Of a DNA stretch of 64,000 nt, positions 1 through 64,000 are shown one piece after another. Position 1 is the first letter of the stretch. Every line of letters begins with the position of its first letter. The stretch spans positions 1-64,000 of the forward strand of contig DYJL01000005.1 of NCBI GenBank assembly GCA_020723105.1, given 5' to 3'. This DNA is from Nitrospira japonica. GTDB lineage: Bacteria; Nitrospirota; Thermodesulfovibrionia; UBA6902. The notes under the pieces were generated by a model, which was given only the letters and a program-made list of their open reading frames with translations, searched no databases and was not told the origin of the DNA. The position numbers were made by a program, and so were the translations under genes.

Positions 1-42
1 CAACAATTATCAGCAAACAGAGTCAGCGTTAACTCAAACATG

Positions 43-90
43 AAAACCGGACATTTCTATTTTGGTAAAAACCGGACATTCTTATTTTGG
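43..90. repeat. Tandem 23-bp repeat resembling an IS end
   Basis: Two near-identical 23-bp units (43-65 and 68-90), each containing ACCGGACATT followed by TATTTTGG, lie in direct orientation with a 25-bp period. Multiple short direct repeats of this type are known at the termini of IS21-like elements. No transposase lies in the window, so this is either the end of an element that continues to the left or a remnant. The identification is from memory of the motif. Confidence 0.45.
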
Positions 91-91
91 C

Positions 92-119
92 TTGACAATT
101 CTTATTTAATGCATAGAAT
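92..119 (+). promoter_or_regulatory. Sigma-70 type promoter for rpoD
   Basis: A perfect -35 box TTGACA (92-97) is followed after 16 bp by TAGAAT (114-119), a five-of-six match to the -10 consensus. It directly abuts the IS-like repeat and lies about 50 bp upstream of the rpoD start, which has an AAAGGAG ribosome binding site at 161-167. The insertion may have supplied or moved the -35 region. Confidence 0.6.
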
Positions 120-172
120 TTCTTTATTTCTTTATGTTAAACTTATAAGTTCTTTGTTTTAAAGGAGTCTCT

Positions 173-1597
173 ATGAAAGAAAAAGATATATTTGATGAGA
201 TAATTGAAGTAGGTAAGAGGAGAGGAGTACTTACATACGATGAAATAAATGAAGCCCTTCCTTCAGAATTTTTTACCCCTGACGAAATAGAAGACCTTAT
301 GGATCTCCTTAGTGATATGGGGGTTCGTATTGTTGATGAAGAACAGGCCATACCATTGGAAGAAGTAGAAGCTCAAGAATATGAAAAGACTGAAGATCTG
401 GTGCAGGCTTATTTTCATTCAATGGGTGATATTTCTATTCTTACCAAAGATGAGGAAGTCGAACTTGCTAAAAAATTAGAAGAAGGCAAGGGGATAATTG
501 CAGAAATTATTCAGCCTCTTCCAATAACAAAGAAGATTGAAAATAATTTTGTCAGTGATGAAGAGGTACTCGAAGAAGATGAGCGGATGTCACAGATAAT
601 GGATTTGACTTTGATTAAACTGGAAGCGTCGGTTAAAAAGGCAAATAGCTTGATCGAGGATTTATCTCAATACGGGGGGTCACTGAAATCTCTAAGGCAC
701 TTAATAAAAAATGAAAAAAATAAGAAAAAAACAAGAAGTGCTAAACTGTCTGCGATGGAAGATGCTGCTAATCGTGCACAAATTATTTTTAAGAAGATTG
801 AAGGTGAAGTAGGTGTAAAAGTCGAGGATTTGTTAAATAAGTGGGAAAGAATAAGCAAGGCACAGGCTTTTGTGCTTGAGGCTAAAAATGAACTGATTAC
901 GAGAAATCTAAGGTTGGTAGTTAATATTGCAAAAAATTATGTCGGTAGAGGATTGCCATTGCTCGATCTTATTCAGGAAGGCAATATCGGTCTAATGAAG
1001 GCTGTAGATAAATTTAAATATGAAAAGGGTTTTAAATTTAGTACATATGCTACATGGTGGATTAGGCAAGCAATAACAAGGGCACTTATAGATCAGACCA
1101 AGACAATAAGAGTTCCAGTACATATGATGGAGTTTTATAACAGGGTTACAAAGGCTTCAAGAGAGCTTACACAGGAACTCGGAAGAGAACCTACTGATGA
1201 TGAGATAGCAAAGAGACTCTCTGTTCCGACAAGAAAAGTTGAAGAGGTTTTTAGAGCTATTCAAGATCCTATTGCATTACAGACACCTGTGGGTGATGAA
1301 GATACAGAATTGGAGGATTTCATTGGTGATAAAAACAGTCCTTCTCCATATTCCGATGCTGAAAATAAAGAGATATCAGGATATATAAAGAAAGTTTTGG
1401 GCACTTTAACTCCTAAGGAAGAAAAAGTGATAAGAATGCGTTTTGGTATTGGTGTGGACCGGGATCATACGCTTGAAGAAGTGGGAAGACATCTCACGAT
1501 AACAAGAGAACGAGTAAGACAGATTGAAGCAAAAGCTCTAAGAAAATTAAAACACCCAAGCCGGCTTAAAGCCCTCAGGGCATTGGTAAGTTCTTAA
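173..1597 (+). CDS. rpoD: RNA polymerase primary sigma factor RpoD
   Basis: This is the primary sigma factor (474 aa), which directs RNA polymerase core to housekeeping promoters. Region 1.1 occupies about residues 1-70 and region 1.2 begins at EDLVQAYFHSMG. A short non-conserved region of roughly 130 residues follows, which is why the protein is smaller than the 613-aa E. coli protein. Region 2 starts near residue 239 (NLRLVVNIAKNYVG, then TYATWWIRQAITRA for -10 recognition and melting). Region 3 follows, and region 4.2 carries the helix-turn-helix ITRERVRQIEAKALRKLK near residues 442-460. The start is fixed by AAAGGAG six bases upstream. The usual neighbour dnaG is not seen; an IS-like end lies upstream instead. 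Its stop overlaps that of the convergent LysM gene by 4 bp. Confidence 0.97.
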   Translation: MKEKDIFDEIIEVGKRRGVLTYDEINEALPSEFFTPDEIEDLMDLLSDMGVRIVDEEQAIPLEEVEAQEYEKTEDLVQAYFHSMGDISILTKDEEVELAKKLEEGKGIIAEIIQPLPITKKIENNFVSDEEVLEEDERMSQIMDLTLIKLEASVKKANSLIEDLSQYGGSLKSLRHLIKNEKNKKKTRSAKLSAMEDAANRAQIIFKKIEGEVGVKVEDLLNKWERISKAQAFVLEAKNELITRNLRLVVNIAKNYVGRGLPLLDLIQEGNIGLMKAVDKFKYEKGFKFSTYATWWIRQAITRALIDQTKTIRVPVHMMEFYNRVTKASRELTQELGREPTDDEIAKRLSVPTRKVEEVFRAIQDPIALQTPVGDEDTELEDFIGDKNSPSPYSDAENKEISGYIKKVLGTLTPKEEKVIRMRFGIGVDRDHTLEEVGRHLTITRERVRQIEAKALRKLKHPSRLKALRALVSS

Positions 1598-2640
1598 AGT
1601 GATTTATAGCCCCACTTGGTTCCTATTGTAACTTCATCGGTACTATTCAGAATAACTGCAGATGAAGTAGTTGGTTGAAGCGATATAATCTGTATCTTGC
1701 CAATAACCTTTTCTATAGGGGAACCGGAGAAAACTGAAAAAACATCTCCATTCAGAAGTCCGTCGTTTTGTCCTTTATCAAGAAACACTATATTGTTTTC
1801 TCCAGAGAGTTCGTATGTAGAAGACGATTCCACAATATAGCCTTCAGCTTTTGGAGTTCTAATAATGTCAGGAACTAGTGGTGGTTCCATGTCTCTGTAA
1901 GGCAATAAACCGTCTCCAACTTGAATGTCCTCAAACGAAGTAATTATTTTAGCTTTAGGTGTGTTGTTGTCTATTCCGATAATTTCCAGAATCCCTGCAA
2001 GTCGTATCAGATGTCCCAAGATTTTTCCTGTTAGAGGATGCTTGACTACTTTGATATTTTTGATTGCATAAAAGCGGTTCTTGGAGGGTTTGTTTTGAAA
2101 TACTATTAGAGATGCCTTATCATCAAGGCCTGAGCGGGACAATATTTCCTTTGTTGAAATATTGAGATAAACAATGTCACCTTTCCCCGCAATTTCTCTG
2201 CCTGAAGACTCGGCGATTATTTTCCCTACAGCAGGAGAATCTTCTGATATCCAGCCGGTAGAAATATAGAGATTTTTATCAATCAGGTATTTCCTGTGTT
2301 TTTCTTCAATTGCTTCTGCAGCAAAGGAATTGACTTTAATGTCGGGAGCTTTAAGTTTTTTTACAGACGAAAGTTTTTTATCTACAGTAGGTAGTTCCTG
2401 CTGAAGAAGGATTTCTCTGGATGGGATAACTATTCTTCCCCCAGGGTGTATCAGATCCGGATTAACAATATGAGGGTTAACGCTCCAGAGTTTAGGCCAT
2501 AGAAACGGGTCTTCCAGATTACTCCCTGATATTCCCCATAATGTATCATTTTTCTGAATAATATATTCTGCATCCTGTGCCTGAATATTACTGGAAACTA
2601 ATAGCAGAGAAATGATAAAAATAAAGTACGTTCTTTTCAT
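1594..2640 (-). CDS. Secreted LysM-domain protein
   Basis: This exported protein of about 348 aa carries one LysM peptidoglycan-binding domain near the N-terminus (AEYIIQKNDTLWGIS, about residues 25-73, ending LIHPGGRIVIP). I start it at the Met at 2640, where AAGGAG lies just upstream and the product begins with a classical signal peptide (MKRTYFIFIISLLLVSS, cleavage near AQA). A longer frame reaches 2727 but has no ribosome site and would bury the signal peptide. The C-terminal 250 residues, rich in beta strands, are not recognised; similar LysM-plus-beta proteins are usually periplasmic. It is the last gene of the rplM-rpsI-argC-argJ run, and its 3' end overlaps that of convergent rpoD by 4 bp. 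Confidence 0.85.
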   Translation of the reverse strand: MKRTYFIFIISLLLVSSNIQAQDAEYIIQKNDTLWGISGSNLEDPFLWPKLWSVNPHIVNPDLIHPGGRIVIPSREILLQQELPTVDKKLSSVKKLKAPDIKVNSFAAEAIEEKHRKYLIDKNLYISTGWISEDSPAVGKIIAESSGREIAGKGDIVYLNISTKEILSRSGLDDKASLIVFQNKPSKNRFYAIKNIKVVKHPLTGKILGHLIRLAGILEIIGIDNNTPKAKIITSFEDIQVGDGLLPYRDMEPPLVPDIIRTPKAEGYIVESSSTYELSGENNIVFLDKGQNDGLLNGDVFSVFSGSPIEKVIGKIQIISLQPTTSSAVILNSTDEVTIGTKWGYKSL

Positions 2641-2727
2641 ATAGCTTCTCCTTATTCCCTCAAAGATATACCTTACAATATCGAAGTATAAGAGTGGTGT
2701 CAAGTTTATCAAGGATTTTTCGATCAC

Positions 2728-3918
2728 TTAAGTAGTATAGTGTGCATTAATTGCTATATATTTCTCTGTTAAATCGCAGGTAAGAACTTTCACACTTTTT
2801 TTGCCCATATTTAAATTGATTGTAATATTAATATTTTTCTTTGTAAGGATATTCCTTGCTATTTCCTCTTTTTTTGTTCCAACTCCTTTGCTTGCAAGTT
2901 TAACATTATTGATATAAATGTCAATTTTTTCTTCTTTGATATCAACGCCTGAATAACCGGCAGCAGCAATAATTCTTCCCCAGTTTGGATCATTGCCATA
3001 AATTGCAGTTTTTACAAGCATTGAATTTGCAATAGATGTGGCGACGTTTCCTGCATCAGTTTCTGTCTTTGCACCTCTAACGATAATTTCGATATGTTTA
3101 GTTGCGCCTTCACCGTCCTCAACGATCATCTTTGCAAGATCGTGTGTTATATCACTTAATGCGCTTGTAAATTTTCGATATTCAGATGAAATTTTTATTA
3201 TAGGCTTATTCTGTAATGAACCATTTGCCATAATCAATGCCATATCATTAGTGCTCATATCATTGTCAATCGTAATTCTATTAAATGAATTTTTTACTGC
3301 TTCTCTGAGCGCGGAATTGAGTGCATGAGGTTTTATAGCAATATCGGTAAATATAAAACACAGCATTGTAGCCATATTGGGGCATATCATGCCGGCTCCT
3401 TTTGCAATACCTGCTATAGTTCCTGTTTTCCCATTAATAGTTATTTTTCTGAATGATATTTTTGCAAAGGTGTCAGTTGTCATTATAGCGGAAGCAGCTT
3501 GTTCTAAAACCGAAGGAGAAAGTTTTCTCACTAATTCGGGTAAAGCTTTCTTGATTTTTTCTATTGGAAGGGGTCTGCCTATAACGCCTGTAGATGAAGC
3601 ATAAATAAGTTTGGAAGAAATGCCAAGCGCTCTGGCAGTTTTTTCGGTTATTTCTTCAGCGTCGTTATAACCTCTCTTGCCTGTGCAGGCATTTGCATTG
3701 CCACTGTTAATAATTATTGCCTGTCCTTTTTGGGAGACAATACGTTTACTTGTAATTTTTACAGGGGCAGCTTTAATTTTATTTGTAGTGAAGACTCCTG
3801 CGGTTACTGCTACATTTTTAGAAAATACCAATGCGAGATCGTCTGCACCGGATTTCTTTATTTTTGCTGATATACTTGCAAAATAAAATCCGGGAATGAT
3901 GACAGAAAGACGGCTCAT
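2728..3918 (-). CDS. argJ: Glutamate N-acetyltransferase / amino-acid acetyltransferase ArgJ
   Basis: ArgJ transfers the acetyl group from N-acetylornithine to glutamate and so closes the cyclic arginine pathway; bifunctional forms also use acetyl-CoA. The self-cleavage and catalytic site is visible as CPNMATMLCF, where the Thr after Ala becomes the N-terminal nucleophile of the beta chain. Further family features are GATKHIEI and GNDPNWGRIIAAAGYSG. I start at the Met at 3918 because its ATG overlaps the argC stop as TAATG, a typical coupled start; an in-frame ATG at 3927 has no ribosome site. Length (396 aa) is normal. Mono- or bifunctionality cannot be read from sequence alone. Confidence 0.95.
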   Translation of the reverse strand: MSRLSVIIPGFYFASISAKIKKSGADDLALVFSKNVAVTAGVFTTNKIKAAPVKITSKRIVSQKGQAIIINSGNANACTGKRGYNDAEEITEKTARALGISSKLIYASSTGVIGRPLPIEKIKKALPELVRKLSPSVLEQAASAIMTTDTFAKISFRKITINGKTGTIAGIAKGAGMICPNMATMLCFIFTDIAIKPHALNSALREAVKNSFNRITIDNDMSTNDMALIMANGSLQNKPIIKISSEYRKFTSALSDITHDLAKMIVEDGEGATKHIEIIVRGAKTETDAGNVATSIANSMLVKTAIYGNDPNWGRIIAAAGYSGVDIKEEKIDIYINNVKLASKGVGTKKEEIARNILTKKNINITINLNMGKKSVKVLTCDLTEKYIAINAHYTT

Positions 3919-4976
3919 TAAGGGCATGGAGGAACGTTTAAAAGCCCAGCAGTTTCATCAAAACCATACATAATATTCATGTTTTGGACTGCGGACCCGG
4001 ACGCACCTTTTAAAAGGTTATCAATTGCACTGATAATTATCAATGTTTGTGCTTTACCATTGCGTTCATTAAGAAAGATGGAAAGATCACAATAATTGCT
4101 TCCTTTCACTGCTTTGGTAGTGGGGTATACACCGTTTCTTAAAATTCTGACAAAGGGTTCATTATTATAGAAATCCTGATAAAGTTTTTGCATATTTGAA
4201 AGATTTACATTTCTTTTGAGACCGACATATATAGTGCTTAACATTCCTCTGTCCATTGGTATAAGATGAGGAGTAAAAATCACTTCAATCTTTCTCTTTG
4301 AGAGCTGACTCAGTTCCTGTTCAATTTCAGGGGTATGACGGTGGCTTGTAACAGCATAGGCTCTGACAGATTCGTTCACTTCGCAGTACATGAAGGGTTG
4401 TACTGGACTTCTGCCCGCACCGGAGGTTCCTGATTTTGAGTCTATAATGATTGAGCTTGTGTCAATAAAATTTTTTCCTATTATTGGTGCAAGCCCAAGC
4501 AGTGCACTCGCAGGGTAACAGCCGGGATTGGCGATTAGGGCAGATTTCTTTATCCGGCTTCGGTTAATTTCCGGCAGACCATAGACAGCTTTCTTCAATA
4601 ATGCAGGGAACAAATGAGGAGTGTTATACCATTGCTGATATACTTTTGGATTTTTAATCCTATAGTCTGCGGAAAGATCAATAACTTTTTTGCCTGTACT
4701 GAAAAGAAAGGAGGCAGTTTCCTGTGAAGTTTTATGTGGAAGGCATAGAAAGAAAAGATCAGCTTTCCTTGTTAAGACATTTAGATCGAGAATTTCAAAT
4801 TTTAAATCAGTGTTTCTTAAATTAAGAAATATCTCTGATACCGGATAGCCTGATGAACGTTCAGAGGTAATAGCTGTAACTTTTACATGCGGATGATTTA
4901 ATAGTAATCGTAAAAGTTCTGTACCTGTATAGCCGCTTCCTCCTAATATTGCAACCTGAAGAAGTGACTTAGTCAT
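3918..4976 (-). CDS. argC: N-acetyl-gamma-glutamyl-phosphate reductase ArgC
   Basis: ArgC is the NADPH-dependent reductase of the third arginine step, converting N-acetylglutamyl phosphate to the semialdehyde. The N-terminal Rossmann motif GGSGYTGTELLRLL (about residues 11-24) and the active-site Cys in ANPGCYPASA are clear, and the long-type length of 352 aa is usual. It lies 8 bp after rpsI and is translationally coupled to argJ. Placement behind ribosomal protein genes suggests co-transcription with them. No arginine operator is evident in the short gap. Confidence 0.96.
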   Translation of the reverse strand: MTKSLLQVAILGGSGYTGTELLRLLLNHPHVKVTAITSERSSGYPVSEIFLNLRNTDLKFEILDLNVLTRKADLFFLCLPHKTSQETASFLFSTGKKVIDLSADYRIKNPKVYQQWYNTPHLFPALLKKAVYGLPEINRSRIKKSALIANPGCYPASALLGLAPIIGKNFIDTSSIIIDSKSGTSGAGRSPVQPFMYCEVNESVRAYAVTSHRHTPEIEQELSQLSKRKIEVIFTPHLIPMDRGMLSTIYVGLKRNVNLSNMQKLYQDFYNNEPFVRILRNGVYPTTKAVKGSNYCDLSIFLNERNGKAQTLIIISAIDNLLKGASGSAVQNMNIMYGFDETAGLLNVPPCP

Positions 4977-4984
4977 CTGGCTTA

Positions 4985-5377
4985 TTATCTCTTGGAGAAC
5001 TGGAAGCGCTTTCTCGCGCCTTTTTGTCCGTATTTCTTTCTTTCTACAACTCTCGGATCTCTTGTCAAAAAGCCTTCTTTCTTGAGCTTTCCCCTGAAAT
5101 CCGAGTTAACTGATACAAGGGCTCGTGCTATGCCATGTCTTATGGCAGAAGCCTGTCCGGTTACTCCACCGCCGTTTACTCTGATTGTCAAGTCATATTT
5201 TCCGTTTACGCCTACGACATTTAACGGTTGCTGGACAATCATTTTCATGGTTTCATAAGGGAAATAGTCATGGAGCGCTTTTTTATTAATAGTTATATTC
5301 CCAGTTCCAGATTTGATGAATACCTGGGCGATGGATGTCTTTCTTCTGCCTGTTGCATTGTATTGAATATCTGCCAT
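4985..5377 (-). CDS. rpsI: 30S ribosomal protein uS9
   Basis: Ribosomal protein S9 (130 aa) starts with [15 protein letters not shown] and ends in the basic tail [12 protein letters not shown] that reaches the P-site t[24 protein letters not shown] is the family signature region. It follows rplM by 18 bp in the conserved rplM-rpsI pair. Confidence 0.98.
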
Positions 5378-5395
5378 AAGTTAAAGCTCCTTGTA

Positions 5396-5827
5396 TTAAT
5401 TCAAATTTAATATTTCTGGATTTTGTGCTTTGTGTGGATGCTCTGTTCCACTGTAAACTTTTAATTTTTTTAGCTGCTGTCTGCCCAGTTTATTTTTAGG
5501 CAGCATTCCACGAACTGCTAAGATAATAATGTCTTCAGGTGAGTCTTTCATAATATCTTTTGCGGCCTTTTGTTTAATACCACCAGGGTAACCGGAATGC
5601 CGGTAATATAGTTTATTCTCAAGCTTGTTACCGGTAAAACGGACTTTATCAGCATTTACAACAATAACAAAATCCCCGGTATCTACATGCGGCGTAAAAA
5701 TCGGTTTGTCTTTCCCTCTTAGTATCGAAGCTACTTTTGTGGCGAGTCTGCCAACGATCATACCATCGGCATTGATGACATGCCATTTCTTAACTACATC
5801 TGTATTTTTAGCAAATAAAGTCTTCAT
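5396..5827 (-). CDS. rplM: 50S ribosomal protein uL13
   Basis: Ribosomal protein L13 (143 aa) is an early-assembly large subunit protein. The signature GRLATKVASILRGKDKPIFTP and the C-terminal YSGTEHPHKAQNP are typical. It is the first gene of the minus-strand run rplM-rpsI-argC-argJ-LysM, with a purine-rich GAGAGGGA ribosome site and a promoter about 45 bp upstream. Confidence 0.98.
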   Translation of the reverse strand: MKTLFAKNTDVVKKWHVINADGMIVGRLATKVASILRGKDKPIFTPHVDTGDFVIVVNADKVRFTGNKLENKLYYRHSGYPGGIKQKAAKDIMKDSPEDIIILAVRGMLPKNKLGRQQLKKLKVYSGTEHPHKAQNPEILNLN

Positions 5828-5869
5828 ATTCCCTCTCTATGAGTAGCATTAGAAATAATTGAACATAAC

Positions 5870-5899
5870 ATGATAATTTATAATGCTTTTAATTGTCAA
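5870..5899 (-). promoter_or_regulatory. Candidate promoter for rplM operon
   Basis: On the minus strand a perfect TTGACA (5894-5899) is followed after 18 bp by TATCAT (5870-5875, five of six to consensus). This places transcription start near 5863, about 35 bp before the rplM ATG. Confidence 0.5.
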
Positions 5900-5993
5900 T
5901 ATAGACAGTCAATTTTATTAAGGTTTAAATAAAGATAGTATGTTTCTAATAGAATAAAAAAACAATAAATAATTGTTGACTGTCAGATAGTAT

Positions 5994-6161
5994 TTATATC
6001 CTGTCACATGAACGGCGGGATAATTGTTCCCATGCGTTTGCATCTAATTCTTCTATATAGTCCTCTATGGAGAAAATTTGTCTGCATTCCATGCAGATTA
6101 ATTGTACGGATTTTCATCCGACTTTTAGATTAAGGTTGCCATTGCACTTTTTACATTTCAT
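5994..6161 (-). CDS. Small dual-CXXC selenoprotein (in-frame TGA = Sec)
   Basis: This minus-strand gene of 55 codons is interrupted only by a TGA at codon 16 (6114-6116). The protein has CKKC at residues 3-6, predicted Sec16, CMEC at residues 23-26, then an acidic helix (FSIEDYIEELD) and a final SCDRI with Cys52, ending in TAA. Two CXXC pairs suggest a small zinc ribbon or a redox protein. I recognise the layout as the family NCBI calls 'dual CXXC motif small (seleno)protein', whose function is unknown. The ATG has AGGAG about 10 bases upstream. Reading continues cleanly through TGA with no frame change, and a SECIS-type hairpin begins 16 nt after the TGA. The gene is divergent from fabG and is lost if TGA is read as stop. 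Confidence 0.85.
6081..6116 (-). promoter_or_regulatory. Bacterial SECIS element with UGA codon
   Basis: On the transcribed strand the UGA (6114-6116) is followed by a 16-nt spacer and then a perfect 7-bp stem, UCUGCAU (6091-6097) pairing with AUGCAGA (6081-6087), closed over a GGA loop. Bacterial SECIS hairpins sit within the coding sequence just downstream of UGA and expose a conserved G pair in the apical loop about 16-37 nt from the codon. Here the GG falls about 24 nt away. An AAUU/AAUU pairing may extend the lower stem. It is expected to bind SelB. Confidence 0.82.
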
Positions 6162-6487
6162 ATTTGGTGCTCCTGTTTTATTGATTCTGAAAATTGTTTC
6201 ATTAATTTTAGTATATTTACTTATAAAAAGAGAAGTTAAACATTTAAGTGACAAAATTAAGACATATTTCAATTGATTTTTTTTCTCTAATTTGTTAAAA
6301 AATATAACAGTTGTAATTATTTTTACAAATCTAATGGTCGGTCTGATAACTTATTTTATACTATTAAAACCGATTATAGATTTCAGTAATTTGTCATCTG
6401 TCTAATATTGATTCTTTCTATTTATATGATGTGAGGTTTCATATATATATTTACAAAATTTCAACATGTTGAAGCGGAGAGACCCCA
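6162..6487. other. AT-rich intergenic region between selenoprotein gene and fabG
   Basis: This 326-bp AT-rich spacer separates the divergent selenoprotein gene and fabG. I see no further gene, tRNA or strong promoter consensus on either strand. It must contain the promoters for both flanks, and a GCGGAGAG ribosome site lies just upstream of fabG. Confidence 0.5.
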
Positions 6488-7234
6488 ATGGTGCTTAAGG
6501 ATAAAACAGTTATTATTAGTGGCGCTTCAAGAGGGATAGGAAGAGCCATTGCAATCGAATTAGCGACGGCAGGAGCCAATATAAGTTTTAACTATTTAAA
6601 AAGTGCCGATGATGCTTTGGTACTGGAAGAAGAGATAAAAGATCTGGGTGGTAATGCTAAATCATTTCAAGCCGATATTAAAGACTATAATGCTGTAACG
6701 TCCTGGGTAGATGATACAAAAAAGATATTTGGCAGCATTGATATAGTAATTAACAATGCCGGTATCATTAAAGACAAGGCCCTTGCACTCATGGAACAGG
6801 CTGATTGGCGAGACGTGATTTCTACTAACCTGGATGGAACTTTCAATCTTACAAGAGCTGCGATTGTCACACTGATAAAACAGAAAAGCGGTGTGGTTAT
6901 TAATGTCAGTTCTGTAAGCGGTATAGTGGGGATGCCGCGCCAGACAAATTATTCTGCTTCCAAGGCCGGGATAATAGGGTTTACCAAAGCCCTTGCCAAG
7001 GAAGTTTCAGCTTATAACATCAGGGTAAATGCAGTGGCGCCTGGTTTTATTGAAACAGAGATGCTGGATGCTTTAAAGGAAGAATATAAGAAACAGGTAT
7101 TGAAAGAAATACCTCTAATGAGATTAGGCAGGCCCCAGGAAGTTGCAAAGGCAGTAAAATTTTTGGTTGGCGACGATGCAAGCTATATTACCGGGCAAAC
7201 GATAGTCATTGATGGCGGAATGAGTATTGTTTAA
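6488..7234 (+). CDS. fabG: 3-oxoacyl-ACP reductase, FabG-type SDR
   Basis: This is an NADPH-dependent short-chain dehydrogenase/reductase that reduces the beta-keto group of acyl-ACP. It has the cofactor motif SGASRGIGRAIA at about residues 10-21, NNAG near residue 90, a catalytic Ser (NVSSVSG), the YSASK active-site motif near residue 155, and the C-terminal VIDGGMS. Length is 248 aa, standard for FabG. It opens the plus-strand lipid module with two ketosynthases downstream, an ACP and a dehydratase. It may serve this special pathway rather than, or as well as, housekeeping fatty acid synthesis. Confidence 0.9.
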   Translation: MVLKDKTVIISGASRGIGRAIAIELATAGANISFNYLKSADDALVLEEEIKDLGGNAKSFQADIKDYNAVTSWVDDTKKIFGSIDIVINNAGIIKDKALALMEQADWRDVISTNLDGTFNLTRAAIVTLIKQKSGVVINVSSVSGIVGMPRQTNYSASKAGIIGFTKALAKEVSAYNIRVNAVAPGFIETEMLDALKEEYKKQVLKEIPLMRLGRPQEVAKAVKFLVGDDASYITGQTIVIDGGMSIV

Positions 7235-7309
7235 GAAATGGATTATAAAGCATACGTTCTTAATTCTTGTTTTTTAGCTTTTACTTGTAGTGTCTATGGT
7301 TAAGCAGTT

Positions 7310-8542
7310 ATGAATAAGAGGCGGATTGTAATAACAGGAATAGGTGTAATTGCGCCTAATGGCATAGGAAAGGAAAGGTACTGGCACGCCCTTAAAGAAG
7401 GCAGGTCCGGGATAAAGCCGGTCAAAAGATTTGATACAGGTAAATTTAAATGTAAGTTGGCGGGTGAGATTGATGATTTTAAGCCTGCAATTTTTCTGGG
7501 CCAAAAGGGTCTTAGGGATATTGAGAGGTCTTCAAGATTATTATGTTCCGCTGCAAAGTTGGCAATTGATGACGCAGGGCTCAAAATCAACGATGACAAT
7601 ACAGATGATATAGGTGTTTGCACCGGAACCACTTTGTCTTCACTATGGAATTTTGCACAATTCGATAAGGAGGCAATTCAGGATGGGCCTCTTTTCACGA
7701 ATGTGGCCCTTTTCCCAGGAACTGTAATGAATGCTGCATCAAGTCAGGTCTCTATCAGATTTAATATACAGGGTTTTAATACAACCATCGCTACAGGATA
7801 CAGCTCCAGTATAGACGCATTGAAATACGCTATAGATTTTATTATGCGGGGACGGATAAAGGCGGTGCTTGTAGGCGGAGTAGAGAGTTTGTCATTGGCA
7901 AATTATACAGGATTTTACCGGCTCGGATTTTTTGCCGGGATAAATGGTGAGGAAGTTTCCTGCCCTTTTGATAAAAGGAGAAACGGGATTGTATTAGGTG
8001 AAGGTTCAGGTGTAATTGTGATAGAAGATGAGGAGCATGCACAGGCCAGAGGGGCGAGAATTTATGCAGAGGTTAACGGCATTGGCAATTGTTTCGATGC
8101 TTACAAGATGGGTAAATATGAACCGGAAGCAAACGGCCTGAAAGAGAGCATGAAAAAAGCGATCAGTAATTCAGGGCTGAACATAAGTGATATTGATTAT
8201 GTCAGCGCATCAGCCAATTCTGTTCCCATGCAGGACAAATTAGAGACCGTAGCGCTTAAAGATGTTTTTGGAAGGTATGCTTACAATATGCCTGTAAGTT
8301 CCATAAAATCCATGACAGGAGAGACGTTCAGTGCAGGCGGCATACTTCAGGTTGCCGCAGCCGTGGGTAGTACGGTTTATGGTTTTATACCGCCAACAAT
8401 TAACTATAAGGAACGAGACGATGACTGCGATCTTGATTATGTAGCAAATAGATCACGGACTGTCAGAGTAAATAATGTACTGATTAATAATTTTGGACCC
8501 GGCGGGAGCAATTCATCATTCATAATATCCAAATATCATTGA
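7310..8542 (+). CDS. Catalytically dead beta-ketoacyl synthase (KS-beta / chain-length-factor-like)
   Basis: This thiolase-fold ketosynthase (410 aa) aligns without gaps to the next ketosynthase in the operon around the active site. All three catalytic residues are replaced: the Cys position is Tyr164 (IATGYSSSID), the first His is Ser (VSASANS) and the second His is Glu (SMTGETFSAGG). The scaffold is otherwise intact (IKSM, GVESL, NNFGPGGSNSS). Loss of the nucleophile with retention of fold is the hallmark of chain length factors that dimerise with an active KS in type II polyketide systems. Its likely partner is the intact KS at 9227-10438. No clear ribosome site is seen, so translation may depend on fabG. 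Substrate is unknown. Confidence 0.82.
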   Translation: MNKRRIVITGIGVIAPNGIGKERYWHALKEGRSGIKPVKRFDTGKFKCKLAGEIDDFKPAIFLGQKGLRDIERSSRLLCSAAKLAIDDAGLKINDDNTDDIGVCTGTTLSSLWNFAQFDKEAIQDGPLFTNVALFPGTVMNAASSQVSIRFNIQGFNTTIATGYSSSIDALKYAIDFIMRGRIKAVLVGGVESLSLANYTGFYRLGFFAGINGEEVSCPFDKRRNGIVLGEGSGVIVIEDEEHAQARGARIYAEVNGIGNCFDAYKMGKYEPEANGLKESMKKAISNSGLNISDIDYVSASANSVPMQDKLETVALKDVFGRYAYNMPVSSIKSMTGETFSAGGILQVAAAVGSTVYGFIPPTINYKERDDDCDLDYVANRSRTVRVNNVLINNFGPGGSNSSFIISKYH

Positions 8543-8554
8543 GGAGGGAAGCAT

Positions 8555-8791
8555 ATGAGTATTGAAGCGGAAATAAGGGAGATGGTTTCGGAGATCACTG
8601 AGGTTCCTGTTGAGAAACTTACACCCGAGGCAGATTTTTTTAAAGACCTGAATGTAGATTCTTTGAAGGCGATAGAGATTGTGGCAGCTTTTGAAAAAAA
8701 GTTCAGGATTATTGTCCCTGAAAACGATATACCAAAAATCAGGAATATCAGTCAGATTGTTGAATATACAAAGAATATAAAAAAAGATTGA
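8555..8791 (+). CDS. Acyl carrier protein
   Basis: This 78-aa acidic helical protein carries the phosphopantetheine attachment motif LNVDSLKAIEI, with Ser36 as the modified residue. It follows the dead ketosynthase by 12 bp, behind GAGGAGG, and precedes the dehydratase by 1 bp. It differs from canonical FabD/FabF-linked AcpP in that it sits inside a specialised module, so it is probably the dedicated carrier for this pathway. The holo-ACP synthase at 53790 could activate it. Confidence 0.92.
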   Translation: MSIEAEIREMVSEITEVPVEKLTPEADFFKDLNVDSLKAIEIVAAFEKKFRIIVPENDIPKIRNISQIVEYTKNIKKD

Positions 8792-8792
8792 T

Positions 8793-9230
8793 ATGTTGTG
8801 GGACCGGAAGAAAATTAAATCTATTCTGCCACAGAGAGAGCCCTTTCTTTTTATTGATCAGGTAATTGAAATTGAAGGCGTCGAGAAGGTCGTGGCTGTC
8901 ACACAACTCAGCGGTGATGAAAGTTTTTTCAAAGGACATTTTCCACACAAACCAGTAATGCCTGGCGTCCTGCTCATTGAGGCCATGGCTCAGGCCTCTA
9001 TCATCCTCTATTCCATTGCAAAGCCTAAAGTAGTAAGTACAAATCCGGATTATTATCTTGGTAAAGTTAAGTCTGAGTTTCTTGCGCCAGTATATCCCGG
9101 TGATAAAATAGTTGTAGAATCCAATGCAGTAAAAATTCTGGATAATGCAGCTATAACAGATGTTGTCGCAAAGGTAAATGATAAAATTGTTGCAAAGGCA
9201 AACCTTGTCTTCAGCATTCAAAAGAAATGA
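8793..9230 (+). CDS. 3-hydroxyacyl-ACP dehydratase, FabZ-type hotdog protein
   Basis: This hotdog-fold dehydratase (145 aa) has the FabZ signature GHFPHKPVMPGVLLIEAMAQ, which contains the catalytic His and Glu. It removes water from 3-hydroxyacyl-ACP to give the trans-2-enoyl form. The start lies 1 bp after the ACP stop and the stop overlaps the next ketosynthase as ATGA, so translation is coupled. No enoyl reductase is present in the operon, so the product could stay unsaturated or a housekeeping reductase could act. Confidence 0.9.
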   Translation: MLWDRKKIKSILPQREPFLFIDQVIEIEGVEKVVAVTQLSGDESFFKGHFPHKPVMPGVLLIEAMAQASIILYSIAKPKVVSTNPDYYLGKVKSEFLAPVYPGDKIVVESNAVKILDNAAITDVVAKVNDKIVAKANLVFSIQKK

Positions 9231-10438
9231 ATAACAGAAGGGTTGTTGTAACAGGACTCGGTGTAGTTTCATCTATCGGAATCGGCAGGGAAGATTTCTG
9301 GAAGTCGGTAATCAATGGTAAATCCGGAATAAGCAAGGTCACATCTTTTGACACTACGGAGTATAGATGTCATAATGCCGGTGAAATAAAAGACTTCAAG
9401 CCGGAAGATTTCATTGACAGAAGAAAGATAAACTTTCTGGGCAGGACCTCTCAAATGGCTATCGCCGCAGCATTGATGGCGTTAGAAGATGCAGGTTTGC
9501 ATAATGAGAAAATCGGCAGGAAAAGAACCGGCGTGTTTATGGGGACCACAATGGGTGAAAGGCCGATGGAGGAAACTATTGACGACTGGATAATAGGGGG
9601 TGCAGAAAATCTGAGCAAAACTAAAATTCTGCAATCTCCGCCTAATAATATCCCCACCAATATCGCCAGTTATCTTAAGATCCAGGGTCCCAACTATCTC
9701 ATCCCCACGGCTTGCGCTGCAGGCAATTATGCTATAGGCTATGGCTTTGATTTCATTAAAAAAGGAGAACTTGACTATGCCATTGCGGGCGGCGCTGATG
9801 CATTCTCAAGGCTTGCCTTTACAGGCTTTCACCGGATCTATGCAATGGCTTCTGAGAAATGCCAGCCCTTTGACAAGAACAGAAAAGGGATGCTTGTGGG
9901 AGAAGGCGCAGCCATAATTTTACTTGAATCACTGGAGTCTGCTCTGAGAAGGGGGGCGGACATACATGCAGAGATAGCGGGCTATGGTATCAGTTGTGAT
10001 GCTTATCATATGACGGCTTCGAAGGCAGACGGCATTGGAAGGGCGATACTCAAGGCTTTGAAAGATGCTGACCTTGACAAGGAAGATGTTGATTATATAA
10101 GCGCGCACGGAACTGGAACTCAGGGCAATGACAAAACAGAATGTGCTGCAATCAAGAATGTTTTTAAAGAGCGGTATAAAACAATTCCTGTCAGTTCGAT
10201 AAAATCCATGCTGGGCCACCCCATGGGGGCTGCATCTGCAATTGAGGCGTTGACGTGTTGCCTGGCTGTCAAGAAAAATATTATTCCTCCGACGATTAAC
10301 TTTGAGACTAAAGATCCAGGTTGTGACATTGATTGTGTTCCCAATAAGGCCCGGGTAAAAAGGGTAGATGTAGCTTTAAACAACGGTTTCGCCTTTGGAG
10401 GAAATAATTCGTGCCTGGCGATAAGGAAATTTAACTGA
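9227..10438 (+). CDS. Beta-ketoacyl-ACP synthase II-like, intact catalytic triad
   Basis: This FabF-type condensing enzyme (403 aa) has the full triad: Cys163 in PTACAAGNYAIG, His294 in SAHGTGTQGND and His331 in LGHPMGAAS. It would extend acyl-ACP with malonyl-ACP. It is the only canonical ketosynthase of the module and the probable catalytic partner of the dead homologue at 7310-8542. Its ATG overlaps the dehydratase stop. Confidence 0.9.
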   Translation: MNNRRVVVTGLGVVSSIGIGREDFWKSVINGKSGISKVTSFDTTEYRCHNAGEIKDFKPEDFIDRRKINFLGRTSQMAIAAALMALEDAGLHNEKIGRKRTGVFMGTTMGERPMEETIDDWIIGGAENLSKTKILQSPPNNIPTNIASYLKIQGPNYLIPTACAAGNYAIGYGFDFIKKGELDYAIAGGADAFSRLAFTGFHRIYAMASEKCQPFDKNRKGMLVGEGAAIILLESLESALRRGADIHAEIAGYGISCDAYHMTASKADGIGRAILKALKDADLDKEDVDYISAHGTGTQGNDKTECAAIKNVFKERYKTIPVSSIKSMLGHPMGAASAIEALTCCLAVKKNIIPPTINFETKDPGCDIDCVPNKARVKRVDVALNNGFAFGGNNSCLAIRKFN

Positions 10439-10442
10439 TTTT

Positions 10443-11768
10443 ATGTCAAATGAAAGAAGAGTAGTGATAACAGGTATAGGTCCTCTGGCTTCTACAGGCA
10501 TAGGCAAGGATACTTTCTGGGATGGTATCTTAAAGAAGAGAACAGGTCTGACATTAGAAGAGATTTGTATTGACAACGAAATTTGGGATAAATTCTATTT
10601 GCATAAAATTGAGGATTTCGATATAGAGAAGTTCAATATCGAAGAAAAAATAATTGATGATATTAAGACATGGAAAAAGGGAGGAGAAGATAGGGATCTT
10701 TACTATTTATTAGCAGCAGTCAAATTAGCTATAGATGACAGTAAAATTTGCTATGATAAAACCAATAACGATATTGGGTTGTTTCTAACTGTTGAACATC
10801 CGGGATTTGAAGCATTCTGTGAAGAAATGATTAGAGATACAGCAGAATATCTTGAGAAAGCTTCCCGTACTGCCAATTTTTCCAAGTTTAATCTATTCAA
10901 ATATCTTTTTGAACGATTTGCCCCAAAGGGCTACGATCTTCAGAGTTTTATGTATTTATATTTCATTGCAAAGTCATTTGGTATTCATGGATATTCTTTA
11001 TTTACTAACAATGCCTGTGCCTCAGGATTGTATGCTATGGAATCTGCTGCAAGACAGATAAAGTACGGAGGAAGTAATATTGTTTTACTCGCAGGTGGAG
11101 ATGTTTCAAGCACAATGTTTAAACATTTGTGGTTTAGAAAGAATGGCCTTTATGCTGAAGATGGACGAATAAAGCCTTTCGCAAAAAGTGCAGATGGAAT
11201 GGTTCTTGGCGATGGAGCCTCGGCTATGGTATTGGAAGAGCTGGAACATGCTTTAAACAGAAATGCATATATTTATGCAGAGTATGTGGGAGAGGGTTTC
11301 TCCTTAGAAGGCTGGAAAGTGACATTGCCGCAAGTAGGAAGTCTCTCCTATCAGAGTGCTATTACAGGCGCTTTGAAGAAGGCTAAAGTTGAACCATGCG
11401 ATATTGATTTGATCGTTCCTCATGGAGTTGCCCTTAAGGCCACAGATGGTTATGAATCAAAAGCAATTACAGATATTTTTGGCAAGAATATACAGAAGCC
11501 TTTCATAACTGTATTCAAGCCGTACGTAGGACACAATCTTGGTGGGAGTGCGATTATAGAAAGCATAATTTTGCTTCTATCTATGGATAAAGGCATAATC
11601 CCTCCGGTTTTGCATAGCGATGAAACTGAACCAAAATATCATATTGAGTTGGTAAGAGAATGGCTTTCATATAATTTAACTACAACCATGAAATTATCCT
11701 GTGGTTTTGCAGGATATAATGCAGCAGCAATTTTTAGAAAGATAAAGACTACGCATATATGCAGTTAA
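10443..11768 (+). CDS. Divergent third ketosynthase
   Basis: This divergent ketosynthase-fold protein (441 aa) keeps a possible triad: Cys192 in NNACASGLYAME, His327 in VPHGVALKATDG (HGTGT degenerate) and His364 in YVGHNLGGSA. It has about 40 extra residues in the N-terminal half (roughly 75-150) compared with FabF. It starts 4 bp after the preceding ketosynthase, and its 3' end overlaps the sensor kinase gene by 10 bp. It may be a starter or terminal condensing enzyme, as three-ketosynthase modules such as aryl polyene clusters have. That comparison is inference from gene arrangement only. Confidence 0.75.
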   Translation: MSNERRVVITGIGPLASTGIGKDTFWDGILKKRTGLTLEEICIDNEIWDKFYLHKIEDFDIEKFNIEEKIIDDIKTWKKGGEDRDLYYLLAAVKLAIDDSKICYDKTNNDIGLFLTVEHPGFEAFCEEMIRDTAEYLEKASRTANFSKFNLFKYLFERFAPKGYDLQSFMYLYFIAKSFGIHGYSLFTNNACASGLYAMESAARQIKYGGSNIVLLAGGDVSSTMFKHLWFRKNGLYAEDGRIKPFAKSADGMVLGDGASAMVLEELEHALNRNAYIYAEYVGEGFSLEGWKVTLPQVGSLSYQSAITGALKKAKVEPCDIDLIVPHGVALKATDGYESKAITDIFGKNIQKPFITVFKPYVGHNLGGSAIIESIILLLSMDKGIIPPVLHSDETEPKYHIELVREWLSYNLTTTMKLSCGFAGYNAAAIFRKIKTTHICS

Positions 11769-13864
11769 ATTTATTTTCGATATCGGGATTATTCCTAGCC
11801 ATTATCTGTTTTATATTAGTCTTTATTATCTTGAAATACGGAAAGACACGACTTCATCGAGTATGGGTATTATTTAATATTGCTGTCGGCATCTGGGGAA
11901 TAGGCGCCTTTTTTATTGGCTGGGCAACAACAGAGAAGGTTGCGCTTTTCTGGTTAAGAATTGCACATATCGGCGTTATTTTAATACCGGTCTTTTTCCT
12001 TCATGTCATATTTCTTCTTTGTGGAATATCACGAAAAAAAATGCTCGTTGCGACTTATTTCCAGGGAACAATATTCTTACTACTAAGTATGAGCAATCTT
12101 TTTTTGTCGCGCATGCAATTTGTATTCGATTCTTTTTATTTTTCTAGATCAGAGGGATTACTCTACCCATTCTTCTTCATAATCTGGATGAGCATAATTT
12201 CTTACAGTTTATTTGAATTGGTGAAAACTTACTGGCAGTCACATGGATTAAAGCGGAATCGAATTCGTTTTTTTCTATTAGGAACAACAGTGGGTTTTTC
12301 CGGTGGAATAATGAATTTCTTTCCCCACTTTGGCATACTAATATATCCCTTTGGCAATTTTACCATTTCTCTGTACTGTATCATAGTTACCTATGCTATT
12401 CTTCGCCATCATCTAATGGATATCAGTTTTGTTTTTAAAAGAACGGCGGCTTACTCGCTTTCTGCCGGGCTTCTCACTGCTCTTTTTGTGGTTCTTGTCA
12501 TGACGGCAACAAATTTATTATCAACTTTTATGCATGTAGACTCATTTAAAATCAGCATCATTGCTGCCATTATTATAGCCATCCTTTTTAATCCGCTTCG
12601 TAACAAGATCCAGAAACTTATTGATAAGCTGTTTTATAAGAAGTCCTATGATTATTATGCAACTATACAGCATGTAAGCTCTACGCTTGCTTCCATGTTT
12701 AATTCAGAAAATATATTCAAATTTATAAGCGACACAATCTATGGGGTAATGGGTTTGAAAAGTGTGCATCTGCTTACTGCCGCTTCAGGCGGGGCTTATG
12801 AGGTGGCTTACCAGAGGTCACTGCTGCAGGATAACGCTGCTGAAACAAAAGAAGACCGTGCTGAGGGGAAAGTTAATATAAACAGATCCTCCGGGATTGT
12901 TAAATTCTTTAATAAGTCCAATGAGGTTTTAATTAAAGATGAAATGGCACGGCTTGAGGAAATTATAGGGATGGAAGGTATAAAGAAGATTGAAAAGGAG
13001 CTTGAGACTTTTAACGGGGAGGCTGTAGTTCCGGTGTTTATTGACCGCAAACTGACAGTCCTGCAGATTTTAGGTAGTAAATTATCAGGTGATATGTTTA
13101 GCAGTGAGGACATCAGCTTGTTGAAGACCATCTCGGATCAGGCAGCAATTGCATTGAAAAATGCCGAGCTTTATAAAGATAAGCTTCATACCGAAAGGCT
13201 GGCCTCAATCGGTATGATGTCCGCAACTTTTGCACATGAAATAAGGAACCCACTGACTTCGCTGAAGACTTTTGCCCAGTTAATGCCGGAGAAGTATAAC
13301 GATGAAGAATTCAGGGATACCTTTTCCAGAATTGTTGTTGGTGACATAAAAAAGATAGACGATCTTATACGCGACCTTCTCGATTTCTCGGTAAGAAAGA
13401 AAGCGACCCGTATGAACAACTTTAATCTTACTGAGCTTGTGGACGAAGTAGTTGACTACGTAAAAGAAAAGCTTGAATTTGAAAAATCAAAAATTGTCGT
13501 GGAGAAAAAATATAACGGGAAGGCCATTAATATGTCGGGTGATACAGTTAAACTGAAACGAGCTCTTGATAATATCATGATTAACGGTTGTCAGGCTATG
13601 CAGGGCGAAGGTACATTAAAAATCGGAATCAAGGAAAATGTAAAGAATGTTGATGTAGAAATTACAGATACCGGAGAAGGCATTCATCCTGAGGACCTTT
13701 CAAAAATATTTGATCCTTTTGTTACAAAAAAGGAAATGGGTGTCGGATTAGGGCTGGCTATCAGTAAAAGGATTATCGAAGATCATAACGGAAAAATACA
13801 TGTCAGGAGCAAATTGACAAAGGGGACGACTTTTACAATCTCTTTGCCTATACAGAAGGGATAA
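11759..13864 (+). CDS. Membrane sensor histidine kinase (7TM-GAF-HisKA-HATPase)
   Basis: This 701-aa kinase has an N-terminal block of about seven to eight transmembrane helices (residues 1-285) like 7TM-type histidine kinase receptors. A GAF-like domain follows (about 300-460), then a dimerisation/phosphoacceptor domain with His493 (FAHEIRNPLTSL) and an ATPase domain with N box, DTGEGI and GVGLGLAIS glycine boxes. All catalytic elements look intact. It overlaps the preceding ketosynthase gene by 10 bp, so it is co-translated with the lipid module, and it is followed by a second kinase and a response regulator. The architecture resembles PrsK-type kinases of PEP-CTERM/exosortase bacteria, but no exosortase gene is nearby. 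Confidence 0.88.
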   Translation: MQLNLFSISGLFLAIICFILVFIILKYGKTRLHRVWVLFNIAVGIWGIGAFFIGWATTEKVALFWLRIAHIGVILIPVFFLHVIFLLCGISRKKMLVATYFQGTIFLLLSMSNLFLSRMQFVFDSFYFSRSEGLLYPFFFIIWMSIISYSLFELVKTYWQSHGLKRNRIRFFLLGTTVGFSGGIMNFFPHFGILIYPFGNFTISLYCIIVTYAILRHHLMDISFVFKRTAAYSLSAGLLTALFVVLVMTATNLLSTFMHVDSFKISIIAAIIIAILFNPLRNKIQKLIDKLFYKKSYDYYATIQHVSSTLASMFNSENIFKFISDTIYGVMGLKSVHLLTAASGGAYEVAYQRSLLQDNAAETKEDRAEGKVNINRSSGIVKFFNKSNEVLIKDEMARLEEIIGMEGIKKIEKELETFNGEAVVPVFIDRKLTVLQILGSKLSGDMFSSEDISLLKTISDQAAIALKNAELYKDKLHTERLASIGMMSATFAHEIRNPLTSLKTFAQLMPEKYNDEEFRDTFSRIVVGDIKKIDDLIRDLLDFSVRKKATRMNNFNLTELVDEVVDYVKEKLEFEKSKIVVEKKYNGKAINMSGDTVKLKRALDNIMINGCQAMQGEGTLKIGIKENVKNVDVEITDTGEGIHPEDLSKIFDPFVTKKEMGVGLGLAISKRIIEDHNGKIHVRSKLTKGTTFTISLPIQKG

Positions 13865-13905
13865 ATATGTTTATAATAAAAAACATCTCTGAGGAAAGGT
13901 AAAAA

Positions 13906-15948
13906 ATGGAACTTCTTGCATTACTGAGCAGTAGAGACGACGTTGTTATTCCTGATGTGAAAGGAGCTCTCAGGAAATATACAGTATATCCTCTCAAGAC
14001 AATGGAGGAACTTGAAGATTTATACAGCAACATCCCGCTCAATCTTCTCCTCATTGATACAACTTCTCACAAGCTGTCTGCCATAGGTGATTTCCTGAAC
14101 AAACTTGATAATGACAGGGTAGTGCTTATTACTCCTGATAAGCTTGACAGCTTTGCACGAGAGCAGCTTCCCAGAAGTGTATTTGACTCCATTAATATAT
14201 GGGACATAAGGGCGGAACTGCCTGCAATAGTTGAGCGCGCGCTTGAACGGCATAAGTTTAAAAATGAGTTGAGGCTGTTGAAGCAATCACATGATATAGC
14301 AGCGCCGTCACAGATGCCTGTTCATGCCAGACCGATGGCGGAGATGCTTATGGGGCGGAGTGATACGCTTCCGAGCGGAAGATATGTTCATGAAAAAGTT
14401 ATTGTTAATTTTGCCAAGATGCTTACATCAAGCTTTGATATGCAGCGGCTTTTCAATCATTTTATTGATTCTGTTATGGAAATTGCCCGTGTAAACAGAA
14501 TGATGGTTATGCTGAAAGATAAGGACGTGTTTTATGTTAAAGCCCACTACGGGCTGGACCCGAATTTGGCTGATAATATACATCTCAGGAAAGACAGTGC
14601 GCTTGCTGCATGGCTTGCAAAGACAGGACGCATTGTAAGCAAGCCTGCAAGCTTTACTGATACGGATTTGGTAAGCATAAGAAACGAAATGGACATACTG
14701 CAGTGTTCTGTCTCTTTTCCGATGATACACAAGGGAAAGTTGATTGGAATCTTAAATATTGACAGCAAGATTACAGATGAACCTTTCTACAAGGAAGAAC
14801 TGGAAATTATTTATGTGCTTTGCAATTATCTCGCTGCTGCTGTAAAAGATATTGACCTCTATAACCACATGTGGTGTCAGAAGGAATTTACCAACAATAT
14901 TATTTCGAGCATGAGCAGCGGAATGATTGCAATTGATAAGAGCGAAAAAATTACAATCTTTAATCAGCAAGCTTCGGAAATCCTGGGTCTGGACCCAATG
15001 AAAATTATCGGAAGTGATTTGAGGGTGTTACCGTCGCCTCTGGGTGATATTTTATATGAAACAATGGTAACAGACCATTTGTACAGACGCCATGAGGCAG
15101 TAATAAATCCATCAAAAGTGCCTCTTGGAATAAACAGTTACAGGCTTCTCGATGAACAGCAAAACTCAATAGGGGCAGGAATTACATTTTCCGATCTTTC
15201 GGATTCCAAGAAACTTGAAGAGCAGGAAAGACGTATGGGGAAACTCAAGGCTGTCAATGACCTCATGGCAAAGATTGCACACGAGGTGAGAAATCCTTTG
15301 ACTTCCATTCAGACATATGTGCAACTGCTGAATGAAAAACAGACAGATGAAGAACTGCATAATTTTTATATTTCCACAGTCAGTCAATCAATCAGCAGGC
15401 TGGATAGCCTGATAGATAAGCTCGTAACCTTTTCCTGTACTCAGGATTATTGCTTAAACAGGGAAGATGTAAATGAGCTTATGATTGAAGCGGCGGATTA
15501 TATTTCCAGGCATATTGCCGGAACATATAAATTTTCAAGGCAATTGATTGATAAGTCCTTTTATATTAATGCAGACCGGAAACAGTTTATCAAAGCCATT
15601 TACTATCTGGTTATGAATATTGCAGAGATGACACCTGAAGGGGCCGATATAAAAATGAGCGCTAATATAGTGATGGAAAATCCTCCGTATGTTGAAATTT
15701 CAATAAGTTATGACGGGGATTTTTCCATAGATACCGGAAAGCAGGACTTATTAAAGCCGATGCTTGATATTAAAAATTTAAGGACTGAACTGAATGTGCC
15801 GATAAGCTATAAGATTATTGAAGGGCACAGTGGAAGCCTTGATATAACAAGCAAAGAAGGTATTACTACTTATGCAATAAAATTGCCTATTCTTGACAGG
15901 AGAGAATCGGCTGTTTCAATTAAAGGAGACTATGTTAGTGGCCAGTAA
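13906..15948 (+). CDS. Soluble histidine kinase with receiver-like N-terminus and degenerate ATPase
   Basis: This 680-aa protein has no transmembrane segment. Residues 1-125 look like a receiver fold (VVLITPDKLD), a GAF domain spans roughly 160-320, a PAS domain 330-435, and a HisKA domain has His459 (IAHEVRNPLTSIQ). The C-terminal ATPase-like region keeps an N-box-like segment (LVMNIAEM) but I find neither the DxGxG nor the GxGxG glycine boxes, so ATP binding is doubtful. It may act as a phosphotransfer or scaffold partner for the complete kinase just upstream. It overlaps the response regulator start by 17 bp. Confidence 0.8.
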   Translation: MELLALLSSRDDVVIPDVKGALRKYTVYPLKTMEELEDLYSNIPLNLLLIDTTSHKLSAIGDFLNKLDNDRVVLITPDKLDSFAREQLPRSVFDSINIWDIRAELPAIVERALERHKFKNELRLLKQSHDIAAPSQMPVHARPMAEMLMGRSDTLPSGRYVHEKVIVNFAKMLTSSFDMQRLFNHFIDSVMEIARVNRMMVMLKDKDVFYVKAHYGLDPNLADNIHLRKDSALAAWLAKTGRIVSKPASFTDTDLVSIRNEMDILQCSVSFPMIHKGKLIGILNIDSKITDEPFYKEELEIIYVLCNYLAAAVKDIDLYNHMWCQKEFTNNIISSMSSGMIAIDKSEKITIFNQQASEILGLDPMKIIGSDLRVLPSPLGDILYETMVTDHLYRRHEAVINPSKVPLGINSYRLLDEQQNSIGAGITFSDLSDSKKLEEQERRMGKLKAVNDLMAKIAHEVRNPLTSIQTYVQLLNEKQTDEELHNFYISTVSQSISRLDSLIDKLVTFSCTQDYCLNREDVNELMIEAADYISRHIAGTYKFSRQLIDKSFYINADRKQFIKAIYYLVMNIAEMTPEGADIKMSANIVMENPPYVEISISYDGDFSIDTGKQDLLKPMLDIKNLRTELNVPISYKIIEGHSGSLDITSKEGITTYAIKLPILDRRESAVSIKGDYVSGQ

Positions 15949-16960
15949 AGAAAAGATACTTATCATTGATGATGAGATGGCACCGAGAGAATCTATAAGA
16001 ATGGTACTTAAGGACCGCTATGCTGTTTCTACTGCAACAGGAGCGCTTGAGGGGCTCAGTATAATAACCCAGGAACAGATGGACCTTGTGGTGATGGATA
16101 TCAAAATGCCCAAGATGGATGGAATTACTGCACTGCAGGAGATAAAGAAAAAATCTCCTGATACAGAAGTAATTTTACTGACTGCTTATGCAAGCCTGGA
16201 AACGGCGAGAGATGCAATCCGCTTTGGAGCCTTTGATTATCTCTTAAAGCCTTTTGACAAGGATGATATATTGATGGTTGTTGAAAAAGGGTTGGCCAAG
16301 AGACGTTCAAATACGGGATTAAAACTGGAAAGGGATATTCTGCTGGACAGGGCTTCATACCTTGAACAACAGATAACCGAAGCAAAAACCAATATCATGG
16401 TGTGTTATGAAGGCACTGTAAAGGCATTAATTCTTACAATTGATGCAAAGGATCATTATACATATAACCACTCAAATCGTGTTGCTATATTATCCTCATC
16501 CATAGCTAACTCATTGGATGTAACAAGTAAAACACTAAAAGAAATAGAGCATGCGGCGTCAATTCATGATATCGGAAAGATCGGCATTGATGAGAACATT
16601 CTAAAGAAGAATGGACGTCTGACTGCTGAAGAATATGCAGAAATGAAAAAACATCCTGCCATAGGCGTCAGAATTGTGCAGTCCGTTTCATTCCTTGAGG
16701 ATGCGATCCCTGTTATTTTGTATCACCATGAACGTTATGACGGAAATGGATATCCCGAAGGTCTTAAAGGGGAACAGATACCGCTTTCTGCGAGGATAGT
16801 AATTGTTGCAGATGCTATTGACGCAATGATGTCAGCCAGGCCTTACAGAGGGGCTCTTGCTATGGTTAATGTTATAAGTGAATTGAAAGATAATAACGGC
16901 ACACAGTTTGATCCTGATATTGTGGATATTATACTGCAGGGCCGGGTGCCTCTAATATAG
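15932..16960 (+). CDS. Response regulator with HD-GYP domain
   Basis: The receiver domain (residues 1-120; acidic pair Asp13-Asp14, phosphoacceptor Asp56 in VVMDIKMPKMDG) is joined to an HD-GYP domain. The metal-binding pair is His212-Asp213 in HDIGKIGIDE, and HHERYDGNGYPEG carries the GYP motif. Such proteins hydrolyse cyclic-di-GMP. I start at the ATG at 15932 because AAAGGAG lies three bases upstream; the open frame extends to 15893 without a ribosome site. Overlap with the kinase gene makes it the probable output of this two-component system. Confidence 0.92.
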   Translation: MLVASKEKILIIDDEMAPRESIRMVLKDRYAVSTATGALEGLSIITQEQMDLVVMDIKMPKMDGITALQEIKKKSPDTEVILLTAYASLETARDAIRFGAFDYLLKPFDKDDILMVVEKGLAKRRSNTGLKLERDILLDRASYLEQQITEAKTNIMVCYEGTVKALILTIDAKDHYTYNHSNRVAILSSSIANSLDVTSKTLKEIEHAASIHDIGKIGIDENILKKNGRLTAEEYAEMKKHPAIGVRIVQSVSFLEDAIPVILYHHERYDGNGYPEGLKGEQIPLSARIVIVADAIDAMMSARPYRGALAMVNVISELKDNNGTQFDPDIVDIILQGRVPLI

Positions 16961-16968
16961 AGCAGATC

Positions 16969-17460
16969 CTATTTTCCCTTCTTCAAGCCTTCCCGGGCTA
17001 TTGCGACTTTGCCGGTACGAACGAATTCTTTTATGCCAAAAGGTTTGATGAGCTCTATAAAAGCATCGATTTTACCCTCATCGCCTGTGATTTCTATCGT
17101 GTATGTTGCAGGTCCTGAGTCAACAATCCTTCCTCGGAATATCTCTGAAAGTTGCAGCACCTCGGTCCTGTCATCTTTTCTCGGAGCAACCTTGATTAGC
17201 ACCATTTCCCTTTCGACATGGTCTACCTCCATATAATCGGTAACTTTAATGACGTCAATGAGTTTATTAAGTTGTTTGGTTATCTGCTCCACTACCAGAT
17301 CATCGCCGGTAGTTACTATGGTCATAATGGATGTGGCCGGGTCAATGGTTTCTCCGACAGAGAGGCTTTCAATGTTATATCCTCTCCCGCTGAAGAGCCC
17401 GGATACTCTTGAAAGCACGCCAAATTTATTTTCTACAAGCACTGAAATTGTATGTCGCAT
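16969..17460 (-). CDS. ilvN: Acetolactate synthase regulatory (small) subunit
   Basis: This small subunit of acetohydroxyacid synthase (163 aa) activates the large subunit and confers valine feedback inhibition. The N-terminal ACT domain (HTISVLVENKFGVLSRVSGL, residues 3-22, then GRGYNIESLSVG) and the C-terminal ferredoxin-fold half are standard. GAGGAG lies upstream of the ATG. It is the last gene of ilvD-ilvB-ilvN on the minus strand. It is often named ilvH in other species. Confidence 0.95.
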   Translation of the reverse strand: MRHTISVLVENKFGVLSRVSGLFSGRGYNIESLSVGETIDPATSIMTIVTTGDDLVVEQITKQLNKLIDVIKVTDYMEVDHVEREMVLIKVAPRKDDRTEVLQLSEIFRGRIVDSGPATYTIEITGDEGKIDAFIELIKPFGIKEFVRTGKVAIAREGLKKGK

Positions 17461-17525
17461 AATTCTCCTCGAGTTTGTTTCTGTTGTTAACTAAATCTCT
17501 AACAACTAACCCCTAATCCCTGTCT

Positions 17526-19265
17526 TTACTTTACTGCTTTAAGTTTCTTTTCTTCCTTTTTTTCTTCTTCATCAAAAATCATTTCATCTATTGCTGCTCC
17601 TGCTGGCACCATCGGGAAGACTTTTTCCTTCCAGTCCACAACAAAGTCCAGGAATACAGGCCTGTTTTTTATCTTCAACGATTCCTTGATGACAGGTTCG
17701 ACTTCCTCTGGCTTTGTGGCCCGTAATCCGACCGCACCATAGGCCTCGGCAACTTTTACAAAATCAGGATTTCCGGCATCAAGATTTGTATGTGAATAGC
17801 GCTCTTTGAAGAATAATTCCTGCCACTGTCTGACCATTCCCAGATACCCGTTGTTAAGGATAGCTACTTTTACAGGCAGTTTGTTAATGACTGCTGTTGC
17901 CAGTTCCTGTATATTCATCTGTATGCTTCCGTCGCCGGCGATATCAAACACTGTTTTATCAGGACATGCAAACTGTGCGCCGATTGCGGCGGGGAATCCA
18001 TATCCCATTGTGCCCAGACCGCCGGAAGACAGCCATCTCCTTGGATAATCATATTTATAAAACTGTGCGGACCACATCTGATTCTGTCCGACTTCCGTGC
18101 AGATTATGGCCTCGCCTTTTGTAAGCTCGAATATCTTCTCAACAACAAACTCAGGCTTGATCACATTTTTAACAAACTGATAAGTGAGCGGCCTTTCTTT
18201 TTTCCAGCTTTCTATTTGTTTTAACCAGGCGTTTCTTACAGCGTCCCATTGCTGCTCTTTCAATTCCTTCAGGGCTTTCAGCAGGTCCTTCAAGACATTT
18301 TTAACATCTCCGACTACTGGAAGATCCACCCTTACATTTTTCTTTATGGATGTCGGATCAATATCTATCTGCAGTATCTTTGCATTGGTAGCAAATGCAT
18401 TGGTCCTTCCGGTAACGCGGTCATCAAACCTTACACCGATTCCTATCAGCAGATCTGAATTCTGTACTGCAGTGTTTGCATAGTATGTGCCGTGCATTCC
18501 AAGCATTCCCAATGACAATTTATGCGTGCCTGGAAACCCTCCAAGTCCCATGAGGGTCATAGTGACAGGAATCTTCGTAAGCTCCGCAAGCTCTTTCAAT
18601 TCCTTTGAGGCCTCTGAAGAAATCACTCCGCCACCAGCCATAATAACCGGTTTCTTTGCATGGGCTATCATTTGGGCAGCCTGATTAATCATATATTTAT
18701 TGCCATGGTATGTTGGGTTGTATCCTCTTATCTTAACCTCCTCATGCCAGATAAATTCGGCTGAACCTGCAGTTACGTCTTTAGGCAGGTCTATCAATAC
18801 AGGGCCGGGTCTTCCTGTAGAGGCAATATAAAAGGCTTCTCTGACAACCTTTGCAAGATCTTTCACATCTTTTACAAGGTAATTATGTTTTGTGCAGGGC
18901 CGGGTTATTCCGACAATATCAGCTTCCTGAAAGGCGTCATTCCCGATAAGCATGGTTGGAACCTGACCGGAAAAGACAACAAGCGGTATGGAATCCATTG
19001 AAGCGTTGGCAATGCCTGTCACTGTATTTGTAGCTCCAGGTCCTGAGGTCACAAGAGCGATACCTACTTTGCCGCTGGCCCTTGCGTAGCCGTCTGCTGC
19101 ATGGACTGCGCCCTGTTCATGCCTTGTTAAAATGAGCTGTATATCTTTGTCGTCATAAAGAGTGTCAAAGATATTGAGTACCACACCGCCGGGATAACCA
19201 AAGATATGCTTTACTCCCTCTCTTTTCAGACATTCAATCAATATTTCAGCGCCGCTTTTTTTCAT
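17526..19265 (-). CDS. ilvB: Acetolactate synthase catalytic (large) subunit
   Basis: This ThDP- and FAD-dependent enzyme condenses two pyruvates to acetolactate, or pyruvate with 2-ketobutyrate (579 aa). The ThDP Glu region ([31 protein letters not shown]), the FAD middle domain and the C-terminal ThDP motif [15 protein letters not shown] are all present. I start at the ATG at 19265, preceded by GGGAG at a good distance. A TTG four codons upstream lies before that site. The C-terminus carries a Glu/Lys-rich tail. It lies 65 bp upstream of ilvN, in a gap holding short TAACTAA/CTAACCCC repeats. Confidence 0.96.
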
Positions 19266-19302
19266 TTTTTCTCCCAATTACTTTAAGTTCCTGAACCGGT
19301 TT

Positions 19303-19392
19303 CCCTCCCCCCTTACGGGAGAGGGTTAGGGTGAGGGGGATTCGAAATTTGCGTTCACCCTCCCTTTTATTCCCTCCCGTTAAGGGAGGGAA
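19303..19392. repeat. C/G-rich REP-like hairpins between ilvD and ilvB
   Basis: A perfect 9-bp stem TTCCCTCCC (19370-19378) / GGGAGGGAA (19384-19392) with a 5-nt loop lies beside a second, imperfect CCCTCC/GGAGAGGG dyad at about 19303-19325 and the phrase GGGTTAGGGTGAGGG. This resembles common intergenic palindromic repeats. It may protect or separate the ilvD and ilvB transcripts. Confidence 0.6.
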
Positions 19393-19407
19393 TATGCCTT
19401 GTATTCA

Positions 19408-21066
19408 TTATTTACTCTTCATCACCGCGCCGGTACTTGCTGATGTAACAAGCGCAGCATATCTTGCAAGCCAGCCTTTATTGACTTTTGGTTTTATAGG
19501 CTTATATATTTTAAATCTGGTTGTTATTTCCTTGTCACTCAAAAGAAGATTAAGTTTTCTTTTTGGGATATCTATTTCTATCATATCACCATCCTTTACA
19601 ATAGCTATAGGTCCGCCTTCCATAGCCTCTGGCGACACATGACCGATGCAGGGACCTCTGGTTCCGCCGGAGAAACGCCCATCAGTAATCAGCGCTACTG
19701 AGTCACTCAATCCCATACCTGCTATTGCGGCAGTTGGACTCAGCATTTCCCGCATGCCCGGGCCGCCTTTAGGTCCTTCATAGCGAATTATGAGAATATC
19801 GCCCGATTTAATCTTGCCAGTAAGTATTGCCTTCATGGCGACTTCTTCTGAGTTAAAGACCTTTGCCTGGCCCTTGAATCTGAGCATTTTTTCACTGACA
19901 GCAGTTTGTTTAACAACAGCGCCGTCTGGCGCAAGTGTTCCTCTTAATACCGCAATCCCGCCTTCCTTGCGGTAGGCTTTGTTAATGGGTCTGATAACTT
20001 CTTCATCTGAAATTTCAGCCAGGTTAGCTATATCATACAGCTTTTTTCCTGACACAGTAATGACATTGTTAAGGCTGGTTTTTAATCTCTTGAGAACAGC
20101 GGGTATTCCGCCTGCAAATTCCAGGTCCTCAAGATAGTGAGACCCGCCAGGCAACATGTTTGCTATGTGAGGTGTTTTTTTGCTTATTTCATCAAACAAT
20201 TCCAGCGTCAGAGATACCTTTGCCTCATGGGCGATTGCAGGAATATGTAAAACCGTATTTGTTGAACCGCCGAGCGCCAGGTCTACGCATATGGCATTTT
20301 CAAAAGCTTTTTGGGTCATGATCTTGCGTGGCGTAATCTTTTTTCTGACAAGCTCAACAACTCTGCTGCCGCTGTGAAAAGCGATTCTGCGCTTTTTAGC
20401 CGATATCGCAAGGGCAGTTGCGCAGCCAGGAAGACTCATGCCAAGGGCTTCTGTGACGCAGGCCATGGTATTTGCGGTATACATGCCCTGACAGGAACCT
20501 GATCCGGGACATGCGCACATTTCAAGGTCTTCAAGTTCTGAAGCCTTTAACAAGCCTTTTTTATATTTACCTATGGCCTCGAAGGTGTCGTTTACGAGAG
20601 AGAGCCTTTTACCTCTCAAACGACCTGAAAGCATCGGGCCTGCGGTTACAACTATCGAAGGGATATTAACCCGGGCGGCTGCCATAAGCATGCCTGGGGT
20701 AATCTTGTCACAGTTAGTGAGAAGAACCAGTCCATCAAATTGATGTGCTTCAGCAATAGTTTCAATCATATCGGCTATCAATTCCCTTGAAGGCAGGCTG
20801 TAATGCATACCGCTGTGTCCCATTGCAATGCCGTCGCAGATTCCGGGGATGCCGAAGAAAAACGGATAACCGCCTCCGGTATGAACGCCTTTTTCAATAA
20901 ATCTTTCAAGGTCGCGCATGCCTGTGTGTCCTGGAATGATGTCGGTAAAGCTTGTTGCTACACCTATAAAGGGTTTATCCATTTCAGTCCGAGGGATGCC
21001 TGTGGCATATAGCAGGGCCCTGTGCGGCAGTCTTTCAAGTCCTTTTTTAATTAAATTACTTTTCAT
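19408..21066 (-). CDS. ilvD: Dihydroxy-acid dehydratase IlvD
   Basis: This Fe-S dehydratase makes 2-keto acids in valine, isoleucine and leucine synthesis (552 aa). The cluster Cys residues are seen in [12 protein letters not shown] and [33 protein letters not shown] near the C-terminus is the second signature. It heads the minus-strand run towards ilvB and ilvN. I see no T-box or leader peptide in the 86 bp upstream. Confidence 0.96.
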
Positions 21067-21074
21067 TTTAAATT

Positions 21075-21142
21075 AGAGTTAAGAGTTATGAGTTAAGAGT
21101 TAAGCAAAAGAGTTTATTTCATAACTCTTGACTCTTAACTCT
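21075..21142. repeat. Inverted near-heptamer repeat upstream of ilvD
   Basis: AGAGTTAAGAGT (21075-21086) pairs exactly with ACTCTTAACTCT (21131-21142). Between them the AGAGTTA-type unit repeats several times on each side, making a large potential stem. It fills most of the space between ydcH and ilvD. Similar low-complexity dyads occur at other junctions in this window. Confidence 0.65.
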
Positions 21143-21152
21143 ATCTGCTGAC

Positions 21153-21368
21153 TCAATGTTGATATTCCCTGATAAGCTGGGCCATCCGGTCTTTATATTG
21201 AAGTTTCTGCTTCTGCATATTTTTCTTCTCCATCTCTTCATCCGGTGTGAGATATTTTTTTCTGTTCATTTCGTCGAGGTCTTTATCTAATCTCCTGTGT
21301 TCTTCCTCAACTTTTCTGAATTCATCATTTTCACGTCTTAACATATTGATTATTTCGGTCTCTTTCAT
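21153..21368 (-). CDS. YdcH/DUF465 family small coiled-coil protein
   Basis: This 71-aa charged helical protein matches the DUF465/YdcH pattern: RRENDEFRKVEEEHRRLDKDL, a short linker with KKYLTPDEE, then KKNMQKQKLQYKDRM. The central LTPDEE turn between two helices is diagnostic. Function is unknown. It lies upstream of ilvD but is separated from it by a strong inverted repeat. Confidence 0.85.
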   Translation of the reverse strand: MKETEIINMLRRENDEFRKVEEEHRRLDKDLDEMNRKKYLTPDEEMEKKNMQKQKLQYKDRMAQLIREYQH

Positions 21369-21511
21369 AAGGTTTCCCCCTTGTCTTTTATAGAGTGAAA
21401 AATTACCATATTTTCAGGAAAATTACAAGGTCACTGCTTTTGACAAAACCCTATATTTTCACTAACATAAAAAAGAAACTTAGAACCAAGAATCAAGGGA
21501 AGGTATGTTTA

Positions 21512-22876
21512 ATGTTGATAGATACTCACTGTCACCTTGAGATGGAGGCCTTTAACAGTGACAGGGACAAGGTAATAAAACGTGCAGAGGATGCAGGTAT
21601 CAAATATATAATCAATGCAGGTTCTGACAGAGAAGGAAATATCAAGGGACTTGAGCTATCTGCGAAATATCCCCACATCTATTCAGCAGCCGGTATTCAT
21701 CCGCATGATGCAAAAACTCTGGATGAAGCGCTCTATAATGAACTGAAGCAGTGGGTAAAACATCCTAAGGTCGTCGCTGTTGGTGAAATTGGACTTGACT
21801 ACCACTATATGCATTCCCCAAAAGGTGTTCAGGTGGAAACATTCAGGAAACAAATAGGCCTGGCAAAGGAAGTAAATCTTCCAATTATAATCCACAGCAG
21901 GGAAGCAAATAATGATACCCTCAGAGTGCTTCGGGAAGAGGCTGCTGATGTCACAGGTGTTTTACATTGTTTTTCGGGTGACATTGAAATGGCAAAAGAA
22001 GCGATGGGACTCGGCTTTTACATTTCCATTGCAGGGCCTGTCACATTCAAAAATGCAAAGGTTCTGAGAGAAATTGCAGAATTTATTCCAGATGAATTCC
22101 TGTTAATAGAAACAGATGCGCCTTATTTAACGCCTGTACCCATGAGGGGTCAGAGAAATGAACCATCTTTCTTGACATACACTGCACAGGTGATATCAGA
22201 AATTAGGGGTATCACAGTCTCTGATCTGGCCAGAATAACAACACTCAATGCAATGAGACTGTTTAAAATAGGTAAAATAGCGTGGCAGGGTGAGATAGCG
22301 TACAAGATAAGAGATTCACTCTATTTGAACATTACAAACAGGTGCACGAATAAATGCGGCTTCTGCGTCAAATCCCGTACAAACTATATAAAGGGTCATA
22401 ATCTGCGGCTCGAGAAAGAACCCTCTGCATTACAGGTGATTAAAGCTATCAAGTACCCGGCGTCGTATAAAGAGATTATCTTCTGCGGGATAGGGGAACC
22501 ACTCTTGAGGCTTGATGTTGTGAAGAAGGTGGCAGCATGGATTAAACAACATGGCGGCAGGGTAAGGATAAACACAAACGGGCATGGTAACTTAATTCAT
22601 GGTAAGAACATACTGCCGGAACTTCACGGGATTGTTGACAGTATTTCAATCAGCCTCGACGCTGAAGATGCAAAGAAATATGAGAAGATTTGCAGGCCGT
22701 CTATAAAGGGATCTTATGAGGGAGTTATTTCATTTATCAGAGAGGCCGTGAAAGTAATTCCGGAAGTAAAGGCCACTGTAGTCAAGATTCCTGGCGTGAA
22801 TATCGAGAAGTGCAGAAAGATAGCAGAAGAGCTGGGAGCGGAACTGAGGATACGGGATTTTAATATGGTAGGCTGA
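21512..22876 (+). CDS. TatD-family metal hydrolase fused to radical SAM domain
   Basis: Residues 1 to about 255 form a TatD-type metal-dependent DNase: DTHCHLEME, VGEIGLDYHY, IIHSREA, LHCFSGD and ETDAPYLTPVP. Residues from about 265 form a radical SAM domain with the CxxxCxxC cluster site in TNRCTNKCGFCVKS and the GIGEPLLR motif. In many genomes these are adjacent separate genes (TatD-associated radical SAM protein); here they are one chain of 454 aa. I start at the ATG at 21512, after GGGAAGG; an upstream GTG at 21395 would add an unconserved lead. The radical SAM part is not assigned a reaction. Confidence 0.9.
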   Translation: MLIDTHCHLEMEAFNSDRDKVIKRAEDAGIKYIINAGSDREGNIKGLELSAKYPHIYSAAGIHPHDAKTLDEALYNELKQWVKHPKVVAVGEIGLDYHYMHSPKGVQVETFRKQIGLAKEVNLPIIIHSREANNDTLRVLREEAADVTGVLHCFSGDIEMAKEAMGLGFYISIAGPVTFKNAKVLREIAEFIPDEFLLIETDAPYLTPVPMRGQRNEPSFLTYTAQVISEIRGITVSDLARITTLNAMRLFKIGKIAWQGEIAYKIRDSLYLNITNRCTNKCGFCVKSRTNYIKGHNLRLEKEPSALQVIKAIKYPASYKEIIFCGIGEPLLRLDVVKKVAAWIKQHGGRVRINTNGHGNLIHGKNILPELHGIVDSISISLDAEDAKKYEKICRPSIKGSYEGVISFIREAVKVIPEVKATVVKIPGVNIEKCRKIAEELGAELRIRDFNMVG

Positions 22877-22914
22877 AGAACAGGGACAAGGGGTAAGAGG
22901 CAAGAGTCATAGTC

Positions 22915-22934
22915 ATTCCCGCGTAAGCGGGAAT
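22915..22934. repeat. ATTCCCGC palindromic repeat / possible bidirectional terminator
   Basis: A perfect 8-bp stem ATTCCCGC/GCGGGAAT with loop GTAA lies between the convergent TatD fusion and truA. The same repeat class recurs at 50468-50491. Confidence 0.6.
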
Positions 22935-22943
22935 TCGGTAACA

Positions 22944-23711
22944 TCAATATTCAATTTTCTCTAAAAACAACCCTTGAGCTGGAGCAGTTTTGCCGGCGGT
23001 TCGTCGGTCTTTTGATTTTAATATCTCTTTCATTTTTTCGGGAGGAGATTTTTCTCTGCCAATTTCTACAAGTGTCCCGACAATATTTCTTACCATGTGT
23101 CTGAGAAAGGCACATGCAGTAATGCTGATTTTAATAATCGGGGACTGAAACTGCAAACCAATAAATTCTACGGAAGATAATTCAGATACCTCAATTTTAT
23201 GAATGGTTCGTACAGGATGTTTTGAGCTGCAGCCGGAAGCGCGGAAACAGGAAAAGTCATGTTCCCCTGCAAGGTACTTTGCGGCTTCTCGCATTGCATC
23301 ACATTTCAGTCTGTAAGGCATGTTCCAGGAATATCTTTCGAGAAAAACCGAGTAGGGGCCAGTTTTGGAAATGATGTATGAGTATGTTTTATTTTTTGCA
23401 TCATAACGCGGATGAAAATCATGGTGGCAATCTTCCGTATTAATCACTCTGATATCTTGAGGCAAATTGCCGTTTATAGCCTTCAGGAGAACTTGTGATT
23501 TCAGGGGAGATTCCGTTTTAAATGAGGCAACCTGTTCAAGTGCATGAACGCCTGCATCTGTCCTTGCCGCTCCGGTTACTCTTGTTTGAACACCTGTAAT
23601 GGTGAATAAGGCATTTTCCAGAAGTCCCTGAATAGTTGTTCCGTTTTTCTGAACTTGCCAGCCGGAATAATTCGTGCCGTCATATTGGATGGTGAGTCTG
23701 ATGTGTCTCAT
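22944..23711 (-). CDS. truA: tRNA pseudouridine synthase TruA
   Basis: TruA modifies uridines 38-40 of the tRNA anticodon arm (255 aa). The catalytic Asp is in ARTDAGVHA (near residue 50). QYDGTNYSGWQVQKN, HDFSCFRASGCSS and CAFLRHMVRNIVGTLVEIG are the other signatures. Length is normal. It is convergent with the TatD fusion. Confidence 0.96.
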   Translation of the reverse strand: MRHIRLTIQYDGTNYSGWQVQKNGTTIQGLLENALFTITGVQTRVTGAARTDAGVHALEQVASFKTESPLKSQVLLKAINGNLPQDIRVINTEDCHHDFHPRYDAKNKTYSYIISKTGPYSVFLERYSWNMPYRLKCDAMREAAKYLAGEHDFSCFRASGCSSKHPVRTIHKIEVSELSSVEFIGLQFQSPIIKISITACAFLRHMVRNIVGTLVEIGREKSPPEKMKEILKSKDRRTAGKTAPAQGLFLEKIEY

Positions 23712-23779
23712 TTGTTCCTATATTAGCAAAATGAGATTTGCTTGACTATAAGAACATTCTGAAGATCAAAGCAATGAAG

Positions 23780-23803
23780 AAGGGCTGAAATTATCCAGCC
23801 CTT
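23780..23803 (-). terminator. Hairpin terminator after the EF-hand-like gene
   Basis: AAGGGCTG (23780-23787) pairs with CAGCCCTT (23796-23803) over an 8-nt loop, 27 bp past the stop of the minus-strand gene at 23830. It is followed by a moderately U-rich CTTCATTGCTTTG. T-rich sequence flanks the other side too, so it could work in both directions. Confidence 0.55.
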
Positions 23804-23829
23804 TAAATTTTGCATCAAAGAGTGAGCTG

Positions 23830-24882
23830 TTATGCCACAATATTTACCTGCTGGATTGTGCCGGTTGTACCATCTTCCTTCAGATACATACCTGTTGCGG
23901 CTACCTGTCCCTGTAAATTGTTTTCGTGGTCCTTCAGGTGAAATAGTGAATTAACATTTGGAAGATATAAAGCGCCTATATTCAGTTTTTTCAGAGCATG
24001 CAGATAATCGTGGCCTTCCTCACTTCTGGTCCAGAGTCTGAGGCGTTCAAAAATTGAATCGTTTTCATCTATCCAGTTGTTTTTATCTTCATCATATTCT
24101 ACAAGTTCACTAAAGCCATTGCCGGTCTGCGGACCGAAAAGTTCAGCACCATTATTTACCTTGCTGTCATTGTTTTTATCGAGGACCAGGAAGCCACTTC
24201 CGGGTTTAACAAATGAGATGCTTTCATCCTGATCGTCCATATCAAGATCAAACTCAAATTTTGTATTTGTCAGTTCGGCTGCGTTCCCGGAATAGTTTAT
24301 GATAAGCGGATCGGTCAGGGCCGCATCGCCGGCCCTTATATTAACTGTTTCTTCTGATATGAATTCTCTCTCCATTGTCAGCTCAATGGAGAATGTTATT
24401 TCCTGGCCGTCTTTTGTTTTAATAGTTCCTTCTGCATTGAACGATACCTCTTCATGCTCATAATATGATTCGTGGCTGTTATATATAACACCCCAACCCT
24501 CTCTTGCTGGTTGTTGTCCCTCAGTAGAAACTTTCTGAAGTTCGGAATTTAGTTTCTCTGCATCTGAATTATCTTCTATTTTTTCAAGATGCCTGAGGTT
24601 GATCTTTTTTCCCGTTAATGCCTCGACCAACAGTTTTATAAGGAGAATCTTGCTGTCTTCAGAGTTTCCCTGGTTATCCTCCACCTTTGTGATATCCTGA
24701 TTCTTGGCAAGATAGTCCTGGGCCTCTTCTGTTAAAGTGATTCTGTCTGTTGCTGGCTGGGAATTTTGAAGTTCCTGAGGATTTTGGTCCCCGACCCACA
24801 TTCGCAGTTCTTCGCTTTTTTCATATTGCTGAATCAGCGAATATGAAGACGTCATGCTTATGTTTGCACTGTCTATTCTCAT
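23830..24882 (-). CDS. Unknown protein with EF-hand-like calcium loops
   Basis: This conserved hypothetical protein of 350 aa has no signal peptide or membrane segment. The middle is beta-rich (residues about 140-215). Two EF-hand or dockerin-like acidic loops follow: DKNNDSKVNNGAELFG and DEDKNNWIDENDSIFE, with ELFGPQTGNGFSELVEYD between. The C-terminus (QGQVAATGMYLKEDGTTGTIQ) is typical of this family as I remember it. I start at 24882, where GGAGG sits six bases upstream; the ATG at 24894 overlaps that site. It is divergent from pckG. Function is not known; calcium binding is an inference from the loops. Confidence 0.7.
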   Translation of the reverse strand: MRIDSANISMTSSYSLIQQYEKSEELRMWVGDQNPQELQNSQPATDRITLTEEAQDYLAKNQDITKVEDNQGNSEDSKILLIKLLVEALTGKKINLRHLEKIEDNSDAEKLNSELQKVSTEGQQPAREGWGVIYNSHESYYEHEEVSFNAEGTIKTKDGQEITFSIELTMEREFISEETVNIRAGDAALTDPLIINYSGNAAELTNTKFEFDLDMDDQDESISFVKPGSGFLVLDKNNDSKVNNGAELFGPQTGNGFSELVEYDEDKNNWIDENDSIFERLRLWTRSEEGHDYLHALKKLNIGALYLPNVNSLFHLKDHENNLQGQVAATGMYLKEDGTTGTIQQVNIVA

Positions 24883-25058
24883 CTTACCCTCCATGGTTTA
24901 CAATCTGTTGTGTCATTATCTATTCCCTGAAAATGACATCTTTGCTTACTTATACGGCAAAACTTAAGGAAAACTTTAAACAACCGACATGTAGATTTTT
25001 GTACAGGATAATTTGTATGCTTATAGCTCAAAAAAAATAATTCCTTAAGGAGAAACAT

Positions 25059-26846
25059 ATGAATGTCATGGTGAAGAATGAGAAACTCAACAAATGGATT
25101 AAAGAAGTAGCCGGCTTGTGCCAACCGGATAATATTTATGTATGTAATGGGTCCAAAGAAGAATATAATCAAATGATTGAAACCCTGCTTAAAGGCGGCA
25201 TCGCCATTCCGCTTAAGAAGCGTCCTAACAGTTATCTTTTTCGCTCCGATCCCAGTGATGTAGCCCGTGTTGAAGATCGTACCTATATCAGCACTTCTTT
25301 AAAGGATGAAGCAGGCCCTACCAACAACTGGATTGATCCGAAGGAACTTAAAAAGATCATGCTGGATTTATATAAGGGGTGTATGAAGGGGCGCACTATG
25401 TATGTAATCCCTTTTTCAATGGGACCCATCGGCTCTCCCATCTCGAAGATTGGTATTGAGATTTCAGACAGCCCCTATGTCGTAGTCAATATGCATATTA
25501 TGACACGCGTCAGTTCGCGCGTATTGGAGTTGCTTGGCACAGACGGTGATTTTATTCCCTGTTTACATTCAATAGGTGCGCCTCTTGCCGAAGGGCAAAA
25601 GGATACCAAATGGCCTTGCGCGCCGATAGAGAAAAAATATATAAGCCACTTTCCTGAAGAAAACCTTATCTGGTCCTACGGTTCAGGCTACGGCGGCAAC
25701 GCTTTGTTAGGAAAGAAATGCCTGGCGCTTCGTATTGCCTCTGCAATGGCCCGACGTGAAGGCTGGATGGCTGAGCATATGCTGATTCTGCGCCTCACAA
25801 GTCCTGAAGGCAAACAATATCATATTGCTGCTGCATTTCCCTCAGCTTGCGGAAAGACGAACCTGGCAATGATGCAGCCTTCCATTGCAGGCTGGAAATG
25901 TGAATGCATTGGAGACGACATCGCATGGATGAAGATTGGCAAGGACGGGCGTCTTTATGCCATTAATCCCGAAAACGGTTTCTTCGGAGTGGCGCCCGGC
26001 ACATCATACAGCACGAATCCGATGGCAATGGATACTCTGAAAGAGAATGTCATTTTTACAAATTGTGCCCTGACCGATGATGGAGACGTTTGGTGGGAAG
26101 GTATGGATGGTGATGAGCCGGTGCATGCGATTGACTGGAAGGGACGCGACTGGACACCCGAAAGCACCGAGGATGCTGCTCATGCGAACGCGCGTTTTAC
26201 GGCTCCTGCATCCCAGTGCCCTGTAATCTGTAAGGACTGGGAAAAACCAGAAGGTGTTCCAATTGATATTGTTATCTTCGGAGGCCGCCGCACTGGTGTC
26301 GTGCCTCTGGTATTTGAGTCCTTTGACTGGGATCACGGCGTATTCTTGGGCGCTATAGCAGCCTCGGAGACAACTGCTGCAAATATCGGCGCTGTAGGTA
26401 ATCTAAGGCGCGATCCTTTTGCAATGAAGCCATTCTGCGGTTATAACATGGGCGATTATTTTCAACACTGGCTTAATATGGGTGATACACTTAAAGACAA
26501 GGCTCCAAGGATTTTCTATGTCAACTGGTTCAGAAAGAGCGCTGACGGCAAATTTCTGTGGCCTGGTTTCAGTGATAACAGTCGTGTGCTGAAGTGGATG
26601 TGTGAGCGTATTGATGGCAGGGCAGGGGTGCAGAAAACCCCCATAGGTTTATTGCCGGACCAGGGAGGCCTGGACCTTAGCGGTCTTCAGATTTCTCCTG
26701 CGGAGATGAAAGAACTTATGAGTATAGATACAGCAGAATGGAAGGCAGAGATACCTGATATCGAAAATCATTTTTCAGTCTTCGGCAAACGCCTACCGGA
26801 AAGACTCAAGAAGCAGCTTCAGGAATTCAGGCAGCGTCTGGGATAA
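25059..26846 (+). CDS. pckG: Phosphoenolpyruvate carboxykinase (GTP)
   Basis: This GTP-dependent enzyme interconverts oxaloacetate and phosphoenolpyruvate (595 aa). The P-loop with the reactive Cys is [12 protein letters not shown], the metal-binding kinase-2 motif is GDDIAWM, and [11 protein letters not shown] and NWFRK are further GTP-family motifs. TAAGGAG lies 7 bases before the ATG. In an anaerobe it may run in gluconeogenic or anaplerotic direction. It is flanked on both sides by oppositely oriented genes of unknown function. Confidence 0.97.
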
Positions 26847-26868
26847 TGTGTTTTTCCGGATTTGATTC

Positions 26869-27969
26869 TTATGCAAACAGGCTTATAGATATCTGACTTG
26901 TTTGATAGGACTTATACGGAGAGTTATATATACCAGATAGTTTGGCGGCCAGATTGTTTCTCGATTCAATACTATACCGATCTGCACTAAAATATTTTCC
27001 AAGACGTGAAGTCTCTTCTTTTAAGCTCGTTGTAAATGTATCTGAAAGAATTACAGCAGATGTAATGACACTGTTTTTTTCAAAAAAGCCTTCGGTAAGA
27101 GGAAAATTATCGGAAAATTTGCTTCTTGCAAGACTTGCCTGATATAACTTGAGAAGGTCCATATCGGTAAAGTCATCCTGAACCAATTCCGGATTTGCTC
27201 GTATGTATTGAGACAGGGACTGATTTCCTTCATGCAGGGAACTCGCGACAACTACTTGTGCAAACTTGTTGAACCCTTCAAGATAATCTAATGTAAATGT
27301 CGCGGGCCGGTCCAGTATGGATTTTGCTCTTTCAGCAATTTCTGTGTTATAAGTGCTTACCTTTCTGCCAAAATTTGCAATAAATTCTCTTGCCTCTGCA
27401 GAATCATTTCTAAGGCTTGAGATTTCTGAAGGGTTCAGCATAAGGTGAATTGCAGCAGAGGGATTATCGCTCAAAAATCTTTCAGTAATTACAGATGAAC
27501 GTCCCAATTTGTAAGAGACTTCATCAGTAACCTTACTCAGAATTGCGTCTCCGTAAACATCTCCGTTTGTAGCAATTTTTCTTGTAAGTTTACTGTCAGT
27601 GTTCAATATGTCAGTGATGTTTCCTATATTTGCAGATATAAATTTTGCAAAGTCTAAATGTTCTTTTAAGAAACTCTCTGAAATTGGGTTGCTGCCATCT
27701 AATTTTTCCATGGCATCATTTACTATAATATCTCTAAGTTCTGAAGAGTTAGCTATTTTTCTCGAATGAAATACTTTATTGAGATCTTCGTTATAGGTTA
27801 TAAAGCTTATAAGGTCGGCATTTGATCCTGCAAAATTTTTAGTATCAGCATTAACAATCTGTTTATCATAATCGGTATTTTTTAAACTTGGCGAGTTAAT
27901 GTTTGATTTAAAGCCATGGGGCTTATATCGGGAAGCATAAGATGTTAAAGCAATATTTATCATGTCCAT
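26869..27969 (-). CDS. Unknown helical protein with FLxxNP-type repeats
   Basis: I do not recognise this 366-aa protein. It is predicted mainly helical and soluble, with recurrent units such as ERFLSDNPSAAIHLMLNP, EHLDFAKFISANIGNI and QYIRANPELVQDD, that is a helix ending in NP or similar. I start at the ATG at 27969 because AGGAG lies seven bases upstream; frames starting at 28008 pass through that site. It is convergent with pckG. Its N-terminus (INIALTSYASRYKPHG) slightly recalls that of the EF-hand-like protein on the other side of pckG. Confidence 0.65.
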   Translation of the reverse strand: MDMINIALTSYASRYKPHGFKSNINSPSLKNTDYDKQIVNADTKNFAGSNADLISFITYNEDLNKVFHSRKIANSSELRDIIVNDAMEKLDGSNPISESFLKEHLDFAKFISANIGNITDILNTDSKLTRKIATNGDVYGDAILSKVTDEVSYKLGRSSVITERFLSDNPSAAIHLMLNPSEISSLRNDSAEAREFIANFGRKVSTYNTEIAERAKSILDRPATFTLDYLEGFNKFAQVVVASSLHEGNQSLSQYIRANPELVQDDFTDMDLLKLYQASLARSKFSDNFPLTEGFFEKNSVITSAVILSDTFTTSLKEETSRLGKYFSADRYSIESRNNLAAKLSGIYNSPYKSYQTSQISISLFA

Positions 27970-28129
27970 ACTACGCTCCTGTTTCAAGTATAATTTATTA
28001 CCACACAATGTGTCAATATAGTTTACAAAATTTAACTTATATGTCGTATTTCTTTACATTGGTAACTTACTGCGTATTATTCATGTTGAACTATGTTGCA
28101 ATGGTTGCAGATTAATACCTGATGAACTT

Positions 28130-28138
28130 TGTTATAAT
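28130..28138 (+). promoter_or_regulatory. Extended -10 promoter element
   Basis: TGTTATAAT is a perfect extended -10 element (TGnTATAAT), with no good -35 at normal distance. It lies about 60 bp upstream of the kinase-like gene at 28198. Confidence 0.45.
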
Positions 28139-28197
28139 GACAGTCATTTATAATGGTAGTTATGTCATTGCAAGTGATGTCAGAGGGATAATCAAAA

Positions 28198-29928
28198 ATG
28201 CAGAAGAAGACACTGGTTAATGTATTAGGCGTTGTGTATGCCCATGTAAAAAGCACTGATGGGGGAGACCTCTATTTAACAAGATTTGCCGAGCCGTACC
28301 TAAAGCATTTTGACATTGAGAACTGGTATGAACCAGAATGGTTCAATACACACAGAATAAGACTCAAAGGGACTGGTTCTGTTTATAAACTTCCGACAAA
28401 AGAAGTAGACGGCAAGAGCCTCAATCTGGTCTATAAGAATTGCCGTGTAGGCGAAGATGTTCCTCTTGACACCCATACATTACAGGAGTTTTGTGACGCC
28501 GAATTTAATAGCCCGTGGGAAGAGTTTTCCCTTGTCATGGAAATGCGGGATGGGCAATATGGTCCCAAAGAGCTGAAAATAAACACTCAGCATCCTATGG
28601 TCATTTATGTCCCGCCGGATAAAATGCAGATGTGGCAAAGCGGCAGGTCCAAGGCAAAGATTAACCGCATTCGTGCCAAACATCCTGGTATTGACCTTGA
28701 TATTCTCAAACAATACAAAATGATTTATGAATGGATAGAGGGTCACAACCTCATAGAAGTTTTTGCATATATACAAATAGAAGACAGTGAGCATATATAC
28801 CATCTTAAAACATTAAATGATGTTGTTATGTTCGACCTGGACCAAAAAGGTTATCTGGTGGCAGACATGAAACCAGAGCATATTATCATTAGTGAAGTTG
28901 ACACAAAGAAAATTGAGGAAATTGGGTCAGCTCAGACATATGAAGCAGCAAGGAAACAGATATATTACCTGTACAGTCTTATAAATATCGGAAAATATTC
29001 ACTGGTTGATTATGAACTCCTTCTGCGTACTGCCAGGCATGAAGATGAAGTTAAGAATTCCAGAAGGCACTCCTATCTCGATGATCAGAGAGATAGGTTT
29101 ATTCCAACTCCCCTGCCTGATCATCTGACGAGTATGGAGATTCTTGGCGTGCCTTATATTCATGGCCATGCAGAAAGTACAGGAGGGCATTTGTGGGTTG
29201 TAGGGAAGAATGCGCGCCTCTTTGACTATTTTCTGCCTGAACGATGGAGGAAAACTCCCTCCATCAGATTATCCAATACCAAGGAAGTGTTTTATACGAT
29301 TACGAAGGATAATATTCACCTGGTTTGGGAGACCTCAAGGGTCGGTGAGATGCCGGATGAAGAGGGAGAGAGATATAATCCGAAGATACTTGAATTCGGT
29401 ATCAACAGTCCTTTTGAAGAATTTGCTATTGCTCATACATTGAATCAATTAGGGATACCCTGTGTATATGTAAGAGCTATTTATATGACAGGTACGACCA
29501 AGATAGAGACATCAGTGGATACGAGGAGATATAAATCACACAAAAATATATTAGACCCCGAAGGTAATCCCATTCTTCATGAAAACCATAATTACATAAC
29601 CATTAGAGGCTATTATAATGGCCCGGATCAATGGGTGGCAGTACAGACAGGTTCACTCTATACGCCTGTGGATCTTGCAAAGGCTGTAATCAGAGGGCTT
29701 ATTAATGAAGCGCAGGGCCGGCTGCTCTTAAACAAGGTAAAAGAAAATCTCAAGGATGTGGGTTACGATGGATCTCTGCTGAAACTCAATGACCTGTTGC
29801 TGGCTACTGACAGCAACAGCGAGATAATGAGGGATAATACCGGCAATCCGCTGGTCGTCATCTGTAATTTTGAGTTGATATGGAAGGTTAATGCTGATTT
29901 GAATACGACAGAAACTGAATCAGAATAA
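28198..29928 (+). CDS. Tandem kinase-fold-like protein of unknown function
   Basis: This 576-aa protein consists of two homologous halves. Residues about 9-115 and 320-430 share the pattern LGVxYxH..S.GG.L, then IRL..T, then LV...RVGE, then FNSPWEEF / INSPFEEF. In each half this looks like a kinase N-lobe: a beta-3 strand with Lys in half one (LVYKNCRVGE) but Glu in half two (LVWETSRVGE), then an alpha-C-like helix. Half one continues to YEWIEGHN (hinge) and LVADMKPEHIIIS, close to a kinase catalytic loop (DxKPxN). Half two has LLATDSNSEIM and VVICNFELIW, a degenerate version. One half may bind nucleotide and the other be a pseudokinase. It has no recognised family name and no cluster partner. 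Confidence 0.6.
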   Translation: MQKKTLVNVLGVVYAHVKSTDGGDLYLTRFAEPYLKHFDIENWYEPEWFNTHRIRLKGTGSVYKLPTKEVDGKSLNLVYKNCRVGEDVPLDTHTLQEFCDAEFNSPWEEFSLVMEMRDGQYGPKELKINTQHPMVIYVPPDKMQMWQSGRSKAKINRIRAKHPGIDLDILKQYKMIYEWIEGHNLIEVFAYIQIEDSEHIYHLKTLNDVVMFDLDQKGYLVADMKPEHIIISEVDTKKIEEIGSAQTYEAARKQIYYLYSLINIGKYSLVDYELLLRTARHEDEVKNSRRHSYLDDQRDRFIPTPLPDHLTSMEILGVPYIHGHAESTGGHLWVVGKNARLFDYFLPERWRKTPSIRLSNTKEVFYTITKDNIHLVWETSRVGEMPDEEGERYNPKILEFGINSPFEEFAIAHTLNQLGIPCVYVRAIYMTGTTKIETSVDTRRYKSHKNILDPEGNPILHENHNYITIRGYYNGPDQWVAVQTGSLYTPVDLAKAVIRGLINEAQGRLLLNKVKENLKDVGYDGSLLKLNDLLLATDSNSEIMRDNTGNPLVVICNFELIWKVNADLNTTETESE

Positions 29929-30008
29929 TATATCTAATTATGGAGTAACATACAGGCCTTACCAAATTGATAGAAATTAGCTTGTTTGCTGGAAGCAGTT
30001 ACCCTCTT

Positions 30009-30371
30009 TTATGCGTATTGTATGGCAACATTGTAAACAATTGCTGCGTGATTGGCAGGAGATTCGTTGTTTTCACAATTCAATTCTCCTTTTGCTGTCT
30101 CAGTGTGGTTTCTGACCATTGTGTTTATAACTTGAGTCAGATCAAAGCCGCCGTCAATACAGTCATTGCTTAAGCAGTTTATTCTGAAAAAGGCATAACT
30201 GTTAGGATAAAAATTGAGGGTGCGAAGTAACGATCTGGCCCCTCTCTGGTTGTGTATTATACTAATGATGATGCTTGTAACCTCAGGGAAATCTTTAGAT
30301 ACAAAGCCTGCATCAAGTTTTTGCTGCATTCTTTCTGCCTTTGCCTCATTCATTTTGCTTCTATTAAGCAT
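30009..30371 (-). CDS. Conserved small protein of unknown function
   Basis: This soluble protein of about 120 aa has a basic N-terminal helix, then a beta-rich part (EVTSIIISIIHNQRGARSLL, FYPNSYAFFRINC) and CLSNDCIDGGFDLTQVINTM with two Cys. I chose the ATG at 30371 because AGGAGG lies just upstream, although the 3-nt spacing is short; the Met at 30353 is an alternative. It follows cspA behind a hairpin terminator. I recall similar proteins in other anaerobes but no function. Confidence 0.65.
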   Translation of the reverse strand: MLNRSKMNEAKAERMQQKLDAGFVSKDFPEVTSIIISIIHNQRGARSLLRTLNFYPNSYAFFRINCLSNDCIDGGFDLTQVINTMVRNHTETAKGELNCENNESPANHAAIVYNVAIQYA

Positions 30372-30385
30372 TTTCCTCCTAAATG

Positions 30386-30417
30386 AAAAGGATTCCTCCA
30401 ACAGGAAGAATCCTTTT
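30386..30417 (-). terminator. Rho-independent terminator of cspA
   Basis: A perfect 10-bp stem GAATCCTTTT/AAAAGGATTC (30408-30417 with 30386-30395) and a 12-nt loop lies 8 bp after the cspA stop, and the hairpin continues into CATTT on the minus strand. Read-through would reach the small gene at 30371, whose ribosome site lies just beyond. Confidence 0.7.
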
Positions 30418-30425
30418 CCAGTTTA

Positions 30426-30626
30426 TTACAGTTTTACAACATTAATTGCCTTGGGGCCTTTCTGACCGTTTTCAGTATCAAAGCTGACCCTATCACCCTC
30501 AGCAAGGGATTTAAAACCATTACCCTGGATGGACGTATGGTGTACGAAAACTTCACTTCCGTCTTCACTTGTAATGAATCCAAACCCTTTGCTGTCGTTA
30601 AACCATTTCACAGTTCCTTGCGCCAT
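30426..30626 (-). CDS. cspA: Cold-shock protein, CspA family
   Basis: This 66-aa OB-fold RNA chaperone has RNP-1 (KGFGFI) and RNP-2 (VFVHH) motifs and the usual start [21 protein letters not shown] lies 8 bases before the ATG. It has a promoter and a leader of about 110 nt with a strong hairpin, as is usual for cold-shock genes. The paralogue letter is arbitrary. Confidence 0.95.
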
Positions 30627-30677
30627 TTTTTTACCTCCTTATCATAAAATTAAAATCTCAGAAGGCTTCAATAAAGA

Positions 30678-30707
30678 AGGCCACAAAGTTAAAAGTCTTT
30701 GTGGCCT
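30678..30707 (-). promoter_or_regulatory. Leader hairpin of cspA mRNA
   Basis: A perfect 11-bp stem AGGCCACAAAG/CTTTGTGGCCT with an 8-nt loop lies in the cspA leader, about 50 nt before the start codon. A T-rich stretch (TTCTTTATT) follows on the transcribed strand, so it could be an attenuator, a processing or stability stem, or a temperature-responsive structure. Its role is not known. Confidence 0.65.
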
Positions 30708-30741
30708 CATAAACTGCAAAAACTCCCAAAATTTCGCTTTC

Positions 30742-30771
30742 AATATAGCATGTTTTCTAACCGTTCGTCAA
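30742..30771 (-). promoter_or_regulatory. Promoter of cspA
   Basis: On the minus strand TTGACG (30766-30771) and TATATT (30742-30747) are 18 bp apart. Transcription start near 30735 would give a leader of roughly 108 nt containing the 11-bp hairpin. Confidence 0.55.
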
Positions 30772-30841
30772 GGAAAATAATGGAATTGTTTTTAAAAAAA
30801 ATATAATATAGATATCAAAACTGTTCAGGGGGAAGATAAAT

Positions 30842-32185
30842 ATGGAGAGTGTTTTAAAAAAAGTTCAGGAGCTGGCGCTGTTGCACGATAAGATAGATCC
30901 CAAAATAGTCAAAGAGAAAAATATAAAACTGGGGCTGAGGAACGAAGACGGCTCAGGCGTATTTGTCGGTATTACAAGCAAAGGACAGGTTATTGGATAT
31001 GAGAAGATCATTGCTGGAGACGGCTTTGAAAAACTGAATCCGATCCCAGGCAAGCTTTATTATTGCGGTTACGATGTTGCAGATCTGGTAAAAGGTAAAG
31101 AAGAGGATGAAAGATTCGGGTTTGAAGAGACAATTTATCTTCTTCTGACCGGCGAGCTTCCTGAAGAAAAATATCTGAGGAGCTTTTCAAAAGAGCTTGG
31201 GAAAAGACGTGCTCTTCATCAGGAAGCTAAAGAAATAATTCTTAACAGGCCTATGCACGATGATCAAATGGGATCGCTCCATACTATTGTATCTGCTATG
31301 CATCTTTTTGATAAGAATCCGAATTCTACGGATTTAATGGATGTGACGAGACAGTGTATTGATCTGATTGCAAAATTTCCGACGATTATAGCTTACAACT
31401 ATCAGAAAAAATTAATGAAAAAGAATGACTGCAAAAAACTGATAGAACCGGACCCTGACCTCAGCACTGCTGAAAATTTTCTCTATATGCTGTCCGGCAA
31501 AGTTCCTGACAGATTTACAGCAGAACTGTTTGACACTATGCTGATATTTCACGCTGAGCACGGCGGGGGAAACAACTCAACATTTGCAACAAGATGTGTT
31601 TCCTCATCAGGCGCAAACACGTACATGGCTATATGCGCTGGAATCGGATCTCTTTCAGGCCACCTGCATGGAGGCGCTAATGAAGCCGTGGTAAAGATGA
31701 TAAGCGATATCAAGCGGAAAGTTAAAGACTGGGAAGATGATGAAGAAGTGAAATCTTATCTTGAGAAGCTTCTTGATAAAAAAGCAGGCGACAAGTCCGG
31801 AAAAATCTATGGGCTGGGACATGCGGTTTACACGTTGTCAGACCCAAGAGCTGTATTCCTTGAAGTAAGAGGAGAGGAACTTGCAAGGATGTATGGCAAA
31901 GAGGAGGAGTTCTCCCTCTATAAAAAAATTGCAAAGATTGCTCCCCGACTCGTCAATGATAAAAAAGGCAAGGTGGTTTGCACGAATGTAGACTTTTACT
32001 CAGGTTTTGTTTATCAGTGTATGGGGATACCAAAAGAGCTTTTCACGCCGATATTTGCAATGGCAAGGGTCTCAGGCTGGTCTGCGCACAGAATCGAGGA
32101 GATAATACAGGGAAGGATTATCAGGCCCTCATACTTTTCGTCATTAAAAGGGATGAAGAGTTATATGCCGCTGATAAAACGGTAA
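30842..32185 (+). CDS. gltA: Citrate synthase
   Basis: This citrate synthase (447 aa) makes citrate from oxaloacetate and acetyl-CoA. Active-site His residues are seen in FHAEHGGGNNSTFATR and GSLSGHLHGGANEAV, and the catalytic Asp in CTNVDFYSGFVYQ. The form with an extended N-terminus (SGVFVGITSKGQVIGYE before the large domain) is of the type with IGYEK rather than the short E. coli type. A 2-methylcitrate synthase activity cannot be excluded from sequence. GGGGGAAGA precedes the ATG. Confidence 0.9.
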   Translation: MESVLKKVQELALLHDKIDPKIVKEKNIKLGLRNEDGSGVFVGITSKGQVIGYEKIIAGDGFEKLNPIPGKLYYCGYDVADLVKGKEEDERFGFEETIYLLLTGELPEEKYLRSFSKELGKRRALHQEAKEIILNRPMHDDQMGSLHTIVSAMHLFDKNPNSTDLMDVTRQCIDLIAKFPTIIAYNYQKKLMKKNDCKKLIEPDPDLSTAENFLYMLSGKVPDRFTAELFDTMLIFHAEHGGGNNSTFATRCVSSSGANTYMAICAGIGSLSGHLHGGANEAVVKMISDIKRKVKDWEDDEEVKSYLEKLLDKKAGDKSGKIYGLGHAVYTLSDPRAVFLEVRGEELARMYGKEEEFSLYKKIAKIAPRLVNDKKGKVVCTNVDFYSGFVYQCMGIPKELFTPIFAMARVSGWSAHRIEEIIQGRIIRPSYFSSLKGMKSYMPLIKR

Positions 32186-32216
32186 GGAAAAAGAAACACG
32201 CCCCATGGTCCCTCAT

Positions 32217-33218
32217 TTAAAGGGAAACAATATTATCAAGCTTCATTGCTTTTCTAACCTGTTCCATTGTTTCGGAGGCGGCATTATTCGCCTTATGAGA
32301 ACCTGCTGAAATTATGTCTTCGAGGTCTTTGGGTTTTTCCAGAAAGACATTGCGTTTTTCCCAGAGGGGCTCCAGAACCTTAAAAAGATTTTTTATCAGA
32401 ATCTTTTTACAGTCAATGCACCCGATTCCTGCGGTACGGCATCCTTCAGCAACCTGGTCCTGTTCTTCTTTGGTGGAAAATATCTTATGTAAGTGGTATA
32501 CGGGAGAAAGTTCCGGGTCGCCTTTATCAGTGCGTTTTATCCTCTGCGGGTCTGTCATCATGGTCCTGACTTTTTGTTCAACTTCTTTTGGCGTATCAGA
32601 GAGGTAGATGCAGTTACCGTATGTTTTGCTCATTTTCCTGCCGTCAGTTCCGGGGACTTTGGGGAATTCTGTCAGCAAACCTTCAGGTTCGGGGAATACT
32701 TCTCCATAGAAATTATTAAATCTCCTACAAATCTCACGGGTAATTTCAAGATGCGGCATCTGGTCAATCCCTACCGGCACATAATTAGCCCTGTAAATTA
32801 AAATGTCTGCAGATTGAAGCAGGGGATAACCGAGGAACCCGTAAGTATTAAGGTCTTTATCTGTGACGGCCTCCTGTTTTTCTTTAAAAGAAGGCACTCG
32901 CTCGAGCCATCCAAGTGGAGTTATCATTGAAAGCAGTACGTGTAGTTCTGCATGTCCAGGAACATGTGACTGCTGAAAGATTGTTGCCTTTGCCGGATCA
33001 AGGCCTGCGGACAGGCAATTAACCAGAACATCCTTGATATATTCTTTTAGTTGAGAAGTGTCTGCATACTGGGATGTAAGCGCATGCCAGTCGGCGATAA
33101 AATAATAACACTCATATTGCTCCTGCAATTTAACCCAGTTCTGCAATGCGCCGACAAGGTTGCCTATATGCAGCTTTCCGCTGGGCTGTATTCCGCTGAG
33201 TACTCTTTGTTTTGCCAA
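32217..33218 (-). CDS. trpS: Tryptophanyl-tRNA synthetase
   Basis: This class I aminoacyl-tRNA synthetase for tryptophan is 333 aa long. The HIGH-type motif is SGKLHIGNLVG and the KMSKS-type motif is GRKMSKTYGN, with GIDQMPHLEITREI between. The start codon is TTG: AAGGAG lies eight bases upstream at the right spacing and no ATG is available in that position. It is 16 bp behind the M50 protease gene, probably in one transcript. Confidence 0.96.
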   Translation of the reverse strand: MAKQRVLSGIQPSGKLHIGNLVGALQNWVKLQEQYECYYFIADWHALTSQYADTSQLKEYIKDVLVNCLSAGLDPAKATIFQQSHVPGHAELHVLLSMITPLGWLERVPSFKEKQEAVTDKDLNTYGFLGYPLLQSADILIYRANYVPVGIDQMPHLEITREICRRFNNFYGEVFPEPEGLLTEFPKVPGTDGRKMSKTYGNCIYLSDTPKEVEQKVRTMMTDPQRIKRTDKGDPELSPVYHLHKIFSTKEEQDQVAEGCRTAGIGCIDCKKILIKNLFKVLEPLWEKRNVFLEKPKDLEDIISAGSHKANNAASETMEQVRKAMKLDNIVSL

Positions 33219-33234
33219 GTCAAAAACTCCTTTC

Positions 33235-33906
33235 TTAAAACAGTTGCAGCAATGCTAAAAAGAATTGCACAAGCGGCATTACGAAGAGATTCGCAAGGCC
33301 TGTTGCAATGAGAATCATAACAATGATGAAGCCGAATGGCTCAATCCTGCTGTATGAGATAGCTTGCTTATGCGGCAGGAATCCGACCAGAACTCTTCCG
33401 CCGTCAAGGGGCGGAATTGGTATCAGATTAAATGCAGCAAGAACAATATTAAATATTATGCTTGATGTAAGCATGAGTCTTAAGGGAGTGAAAATACTGT
33501 TAGTAATATCTCCTGAAAAGAATACAGAAGCCGGCACCACAAAGAACTTGAGAACTAACAGGCTAAATATTGCAAGAATGAGATTTGTAAGAGGGCCTGC
33601 TGCTGCTGATATAGCCATGTCCCTTTTTGGATTTCTGAAATTTGCCGGATTAATCGGGACCGGTTTTGCATAACCAAAAACAAATTGGCCGTTTGTAAAT
33701 ATAATCATCATGAGAGGCAGTAACACAGTTCCAACAGGGTCAATGTGGGCTATGGGATTCAGCGTCAATCGTCCCATGAACTTTGCGGTAGGGTCGCCGA
33801 GTTTGTTTGCAACAAAACCATGAGAGACCTCGTGGAATGTGATGGCTATGAGGACCGGCAGGGCGGATATTGCCAATTGTCTGACTATGTTAGATATATC
33901 CATCAT
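33235..33906 (-). CDS. Site-2-type membrane metalloprotease (M50 family)
   Basis: This 223-aa integral membrane protease has the zinc motif HExxH in ITFHEVSHGFVANKLGD (near residues 22-38) and the second site in PPLDGGRVLVG, within about five or six hydrophobic helices. It belongs to the compact YwhC-like subgroup without PDZ domain. Substrate unknown. It precedes trpS, a pairing seen in many bacteria. Confidence 0.92.
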   Translation of the reverse strand: MMDISNIVRQLAISALPVLIAITFHEVSHGFVANKLGDPTAKFMGRLTLNPIAHIDPVGTVLLPLMMIIFTNGQFVFGYAKPVPINPANFRNPKRDMAISAAAGPLTNLILAIFSLLVLKFFVVPASVFFSGDITNSIFTPLRLMLTSSIIFNIVLAAFNLIPIPPLDGGRVLVGFLPHKQAISYSRIEPFGFIIVMILIATGLANLFVMPLVQFFLALLQLF

Positions 33907-34001
33907 TTGAGTGCCACTATTGTAACCTAAATATACTGATTTATGTATATCAGGGTTTGTAGTTTACGGGATTCAATTTTACCAGCATATTATTTCTCTG
34001 C

Positions 34002-34030
34002 TTGACAGCATGTCATCAGTAACATAAAAT
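34002..34030 (+). promoter_or_regulatory. Promoter of the nickel operon with overlapping palindrome
   Basis: TTGACA (34002-34007) and TAAAAT (34025-34030) are 17 bp apart. The -35 box is part of a short palindrome TGACA-GCA-TGTCA (34003-34015), a possible operator. A direct repeat GTGCTA occurs at 34032-34037 and 34052-34057, just upstream of the ATG. NikR autoregulation is expected but no match to the E. coli operator is seen. Confidence 0.6.
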
Positions 34031-34059
34031 AGTGCTATCTTTATAAAAAAGGTGCTACG

Positions 34060-34476
34060 ATGGGAATTAAAAGATTTGGGGTATCCTTGGATTCGTCTCT
34101 TCTGGAGAACTTTGACAACCTCATATCAAAAAAAGGTTATGTCAACAGAAGCGAGGCCATCAGGGATCTTATAAGGGATAGTCTTGTAAAAGAGGAGTGG
34201 GAGCATGGCAACAGGGAAACCGTAGGGTCCATCAGCATTGTTTACTCTCACGACAGAAGAGAGCTTACTGACACGCTCACAGATTTGCAGCATCATTTCA
34301 GCAAAGCCATAGTTTCTTCCCTTCACGTCCATCTCGATGCACATAACTGCCTTGAGATCATTGTTGTTAAAGGGAAGGGGGCTGAAATAAAAAATATAGC
34401 TGACAGGCTGATAGGGACCAAGGGCGTAATACACGGGAAGCTCTCACTGACAACAACAGGGAAACAGATAAGATAA
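34060..34476 (+). CDS. nikR: Nickel-responsive regulator NikR
   Basis: This is a nickel-sensing ribbon-helix-helix repressor (138 aa). The N-terminal DNA-binding part is RFGVSLDSSLLENFDNL and the C-terminal ACT-like metal domain has the nickel ligands of the family: His in QHHFSKA, His-x-His in SLHVHLDAHNCLE and the following Cys. It is the first gene of a nickel uptake operon, which supports nickel rather than cobalt as the transported metal. The ribosome site is weak (AAAGGTG). Confidence 0.93.
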   Translation: MGIKRFGVSLDSSLLENFDNLISKKGYVNRSEAIRDLIRDSLVKEEWEHGNRETVGSISIVYSHDRRELTDTLTDLQHHFSKAIVSSLHVHLDAHNCLEIIVVKGKGAEIKNIADRLIGTKGVIHGKLSLTTTGKQIR

Positions 34477-34542
34477 TTTATTTGATTCTTCAGCAGCACT
34501 ATTGATCCGGACCGGCAAGACAAGGAGAGTAATAATAAAACC

Positions 34543-35580
34543 ATGCATATGTCAGACGCATTACTATCACCTGCGGTGGGAAGTATTTTCTGGGCAGGCT
34601 CACTTGGAATTATCACTTACTGCGCAAGAAAATTAAAGGACCACCTCAATGGCAGCCTGGTCCCTTTGATGGGCGTTATCGGCGCTTTTATATTTGCAGC
34701 GCAGATGATTAACTTCACCATACCCGGCACAGGTTCAAGCGGGCACCTCGGCGGAGGGATGATACTGGCTATACTCCTCGGCCACTATGCAGCATTGATT
34801 ACAATGGCTTCGGTTCTCACTGTGCAATGTCTCTTTTTTGCTGACGGCGGGCTTTTGGCTTTGGGGTGTAATATCTGGAATCTCGGGGTATATCCCTGCT
34901 TTATCGTTTATCCGCTCATCTACAGACCGTTAGTCCGGTCCGGAAGCAGTCCCAAAAGGATTGCCACAGCTTCTGTTTTAAGTGCGCTGATCGGCCTGCA
35001 GCTCGGTTCTTTTTCTGTGGTCCTTGAGACACTGCTGTCAGGGAGGAGCGAACTGCCCTTCAACACCTTCATCCTGCTGATGCAGCCTGTACATCTGGCT
35101 ATCGGGCTGGTCGAAGGGTTTGTGACCGCAGGCGTTATCAATTTCGTCAAGGCCGCAAGGCCCGAAATACTCGAGAGTGTTTTGTCAGCAAGGCCTCTTT
35201 CTGCTGATATTTCTATCAGAAAGCTGTTAATCATTTTATTGGTAGCCGCTATACTGACAGGAGGGGCGCTTTCATGGTTTTCGTCCTCCAATCCTGATGG
35301 ACTCGAATGGTCCATCGAGAAAGTCTTTGGTAAGCCTGAACTCCCTGAACAGGAAAACATGATAGCGTCAGCGCTGAAAGCAGTACAGGAAAAATTAATG
35401 TTTCTGCCTGATTATGATTTCCCTTCTAATAAAATAGACAATTCTTCTGCTTCAGACAAAGATTCTTCTTTTGTAGATCCTGGCACTTCTGTTTCAGGCC
35501 TTGTCGGCAGTTTCATGGTTCTCGGCATAATCTTTATTTTTGGATTTGGAATAAAAGTCTTTAAAAAGAGCAGGGGGTAA
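34543..35580 (+). CDS. Nickel/cobalt ECF transporter S component fused to PDGLE domain (CbiM/NikM-NikN)
   Basis: This membrane protein (345 aa) is the substrate-binding part of an ECF transporter. It begins MHMSDALLSPAVG; the N-terminal Met-His, where His2 binds metal in this family, fixes the start at 34543 and excludes the Met two codons later. Residues 1-210 form the CbiM core. After a further helix a PDGLEW motif near residue 255 marks the NikN/CbiN-like accessory segment, here on the same chain, and a last transmembrane helix ends the protein. AAGGAGAG lies 15 nt upstream. Confidence 0.9.
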   Translation: MHMSDALLSPAVGSIFWAGSLGIITYCARKLKDHLNGSLVPLMGVIGAFIFAAQMINFTIPGTGSSGHLGGGMILAILLGHYAALITMASVLTVQCLFFADGGLLALGCNIWNLGVYPCFIVYPLIYRPLVRSGSSPKRIATASVLSALIGLQLGSFSVVLETLLSGRSELPFNTFILLMQPVHLAIGLVEGFVTAGVINFVKAARPEILESVLSARPLSADISIRKLLIILLVAAILTGGALSWFSSSNPDGLEWSIEKVFGKPELPEQENMIASALKAVQEKLMFLPDYDFPSNKIDNSSASDKDSSFVDPGTSVSGLVGSFMVLGIIFIFGFGIKVFKKSRG

Positions 35581-35590
35581 AAATTGGAAT

Positions 35591-36391
35591 ATGCTGGCTT
35601 TTGATAAAGAATATTTTAACATCGGTTTTCTTGATACCCTGTCTTATAAACATTCTTTTGTACACAGTCTGGATCCAAGGATAAAATTGCTTACGACACT
35701 GGCCTTTATTCTATGTGTGGTTTCTTTTCCGAAGTATGAGGTGTTTCAAATAATCCCCTTCTTTTTTTTTCCTGTTTTTATCCTTTCTGCAGGAAATATT
35801 CCGCTGAAATTTATTCTGAAAAAACTTCTTGTCGTTTCACCCTTTGTCCTGTTTGTCGGGGTATTCAATCCGGTTTTTGATACAGAGGCCATATATAGCT
35901 TAAACGGATTTGTTATTTCAAAAGGATGGGTGTCGTTACTTTCAATCATGATAAGATTTATTCTTACTGTCAGCGCAGCTTTTCTTTTGATTGCTACAAC
36001 TTCATTTATGGGGCTTTGTCTGGCCCTTGAAAGAATGAAGGTTCCAAAGGTTTTTGTTGTACAGCTCCTGTTTTTATACAGATATCTCTTTGTGCTTGCC
36101 GGGGAAACCATGAGGCTGATCCGTGCAGTAAATATGCGTGCCTTTGACAGGAAAAATCTCAGCATAAAACTGTTTGTCAGTATAACCGGAACGCTTTTCA
36201 TGAAGACCATAGAACGCTCTGAAAGGATATATCAGGCCATGTGCTCAAGGGGATTTGACGGAGAAATCAGGTTGCTGAAAAGATATAAAATCAATTTTAC
36301 AGATACTGTCTTTGCCCTTGCAACTATTACAGTTTTTATCATTCTGAGAAAATATGATATTACAAATATGTTAGGAAGGGCGTTAGGATGA
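35591..36391 (+). CDS. cbiQ: ECF transporter transmembrane protein CbiQ/NikQ
   Basis: This is the T component of the metal ECF transporter (266 aa) with about five or six transmembrane helices. The family motifs are HSLDPRIKLL near the N-terminus and the coupling region AMCSRGFDGEIRLL, which contacts the ATPase. It starts 10 bp after the S component and its stop overlaps the ATPase start as ATGA. Confidence 0.92.
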   Translation: MLAFDKEYFNIGFLDTLSYKHSFVHSLDPRIKLLTTLAFILCVVSFPKYEVFQIIPFFFFPVFILSAGNIPLKFILKKLLVVSPFVLFVGVFNPVFDTEAIYSLNGFVISKGWVSLLSIMIRFILTVSAAFLLIATTSFMGLCLALERMKVPKVFVVQLLFLYRYLFVLAGETMRLIRAVNMRAFDRKNLSIKLFVSITGTLFMKTIERSERIYQAMCSRGFDGEIRLLKRYKINFTDTVFALATITVFIILRKYDITNMLGRALG

Positions 36392-37122
36392 GTCATCATA
36401 TTGTAGAATTCAAAGATGTGTACTATACATATCCTGACGGCACTGAGGCGCTGAAAGGTGTAACTTTCAGGATTCATCATGGAGAGTCGGTGGGTATTGT
36501 CGGCGCCAACGGCACAGGCAAGTCAACCCTGATTTTACAGATGAACGGTTTTCTTTTGCCGACTGCAGGAACGATCAGGATCGGCGACCTGCAGCTTGAT
36601 AAAAAAACACGCAGCGAGATAGGGAAAAAAGTCGGAGTGGTCTTTCAGAATCCTGACGATCAGCTTTTTATGCCGACTGTTTTTGATGATGTTTCATTTG
36701 GCCCCCTGAACATGGGACTCACCATTGAAAGGGTGATTGAAAGAGTAGATGAGGCGTTGAGGACGGCCGGCTGCTATGAATTAAGAGACAGGCCGCCGCA
36801 CCATCTTTCCCTGGGACAGAAACGTGCTGTTACAATCGCTGCAGTTATTTCAATGCAGCCGGATATTCTTGCAATGGATGAACCTGCAGCCAGTCTTGAT
36901 CCAAAGGCGCGCAGACAGCTTATTACACTCCTGAAAGGTTTTAAACATACAAAAATCATTACATCACATGATCTCGACCTCATACTGGACGTTTGTGAAA
37001 GATGTATTGTAATAGCAAACGGAAAGGTAAAGGCGGATGGCCCGGCCCGTGAAATTCTCCTGAATCAACAACTGCTTGATGAAAACAATCTTGAATTGCC
37101 GCTGTCTTTACAGCGCAGATGA
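36388..37122 (+). CDS. cbiO: ECF transporter ATPase CbiO/NikO
   Basis: This ABC ATPase (244 aa) energises the metal transporter. Walker A is GANGTGKSTL, the Q loop is VVFQNPDDQLF, the signature is LSLGQKRAVTIA and Walker B is ILAMDEPAASLD. The QNPDDQ and SFGPLNMGL segments are typical of ECF ATPases. It is coupled to cbiQ by ATGA. Confidence 0.95.
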   Translation: MSHHIVEFKDVYYTYPDGTEALKGVTFRIHHGESVGIVGANGTGKSTLILQMNGFLLPTAGTIRIGDLQLDKKTRSEIGKKVGVVFQNPDDQLFMPTVFDDVSFGPLNMGLTIERVIERVDEALRTAGCYELRDRPPHHLSLGQKRAVTIAAVISMQPDILAMDEPAASLDPKARRQLITLLKGFKHTKIITSHDLDLILDVCERCIVIANGKVKADGPAREILLNQQLLDENNLELPLSLQRR

Positions 37123-37164
37123 AAATAAGATGTATAGTGAAAAGCTAACCGGAGGAGATATTCA

Positions 37165-37371
37165 ATGACTGAACTGGAAAAATTAAAACACCTGCTCGAA
37201 CACTGGATGGAGCATAACGAAGCTCATGTGAAGACATATGAGGAATGGGCTTCAAAGGTTGAGACTCTGGGGGAAAAGAAGTTAGCCGGCATACTCCAGC
37301 ATATTGTGGAAGAGAGCAGGAAGCTGAATGATTTGTTCAAGGAGGCAATGGGGCTTATGAAAAGGGATTAG
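37165..37371 (+). CDS. Small His-rich helical protein in the nickel operon
   Basis: This 68-aa protein is predicted to be two amphipathic helices. The first carries His9, His13, His17 and His21, spaced exactly four residues apart, on one face (LKHLLEHWMEHNEAHVKTY). A further His lies in the second helix (ILQHIVEES). GGAGGAG lies upstream of the ATG and the gene follows cbiO by 42 bp in the same direction. A role in nickel handling is inferred from the His array and the operon; I recall similar proteins beside Ni/Co transporters without assigned function. Confidence 0.7.
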   Translation: MTELEKLKHLLEHWMEHNEAHVKTYEEWASKVETLGEKKLAGILQHIVEESRKLNDLFKEAMGLMKRD

Positions 37372-37402
37372 GGGATAGGGCGTAGGGGGTAGGTAAGAAA
37401 TA

Positions 37403-39277
37403 CTAAAGTCTTGCAACCAGCTTATGCAATTCCGGATACTCATCTTTTAAGAGGGATATATCTTCTTTTAACAGCCTCAATCCTTCCGGCACATATTTCA
37501 GAAAATATTTTTTCCCCTTAACTGATGACAAAAAACCGTAGGCGCCGAGCGCCTGCATGTGTCTCTGAAGGCGGCAGACGAGCAGGGTCTCTCTGAAATA
37601 GTCTGCATCAAATTTGTCTTCAATTTTACTTATGTAAAAATCCACAAGCCGCTCTCTCATATCGTTTTTAAGCCTGTAATACGGATCCCATAGTATTGAC
37701 GCCACATCATATGCCGAAGGGCCCATTCTCGCGCCCTGATAGTCAATAATTATCAGAGTGCCATCAGACCGTACCATAATATTCTGTGACTGGAAGTCCC
37801 GGTGAATTATAGTCTTGGGGAAGGAGTCTGCTTTAAAGGCGAGACTGTTCAGTTCATCTTCTATTTCTGGAAGATCACGTGTTTGTATTCCCCTGATGTC
37901 TTCAATAAATCTCTCGATAAAGTAATCCGTTTCCCACCGGAAATATTCATAATCAAAAATCCTCTTTTTAAGTACCGGGCATATGTCTACATGGTCTGTT
38001 GCAAAGGTATGTATACTTGCCAGTGTATCAATAACTCTTCTGTAAAGTTTTTCTATCTCCTCTTCGTTACGAAAGCATTTCAGCCAGTTATAGAGGGATG
38101 TATTCCCTGCATCTTCAAATACAGCCTTTCTTTCATCAGGATCAACTTCAAACAATTCAGGAACGGGAATAGACTGTTTCAGAAAAAACTTCGTGTATTC
38201 TATGTGCCTTTCAAAGTCAGGGTCATTGTGCATACATTCCATCAGTACTGCAGATCTGTTGCCTCTTTTGATGCGGTAGTAGTTTCGGTCCGAACCTCCT
38301 GCGCCAATCAAATGTCTGTCATCTTCTCTTGATACGGCCGTTATTTCTGATTCATTGAGGTGTATTTCAAAACCGGGCCCGATGATGCAGTTTTCTAATG
38401 CAGAGGCCATCCCTTGAGACGGCCCTTGTGACAGGCCGGCTGGAAGCAGGATGCAATTTTTTAATGAAACCGGGCCTCCAAATACATATCCTTCCTCCAC
38501 CACTGCATATCCATTCAGTTCGATATTGGTGCAACCTCTTGTTGACGTATGAATATACATGGTCTCGCCGTCAGATCTCAGCGCATCAATAACAGCACGG
38601 GCATATCTGTCAGGAGTTCCGATATCACTCCAGTAGCAACCGTTTACATTGAATGTGCCCACCCTGCAGCCAGAAGCCACAGCTTTAAGCCATGCATCAA
38701 CGACACTTGATGCACCAACCGGAAGAAATTTCAGAAATTCTGGTTCGTATACAGCGATGCCGGTGAAGGCTGCTATAGCGCCATTTTCAGGGACGGGTTT
38801 AAAACCCGTTCCTATGCCGGCCAGAAATCCATTTTCATCAAGGACGACATTGTTAAATTCGGGATAATCGTGAACAGCAAGTGTTACGAGATTTTCTGAT
38901 GAGAGATGGCGCTCAAGCAGTTCCTGAAGGTTTATGTCGGAGAGTATATCCGAATTGTGAACAAGGAAAGTACTGTTACCCAAAAACCCTTCAGCATTTT
39001 TTAAGGCCCCACCAGTGCCGAGTATGGTGTCTTCATGGAAAAGAGTTATTTTTTTACTGAAGGGACTTTTTACCACCCACTCCTCGATAGCCTCTTTCAT
39101 ATGATGAAGATTTATTCCGAGTTTATCCACAGGCAGATTTAATGCTCTTTCAAGAACTTTTTGCAAAACAGGCTGACTCAGAATCGGAAGCAATGGTTTT
39201 GGAAAATGAAATGTAATTGGACGCAGCCTTTCACCAAAACCTGCAGCGGGAATAAAGATGTTGATTGTTTTATTCAT
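37403..39277 (-). CDS. Fused sugar-phosphate nucleotidyltransferase and small-molecule kinase (MurU/AmgK-like)
   Basis: The N-terminal domain (1 to about 235) is a nucleotidyltransferase: FIPAAGFGERLRPITFHFPKPLLPI and LVHNSDILSD. A short left-handed beta-helix-like stretch follows. From about residue 325 to 590 there is an aminoglycoside-phosphotransferase-type kinase with catalytic loop IHRDFQSQNIMV and metal motif IIDYQGARMGP. In Pseudomonas two separate enzymes, AmgK (MurNAc kinase) and MurU (uridylyltransferase), do these steps of muramate recycling; here they are fused. The neighbour upstream is a NamZ-type muramidase, which supports MurNAc as substrate. A different hexose cannot be excluded. 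Confidence 0.82.
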   Translation of the reverse strand: MNKTINIFIPAAGFGERLRPITFHFPKPLLPILSQPVLQKVLERALNLPVDKLGINLHHMKEAIEEWVVKSPFSKKITLFHEDTILGTGGALKNAEGFLGNSTFLVHNSDILSDINLQELLERHLSSENLVTLAVHDYPEFNNVVLDENGFLAGIGTGFKPVPENGAIAAFTGIAVYEPEFLKFLPVGASSVVDAWLKAVASGCRVGTFNVNGCYWSDIGTPDRYARAVIDALRSDGETMYIHTSTRGCTNIELNGYAVVEEGYVFGGPVSLKNCILLPAGLSQGPSQGMASALENCIIGPGFEIHLNESEITAVSREDDRHLIGAGGSDRNYYRIKRGNRSAVLMECMHNDPDFERHIEYTKFFLKQSIPVPELFEVDPDERKAVFEDAGNTSLYNWLKCFRNEEEIEKLYRRVIDTLASIHTFATDHVDICPVLKKRIFDYEYFRWETDYFIERFIEDIRGIQTRDLPEIEDELNSLAFKADSFPKTIIHRDFQSQNIMVRSDGTLIIIDYQGARMGPSAYDVASILWDPYYRLKNDMRERLVDFYISKIEDKFDADYFRETLLVCRLQRHMQALGAYGFLSSVKGKKYFLKYVPEGLRLLKEDISLLKDEYPELHKLVARL

Positions 39278-39335
39278 TGGAGAGAATTGTTAAGCAGATA
39301 GGAAATGGAATTTGAGCGGTTTTTTTTGCCGTCAA

Positions 39336-39391
39336 GTTCAGACGTGAAGTCTGAACAGGCAAAAACCTCGCAGACGGACAGGAGGTCCGTC
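39336..39391. repeat. Two adjacent hairpins between the NamZ-like and MurU/AmgK-like genes
   Basis: GTTCAGAC/GTCTGAAC (39336-39343 and 39349-39356, 5-nt loop) is followed by GACGGAC/GTCCGTC (39373-39379 and 39385-39391, 5-nt loop). On the minus strand the first is followed 15 nt later by a run of A residues, not T, so a terminator role is unlikely there. They look like intergenic repeats. Confidence 0.6.
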
Positions 39392-39439
39392 GAGAATGAG
39401 AGAAAAATTTATTTTCTATCTGCTTATTCATAGTCAAAA

Positions 39440-40606
39440 TTAATAAATTAAATATTCCTTCCTTATTTTCCTGTTGAATGTTTGGCACTGCTCATTCCAC
39501 CATTCCTCCATATAAGATAGTGGTTCACCGCTTTCAATATCTTTTCTGAGCCTGTCTGTGCCTGCAAGGATATCTATCGGCATTTTTACCGTCTCATATT
39601 CATACGGCGGTTGTTTCCATTGAAATTTATCAGGATAGAGGTCCTGTATTGCCTTGATAAGGGCCACACCAGTTTTAAACGGTTTGAATTTATTTCTGTT
39701 GATTACATGAATCTGCGCGCCGCCGCAAAGCTTCCCTGTATGTTTCTGGAAAGCAGGCTGAAAAAACAGAGGTCTGAAAATAACACCTGACAACTTAAAG
39801 GCCTGTAACTTTCTAATGAGAACTTCGGGATCAATGAAAGGCGCTCCGAATATCTCAAACGGCCGTGTGGTGCCGCGTCCTTCACTCAGATTGGTTCCTT
39901 CCAGAAGACACATGCCGGGATATACAATTGCAGCATCAAGCGTCGGCATATTCGGGGAAGGAAGAACCCATGGCAGGCCTGTCTCATCAAAATGCATCTT
40001 TCGCTTCCAGCCTTTCATCGGGATAATATGAAAATCCAGAGATGGATAGAAGTTGTCTCTTAAATATTTCCCTGTTTCACCTATTGTCATCGCATGCCGG
40101 ACTGGCAAGGGACGTTGTCCTACAAAAGATGTAAAAGACATATCAAGCACCGGGCCTTCTGTTATCATTCCGCCAATGGGGTTTGGCCTGTCGAGAATTA
40201 CAACAGATTTCCCCAGCTCACTGCATGCCTGCATACAAAGTTCCATAGTCCAGATGAATGTATAATAACGGGATCCAACATCCTGCAGGTCTATTACAAG
40301 CACATCAATATCTTTCAGCATTGAAGGCGTTGGCTTGCGGGTACTGCTATAAAGGCTGTGAACCGGCAGCCCTGTTTTTCTGTCCCTGAAGCCTTTCCAT
40401 TCAATCATATTGTCCTGAGTTTCTCCGAGGATTCCATGCTGGGGACCAAAGAGTGTTGTGAATTTATTCATCCTGCTTTTGAGAAAACAGTCTGCCGCAT
40501 GAAGCAACTTTCGGTTTACAGAAGCCGGATGTACAACAAGCCCTATGCGTGAGCCTTTTAATTTTCGGGGCCAGAGTTTGTCAAATATGTCGAGTCCTGT
40601 TTGCAT
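39440..40606 (-). CDS. Exo-beta-N-acetylmuramidase-like protein, NamZ/DUF1343 family
   Basis: This protein of about 388 aa matches the DUF1343 family, whose Bacillus member YbbC/NamZ removes terminal MurNAc from peptidoglycan fragments. Family motifs: LFGPQHGILGE, TGLPVHSLYSSTRKP, VLVIDLQDVGSRYYTFIWTM, ILDRPNPIGG, FVGQRPLPVRHAMTIGE and LSEGRGTTRPFE. No signal peptide is visible, so it may act in the cytoplasm or use a different export path. I use the Met at 40606; a longer frame to 40651 would overlap the divergent hemW start. It lies upstream of the fused MurU/AmgK-like gene. Confidence 0.85.
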   Translation of the reverse strand: MQTGLDIFDKLWPRKLKGSRIGLVVHPASVNRKLLHAADCFLKSRMNKFTTLFGPQHGILGETQDNMIEWKGFRDRKTGLPVHSLYSSTRKPTPSMLKDIDVLVIDLQDVGSRYYTFIWTMELCMQACSELGKSVVILDRPNPIGGMITEGPVLDMSFTSFVGQRPLPVRHAMTIGETGKYLRDNFYPSLDFHIIPMKGWKRKMHFDETGLPWVLPSPNMPTLDAAIVYPGMCLLEGTNLSEGRGTTRPFEIFGAPFIDPEVLIRKLQAFKLSGVIFRPLFFQPAFQKHTGKLCGGAQIHVINRNKFKPFKTGVALIKAIQDLYPDKFQWKQPPYEYETVKMPIDILAGTDRLRKDIESGEPLSYMEEWWNEQCQTFNRKIRKEYLIY

Positions 40607-40649
40607 TTGTGTATTATAAAGTAAATCTTTATCTTTGTTACAATTACAC

Positions 40650-41816
40650 ATGGCCCTTTCACTTTATGTCCATATCCCTTTCTGTCTGAAAAGGTGCATA
40701 TACTGTGATTTTGTATCAGGCGTTTATGACCCTGAAAAGGCAGATGCTTATATCAAGGCGCTGAAGAGCGAAATAAGCAATATTGCCGGAGCAGGACCTT
40801 TTTCAACTTTGTACATCGGCGGGGGTACGCCTACGGCGTTATCTGCCAGTGTTCTGACTGACTTAATCAATCATATCTTCAGCCGTTTTCAATTTGAAGA
40901 TAATTACGAAGCCACTATCGAGGTAAACCCCGGCACGATAGACAAAAAAAAATTACAGGCGATACGTTCTTTGGGGATAAACAGGATCAGCATTGGTATC
41001 CAGTCATTTAACGACAGGGAGCTTGCATTCCTTGGCAGGATTCATTCATCACAGGAAGCTGAGCAGGCAGTTTATTCAGCAAGGGATGCCGGTTTTGAGA
41101 ATATCGGGACAGATCTGATATATGGAATTCCGGGTCAGGATATGGTTGCCTGGAAGAAAACGCTTGAAACGACAGTAATGCTGAAGCCAGAACATATTTC
41201 TACATATGAACTTACGGTAGAAGAAGGCACCGCACTTTATAAATCTCTGAAGTCTCCTCTTTCATCTATCAAATTCGAAATTTTTAAAGAGATGCTGTCT
41301 GAAGAAAATATTATCGAGATGTATGAACATACAATTGAGTATCTGAGTTCACATGGCTACACTCATTACGAAATTTCCAATTTTGCGTTGCCTGGTTATC
41401 AGAGCAGACATAATCTCAATTACTGGAACCGGGGTGAATATCATAGCGCCGGGCTTGGAGCGCATTCTTTCATAAAGGGAAACCGTTATTGTAATACCGA
41501 TAATCTTGAGGCCTATCTAAGGGCTTTTTCAGAAAATAAAAGTTTAGTGAAGGAATCTGAATATATTGCCGAAGACAAGGTGTTGTCGGAGTCCCTCTTG
41601 CTGGGCCTGAGAAAAATCGTAGGAATAAATATAGAGTCTTTTTCAACGCGTTATAAAATAAATGTTCTAAGTCATTATCAGAATGAAATAAGGGAGCTGC
41701 AGGAAGCGGGTTTGATTGAAATCGTAAGTTCAGGTTGTTCATATGAAACAAACCTGAGACTCACAAGAAAAGGGCTTCTTCTGTCCAATGAGGTATTTTT
41801 GAAATTTATGAAATAG
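40650..41816 (+). CDS. hemW: HemW-like radical SAM protein (haem chaperone/coproporphyrinogen oxidase family)
   Basis: This 388-aa radical SAM protein has the cluster site [14 protein letters not shown] (CxxxCxxC), [13 protein letters not shown] and [12 protein letters not shown], then the C-terminal HemW/HemN domain ([17 protein letters not shown] and a winged-helix-like end). The short N-terminus and HIPFCxxxCxYCDF form are those of HemW, which inserts or transfers haem, rather than true HemN. I start at the ATG at 40650; a TTG at 40635 adds five residues without a ribosome site. It is divergent from the NamZ-like gene and followed by another radical SAM gene and hemE. Confidence 0.88.
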
Positions 41817-41859
41817 CTCAGGTTTTCATAACCTCGTCAAAAAAGTTAATATAGTAACC

Positions 41860-42939
41860 ATGATAGATAAATTTGAGCCGAAATGGATCGCCTGGGAAAT
41901 TACGAGAAGGTGCAACCTTAAATGTGTTCACTGCCGTTCTTCTTCTGAAATGGTTGTTTCTCAGCATCCGGACTTTCCCATTGAAGAAGCTTACCGCATT
42001 ATTGACGACATCTCAGGTTATGCAAAACCGGTTATGGTGCTTTCAGGAGGCGAACCGCTTTTGAGAAAGGACGTCTTTGAGATAGCCAGATACGGGACTG
42101 ACAAATGCCTCAGGATGTGCCTTGCAACAAATGGGATGCTGGTCACGGATGAAATCTGCGAGAAGATTAAAACGGCGGGGATACGCATGGTATCTCTCAG
42201 CCTTGACGGCTCCACAGCAGAAGTTCATGATGATTTCAGATCGCAGAAAGGAGCCTTTGACGGCGTTATAAATGCGGCAAAACTGTTCAGGAAGCATGAT
42301 ATTCAATTTCTGATAAACTCATCTTTCACAAAACGTAACCAGAAAGAGATACCTAAAATCTACAAACTTGCCAAAGAACTCGGCGCCACTGCATGGTATA
42401 TGTTCATGATAGTGCCTACAGGCAGAGGCGAGGATATCATGAATGAACTTATCTCAAAAGAAGATTACGAGGAACTTCTTAAATGGCATTACGAGATGGA
42501 GAAGAACGAAAAAGATATGCTCGTCCGTCCCACATGTGCTCCGCACTATTACAGGATCGTGCTTCAGAAACAGAAGGAGGAGGGAGAAAAGATGGAACGG
42601 CGTACTCTTAAGTTTTCCACTGGCGGGTCCAAAGGATGTCTTGCGGGACAGCTCATCTGTCTTATAGATGTTGACGGCAATGTCCTGCCGTGCAGTTATT
42701 TCCCAAAATCAGCAGGCAACATCAGAGAAAAGTCCTTCAAGGAAATATGGGAAAATTCTGAATTGTTCAGAGACATGAGAAGCTTCAGGGATTATAAAGG
42801 AAGGTGCGGTTCCTGTGAATATGTCAATGTCTGCGGAGGCTGCCGTGCACGCGCATATGCAGTGACCGGCGACTACATGGACGAAGAGCCCTTTTGCGGA
42901 TATATCCCATACAGAATAAGAAAAAAAACAAGTAGTTAG
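41860..42939 (+). CDS. Radical SAM/SPASM protein, AhbD/NirJ-like
   Basis: This 359-aa protein has the radical SAM cluster motif [13 protein letters not shown] (CxxxCxxC), [11 protein letters not shown] and a Cys-rich C-terminal SPASM region ([33 protein letters not shown]). This layout is that of the haem synthase AhbD and the haem d1 protein NirJ. Context between hemW and hemE supports a tetrapyrrole role. AhbD acts on coproporphyrin from the sirohaem route, and the partner genes ahbA/B/C are not in this window, so the exact reaction is uncertain. Its last codons and stop lie inside an inverted repeat. Confidence 0.82.
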
Positions 42940-42970
42940 TAGTTGGTAGTTACTTACTACTAACTACTTG
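42929..42970. repeat. 15-bp perfect inverted repeat
   Basis: CAAGTAGTTAGTAGT (42929-42943) pairs with ACTACTAACTACTTG (42956-42970) across a 12-nt loop, composed of TAGTTAG-type units. It covers the last codons and stop of the radical SAM gene and ends about 20 bp before the hemE ribosome site. Confidence 0.75.
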
Positions 42971-42997
42971 CTACTTAACTACGATTCAGGAGGTTTT

Positions 42998-44047
42998 ATG
43001 AACGATACATTTCTAAAAGCATGTCGTGGGGAGGCTGTCCCTTTTACACCGATATGGATTATGCGTCAGGCGGGAAGATATTTGCCTGACTATCAGAAGG
43101 TGCGGGGTAAAGTTGATTTCCTGACGCTCTGCAAGACTCCGGAGCTTGCAGCAGAAGTAACCATTCAGCCTATTGATATTTTAAAAGTTGATGCAGCGAT
43201 TCTTTTCTCTGACATCCTGATCCCGGTTGAGGCTATGGGAATGAACCTTGAATTTCATGAAAAGCGTGGGCCAGTCATGACCCCGGCCATACGTGACGAG
43301 AATACCGTTAAAAAACTTTTGGTCCCGGACCCGGAAGAGAAGATGAAATTTGTAATGGATACGATACGCATATTGCGGAAGGAGCTTGCAAACAAGGTGC
43401 CCCTTATAGGTTTCTCCGGCGCGCCTTTTACGACCGCAACGTATATGATAGAAGGCGGGACCTCGAAGAATTTTCTCAATACCAAAAGGATGATCTTTCA
43501 GGCCCCTGAATTATTCAGGGCTCTGATGGATAAGATAACTGCCACTGTTACCGAATATTTGAAGGCACAGATCAAGGCCGGCACTCAGGCTGTGCAATTG
43601 TTTGATACCTGGGGCGGGATTTTCTCACCTCAGGACTTTAAGGCGCATGCACTGTCGTATGTCAAAAAAATCATACATGATCTCAAAAAATGGCTTAAGG
43701 CTGAGAATATAAGTGTTCCGATTATATATTTTGTCGGTGAAACCGCAGGCTTGCTGGAAGAAATAAAAGAAGCCGGCGCTGATGTCTACGGTGTGGACTG
43801 GAGAATAAATCTGGATGATGCAATAAGAAGACTCGGAAGCAGCGCAGTTGTGCAGGGCAACCTGGATCCTCTGGCATTATTTCTCCCGCAAAACGAGATA
43901 GAGCAGCGTGTGAAGGATATTCTTTCCCGTGCAGCTTTGGCAAAAGGGCATATTTTTAATCTCGGTCATGGGGTAGTGCCTGAGACTTCGCCTGAGAATG
44001 TGATCGCCTTGGTAGACATGGTCCACAGACACAGCCAAAGGAAATAG
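42998..44047 (+). CDS. hemE: Uroporphyrinogen decarboxylase HemE
   Basis: HemE converts uroporphyrinogen III to coproporphyrinogen III (349 aa). It has the N-terminal signature PIWIMRQAGRYLPDYQ, the active-site Asp region DAAILFSDILIP, and GFSGAPFTTATYMIEGG. I start at the ATG at 42998, where AGGAGG lies four bases upstream; a frame reaching 42968 has no such site. It is the last gene of the hemW-radical SAM-hemE group. HemE suggests a classical route from uroporphyrinogen, while the neighbour looks like the alternative route. Confidence 0.96.
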   Translation: MNDTFLKACRGEAVPFTPIWIMRQAGRYLPDYQKVRGKVDFLTLCKTPELAAEVTIQPIDILKVDAAILFSDILIPVEAMGMNLEFHEKRGPVMTPAIRDENTVKKLLVPDPEEKMKFVMDTIRILRKELANKVPLIGFSGAPFTTATYMIEGGTSKNFLNTKRMIFQAPELFRALMDKITATVTEYLKAQIKAGTQAVQLFDTWGGIFSPQDFKAHALSYVKKIIHDLKKWLKAENISVPIIYFVGETAGLLEEIKEAGADVYGVDWRINLDDAIRRLGSSAVVQGNLDPLALFLPQNEIEQRVKDILSRAALAKGHIFNLGHGVVPETSPENVIALVDMVHRHSQRK

Positions 44048-44195
44048 ATCTGCATTTACCTTTAAGATATTTACTATAAATTCCAAATAAAAAAGTAATC
44101 TCCTCCGTAAGACACGCGGAGAAGAAATAACGGAGTTTACAGGGAAATAATGAACCTGCTTTCTCAGTGGTTTCAGCAAAACCTCGACATTTTCT

Positions 44196-45020
44196 TTATT
44201 TTTTAGTTTTTTTTATATAATGATTTGCAGCAAAAATTGCTGGAATCCCTAATCCAAGCAGCAGAAACGTTGCGGGTTCAGGTATAGGCGGCATTTCAGA
44301 ATCAGGTGGGGATTCGGGAGTAGATGTTGGTCTATGAGTAGATGTTGGTCTATGGTAACGCTCTAAGCTTGGAAAGTATTCAAAAACAAACAGTGGCAGC
44401 CTTGGTTGTTCTACAAATATGGGTTTTGCAGGATGAGTTGAGTGTGTCTGATTTGGAGGGTCTATAGACATTTGAATCGGAGTATTTGCAGTTGATTGAA
44501 GCGGTGATTTTGCTGATATTTCAGGAGACGGGCTGGATGATTCATGTACGGGATGTACTGCTACATAATCATTGCAACAGTAAGTACGCACTATTATATT
44601 ACCATCACTAATATATCTATCACCTGCAGGAAGTCTTAAGGGTCTTTCTTTATGGAATATCATCCCATTTTTTCTGAAGGTTATGTATACTGTGATAGGC
44701 GTATTTAATTTTCCGAGATAGGCCTTTTCCCATTTAAAATTTGCAAAATGTTTTGATAGTAAATTGTCTCTGGAAACAACCCGATGGAAATCTTCGACAG
44801 AATGGACTGAATTTTTGTTGCAGAGTCCGTACCATTTTCCATTAGACTCAAAAGTGGCATCTTGAAAATCTTCTTCAAACGGGGCAGACAAATTTAAATA
44901 GTCTGTTTTTTGTTTAAGCGCTATTAAAGCAGTTACAAGTGCGAGAAAAGCGAGAATAGTTGCAAGAAAAGCAAGAGTTAAAGCTATTGTTGATCGCTTA
45001 CTATGGGTATTACGTTTCAT
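44196..45020 (-). CDS. PEP-CTERM sorted membrane/cell-surface protein
   Basis: This 274-aa protein has an N-terminal transmembrane helix or signal (RSTIALTLAFLATILAFLAL), a globular part (about 45-160), a Pro/Ser/Thr-rich linker and a C-terminal PEP-CTERM sorting signal: PEPATFLLLGLGIPA followed by basic residues. The linker includes a duplicated HRPTST unit, encoded by a 17-bp tandem repeat at 44320-44354. Such proteins are cut and transferred by exosortase/XrtA-type enzymes in diderm bacteria. No exosortase is in this window. It is a single gene between hemE and the ATPase gene. Confidence 0.82.
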   Translation of the reverse strand: MKRNTHSKRSTIALTLAFLATILAFLALVTALIALKQKTDYLNLSAPFEEDFQDATFESNGKWYGLCNKNSVHSVEDFHRVVSRDNLLSKHFANFKWEKAYLGKLNTPITVYITFRKNGMIFHKERPLRLPAGDRYISDGNIIVRTYCCNDYVAVHPVHESSSPSPEISAKSPLQSTANTPIQMSIDPPNQTHSTHPAKPIFVEQPRLPLFVFEYFPSLERYHRPTSTHRPTSTPESPPDSEMPPIPEPATFLLLGLGIPAIFAANHYIKKTKK

Positions 45021-45204
45021 AGTATATGTATAATTTTTCGGATGGTTATAACGATTTCTTTAATTTCTGTTGCTGAAGCGAGTGAGGCGAGTTTTTTTAT
45101 AGATTATTTTTTAATAATAATCTTATAATAACTCACAAAATAAATTAGTTAGTAGATTCTGACTGAAAGATAATACGCAACAGGTCCTATCGTAATTTAT
45201 TTTT

Positions 45205-46776
45205 ATGCGAAATATAACAGAGAGACAAAAGTCCCGTATTGGAGAAATGCTCCTGGACTACGATCTGATAACACAGGAACAGCTCGCTATAGCGCTTGAC
45301 AGGCAGATCCAAAGCGGAGGGCGCCTGGGATCAATTCTTAAAGACCTGGGTTATGTGGATAATGAAACGCTCCTGCATGTCTTAAGCAAGCAGTATAACC
45401 TCCCTTTCATAAATCTGTTTGAAATAAAAATATCCCCTGAGATTTTAAAACTTATTCCTCTTGAGCTTGTCAGATCTTATAGAGTGCTTCCTTTGAAGAA
45501 ATATGACAATACAGTCTCATTGGCTATGGTAACTCCTAATGATATAAGCGCATTAAAGAATGTTGAACTGACTACCGGTTGCGCCGTAAAACCATATATT
45601 GTCTCTTCCGGTCAGATGGATAAAGCAATCAACCTATTTGAAAAAGAGGGCTATGGCGATTATTTTAACGGGGAACTGCTTGGAGAAGAAAAGGTGACTG
45701 TTGAATCTAAAATTCCTGACATATATGCTCTCTTAAGGCTGGTTCCTGACTTTAAGGCTACAGACCTTTATCTTGCAGCAGGGGCTCCTCCGAGCCTGAG
45801 GATTAACAATGAATTAAAAAGGCTCTCTATGCCCAATATTACAACTGCACAGATGAGGGACTTTATGTATGATATTCTCAAGAAAGAGCAGATGGAAGAA
45901 TTTGAAAAAAGGAATGACCTGGACTTTGCCCTTTCCCTTAAAGATACAGGCCGTTTCAGAATAAATTTTTATAAGCAGCGAAATTCAGTTTCGCTTTCAG
46001 CACACCTTATTTTTGAGAAAGTACGTTCTGTAGAGGAGCTGTTACTCCCCGAAGACATAACGGACTATATTTTAAAACCACAGGGGTTGATATTGGTTAC
46101 CGGGCTTCATGGAAACGGCAAGACTGCAACAATATCTGCTTTAGTTGATGTAATAAATTCCAGCAGAAAATGTAATATTGTAACGCTGGAAGACCCGATT
46201 GAATATCTGCACAACCATAAAAAGAGCAATGTCAATCAAAGAGAGATTGGGATTGATACAGAAACATTTTCAGAGGGACTTAAACATGTTACGAGACAGG
46301 GCGCAGATGTTATAGTGATCAGTGAATTGAGAGACGCAGAAAGTATTGCTATTGCCCTGAATGCCGCAGAAACTGGGCACCTGGTTATAAGCTCCATCAC
46401 CTCGTTAAATACAATTACTGTGCTTGACAGGATGATCAATATTTTCCCTCAAAATCAGCAGCCGCAGATCAGGCTGCAGCTTGCAGATACTTTGCATCTG
46501 GTGCTCACCCAGAAGCTGATTCCCCGGAAAGAAGGCGAAGGCCGGATTCTGGCGTATGAAAAATTAATAGGCTCTTCCCGTGTCAGAAATCTAATAAGAG
46601 AAGGGAAAACGAGTAATATCAGATCGCTTATGCAGGTTGCTTCAGAAGATATGCTGTCCCTGGATCGCAGCCTTGCCAGATTGTGCATTGCAGGCAGGAT
46701 TTCATTTGAAGATGGGTTGAAGTTTGCCGATATGCCGGCATACTATCAGGATTTAATAAGAACCGGCAATGCATAA
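45205..46776 (+). CDS. MshEN-domain type IV pilus/secretion ATPase, PilT-like
   Basis: The N-terminal half (about 1-150) contains two tandem MshEN motifs, RIGEMLLDYDLITQEQL...ALDRQ and RLGSILKDLGYVDNETL...LSKQ, known to bind cyclic-di-GMP. The ATPase core follows with Walker A GLHGNGKTAT, Asp box LEDPIEYLH and Walker B VISELRDAES. In the His box the usual TLHT is replaced by SITS, so one conserved His is missing. The order and core resemble PilT retraction ATPases more than PilB/GspE. It is not next to other pilus genes. It may be a cyclic-di-GMP-controlled motor, which would link with the HD-GYP regulator elsewhere in the window. Confidence 0.82.
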   Translation: MRNITERQKSRIGEMLLDYDLITQEQLAIALDRQIQSGGRLGSILKDLGYVDNETLLHVLSKQYNLPFINLFEIKISPEILKLIPLELVRSYRVLPLKKYDNTVSLAMVTPNDISALKNVELTTGCAVKPYIVSSGQMDKAINLFEKEGYGDYFNGELLGEEKVTVESKIPDIYALLRLVPDFKATDLYLAAGAPPSLRINNELKRLSMPNITTAQMRDFMYDILKKEQMEEFEKRNDLDFALSLKDTGRFRINFYKQRNSVSLSAHLIFEKVRSVEELLLPEDITDYILKPQGLILVTGLHGNGKTATISALVDVINSSRKCNIVTLEDPIEYLHNHKKSNVNQREIGIDTETFSEGLKHVTRQGADVIVISELRDAESIAIALNAAETGHLVISSITSLNTITVLDRMINIFPQNQQPQIRLQLADTLHLVLTQKLIPRKEGEGRILAYEKLIGSSRVRNLIREGKTSNIRSLMQVASEDMLSLDRSLARLCIAGRISFEDGLKFADMPAYYQDLIRTGNA

Positions 46777-46784
46777 GTAAAAAA

Positions 46785-46857
46785 AGCCACCGAGGGGAGT
46801 CGAACCCCTAACCTATGCATTACGAATGCATTGCTCTGCCAGTTGAGCCACGGTGGC
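46785..46857 (-). tRNA. tRNA-Thr (anticodon CGT)
   Basis: A complete 73-nt cloverleaf is present on the minus strand. The acceptor stem GCCACCG/CGGTGGC is perfect, the D stem is GCTC/GAGC, the anticodon stem is ATGCA/TGCAT around TTCGTAA (anticodon CGT, reading ACG), and the T arm is AGGGG-TTCGACT-CCCCT. No CCA is encoded. A run of T residues follows it on the minus strand. Confidence 0.95.
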
Positions 46858-46868
46858 AGAGATATTGC

Positions 46869-47390
46869 TTATCCGCCTTCGGCTATTCTTTCTTCTTCTT
46901 CCTGACGGGTCTTGCAGTCTATACATAAGGTGGTAACAGGCCTTGCTTCGAGCCTTTTAATGCCAATCTCATTGCCACATTCTACACATATACCATATGC
47001 ATGGTTGTCAATGCGTTCAATAGTTTCATCAATCTTTTTCAAGAGCATGCGCTCCCGGTCTCTCAAGCGTAATATAAAGTTCCTGTCAGTCTCTGCTGTG
47101 GCCTGATCTCCCATATCAGGGAAGTTAAGGTCTGAGGGCAGTATATTCAGCGTTTCTTCCGCCTCTTTCAGTAAGGAATCTCTCTGCGAGAGTAATTTGT
47201 GTTTTATTTCCTGGAGTGTTTTTTCTCTTGGTGTCATATCCTCTTCTTTTTTCCGGGCTGTAGAATTTTTCCTTTTTGTTGTTATCGTCTCTATATTTTT
47301 TTGCTTTCCGGATTTTTCTGGTTTATGTAATTTTAGTGTTTTTGCCGGTTTCGCTGTTTTTTTCTTTGCTGCTGTTGTCTTTTTTAGCAT
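46869..47390 (-). CDS. DksA/TraR-type zinc-finger protein with Lys-rich tail
   Basis: Residues about 55-165 form a DksA-like protein: a coiled coil with the MTPREKTLQEIKHKLLSQRD start and DMGDQATAETDRNF, then the C4 zinc finger CVECGNEIG...CIDCK. Such proteins enter the RNA polymerase secondary channel. The first 50 residues are an unstructured, strongly basic tail (KKTTAAKKKTAKPAKTLK), unlike E. coli DksA and reminiscent of histone H1-like tails. It is 11 bp upstream of the tRNA-Thr gene, on the same strand. Confidence 0.88.
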   Translation of the reverse strand: MLKKTTAAKKKTAKPAKTLKLHKPEKSGKQKNIETITTKRKNSTARKKEEDMTPREKTLQEIKHKLLSQRDSLLKEAEETLNILPSDLNFPDMGDQATAETDRNFILRLRDRERMLLKKIDETIERIDNHAYGICVECGNEIGIKRLEARPVTTLCIDCKTRQEEEERIAEGG

Positions 47391-47628
47391 AGATTTAACC
47401 TCGAAAAGAAAGTTTGTTTTTACAATAAACGATAAAATAACAAATTTATATTTAGTAAGTCAAATTGTTTTTTATCTCTGTAACGATGCCTTGACAAATC
47501 AGCGCCCTTTACTTTAATTTATCCATTAAAATCACACTCTCTCATTGCATGTTATCGGCTGTTGGAAATAAATTCTTAAACAATATTTATTATCAATGAA
47601 ACCAAGAATGGATACATTATAATAACCA

Positions 47629-48591
47629 ATGCATCATCCCCTCCTTTCTGTTGAAGACCTGAGCATTTCTTTTGTTTATGATAATAACTCCTTAACGGCT
47701 GTCGATAATATCAGTTTTAGTGTGGATCAGGAAGATTTTATTGTCATCGTTGGAGAGAGCGGCAGCGGAAAAACACTTACGGCTCTTTCAATAATGAAAC
47801 TCCTGCCTTTACATGCTGTTTGTTCAGGCAGGATATTATTTAAGGGAACGAATCTGCTTACCCAAAAAACTGACGATATGCGGAAGATAAGAGGCCGGGA
47901 TATCTCAATGGTTTTTCAGGAGCCGATGACTTCCCTGAATCCGGTTTTCACTATTGGAAATCAGATTGCGGAAGTATTGTTAACGCATCAGGATATTACC
48001 AGGAAAGAAGCGATGGAGAAAACCGTTGAACTTCTGAGAAGTGTAAAGATACCCGCACCTGAATTACGAATAAAGGAGTATCCGCATCAGATGAGCGGTG
48101 GGATGAGGCAAAGGATTATGATTGCCATGGCCATTGCTTGCAATCCTTCACTGATAGTTGCTGATGAACCTACGACAGCGCTGGATGTCACAATTCAGGC
48201 CCAGATTCTTGAACTGCTTGGCGGGCTTAAAGAAAAGAATAAAATGTCGCTTCTAATAATTACACACGACCTTGGCATTGTTGCAGAATGGGCGCGAAAT
48301 GTATCGGTGATGTATGCCGGCAGAATTGTTGAGAAGGCATCTGTGAAAGATATCTTTCTTAATCCGCGGCATCCTTATACGAGAGGGCTTCTTGAATCAT
48401 TGCCGAAAAGAAAAGGGCAGAAGCTGACCCCTGTGCCAGGACAGGTGCCGAAATTGAGCGAACTTCCTGTCGGGTGTAAATTTGCGCCGAGATGTCGTTA
48501 TGTTATTCAGGAATGCCGCGAAAAAGAACCTGCTCTTTTTTCTGTCGGAGCGGATCATTACAGCAGGTGCATTAGGGCCATGGAAATATGA
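47629..48591 (+). CDS. Peptide/nickel ABC transporter ATP-binding protein (OppD/DppD type)
   Basis: This 320-aa ABC ATPase has Walker A GESGSGKTLTALS, signature MSGGMRQRIMIAMAI, Walker B LIVADEPTTALD and the C-terminal oligopeptide-transporter motif with Cys residues (GCKFAPRCRYVIQEC). It is paired with an OppF-type ATPase 35 bp downstream. Permeases and a binding protein are not in this window, so the substrate is open (peptide, nickel or other). Confidence 0.93.
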   Translation: MHHPLLSVEDLSISFVYDNNSLTAVDNISFSVDQEDFIVIVGESGSGKTLTALSIMKLLPLHAVCSGRILFKGTNLLTQKTDDMRKIRGRDISMVFQEPMTSLNPVFTIGNQIAEVLLTHQDITRKEAMEKTVELLRSVKIPAPELRIKEYPHQMSGGMRQRIMIAMAIACNPSLIVADEPTTALDVTIQAQILELLGGLKEKNKMSLLIITHDLGIVAEWARNVSVMYAGRIVEKASVKDIFLNPRHPYTRGLLESLPKRKGQKLTPVPGQVPKLSELPVGCKFAPRCRYVIQECREKEPALFSVGADHYSRCIRAMEI

Positions 48592-48626
48592 ATGAGTCAG
48601 GGGTTATGAGATAAGAGTTATGAGTT

Positions 48627-49589
48627 ATGAATGAAACAAAAGAAACAACAGAACTACTGATATTACAAAACGTAAAAAAATATTTTCCCGTAAAAGACGG
48701 GAAGCTATTAAAAGCGGTTGACGACGTCAGTTTTGTCGTTCGTGAAGCAGAAGTGTTCGGGCTTGTTGGAGAGAGCGGCTGCGGGAAATCAACTCTTGGA
48801 AGATTGATTGTGAGACTGCTCGAGCCTACGGGAGGGAATATTTTTTTTGACGGACTTGATGTAATAAAGGCCGGGGGGCAGGAACTTTCCAGAATCAGGA
48901 GAGGACTGCAGATTATCTTTCAGGACCCGCTTGCGTCACTTAATCCGAGGATGAGAATACTTGACACTATTGGGGAAGCGCTTGTTGTTAATAGAATTGT
49001 AAGCAGAAGTGAAGTGAAGGACCGGGTTGCGGGTCTTCTTGAGAAAGTCGGACTTGATACAGATTCATTTTATAGATATCCGCATGAATTCAGCGGGGGA
49101 CAGAGACAGAGGGTTTGTATTGCCAGGGCGCTTGCTGTTAATCCCCGGATGATAGTGGCAGACGAGCCGCTTTCAGCGCTGGATGTATCTATTCAGGCAC
49201 AGATTATAAACCTGCTTGAAGACCTGCAGAAAGATTCCGGACTTGCATTTGTTTTCATCAGTCATAATTTGCTTGTAATGGAGCATTTCAGTGACAATGT
49301 TGCAGTGATGTATCTTGGCAGGATAGTAGAGATGTCGGCAACAGATGAGCTCTTCAAAGAGCCGTTGCATCCATATACTGAAGCGCTTTTATCAGCAGTT
49401 CTAAAACCGGAGGTTGGGGAAAAGGGCCGCAGGATTATTCTTGAGGGCGATGTTCCCAGCCCTGTGCATATTCCGTCGGGTTGTCCCTTCCATCCGAGGT
49501 GTCATAAGAGATTGGAACTATGCGGTAAGGAAGTGCCGGTTTTCAGGAAAGCCAGACCGGACAGGTGGGTGGCATGCCACCTTTGGTGA
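48627..49589 (+). CDS. Peptide/nickel ABC transporter ATP-binding protein (OppF/DppF type)
   Basis: This is the second ATPase of the pair (320 aa), with Walker A GESGCGKSTLGR, signature FSGGQRQRVCIARAL, Walker B MIVADEPLSALD and the Cys-bearing C-terminus GCPFHPRCHKRLELC. Its start sits in a GAGTTATG-type repeat (48604-48630). OppD and OppF proteins normally form a heterodimer. Confidence 0.92.
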   Translation: MNETKETTELLILQNVKKYFPVKDGKLLKAVDDVSFVVREAEVFGLVGESGCGKSTLGRLIVRLLEPTGGNIFFDGLDVIKAGGQELSRIRRGLQIIFQDPLASLNPRMRILDTIGEALVVNRIVSRSEVKDRVAGLLEKVGLDTDSFYRYPHEFSGGQRQRVCIARALAVNPRMIVADEPLSALDVSIQAQIINLLEDLQKDSGLAFVFISHNLLVMEHFSDNVAVMYLGRIVEMSATDELFKEPLHPYTEALLSAVLKPEVGEKGRRIILEGDVPSPVHIPSGCPFHPRCHKRLELCGKEVPVFRKARPDRWVACHLW

Positions 49590-49675
49590 ATGAGTAATTA
49601 ACAATGAGTAATTAGCAATTAAGGAAGTTAAAAATATCATTAATTGTTCATTGTTCATTATTTCATTGTTAATTA
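49590..49675. repeat. 13-bp inverted repeat with ATGAGTAATTA units
   Basis: TAATTAACAATGA (49595-49607) pairs with TCATTGTTAATTA (49663-49675). ATGAGTAATTA is also duplicated directly (49590-49600, 49604-49614). It fills the space between oppF and pdxJ. Confidence 0.7.
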
Positions 49676-49692
49676 AAAAAAGGGAGGGACCA

Positions 49693-50421
49693 ATGTTTCT
49701 TGGCGTAAATGTTGATCATGTAGCGACTGTTAGAGAGGCAAGAAAAGATGTTGAACCTGATCCTGTAAAAGCTGCAGCCCTTGCTATTTCCGGAGGTGCA
49801 GACGGGATTACTGTTCACTTGAGAGAAGACCGAAGGCACATACAGGACCGGGATTTGAAAGAGATAAGGAAGAAGGTCCAAAACGTTGAGCTGAATCTTG
49901 AAATGGCTGCAACCGATGAAATGGTGGGCATTGCCCTGAGAGTCAGGCCTGACATGGTTACCCTTGTTCCTGAAAAAAGGGCTGAGCTGACAACCGAAGG
50001 CGGACTTGATTTGAAAAAGAGCGGGAAGAAGATTAAAAAAGCGGTTGATGCGATTCAGAAGAAGGGCATACCGGTGAGTCTGTTCATCAATCCGACAGTT
50101 GCTGATGTTGAGCTTTCAAAACAACTCGGAGCAACTATGGTTGAAATACACACAGGACTTTATTCCAATGCAAAAGGCAAGAAACAGATGTTTGAACTGA
50201 CAAGAGTTAAGGAAGCAGTAAAAAGAGCGCTTGATATCGGGTTACTTGTTAACGCGGGACATGGACTGAACTACATCAACGTGAAAAAAATTGCCGCGAT
50301 TAAAGGGGTGAGAGGATTATATATCGGGCACAGCATCGTGGCCCGCTCGGTTTACGACGGGATAGAGAAGGCGGTAAGAGAGATGAAGGGGTTGATAAAA
50401 GAGGGTAGCCCCAGGCGTTAG
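49693..50421 (+). CDS. pdxJ: Pyridoxine 5'-phosphate synthase PdxJ
   Basis: PdxJ condenses 1-deoxyxylulose 5-phosphate with 3-amino-2-oxopropyl phosphate to make pyridoxine phosphate (242 aa). It has the N-terminal GVNVDHVATVREAR, then GADGITVHLREDRRHI, TLVPEKRAELTTEGGLD and the C-terminal VNAGHGLNY...GLYIGHSIVARS. I start at 49693 after GGGAGG; a longer frame to 49651 lies in repeat sequence. In many genomes acpS is the next gene; here a restriction-modification gene intervenes. Confidence 0.96.
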   Translation: MFLGVNVDHVATVREARKDVEPDPVKAAALAISGGADGITVHLREDRRHIQDRDLKEIRKKVQNVELNLEMAATDEMVGIALRVRPDMVTLVPEKRAELTTEGGLDLKKSGKKIKKAVDAIQKKGIPVSLFINPTVADVELSKQLGATMVEIHTGLYSNAKGKKQMFELTRVKEAVKRALDIGLLVNAGHGLNYINVKKIAAIKGVRGLYIGHSIVARSVYDGIEKAVREMKGLIKEGSPRR

Positions 50422-50464
50422 CTTGCGTACAATGTTATTGACCCGAAAATGGCTACTAAGAGCC

Positions 50465-50491
50465 GTCATTCCCGAGGTAGTAATCGGGAAT
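50465..50491. repeat. ATTCCCGA palindromic repeat
   Basis: ATTCCCGA (50468-50475) and TCGGGAAT (50484-50491) form an 8-bp stem in a GTCATTCCCG context. It is the same class as the repeat at 22915-22934 and lies at the border of the restriction-modification gene. Confidence 0.6.
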
Positions 50492-50535
50492 CCAGTTTTT
50501 TTCAACTATTAATTTATTTTTTGCTATAATTTTTC

Positions 50536-53500
50536 ATGTCAAAAAATTCTTCCGGGCACGGGCAGGACATACTGAAGACATACATTAAAAAAGTATTTGA
50601 GGTTGCAAAACGGGGAGACGCAACTGAATCGAGTTACTATTCCTGCCTTGAAGAGCTTTTTAAAAATTATTCCGAATCAGTAAGAAAGAAAAAAGTACAT
50701 GTTACGACTATCCCCCAAAAGACCGATGCCGGGACCCCGGACTTCAGGGTGTGGGATGGGAAACAGCATATCACCGGATATATCGAGGCCAAAGCCCCGA
50801 CCGTTAAATATCTCGATCAGATAGAAGACACTGAACAATTAAAACGCTATCTTCATACCTTCCCGAATTTGATATTGACCAACTTCTTTGAATTCAGGCT
50901 TTATAAGGATGGGAGAATGCTTGACAGTGTTCAGATCGCAAGACCTGTCTTAATGCATAAACTGGGCACTATCCCGCTTGTTGAAAAAGAGAAGGAATTT
51001 TTTAATCTCCTTGAACGTTTCTTTGGTTTCTCTTTGCCGAAAACATATACTGCCAAAACTCTCGCGGTTGAGCTTGCAAAGAGGACGCGTTTCTTAAAAG
51101 AACAGGTTATTATTGAGGAGCTGAAAGAAGAAGAGAGAAAAGGATTTATCCTCGGCTTCTACGAGGCGTTTCAGAAGTATCTCATACACGGCCTTTCAAA
51201 AGAAGACTTTGCAGACCTTTATTCACAGACTATAACTTACGGACTTTTCGCGGCAAGGACCCGCGCTGAGAACGGATTCAACAGAAAGCTTGCGTTTGAC
51301 TACATCCCCAGGACGATCGGGATTCTAAGAGACGTCTTCAGGTTCATATCCCTTGAAGATTTACCTCCCCAGATGGAGTGGATTGTTGACGACATATCAG
51401 AAGTGCTTTCTGTCGCCGATGTAAAACAGATACTTCATAAGTTTTATCACGAAGGCAAAGGCAGTGACCCGATTATTCATTTTTACGAAACATTCCTTGC
51501 TGAGTACGACCCGAAAGAGAGGGAAAAGCGCGGAGTCTATTACACGCCTGAACCGGTGGTCTCTTATATCGTCCGTTCTCTGCATAATATCCTGAAAAAC
51601 TATTTTGAAAAGGGAGACGGCTTTGCATCAGGCTCCGTAACTGTGCTGGACCCTGCGGCTGGAACGCTTACCTTCCTTGCAGAGACAGCAAAAGTGGCGG
51701 TTGATGAGTGCACTTCCAGATACGGTGAAGGGACCAGAATGCCCGTCATAAGGGAATATATCCTTCAAAATTATTACGCCTTTGAATTAATGATGGCGCC
51801 TTATGCTATCGGTCATTTGAAAATGTCTTTTATGCTTGAAGAGCTTGGGTACAAACTTCAGAAGGACGAGAGATTTAACCTTTACCTCACAAACACCCTT
51901 GAAATGGATGAACTTGAGCAAACATCGCTGCCGGGTATGGCGTCGCTTTCAGAGGAATCGCATCTTGCGGGAATTATTAAAAAAGAGAAACCCATACTGG
52001 TTATATTAGGCAATCCACCATATTCAGGGCATTCGACCAATGTCGGTGAGTGGATATCGAAGGAGATAAAGGCCTACTACGAAATTGACGGCAAACCCCT
52101 CGGCGAGAAAAATCCAAAATGGCTTCAGGACGATTATGTGAAATTTATCCGTTTTGCTCAGTGGAAAATTGATCAGGCAGGCGAAGGTGTCTTGGGCTTT
52201 ATCACAAACCACAGCTATCTCGATAATCCGACGTTCCGGGGAATGCGGCATTCACTGATGCAGAGCTTTGACGAGATTTATCTGTTAGACCTTCACGGCA
52301 ACAGCCTCAAGAAAGAGAAATGCCCGGATGGTTCTAAAGATGAGAATGTATTTGACATTAAGCAAGGCGTCGCCATTTCACTGTTCATTAAGAAAGGGGA
52401 GAAGAAAAAAGAGCCGTCTTATCCAATGCAGATGCCTTCGCCACAAATGGATATTTTTATAGAGGAAGAGGCGGAGGTTGAAGAAAACCCCAAAAGGCAC
52501 AAATGCAAGGTTTACCATTCAGAGATATGGGGGATTAGGGATTATAAATACGACTGGCTTAATAAAAACGACATAACAACCACGAAATGGAAAAAGATAA
52601 AACCTAAATCCGAATTCCATCTTTTCATACCAAGAGATGAAAGGCTTTTAGAAGTGTATGAGAAGTATCCGAAGATCACCGATGTTTTCCCTGTTAACAG
52701 CGTTGGAATAGTTACATCACGGGATAGTTTTGTGATTGACTTCGACAAGGCGGCATTAAGAAGAAGACTATTACAGTTCATAGATAAAAAAATGCCTGAT
52801 GAAATTATCCAGCAGACTTATGACCTGAAAGATAAAACTAACTGGAGGCTTGAAGACGCAAGGGAAGCAGTCAGAAAAGATGAAAACTGGGAACAGGCTC
52901 TAACAAAAATTCTCTACCGTCCTTTTGATGAGCAGTGGATTTTCTATCATGATGCGGTTATTGAGCGTTCACGAAGAGAAGTTATGCAACATATGTTGCA
53001 AGAGAATTTGTCTTTAATAACACATAGACGTGAAGAACTTGATATTCCGTATACTCATTTTCTGGCAACTAATCTGATATCAGAACATGGCTGTTTATCC
53101 ACAAAAACTACAAACTATCACTTCCCTCTTTATCTATATCAACCGAAAGAAAAACCTAAAAAGAAATCTTTCGGCAGTGTCATGATGCTCTTTGAACCGG
53201 AAGCTGAGTATGTCCTGAAAAAGCCAAACATTTCTCCGGCAGTATTTGAAAAATTGGAAGAGGCTTTCAAGAAAAGACCGGCACCCGAACAAATCTTCTA
53301 TTACATTTACGCTGTGATTTATTCAAACATTTACCGCACAAAATACGCCGAGTTTCTGAAGGCAGACTTTCCGAGAGTTCCGCTTACAAGAGACCGTAAA
53401 CTTTTTACCAAGATGGCTGAGTACGGCAATTCTCTTGTAGAACTTCATCTGGTTAAGGTTAAAGAATTGGATAAAACCCATATAAAGTTCCGGAGCGGCA

Positions 53501-53793
53501 ACAACAAGATAGAGAAGATACGGTATGAACCAGTAGGGGCGAACGGCCGTTCGCCCCTACTGCATATCAATAATGATCAATATTTCGAAGGCATAACTCC
53601 TGAAGTTTGGGAATATCACATCGGCGGCTATCGGGTTTGTGAAAAATGGCTGAAAGACAGGAAAGGCAAGACATTATCCCTTGAAGATATAAAACATTAC
53701 TGCAAGGTCGTAACCGCTTTGCAAAAGACCATAGAATTACAGCAGGCGATTGATGCAGTCTACCCTGATGTTGAGAAGGAGACTATTGCATGA
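50536..53793 (+). CDS. Single-chain restriction-modification enzyme (Type IIG/ISP-like)
   Basis: This 1085-aa protein combines three parts. The N-terminus has a PD-(D/E)xK-type nuclease core: TPDFRVWDG...GYIEAKAP (about residues 70-95). A central N6-adenine methyltransferase has motif I VLDPAAGTLTFL (about 375) and catalytic motif IV ILGNPPYSGHS (about 495). The C-terminal part resembles the Type ISP specificity region (RPFDEQWIFYHDAVIERSR, VCEKWLKDRKGKTLS, DIKHYCKVVTAL). No helicase motifs are seen, unlike full Type ISP enzymes, so a Type IIG/IIL-like enzyme is likely. It sits between pdxJ and acpS with repeat elements, suggesting insertion. A palindrome lies in frame near the end. Confidence 0.85.
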   Translation: MSKNSSGHGQDILKTYIKKVFEVAKRGDATESSYYSCLEELFKNYSESVRKKKVHVTTIPQKTDAGTPDFRVWDGKQHITGYIEAKAPTVKYLDQIEDTEQLKRYLHTFPNLILTNFFEFRLYKDGRMLDSVQIARPVLMHKLGTIPLVEKEKEFFNLLERFFGFSLPKTYTAKTLAVELAKRTRFLKEQVIIEELKEEERKGFILGFYEAFQKYLIHGLSKEDFADLYSQTITYGLFAARTRAENGFNRKLAFDYIPRTIGILRDVFRFISLEDLPPQMEWIVDDISEVLSVADVKQILHKFYHEGKGSDPIIHFYETFLAEYDPKEREKRGVYYTPEPVVSYIVRSLHNILKNYFEKGDGFASGSVTVLDPAAGTLTFLAETAKVAVDECTSRYGEGTRMPVIREYILQNYYAFELMMAPYAIGHLKMSFMLEELGYKLQKDERFNLYLTNTLEMDELEQTSLPGMASLSEESHLAGIIKKEKPILVILGNPPYSGHSTNVGEWISKEIKAYYEIDGKPLGEKNPKWLQDDYVKFIRFAQWKIDQAGEGVLGFITNHSYLDNPTFRGMRHSLMQSFDEIYLLDLHGNSLKKEKCPDGSKDENVFDIKQGVAISLFIKKGEKKKEPSYPMQMPSPQMDIFIEEEAEVEENPKRHKCKVYHSEIWGIRDYKYDWLNKNDITTTKWKKIKPKSEFHLFIPRDERLLEVYEKYPKITDVFPVNSVGIVTSRDSFVIDFDKAALRRRLLQFIDKKMPDEIIQQTYDLKDKTNWRLEDAREAVRKDENWEQALTKILYRPFDEQWIFYHDAVIERSRREVMQHMLQENLSLITHRREELDIPYTHFLATNLISEHGCLSTKTTNYHFPLYLYQPKEKPKKKSFGSVMMLFEPEAEYVLKKPNISPAVFEKLEEAFKKRPAPEQIFYYIYAVIYSNIYRTKYAEFLKADFPRVPLTRDRKLFTKMAEYGNSLVELHLVKVKELDKTHIKFRSGNNKIEKIRYEPVGANGRSPLLHINNDQYFEGITPEVWEYHIGGYRVCEKWLKDRKGKTLSLEDIKHYCKVVTALQKTIELQQAIDAVYPDVEKETIA
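53531..53562. repeat. 32-bp perfect palindrome inside the restriction-modification gene
   Basis: The two 16-bp halves (53531-53546, beginning CAGTAGGGGCGAACGG, and 53547-53562) are exact reverse complements. It encodes residues about 999-1009 (VGANGRSPLL) and keeps the frame open. Palindromes of this GTAGGGGCGA...TCGCCCCTAC type are common intergenic repeats in many bacteria. Confidence 0.85.
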
Positions 53794-54161
53794 TCTACGG
53801 TATCGGCATAGACCTTGTGAAGATTGAACGGATGAAAGAGGCCCATGAAAAATGGGGTATGAAATTTTTCGAGAAATTTCTTACTGAAAATGAGATAGCA
53901 TATTGTTTTGAAAAGAAAGAGCCTTATCTTTCTGCAAGCGTTAGATTTGCAGCAAAAGAGGCGCTTGTAAAGGCCATAGGTTCAGAGGTGTTTGTTAATC
54001 TGAAAGATGTTGAAATCATGAATGATGAAAAGGGCAAGCCGTCGATTAAGATTCATGGCGAACTCGAGAAATTTTTTAGAGATAGGGGAATAAAATCCAG
54101 TCATTTATCGCTTAGTCATGAAAAGGAATTCGGGATTGCCTGTGTAGTGCTGGAGGGATAA
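53790..54161 (+). CDS. acpS: Holo-ACP synthase AcpS
   Basis: AcpS (123 aa) transfers phosphopantetheine from CoA to carrier proteins. The Mg-binding motifs are GIDLVKIERMKEA and RFAAKEALVKAIG; the C-terminus SHLSLSHEKEFGIACVVLE is typical. Its ATG overlaps the restriction-modification stop as ATGA. Its likely original neighbour is pdxJ, now 3.3 kb upstream. Confidence 0.95.
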   Translation: MIYGIGIDLVKIERMKEAHEKWGMKFFEKFLTENEIAYCFEKKEPYLSASVRFAAKEALVKAIGSEVFVNLKDVEIMNDEKGKPSIKIHGELEKFFRDRGIKSSHLSLSHEKEFGIACVVLEG

Positions 54162-54170
54162 GAAGCAGTC

Positions 54171-54950
54171 CTACATTAATGGCCCCTTAACAGGTATTAC
54201 ATAATAACCGGGCGAGACGATATATTTTCCTATAAGCATTGACTCTATTGTGTTGAGTTTTTCCATAGACGGCATAAGCTCCAGGTTGAGATTCATAAAC
54301 TGCCCTTTAATATCACCAGTTAATCGTGCATAACCCTTTTCTCCTTCAAGGCTGACGGAATCAAGTTTTACATCATTACCTGTTACGGATAACATACCCT
54401 GAATTCTGTGAAAGGAATTTAAAAAAGGGATCATGACAGCGCCTTCCTGCATCTCCAGATTTGAAATTTTAAATAAAATTTGTGCGCTCTTGTTTTTCAG
54501 GAAAATGTCAGCTGAAATATTTCCGTCTGCTTTAACTCCCAGATGCGTCAGATAGGGGATTGCATTCAATTCAGCATTTTCGATATTTATTTCTCCGCCG
54601 TTTGTGTATGTCAACAGACCGTTGACATCTCCTGTTCCAAGCTTTCCTTTTATGGAGAAGGCGAGTTGTTTGTCTATCAGATAACGGGGATTAAAACGGC
54701 CTGTAAGGTCCATTATTGTCAAAGCAGGTATTTTGTCAAAAGTCAGATCCAAGGTTTTGGCATGCACCGTGAAAAAGAGACCTTTTTTAAAACCTGTTAT
54801 AGATGCTTTAATTTCATCTTTTCCTGCATCGGCAACAGCATCTTCAATTCTTTCCTGTATCAGGTTATCCGGTAAGGCAAAAAGCCAGACAAGGACGAGA
54901 AAAACAGGAAGGCCGGCTGTGAAATAAAGAATATAACGAAATACTTTCAT
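54171..54950 (-). CDS. gspN: Type II secretion protein GspN
   Basis: This 259-aa protein has an N-terminal transmembrane helix (residues 6-24) and a periplasmic beta-rich domain. It resembles the GspN family found in the type II systems of delta- and related groups (motif pattern ITGFKKGLFFTVHAKTLDLTF, LSVTGNDVKLDSVSLEG). GspN is accessory and its exact task is unclear. It is the last gene of the minus-strand gsp operon, convergent with acpS. Confidence 0.82.
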   Translation of the reverse strand: MKVFRYILYFTAGLPVFLVLVWLFALPDNLIQERIEDAVADAGKDEIKASITGFKKGLFFTVHAKTLDLTFDKIPALTIMDLTGRFNPRYLIDKQLAFSIKGKLGTGDVNGLLTYTNGGEINIENAELNAIPYLTHLGVKADGNISADIFLKNKSAQILFKISNLEMQEGAVMIPFLNSFHRIQGMLSVTGNDVKLDSVSLEGEKGYARLTGDIKGQFMNLNLELMPSMEKLNTIESMLIGKYIVSPGYYVIPVKGPLM

Positions 54951-54975
54951 GGCTGTGCAGATGCGGAGGATATGC

Positions 54976-55491
54976 TCACCCTCTCGTTATCAGAGAAACA
55001 GTTAATCTTAAGATGAACTTGTCAGGGTCCTCAAAGGTGGTCTTGATTGCAGCATTTTTAATTTTCATAGTCGCAGGGGAATTATCAACCCTATAGAGAA
55101 AATTTACAATGCTGTTGAGATCTGTGTTTTGTATTTCAACTTCTGCATCCTCTTCTGTATAGTCTTTTAATTTATTTTTGTCCAGAGACTTTATTGCCTT
55201 TGCTTTCATGCCGAGGGAATTAAGTATTTGCTCCAGCATTGGAACCAGCCCCTCTGTTTTGGTTAAACCGATTTTCTTTTCCTTTGATTCAACAGCGTTC
55301 TTTATATCTATTGCTTCTTTTGTCAGTGATGATAACTCATTAATTTGAGTTTCAAGGGAGCTGTTTTGTTTCTCTATGTTTTTAGTATGAAAAAATGTAA
55401 TAACTATAAAAGAAGCGGTGACGGCAATTGCACAGGATAAAATCAGAACCGTCCTGTCAAAGAACAATATTTTTTGTATGGCTTTTATCAT
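54976..55491 (-). CDS. gspM: Type II secretion protein GspM
   Basis: This 171-aa protein has one N-terminal transmembrane helix, a coiled-coil segment (about 35-75) and a small periplasmic ferredoxin-like fold. It corresponds to the PilO-like GspM that binds GspL. Identification rests on length, topology and place. It overlaps gspL as ATGA. Confidence 0.8.
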   Translation of the reverse strand: MIKAIQKILFFDRTVLILSCAIAVTASFIVITFFHTKNIEKQNSSLETQINELSSLTKEAIDIKNAVESKEKKIGLTKTEGLVPMLEQILNSLGMKAKAIKSLDKNKLKDYTEEDAEVEIQNTDLNSIVNFLYRVDNSPATMKIKNAAIKTTFEDPDKFILRLTVSLITRG

Positions 55492-56537
55492 GCCTTCTTT
55501 TCCTGCATAATTATGGTGAAGTTGATTTTTTTGTCAGCAGTTGCGTCGGAATTTAAAATCTTAGGAACTTCAAAAGAACCTGCAAGATTATTTTTAAAGT
55601 GATCAACTTCTTCAAAAGATAAAGCTGTACCTTTAAGGATCAGATTTTTTCCATCTGCATTAAATTCATTGAGGACAATATTTTTGCTCCTGAGAGTTGC
55701 AATATTGTTCAGTATGTCAAGCACCGGGAGGCCTGCAAGTGCAGATTGTTTCTCTTTCAGCATGTTGAAATTGCCTTTGAACTGTCTTGCAGCATCTACT
55801 ATTTTTCTGTCTTCCGGAAAAATGCTTTGATATGCTGTCTGCAATTTTTGTGAAAGCAATCTGGTTTCCTTTTGTTGGGCTGCAGATTTGACTGCCGTAT
55901 GTGCCCCGAATATCAGCAGCAGCGCCAGAAGGAACGAAGCAGTCAGCCGGAGACTCTTTTTCATACGTTCAATATCACCTGTATACGAAAGCTCGTCCTG
56001 CCTGAGATTAACTGAAGGAGTTACAATCTCTTTTTTTGCTGCTTCAAGTCTCGATTCCATGTTGAGCGTCAGGCCTTCAATAATCTTTTCGCTTTGGCCC
56101 CCGGAAAGACACAGGTCAATTGAAGTGATTATTTTTGGCTCAAGCCCTGCTGAAGAAAACGTCCTGATTATCTTATGAAGTTTTGTCTTTTCTATGCAGA
56201 CTGCAAGAATTCTGCAGCCGTTGTCAAAGATTTCTGTGATGATCTGATCAATTGAATAATCGCTGACACTTCCGAGCAGGAGACCTTCAAGCTCATAGGA
56301 AATCGTATCTTTGATTTTCAATTTGTCAGAGAAGGGGAAAGTCAGTTCACGCAAGGTCAGGAAGTGAAAGGGGATGCTTAAATATATTTGTTCTATATTT
56401 GTTTTCAGAAGCGGCGCCAGAGAAGACGGCTTTAATTCTCCTTCAACAGGTATGTTTATCGTATCAACATGTTTAAGATTTTCAAAAACATAGCAGTATA
56501 CGTTCTTTTCATTCCAGTCTATAAAGCCCGTCCTCAT
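55488..56537 (-). CDS. gspL: Type II secretion protein GspL
   Basis: This 349-aa bitopic protein has an N-terminal cytoplasmic actin-like part (1 to about 200), one transmembrane helix (about 198-218, LLALLLIFGAHTAV) and a periplasmic PilN-like domain. GspL ties the cytoplasmic ATPase GspE to the inner-membrane platform. Its start is immediately after the gspK stop. The cytoplasmic part is short compared with E. coli GspL. Confidence 0.82.
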   Translation of the reverse strand: MRTGFIDWNEKNVYCYVFENLKHVDTINIPVEGELKPSSLAPLLKTNIEQIYLSIPFHFLTLRELTFPFSDKLKIKDTISYELEGLLLGSVSDYSIDQIITEIFDNGCRILAVCIEKTKLHKIIRTFSSAGLEPKIITSIDLCLSGGQSEKIIEGLTLNMESRLEAAKKEIVTPSVNLRQDELSYTGDIERMKKSLRLTASFLLALLLIFGAHTAVKSAAQQKETRLLSQKLQTAYQSIFPEDRKIVDAARQFKGNFNMLKEKQSALAGLPVLDILNNIATLRSKNIVLNEFNADGKNLILKGTALSFEEVDHFKNNLAGSFEVPKILNSDATADKKINFTIIMQEKKA

Positions 56538-57407
56538 TTATTCCTCTCTCCAGAAATGGACTTTCATTCCCGTATCAACAACGCTCTCAATAGTTCTTGT
56601 AATTTCATTAACAGTGGCTTTGGAGGTGATTCTGAGATTAGAACATTTGATATCGATTTTGCTTTGTAAACGTTGTCCAATCTGTTCCATCCCTGAAACC
56701 TTGACTATATCGGCGTTCTTTTCAAATGGAGCTGTATCCCTGTAATCAATAATCCGCTTAGCAAGTGTCTCTGTCATATTTTTAAAACTGACAAGAACCG
56801 GCAGTTTCGCGGTATTCATATTTATCTTCCATGGCCATTTGTCAGATACGGTAATGTACGGTGTGATTCTATCAAACACATTTTTATCTATCCCCTTTAT
56901 TAATTTAAGTTCGTCCACAGTAGAGAGAAACATATTTTTTGCATTATCTTCCGAACCATAAAATCTTGGCTCACTGTCAGTATCAATCCAGTCAGCTATA
57001 ACCAGAGCAAGGTTCGTATTAATGTTAAGGTATTCAAAGAGCTTTTTCAAGGATTCAAGAGCATCTGAATCTTCTTTGCCGTTGGGCTGAATTATACTGT
57101 TGATATTGAATTTTGCATTCTCATCTTCTATCTTTATAGTAAGCCGGGTATTGGCGCCGAAATATTTTTCAACAGGCAGTGCAACTTCAGGCTGATTAGT
57201 ATATGTGCTTTGGCTGAGCTCTGTAATATATCTGGCGCTGAGCGTTTGTCCTGATTTAGCAATGAGAGATGCCTTCTGTGCATTAGTCCAGTTGGATAAG
57301 GAGCTGGTGTCTATGTATACTTCATAGGCAAACTCAACCACAAGCGCTACGAGTATCGTAACAATCAGCACTGTAATGATAAGGGCCGAGCCGTTCTGAT
57401 TTCTCAC
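56538..57407 (-). CDS. gspK: Type II secretion minor pseudopilin GspK
   Basis: GspK (289 aa) sits at the pseudopilus tip with GspI and GspJ. It starts with a short leader and G/SALIITVLIVTILVALVVEF; the residue +5 Glu of other pseudopilins is missing, as usual in GspK. INMNTAKLPVLVSF and the helix-hairpin-helix-like KLIKGIDKNVFDRITPYIT are family features. The start codon is GTG, overlapping the gspJ stop as GTGA. Confidence 0.9.
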   Translation of the reverse strand: MRNQNGSALIITVLIVTILVALVVEFAYEVYIDTSSLSNWTNAQKASLIAKSGQTLSARYITELSQSTYTNQPEVALPVEKYFGANTRLTIKIEDENAKFNINSIIQPNGKEDSDALESLKKLFEYLNINTNLALVIADWIDTDSEPRFYGSEDNAKNMFLSTVDELKLIKGIDKNVFDRITPYITVSDKWPWKINMNTAKLPVLVSFKNMTETLAKRIIDYRDTAPFEKNADIVKVSGMEQIGQRLQSKIDIKCSNLRITSKATVNEITRTIESVVDTGMKVHFWREE

Positions 57408-58021
57408 AATTTATTTCCTACCCTAGGCCTTGCATACTCTATGAGTTTCACTTTTTTGCCGTTGTCGTCAAATTCGAGGCTTACTCTCAGGAATCCCGGC
57501 AGTCTGTTTGTATTTGCTGTGTCCCATGTTTGGACCCATTTATTATTAAAAAGGGTTTCAACAGTAAAGCCTTCAATGTCTTCAACAGCTTCCATTGTAT
57601 ATTCCCTGGACTGGATACCGGCTGCTGCTTCTTTCTTGAACAGCGTAAGCTTTCCATCTTTTTCTTCCACATAATATGAAATTGTTTTTATCCCATAACC
57701 TTTAAAGGAAAAGGCTGTGAGATCTAAACTGGAGATGTTTTTACCAAACAGGTCCAGGTCTTTGATTATAAAAGGAGAATTATCCGGCAAGGCGCTTTCA
57801 ATTTCACGCCGCATGATATCAAGCGCTGATCTTGCTTCATGATATTTCAGGGATACTTTATCAAATCTTTCCAATACACTTTGCACCGAAAAGAAGGAGC
57901 TGTAGACAGCTCCAAGAACAATGGTTAAGAGTGTGAGACTGATGAGGATTTCAATGAGGGTGAAGCCGGCCCTGCGGGAATTCAAAATTAAAAATTGAAA
58001 TTTAAAATTTGAAATTTTCAT
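57404..58021 (-). CDS. gspJ: Type II secretion minor pseudopilin GspJ
   Basis: This 205-aa pseudopilin has the cleavage motif RRAGFTLIEILISL, cut after Gly by the prepilin peptidase, with Glu at +5. Its unusually long 18-residue leader is built from an F/K/L/N repeat (MKISNFKFQFLILN) encoded by an AAATTT-type sequence. It abuts gspI with no gap. Confidence 0.9.
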   Translation of the reverse strand: MKISNFKFQFLILNSRRAGFTLIEILISLTLLTIVLGAVYSSFFSVQSVLERFDKVSLKYHEARSALDIMRREIESALPDNSPFIIKDLDLFGKNISSLDLTAFSFKGYGIKTISYYVEEKDGKLTLFKKEAAAGIQSREYTMEAVEDIEGFTVETLFNNKWVQTWDTANTNRLPGFLRVSLEFDDNGKKVKLIEYARPRVGNKL

Positions 58022-58399
58022 TCAGGGTTTTTGAGAGTCCTTTCTTACAAACTCATTCAGTATGATTTCTCTTCCCGGCCCCTTCACTATTGTTTTTAAT
58101 TCGATTTTTCCGGGATCGTCTGTTACGGATACGATGTTCTCATATATAAAATCAGTTCCTTCAACAGGGCCTTTGGAATTTACCCGATTTATTTCCATGT
58201 CTGATATTTTCTCTTTTGCCAACTGCACCATCTGCGTAGTAACAATATTTTCACTTGAGACATTGGCGTGATAATTTACAGTATGCAGAACAGTCACAAG
58301 CGTTATTCCGATGATTGCAAGTGCCAGCATGATTTCAAGGAGGGTGAAACCCGTTAATTTCGGATTTCGAATTTCGGATTTCGGATTTTTATAAAACAT
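58022..58399 (-). CDS. gspI: Type II secretion minor pseudopilin GspI
   Basis: This pseudopilin (125 aa from the Met at 58399) has the processing site KLTGFTLLEIMLALAI. The ATG overlaps the gspH stop by 11 bp; a Met at 58426 would lengthen the leader to 26 residues and has no better ribosome site. The leader NPKSEIRNPK comes from an AAATCCGAAAT-type repeat (58343-58390). Confidence 0.85.
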   Translation of the reverse strand: MFYKNPKSEIRNPKLTGFTLLEIMLALAIIGITLVTVLHTVNYHANVSSENIVTTQMVQLAKEKISDMEINRVNSKGPVEGTDFIYENIVSVTDDPGKIELKTIVKGPGREIILNEFVRKDSQKP

Positions 58400-58892
58400 A
58401 TCTTTCAATGATTTTGGTCCTTCCATTTAAGTGGTTAAAAGTGATGGTGTATTCCAGTTTATCTTTCATGAGGTGCACTGTTACAGGCTCTTCAGGTTTG
58501 AGGGGCCCGAATTCTATTGTCACCTCTCCTGCAGTGATCTCGCCAAGAGAGGGAATTATTACATCTTTAAACATCACATCTCTTTCCATCTGAAAAGAGC
58601 GGGTTTCTCTTTCATTTTCAAATCCCCAGGAACTGTTATCAAGATTAATCCTGAATATGTAATTCTGCTTCTTTCCAGCAGCTTCATCATAAACATATCT
58701 CAGGGTGCTGCTCAGGCGTTTGACTTCCGATTTCAGAGCTCTCTCACCTGTGTTCCAGAACGATGGCATTATTAAAGCTGTAGCAAGAGAGATTATAGAG
58801 ATGACGATGATGAGTTCTATGAGGGTAAAGGCTTTAATTTGTCCCTTACTCTTTGCAACTTGTTTACAAGTCCCAGTTTGTAATATCCGCAT
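58389..58892 (-). CDS. gspH: Type II secretion minor pseudopilin GspH
   Basis: This 167-aa pseudopilin has the cleavage site KAFTLIELIIVISIIS; the residue before the cut is Ala rather than Gly, a known variant. I start at the ATG at 58892, with AAGGA and GGAG just upstream, rather than at 58919. It overlaps gspG by about 29 bp. Its fold is otherwise standard for GspH. Confidence 0.85.
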   Translation of the reverse strand: MRILQTGTCKQVAKSKGQIKAFTLIELIIVISIISLATALIMPSFWNTGERALKSEVKRLSSTLRYVYDEAAGKKQNYIFRINLDNSSWGFENERETRSFQMERDVMFKDVIIPSLGEITAGEVTIEFGPLKPEEPVTVHLMKDKLEYTITFNHLNGRTKIIERYVL

Positions 58893-59316
58893 TGTATCCT
58901 TCTCCACCCGGCTGGCCATCGGCGCCGTAAGTAATGATGTCGTAATCGCTTTTTGCTCCAGGAGATATATAAATATAATTATGGCCCCAGGGGTCCTGAG
59001 GTATATTTCTTTTTTCCAGATAGCCTCCGGTTCTGTAGTGTTCTGGAATTGCGCCGCTTAAAGGGGGCGAGATTAGAGCCTCGAGACCCTGTTCTGTCGA
59101 GGGATAAAACCCATTGTCTGTTTTAAACAGTCTGAGGGCTGTCTCAAAATTTTTTATCTGAACCTTTGCATCCATTGCTTTTGCGCTGTCTATTCTGCTG
59201 ATGAGACGCGGCGCAACAAGGGCGGCCAGTATCCCGATGATAATCATAACAACCATGATTTCAACGAGGGTGAAACCTGTTTGCAGTTTCTGATTAGGAT
59301 TATATGGGTAACTCAT
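58864..59316 (-). CDS. gspG: Type II secretion major pseudopilin GspG
   Basis: This major pseudopilin is 150 aa long. Cleavage site QTGFTLVEIMVVMIIIGILA, then FYPSTEQGLEALISPP and the C-terminal calcium-site region QDPWGHNYIYISPG...DGQPGGEGYNADITNW. All family features are present. It starts the second half of the operon after the corA interruption. Confidence 0.96.
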   Translation of the reverse strand: MSYPYNPNQKLQTGFTLVEIMVVMIIIGILAALVAPRLISRIDSAKAMDAKVQIKNFETALRLFKTDNGFYPSTEQGLEALISPPLSGAIPEHYRTGGYLEKRNIPQDPWGHNYIYISPGAKSDYDIITYGADGQPGGEGYNADITNWDL

Positions 59317-59409
59317 TAATTTTCTTGATACTTTATCACAGTTAGTCTAAAATACACCTCATGTTATTATCAACTTAAAATTATTCTGAGTTAAAAAAAT
59401 AATTATCCC

Positions 59410-60477
59410 ATGCCTGAACTGAAAAAACAAAGATCCATAAAAAGCGGACTTCCGCCCGGAACGCTGGTCCATATCGGCAAGAAGAAAGCCGGAGAAACGA
59501 AAATTTCGATCCTGGATTATGATGAACTGCATTTTCAGGAAAAAGACACTGAAAGATGGGATGCATGCATTCAATTCAAAGATAAGCCGGCCACGACATG
59601 GATAAATGTGGACAGTGTTCATCAGCCGGAGATACTTGAAAAGATCGGTGAATGTTTTGGACTTCATCCGCTCGTGCTTGAAGATATACTGAACACAAAT
59701 CAGAGGCCCAAGATTGAGGATTATAACGACTATCTGTATATCGTTTTAAAAATGCTCTACTACAATGAAAAAATAAGTAAAATAACGACGGAGCAGATAA
59801 GCCTTGTCGTAGGACCTAATTATGTCATTTCTTTTCAGGAGGGGATAGAGGGGGATGTTTTCACATCTCTCAGGGAACGTATCAGGAATAACAAAAACCG
59901 CATAAGAAAGACAGGCGCCGATTATCTTGCTTATTCGTTAATTGATGCAATAGTTGATAATTATTTTATGATTCTCGAAAGAATCGGAGACGATATTGAA
60001 CTCCTTGAAGAAAAGCTTGTCAGGAACCCTACAGCAGACGTGATGCATGAGATACACAAACTGAAGAGAGAGATGATATATTTACGGAAAGCAGTATGGC
60101 CGCTGCGAGAAGTCATCAGCGGCATGGAAAGAGGCGTTCACGCTCTGATTCAGGACTCCACGAGGATATTTCTGAGAGATGTTTATGACCATACAATTCA
60201 GGTGATAGACACTGTTGAGACCTACCGTGATATGGTCTCGGGGATGCTCGACCTCTACCTTTCAAGTATAAGCAACAGGCTGAATGCGGTCATGAAAGTG
60301 TTGACAATAATAGCGACGATATTCATGCCGTTGACATTCATTGCCGGGATATATGGAATGAATTTTAAATACATGCCGGAGCTTGAATGGCGCTTTGGCT
60401 ATCCACTGGTCATGGTTTTAATGCTCATTATCGGGGTAGTGATGTTAGTTTATTTCAGAAAGAAGAAGTGGTTGTAG
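59410..60477 (+). CDS. corA: Magnesium/cobalt transporter CorA
   Basis: This 355-aa channel protein has a large cytoplasmic funnel domain, a long helix, and two C-terminal transmembrane helices with the GMN selectivity motif in IYGMNFKYMPEL. It would mediate Mg or Co uptake. It lies on the plus strand inside the otherwise minus-strand type II secretion operon, between gspF and gspG. Confidence 0.95.
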   Translation: MPELKKQRSIKSGLPPGTLVHIGKKKAGETKISILDYDELHFQEKDTERWDACIQFKDKPATTWINVDSVHQPEILEKIGECFGLHPLVLEDILNTNQRPKIEDYNDYLYIVLKMLYYNEKISKITTEQISLVVGPNYVISFQEGIEGDVFTSLRERIRNNKNRIRKTGADYLAYSLIDAIVDNYFMILERIGDDIELLEEKLVRNPTADVMHEIHKLKREMIYLRKAVWPLREVISGMERGVHALIQDSTRIFLRDVYDHTIQVIDTVETYRDMVSGMLDLYLSSISNRLNAVMKVLTIIATIFMPLTFIAGIYGMNFKYMPELEWRFGYPLVMVLMLIIGVVMLVYFRKKKWL

Positions 60478-60495
60478 CGGGCTGAAGCAGATTCT

Positions 60496-61671
60496 CTACC
60501 GCAGCACCTGATTCAGCTCGAATATCGGCAGGAGAACTGCTACGACGATAAATCCAACTATCAATCCCATTGTTAAAATAAGAATCGGTTCCAGGAGACT
60601 GATGGCTCTCTGAAGTTTCCTTTCAAATTCAGCCTCGTAAGATTCGGAGGTCTTTTTTAAAACCTCGGCAAGCCTTCCGGTTTGCTCCCCTGTGGAGATA
60701 ATTTGTAAAAGGGTAGGGGGGAAGCCTTCAAGACTGGCTGAGAGCTTTGCTCCCTGTGAGACCATGTTCTGCGCAGACATGATTTTATTCTCCAATACAA
60801 CGTTGCCTGTTGCCTTTGAAGTCAATTGCATGGCTTTTAATATCGGGAGCCCGCCGGAGAGAAGAAAACCCATGGTCAATGTGAAACGCAGCATATAAAG
60901 TCCGGTAAGAATTCCTGTCGGGTCTTGGAGCAGGATATTGTCAATTATATCTCTTCTGTTTTTTCGGACCCATCTGTATGACATTGTGAGGCCCGCAGCC
61001 AGCAAGAGCAGAAGCCACCAGAAATTTTTAAATACTGTGCTTATTCCGATGAGGGCTATTGTTATAAAAGGCAGGGAGGCTGATGTATCCTCGAAGATCT
61101 TTGTTATCTTCGGGATGACAAAAATAAAAAGGAAAAGGAGGATCAGTATGCTTATACAACCCATAAAAACAGGATATATAAGTGCGGTCTGGAGCTTGCT
61201 TTTAATATTGTTTTCGTTCTCAAGAAAGTCTGCAAGTTTCAGAAGAACGTCTGTTAACTTTCCGCTGCTTTCCCCGGCTGCAATCATACCTGTATAAAAA
61301 TCCGGGAAAATTGCAGGATAGGCCTGCATGGCGCGTGCGAGAGACGCTCCTGCAGACAGCCTCTCTTTTATGTCTATGAGAATGTTTTTCCATATCCCTT
61401 TTTGCTCGAATGACAGGGACCCAATAGCTTCTACGAGAGGAACTCCGGAGGCTAATAAGGTTGAAAGGCGCCTCGTAATGCTTGCGACTATGAGGGGAGA
61501 ATATCTTCTGAGCAGACTTCTTTTATATGGGGAGGCCTCCTCGGATATTTCTTTCGGGAAGAGTCCTTTTGCCTTTATTTTTAAGGCCGCATCTCTTGGC
61601 CCGTCTGCTTCAATGATACCTTCTGTTGCAGAGCCATCGGGATCATAACCTTTGAATTTAAATACTGGCAT
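60496..61671 (-). CDS. gspF: Type II secretion inner-membrane protein GspF
   Basis: This 391-aa platform protein has two T2SSF repeats. The N-terminal cytoplasmic domain starts MPVFKFKGYDPDGSATEG, then RRLSTLLASGVPLVEAIGSL and GESSGKLTDVLLKLADFLE; the second repeat has FTLTMGFLLSGGLPILKAM and STGEQTGRLAEVL. Three transmembrane segments are visible. It starts 3 bp after gspE. Confidence 0.95.
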   Translation of the reverse strand: MPVFKFKGYDPDGSATEGIIEADGPRDAALKIKAKGLFPKEISEEASPYKRSLLRRYSPLIVASITRRLSTLLASGVPLVEAIGSLSFEQKGIWKNILIDIKERLSAGASLARAMQAYPAIFPDFYTGMIAAGESSGKLTDVLLKLADFLENENNIKSKLQTALIYPVFMGCISILILLFLFIFVIPKITKIFEDTSASLPFITIALIGISTVFKNFWWLLLLLAAGLTMSYRWVRKNRRDIIDNILLQDPTGILTGLYMLRFTLTMGFLLSGGLPILKAMQLTSKATGNVVLENKIMSAQNMVSQGAKLSASLEGFPPTLLQIISTGEQTGRLAEVLKKTSESYEAEFERKLQRAISLLEPILILTMGLIVGFIVVAVLLPIFELNQVLR

Positions 61672-61674
61672 AAG

Positions 61675-63219
61675 TTAACCCGGGTCGCTGTCCTTCTGCG
61701 TCACCCGTAAAACTTCTTCTATTGTTGTAATGCCTTTAATGATTTTTTCAGCAGCGTTTTTCTGTAAAGTAATAAATCCTGATTTCATGGCTGCCGACTT
61801 TATAGCCTGTGCGTCTTTTCTTTCTACTATCATTGTGCGTATCTCAGGTGTGATTTCAAGAAATTCGTAAAGGCCTGTTCTTCCAAGATAACCTTTGCTC
61901 AGGCATTTCTCACAACCCTTTCCACGATAGAGCACAGACGGGTGCGGTTCTACTCCGAGATAGTCTATCTCCTGTTTTGACGGAGGGTATGATTCCCTGC
62001 AGTGAGGACAGATTACCCTGATTAATCTCTGTGCCAGGACGCATACAAGTGATGATGCTACAAGGAAGGGCTCTATTCCCATATCAATCAGTCTTGTCAG
62101 GGCGCTCGGCGCATCGTTTGTATGCAGAGTACTGAGAACAAGATGTCCGGTCAGTGAAGCATGAACTGCAATTTCCGCAGTTTCCAGATCTCTTATCTCT
62201 CCTACCATCATAATGTCCGGGTCCTGCCTTAAGATAGACCGCAGCCCGGCTGCAAAGGTCAATCCTATTTTAGGATTCACCTGCATCTGACCTATGCCGC
62301 TGAGCTGATATTCAACAGGGTCTTCTACTGTAATGATATTTCTTTCTTCGGTATTGAGTCTGAGGAGAGCTGCATAAAGGGTTGTAGTTTTACCTGAGCC
62401 TGTAGGGCCTGTTACGAGTATAATTCCGTTCTGTCTTGAAAGTGAGTCTTTGAAGGCAGTTAATGTTTCATTTGAAAGGCCGAGCATTTCGAGGCTCAGG
62501 ACCCCGGCACGCCTGTCAAGCAACCTGAGGACGGCCCTTTCACCGAGAGCAGTCGGTATTATGGAAACTCTGATATCAATATCTTTGCCGCCTACAAGGA
62601 GTTTTATGCGGCCATCCTGGGGGAGTCTTTTCTCTGCAATGTCGAGTCCTGCCAGTATCTTGATTCTGGATACAAGCGCTTCCTGAATGATTCTCGGAGG
62701 GCTGAGCACCTTTCGTAACATGCCGTCAACCCTGAATCTTACATCAAGCCCTTTCTCATAAGGCTCCACGTGAATATCACTGGCCTTTTCCTTTACAGCT
62801 TCCATCAACAGGGCGTTCAGCAGACGGATAATCGGGGCTTCCTCGGTGAGGTCCATCAAGTCTTTCGGTGATTCAAATTCAGTTGCAATCATAGAGAGGT
62901 CTTCGCCTTTAATGTCACCCATTACTTCATCTACCCTGCTCGTTTGACTATAGATGCGGTTGATGGCGTCAATGATTAACTTCTCTTTTGCTATGACGGG
63001 ATGTGGTTTAAGGCTGAGGGTTCTTGACAGGTCCCTGAGTGCAAATATCCCACGATGGTCTGAAACTGCGGCTATCAACTCACGGTCCTGCCTTCTCAGG
63101 GGCAGTAACACATTACCTTTTAAAAAAGAAAGGGACAGGTTCTGTAAGAGTGAGAATTCTATGTCTTCATCTTTGATGGTATCAATGGTTTCCATTGATT
63201 GTTTTAAGAATACTGTCAT
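61675..63219 (-). CDS. gspE: Type II secretion ATPase GspE
   Basis: This 514-aa assembly ATPase has Walker A TGPTGSGKTTTLYAAL, Asp box VEDPVEYQL, Walker B MMVGEIRDLETAEIA, His box LSTLHTNDAP and the C4 zinc motif CPHCRES...CEKCLSKG. The MshEN-like N-terminal is shorter than in the protein at 45205. Its ATG overlaps the gspD stop. Confidence 0.96.
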   Translation of the reverse strand: MTVFLKQSMETIDTIKDEDIEFSLLQNLSLSFLKGNVLLPLRRQDRELIAAVSDHRGIFALRDLSRTLSLKPHPVIAKEKLIIDAINRIYSQTSRVDEVMGDIKGEDLSMIATEFESPKDLMDLTEEAPIIRLLNALLMEAVKEKASDIHVEPYEKGLDVRFRVDGMLRKVLSPPRIIQEALVSRIKILAGLDIAEKRLPQDGRIKLLVGGKDIDIRVSIIPTALGERAVLRLLDRRAGVLSLEMLGLSNETLTAFKDSLSRQNGIILVTGPTGSGKTTTLYAALLRLNTEERNIITVEDPVEYQLSGIGQMQVNPKIGLTFAAGLRSILRQDPDIMMVGEIRDLETAEIAVHASLTGHLVLSTLHTNDAPSALTRLIDMGIEPFLVASSLVCVLAQRLIRVICPHCRESYPPSKQEIDYLGVEPHPSVLYRGKGCEKCLSKGYLGRTGLYEFLEITPEIRTMIVERKDAQAIKSAAMKSGFITLQKNAAEKIIKGITTIEEVLRVTQKDSDPG

Positions 63220-64000
63220 TCTGCATTTTTAATGTGGACCTTATAATTCGGCTCTGCATAAAGAACTTCCGGAAGGGCCAGGAATTCCTGTACTGCGGTA
63301 TCTACTTCCTGTCCGGATTTGAGATTAATATGAAAAACCTTAATGTCCTCAAAATATTTTATGACCGTTGCGCCTTTCTGCGTTATGATTTCCATCGCTT
63401 TTTCTTTTGAAATATTATCTTTAAATTTCACCATAAGTTCGCCGGCAGCGTAGAGTTTTTCTCTGGTAACAAACTCCTGGCTTTTTTCTTCTGTTATCTT
63501 TGACAGTTTATCTGATTCCTTGACAATATGCGGTGAAAGGAATACGAGGAGGTTGGTCTTGTTTTTTCTCAAAGTCTTGGACTTGAAAAGCCATCCCATT
63601 ACCGGTATGTCTCCAAAGAACGGCATCTTTGCAATATTCTCCTCATCTCTTTCCTGCATCAGGCCGCCGATGACTACAGTGCGCCCATCCTTAACAACTA
63701 CAGAAGTCTTTGTAGAGCGTTTGGTGGTCGTAGGGCCTATAGTTGTCAGGATACTTTCAGAAGTATCTTTAAGCGCGGATATCTCCTGATATATATCAAG
63801 TTTGACATAATCTCCTTCTGTTATCTGAGGGGTAAGCTTGAGGGTTATGCCTACATCTTTTCTTTCAATTGAACTCAGTATTGTACTGGCAGCGGATGCG
63901 TCCCGCTCTCTTTTTGATATGAAAGGCACATTCTCGCCAACTATTATCTCAGCTTCTTTGTTGTCAGAGGTCAGTATCTGAGGAGTTGAGAGGACATTTA
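63216..64000 (-). CDS. gspD: Type II secretion secretin GspD, 5' part outside the window
   Basis: The frame is open to the window edge, so only the C-terminal about 261 residues are seen. They include the secretin core: EIIVGENVPFIS, VGITLKLTPQITEGDYVKLDI, STKTSVVVKDGRTVVIGGLMQ and the end of the barrel KTNLLVFLSPHIV. The last about 75 residues (63219-63443) are not the usual pilotin-binding S domain but resemble the prodomain of subtilisin-like proteases: ELMVKFKDNISKEKAMEI, then GATVIKYFEDIKVFHI and ALPEVLYAEPNYKVH. It overlaps gspE by ATGA. Confidence 0.93.
   Translation of the reverse strand, partial: NVLSTPQILTSDNKEAEIIVGENVPFISKRERDASAASTILSSIERKDVGITLKLTPQITEGDYVKLDIYQEISALKDTSESILTTIGPTTTKRSTKTSVVVKDGRTVVIGGLMQERDEENIAKMPFFGDIPVMGWLFKSKTLRKNKTNLLVFLSPHIVKESDKLSKITEEKSQEFVTREKLYAAGELMVKFKDNISKEKAMEIITQKGATVIKYFEDIKVFHINLKSGQEVDTAVQEFLALPEVLYAEPNYKVHIKNAE

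What the first reader, a model, noticed from the sequence alone, without database searches (positions are those of the whole stretch)
5994..6161. Hidden selenoprotein gene with in-frame TGA and SECIS hairpin
Reading the minus strand gives 55 codons with a single in-frame TGA at codon 16, between two CXXC motifs, and TAA only at the end. A perfect 7-bp stem with a GGA loop starts 16 nt after the TGA. The ATG has AGGAG. The downstream reading (CMEC, acidic helix, C-terminal CDRI) is typical protein sequence, not random. The family is known to me as a small dual-CXXC (seleno)protein of unknown function. Conventional gene callers would miss it. It implies SelA/B/C/D in this genome.
Basis: partly seen in the sequence, partly recalled or inferred. 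Interest (0 to 1): 0.85.

Follow-up and report, generated by a model that had tools for sequence, protein, structure and literature searches.

The report
Small dual-CXXC selenoprotein, known family

Summary
The minus-strand frame 6161-5994 encodes a 55-residue protein with one in-frame UGA (codon 16) between CKKC and CMEC. It scores 56 bits (cut-off 40) against NCBIfam NF041197, "dual CXXC motif small (seleno)protein", described earlier as OS_HP3 and later as "hypothetical protein DW". The same genome holds selA, selB, tRNA-Sec(UCA) and a selD that itself has an in-frame TGA. Of 150 related genomes 125 carry the gene; 121 of 126 copies have TGA and 5 have a Cys codon at that position. Selection continues past the UGA (pN/pS 0.22). 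The hairpin after the UGA is under selection beyond the protein: Cys codons inside it are TGC in 212 of 228 cases, against 129 of 226 outside it in the same genes, and its outer pair covaries. Three of five Cys copies lie in genomes without intact selA and selB. The protein is predicted, at modest confidence, to be a zinc ribbon with Sec near the tip of its first beta-hairpin. Its function is unknown; a reactive selenol on a zinc-ribbon scaffold is the best guess (about 35%). New member of a known kind; interest low to moderate.

The parts
5994..6161 (-). Selenoprotein gene, 55 codons plus TAA, NF041197 family
   Evidence: Translation with TGA=U; NCBIfam NF041197 56.2 bits, cut-off 40; aligned with 114 homologues
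6114..6116 (-). Sec-UGA, codon 16
   Evidence: TGA in 121 of 126 matches; Cys codon in the other 5
6081..6097 (-). bSECIS-type hairpin TCTGCAT-GGA-ATGCAGA, loop 6090-6088; overlaps codons I22-R27, including the second CXXC
   Evidence: stem kept in 91.6% of cells over 112 Sec homologues, covariation above all shuffles and slid controls, TGC codon bias at C23/C26
6170..6174 (-). AGGAG ribosome-binding site, 8 nt before the ATG
   Evidence: Sequence
6144..6155 (-). First CXXC (C3, C6): predicted metal knuckle
   Evidence: C3 in 117/117 and C6 in 119/119 homologues; zinc-ribbon-like fold
6084..6095 (-). Second CXXC (C23, C26): predicted metal knuckle, also part of the SECIS stem
   Evidence: 119/119 homologues
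6006..6008 (-). C52, candidate resolving cysteine near the C-terminus
   Evidence: Cys in 101 of 116 homologues, otherwise Ser or Ala; role inferred
4985..5827 (-). Downstream same-strand genes rplM (5827-5396) and rpsI (5377-4985): neighbours, not part of the feature
   Evidence: names by eye; rplM is the next gene downstream in 29 genomes, almost all of the window's own family

Best explanation
The locus is a real selenoprotein gene of the NF041197 family. Shown by comparison: UGA16 is a sense codon, exchanged with Cys codons among relatives, with protein-level selection on both sides and an mRNA hairpin kept beyond what the protein needs. Inferred from established selenocysteine biology: SelB-GTP carrying Sec-tRNA(Sec) is recruited by the hairpin, whose loop starts 23 nt after the UGA, and inserts Sec at position 16; SelA and SelD supply Sec on tRNA(Sec). 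Inferred for the protein: C3/C6/C23/C26 bind zinc as a small zinc ribbon, Sec16 sits near the tip of the first beta-hairpin, away from the knuckles, as a reactive selenol, and the near-conserved C52 could resolve a selenenyl-sulfide. On this reading it is a small thiol/selenol redox or electrophile-reacting protein (about 35% for that function). The confidence given is for the gene being translated with Sec.
For: NF041197 match 56.2 bits over a cut-off of 40. selA, selB, tRNA-Sec(UCA) and selD in the same genome. Homologues in 125 of 150 relatives, 121 of 126 with TGA, 5 with TGT/TGC at the same place. pN/pS 0.22 after the UGA against 0.19 before it, among ten genomes of the genus. Hairpin: 111 of 114 Sec copies satisfy the bSECIS geometry and 109 also the energy limit; hairpin score 16.5 against 11.4 for synonymous recodings, Wilcoxon p 4e-19, phylogeny not corrected; TGC 212/228 at C23/C26 against 129/226 at C3/C6; CGC 72/76 at Arg22 although AGG and AGA are the commonest Arg codons nearby; 35 cells with changes on both sides against 10.3 in shuffles and 7-15 when slid. 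Three of five Cys copies are in genomes without intact selA and selB, against 4 of 120 genomes with Sec copies (Fisher p 0.001). Zinc-ribbon-like model and weak zinc-ribbon hits.
Against: No protein or selenium measurement exists for this organism. CMEC codons alone tend to make part of the hairpin; for this single gene the excess over synonymous recodings is modest (hairpin p 0.015, energy p 0.245). Four Sec-form genomes showed neither selA nor selB (three of these still have tRNA-Sec, so missing contigs or missed matches are likely). The fold model is of medium confidence (pLDDT 71, pTM 0.46) and no PDB match passes E 0.001. No gene neighbour is kept across families, so context gives no function.
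Confidence: 0.96

Rival explanations
1. The UGA is a true stop: a 15-codon peptide or a decayed pseudogene, with the downstream frame a relic.
For: UGA is a stop by default; the 15-codon product would still have a start and a ribosome-binding site.
Against: 121 copies keep the same UGA with no other inner stop, selection after the UGA is about as strong as before it, and Cys replaces it in relatives.
Confidence: 0.01
2. The UGA is decoded, but as Cys or another standard residue rather than as Sec (for example by a selC*-type tRNA(Cys) with a second SelB).
For: Such tRNAs exist in Nitrospirae (review PMC7609411), and tRNA-Sec-like tRNAs with a GCA anticodon and U73 beside a second selB occur in several genomes of family f18 of this class.
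Against: The window's own genome has one tRNA-Sec match over the cut-off, with anticodon UCA and G73, and one selB over the cut-off; the selC*-like genes seen here belong to another family and read Cys codons, not UGA.
Confidence: 0.03
3. It is a selenoprotein, but Sec16 is a metal ligand or structural residue rather than a redox-reactive group.
For: Four invariant Cys form a natural metal site and Sec lies between them in sequence; Cys can replace Sec in five copies.
Against: The model puts residue 16 in the turn between strands 9-14 and 19-23, at the hairpin end away from the CXXC knuckles (medium confidence), and Cys never became the common form although it would bind metal as well.
Confidence: 0.2

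Closest known systems
NCBIfam NF041197, dual CXXC motif small (seleno)protein (OS_HP3 of Zhang and Gladyshev 2007; 'hypothetical protein DW' of Xiao and Zhang 2025, deep-Sep)
   Same: Full-length match, Sec between two CXXC motifs, bSECIS hairpin, Sec/Cys pairs among homologues
   Different: Nothing essential. The review's table gives the Sec motif as RxU or GxU; here the residue just before Sec is Gly and the one after is Lys. The papers read name Desulfosarcina and the Olavius symbiont; this one is in Nitrospirota, in or near Thermodesulfovibrionia
Zinc-ribbon folds (RPB9/RPC10, topoisomerase I zinc ribbon, ATCase regulatory chain)
   Same: Predicted two CXXC knuckles joined by a beta-hairpin; weak Foldseek and Pfam similarity
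   Different: No significant sequence or fold match; Sec near the hairpin tip and a C-terminal helix with a near-conserved Cys
Thioredoxin- and glutaredoxin-type selenoproteins (UxxC, CxxU)
   Same: Small, Sec-containing, Sec exchangeable with Cys
   Different: No UxxC or CxxU motif and no thioredoxin fold; Sec stands alone between two CXXC pairs

Membership tests
NF041197 dual CXXC motif small (seleno)protein | Score over the curated cut-off (40 bits) over the full model | tested here: met
   56.2 bits, profile 1-53 of 53
NF041197 dual CXXC motif small (seleno)protein | Two CXXC motifs with Sec or Cys between them | tested here: met
   C3/C6, U16, C23/C26
Bacterial selenoprotein gene | In-frame UGA with Cys at that position in homologues | tested here: met
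   TGT in G130, G131, G128; TGC in G109, G101
Bacterial selenoprotein gene | bSECIS hairpin downstream of the UGA | tested here: met
   Geometry met; best folded stretch -9.2 kcal/mol against a -7.5 limit, hairpin with short flanks -7.4; comparative support. bSECISearch itself was not available
Bacterial selenoprotein gene | selA, selB, selC and selD in the genome | tested here: met
Bacterial selenoprotein gene | Selenium incorporated in the protein | not testable with these tools
   Needs 75Se labelling or mass spectrometry
Zinc ribbon | Two CXXC knuckles and a beta-hairpin | tested here: inconclusive
   AlphaFold2 model pLDDT 71, pTM 0.46; zinc-ribbon proteins among the top fold matches but none below E 0.36

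The most novel reading that the evidence does not exclude
A selenocysteine carried near the tip of a zinc-ribbon beta-hairpin as the reactive group of a new, non-thioredoxin kind of redox or electrophile-handling protein, widespread in one class of Nitrospirota, with its SECIS built into the codons of the second zinc knuckle.
Probability: 0.3. Interest if true: 0.5.

Novelty: new member of a known kind. Interest (0 to 1): 0.27.

Why it matters
It confirms that a tool-free reading found a real selenoprotein that a plain ORF caller does not list. It also gives a deep comparative set for an uncharacterised family: 121 Sec and 5 Cys copies in 125 genomes, with Sec-to-Cys exchange going along with loss of the Sec machinery in part of the cases. 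The family's function remains open and is easy to test because the protein is only 55 residues long.

Tried and rejected
Rfam search of the locus found nothing. Gene neighbourhoods: rplM-rpsI-argC-argJ follow the gene in the window's own family, but other families have YacP-like NYN, rpsT, a purH-like gene, YkgJ-like CxxC or multihaem cytochrome genes next to it, so no functional partner could be named (gene names by eye from the sequences). No phage record matches. The original 2007 paper is not in the library. I considered that the hairpin is only a by-product of coding for CMEC and rejected it on the codon evidence. I considered decoding as Cys by a selC*-type tRNA and found no such gene over the cut-off in this genome.

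Full report
Observation. The minus-strand frame at 6161-5994 is exactly as described: 55 codons, a single TGA at codon 16, CKKC before it and CMEC after it, TAA at the end, AGGAG 8 nt before the ATG, and a perfect 7-bp stem with a GGA loop beginning 16 nt after the TGA. The opposite strand carries a 69-aa open frame over the same place.

Family. The protein with Cys in place of U scores 56.2 bits (cut-off 40, E 2.7e-15) against NCBIfam NF041197, 'dual CXXC motif small (seleno)protein'. A 2026 review lists that accession twice: as OS_HP3, from the Olavius algarvensis delta-1 symbiont paper of Zhang and Gladyshev (2007), and as 'hypothetical protein DW' from the deep-Sep paper, found in Desulfosarcina (PMC13188914; PMC12013277). 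I saw no function given for it there. Near relatives with names are Nitrospirota MAGs, one titled Thermodesulfovibrionia.

Machinery. The same genome has selA (C94:32164-33261), selB (C94:33466-35325), tRNA-Sec with anticodon UCA (C94:115803-115896, 74.5 bits) and selD (C88:3446-4357, itself with one in-frame TGA).

Homologues. NF041197 was found in 125 of 150 related genomes, 126 copies, of which 121 have one in-frame TGA and 5 none. I read 119 copies: 114 TGA, 3 TGT, 2 TGC at the codon aligned with U16; C3, C6, C23 and C26 are invariant where aligned; Y35, D40, W44, R50 and R54 are nearly so; C52 is Cys in 101 of 116. In an even draw over the phylum 152 of 396 genomes have it; 11 of those lie outside the class. 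Among ten genomes of the genus pN/pS is 0.19 before the UGA and 0.22 after it, so the downstream part is protein-coding.

Hairpin. The stem overlaps the codons of the second CXXC, and TGC-ATG-GAA-TGC is partly self-complementary, so a hairpin could arise without selection on RNA. Four results bear on this. (1) Over 114 Sec copies the best hairpin scores 16.5 against 11.4 in synonymous recodings with local codon usage, and the energy is -11.4 against -8.2 kcal/mol (the sequences are related, so the p-values are too small). (2) Cys codons inside the hairpin (C23, C26) are TGC in 212 of 228 cases; those outside it in the same genes (C3, C6) in 129 of 226 (Fisher p 7e-20), and 61% in nearby genes. 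Arg22, at the foot of the stem, is CGC in 72 of 76 cases although AGG and AGA are the commonest Arg codons nearby. (3) The stem is kept in 91.6% of cells, with 35 cells changed on both sides against 10.3 in shuffles and 7-15 when the partner is slid; the outermost pair shows GC, AU, UA and CG. (4) 111 of 114 Sec copies meet the bSECIS geometry, 109 with the energy limit. Three of the five Cys copies also meet both criteria, so passing the model alone is not specific.

Sec-Cys exchange. G130 and G109, with Cys, have no selA, selB or tRNA-Sec match; G131, with Cys, has only broken selA fragments beside a tRNA-Sec gene and no selB; G128 and G101, with Cys, still have the machinery. Four genomes with Sec copies (G011, G012, G091, G119) lack matches to both selA and selB, three of them with tRNA-Sec present. 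Fisher p is 0.001, not corrected for phylogeny or for incomplete assemblies.

Fold and function. AlphaFold2 with 115 sequences gives strands 9-14, 19-23 and 29-31 and a helix 41-48 (pLDDT 71, pTM 0.46). Fold matches are zinc-ribbon and zinc-finger proteins without significance, and single members hit many zinc-ribbon Pfam models weakly. Residue 16 lies in the turn between strands 1 and 2. My reading is a zinc ribbon presenting a selenol, with C52 as a possible resolving thiol; this is inference, about 35%.

Side result. In family f18 several genomes carry a second selB and a tRNA-Sec-like gene with anticodon GCA and U73, next to each other in G101, G105, G147 and G148. This matches the selC* tRNA(Cys) type known from Nitrospirae among others (PMC7609411), so it is not new, but G101 is also one of the genomes whose NF041197 copy has a Cys codon.

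Verdict. It is a new member of a known selenoprotein family of unknown function.

Noticed in passing
L157:2125-4134, L161, L162, L163, L164, L159:2361-2460: Genomes of family f18 carry a tRNA-Sec-like gene with GCA in the anticodon loop and U73, beside a second selB in G101, G105, G147 and G148: the selC* tRNA(Cys) type. In G101 (L157) YedF-like and cysteine-desulfurase-like genes (by eye) stand beside it. G091 (L159) has such a tRNA next to 5S rRNA and no selB match.
   Followed up: partly
L165 (G131:C105:4000-6000): Broken selA fragments, one with a TAA, beside an intact-looking tRNA-Sec gene, in a genome without a selB match whose NF041197 protein has Cys: a Sec system in decay.
   Followed up: partly
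L018 (G000:C88:3446-4357): selD of the window's own genome has one in-frame TGA and is probably itself a selenoprotein.
   Followed up: no
L143:4001-4117 (G065:C1:1672647-1672763): A second, divergent NF041197-like copy with TGA (25.7 bits, below the cut-off) in G065.
   Followed up: no
window 6488-11768 (+): Divergently placed fatty-acid or polyketide-like cluster: fabG-like reductase, several ketoacyl synthases, acyl carrier protein and a dehydratase-like gene (by eye).
   Followed up: no
window 6114-6116: The review's motif for NF041197 (RxU or GxU) does not fit the residues seen here (mostly G-U-R/K); I could not see its reference sequences.
   Followed up: no
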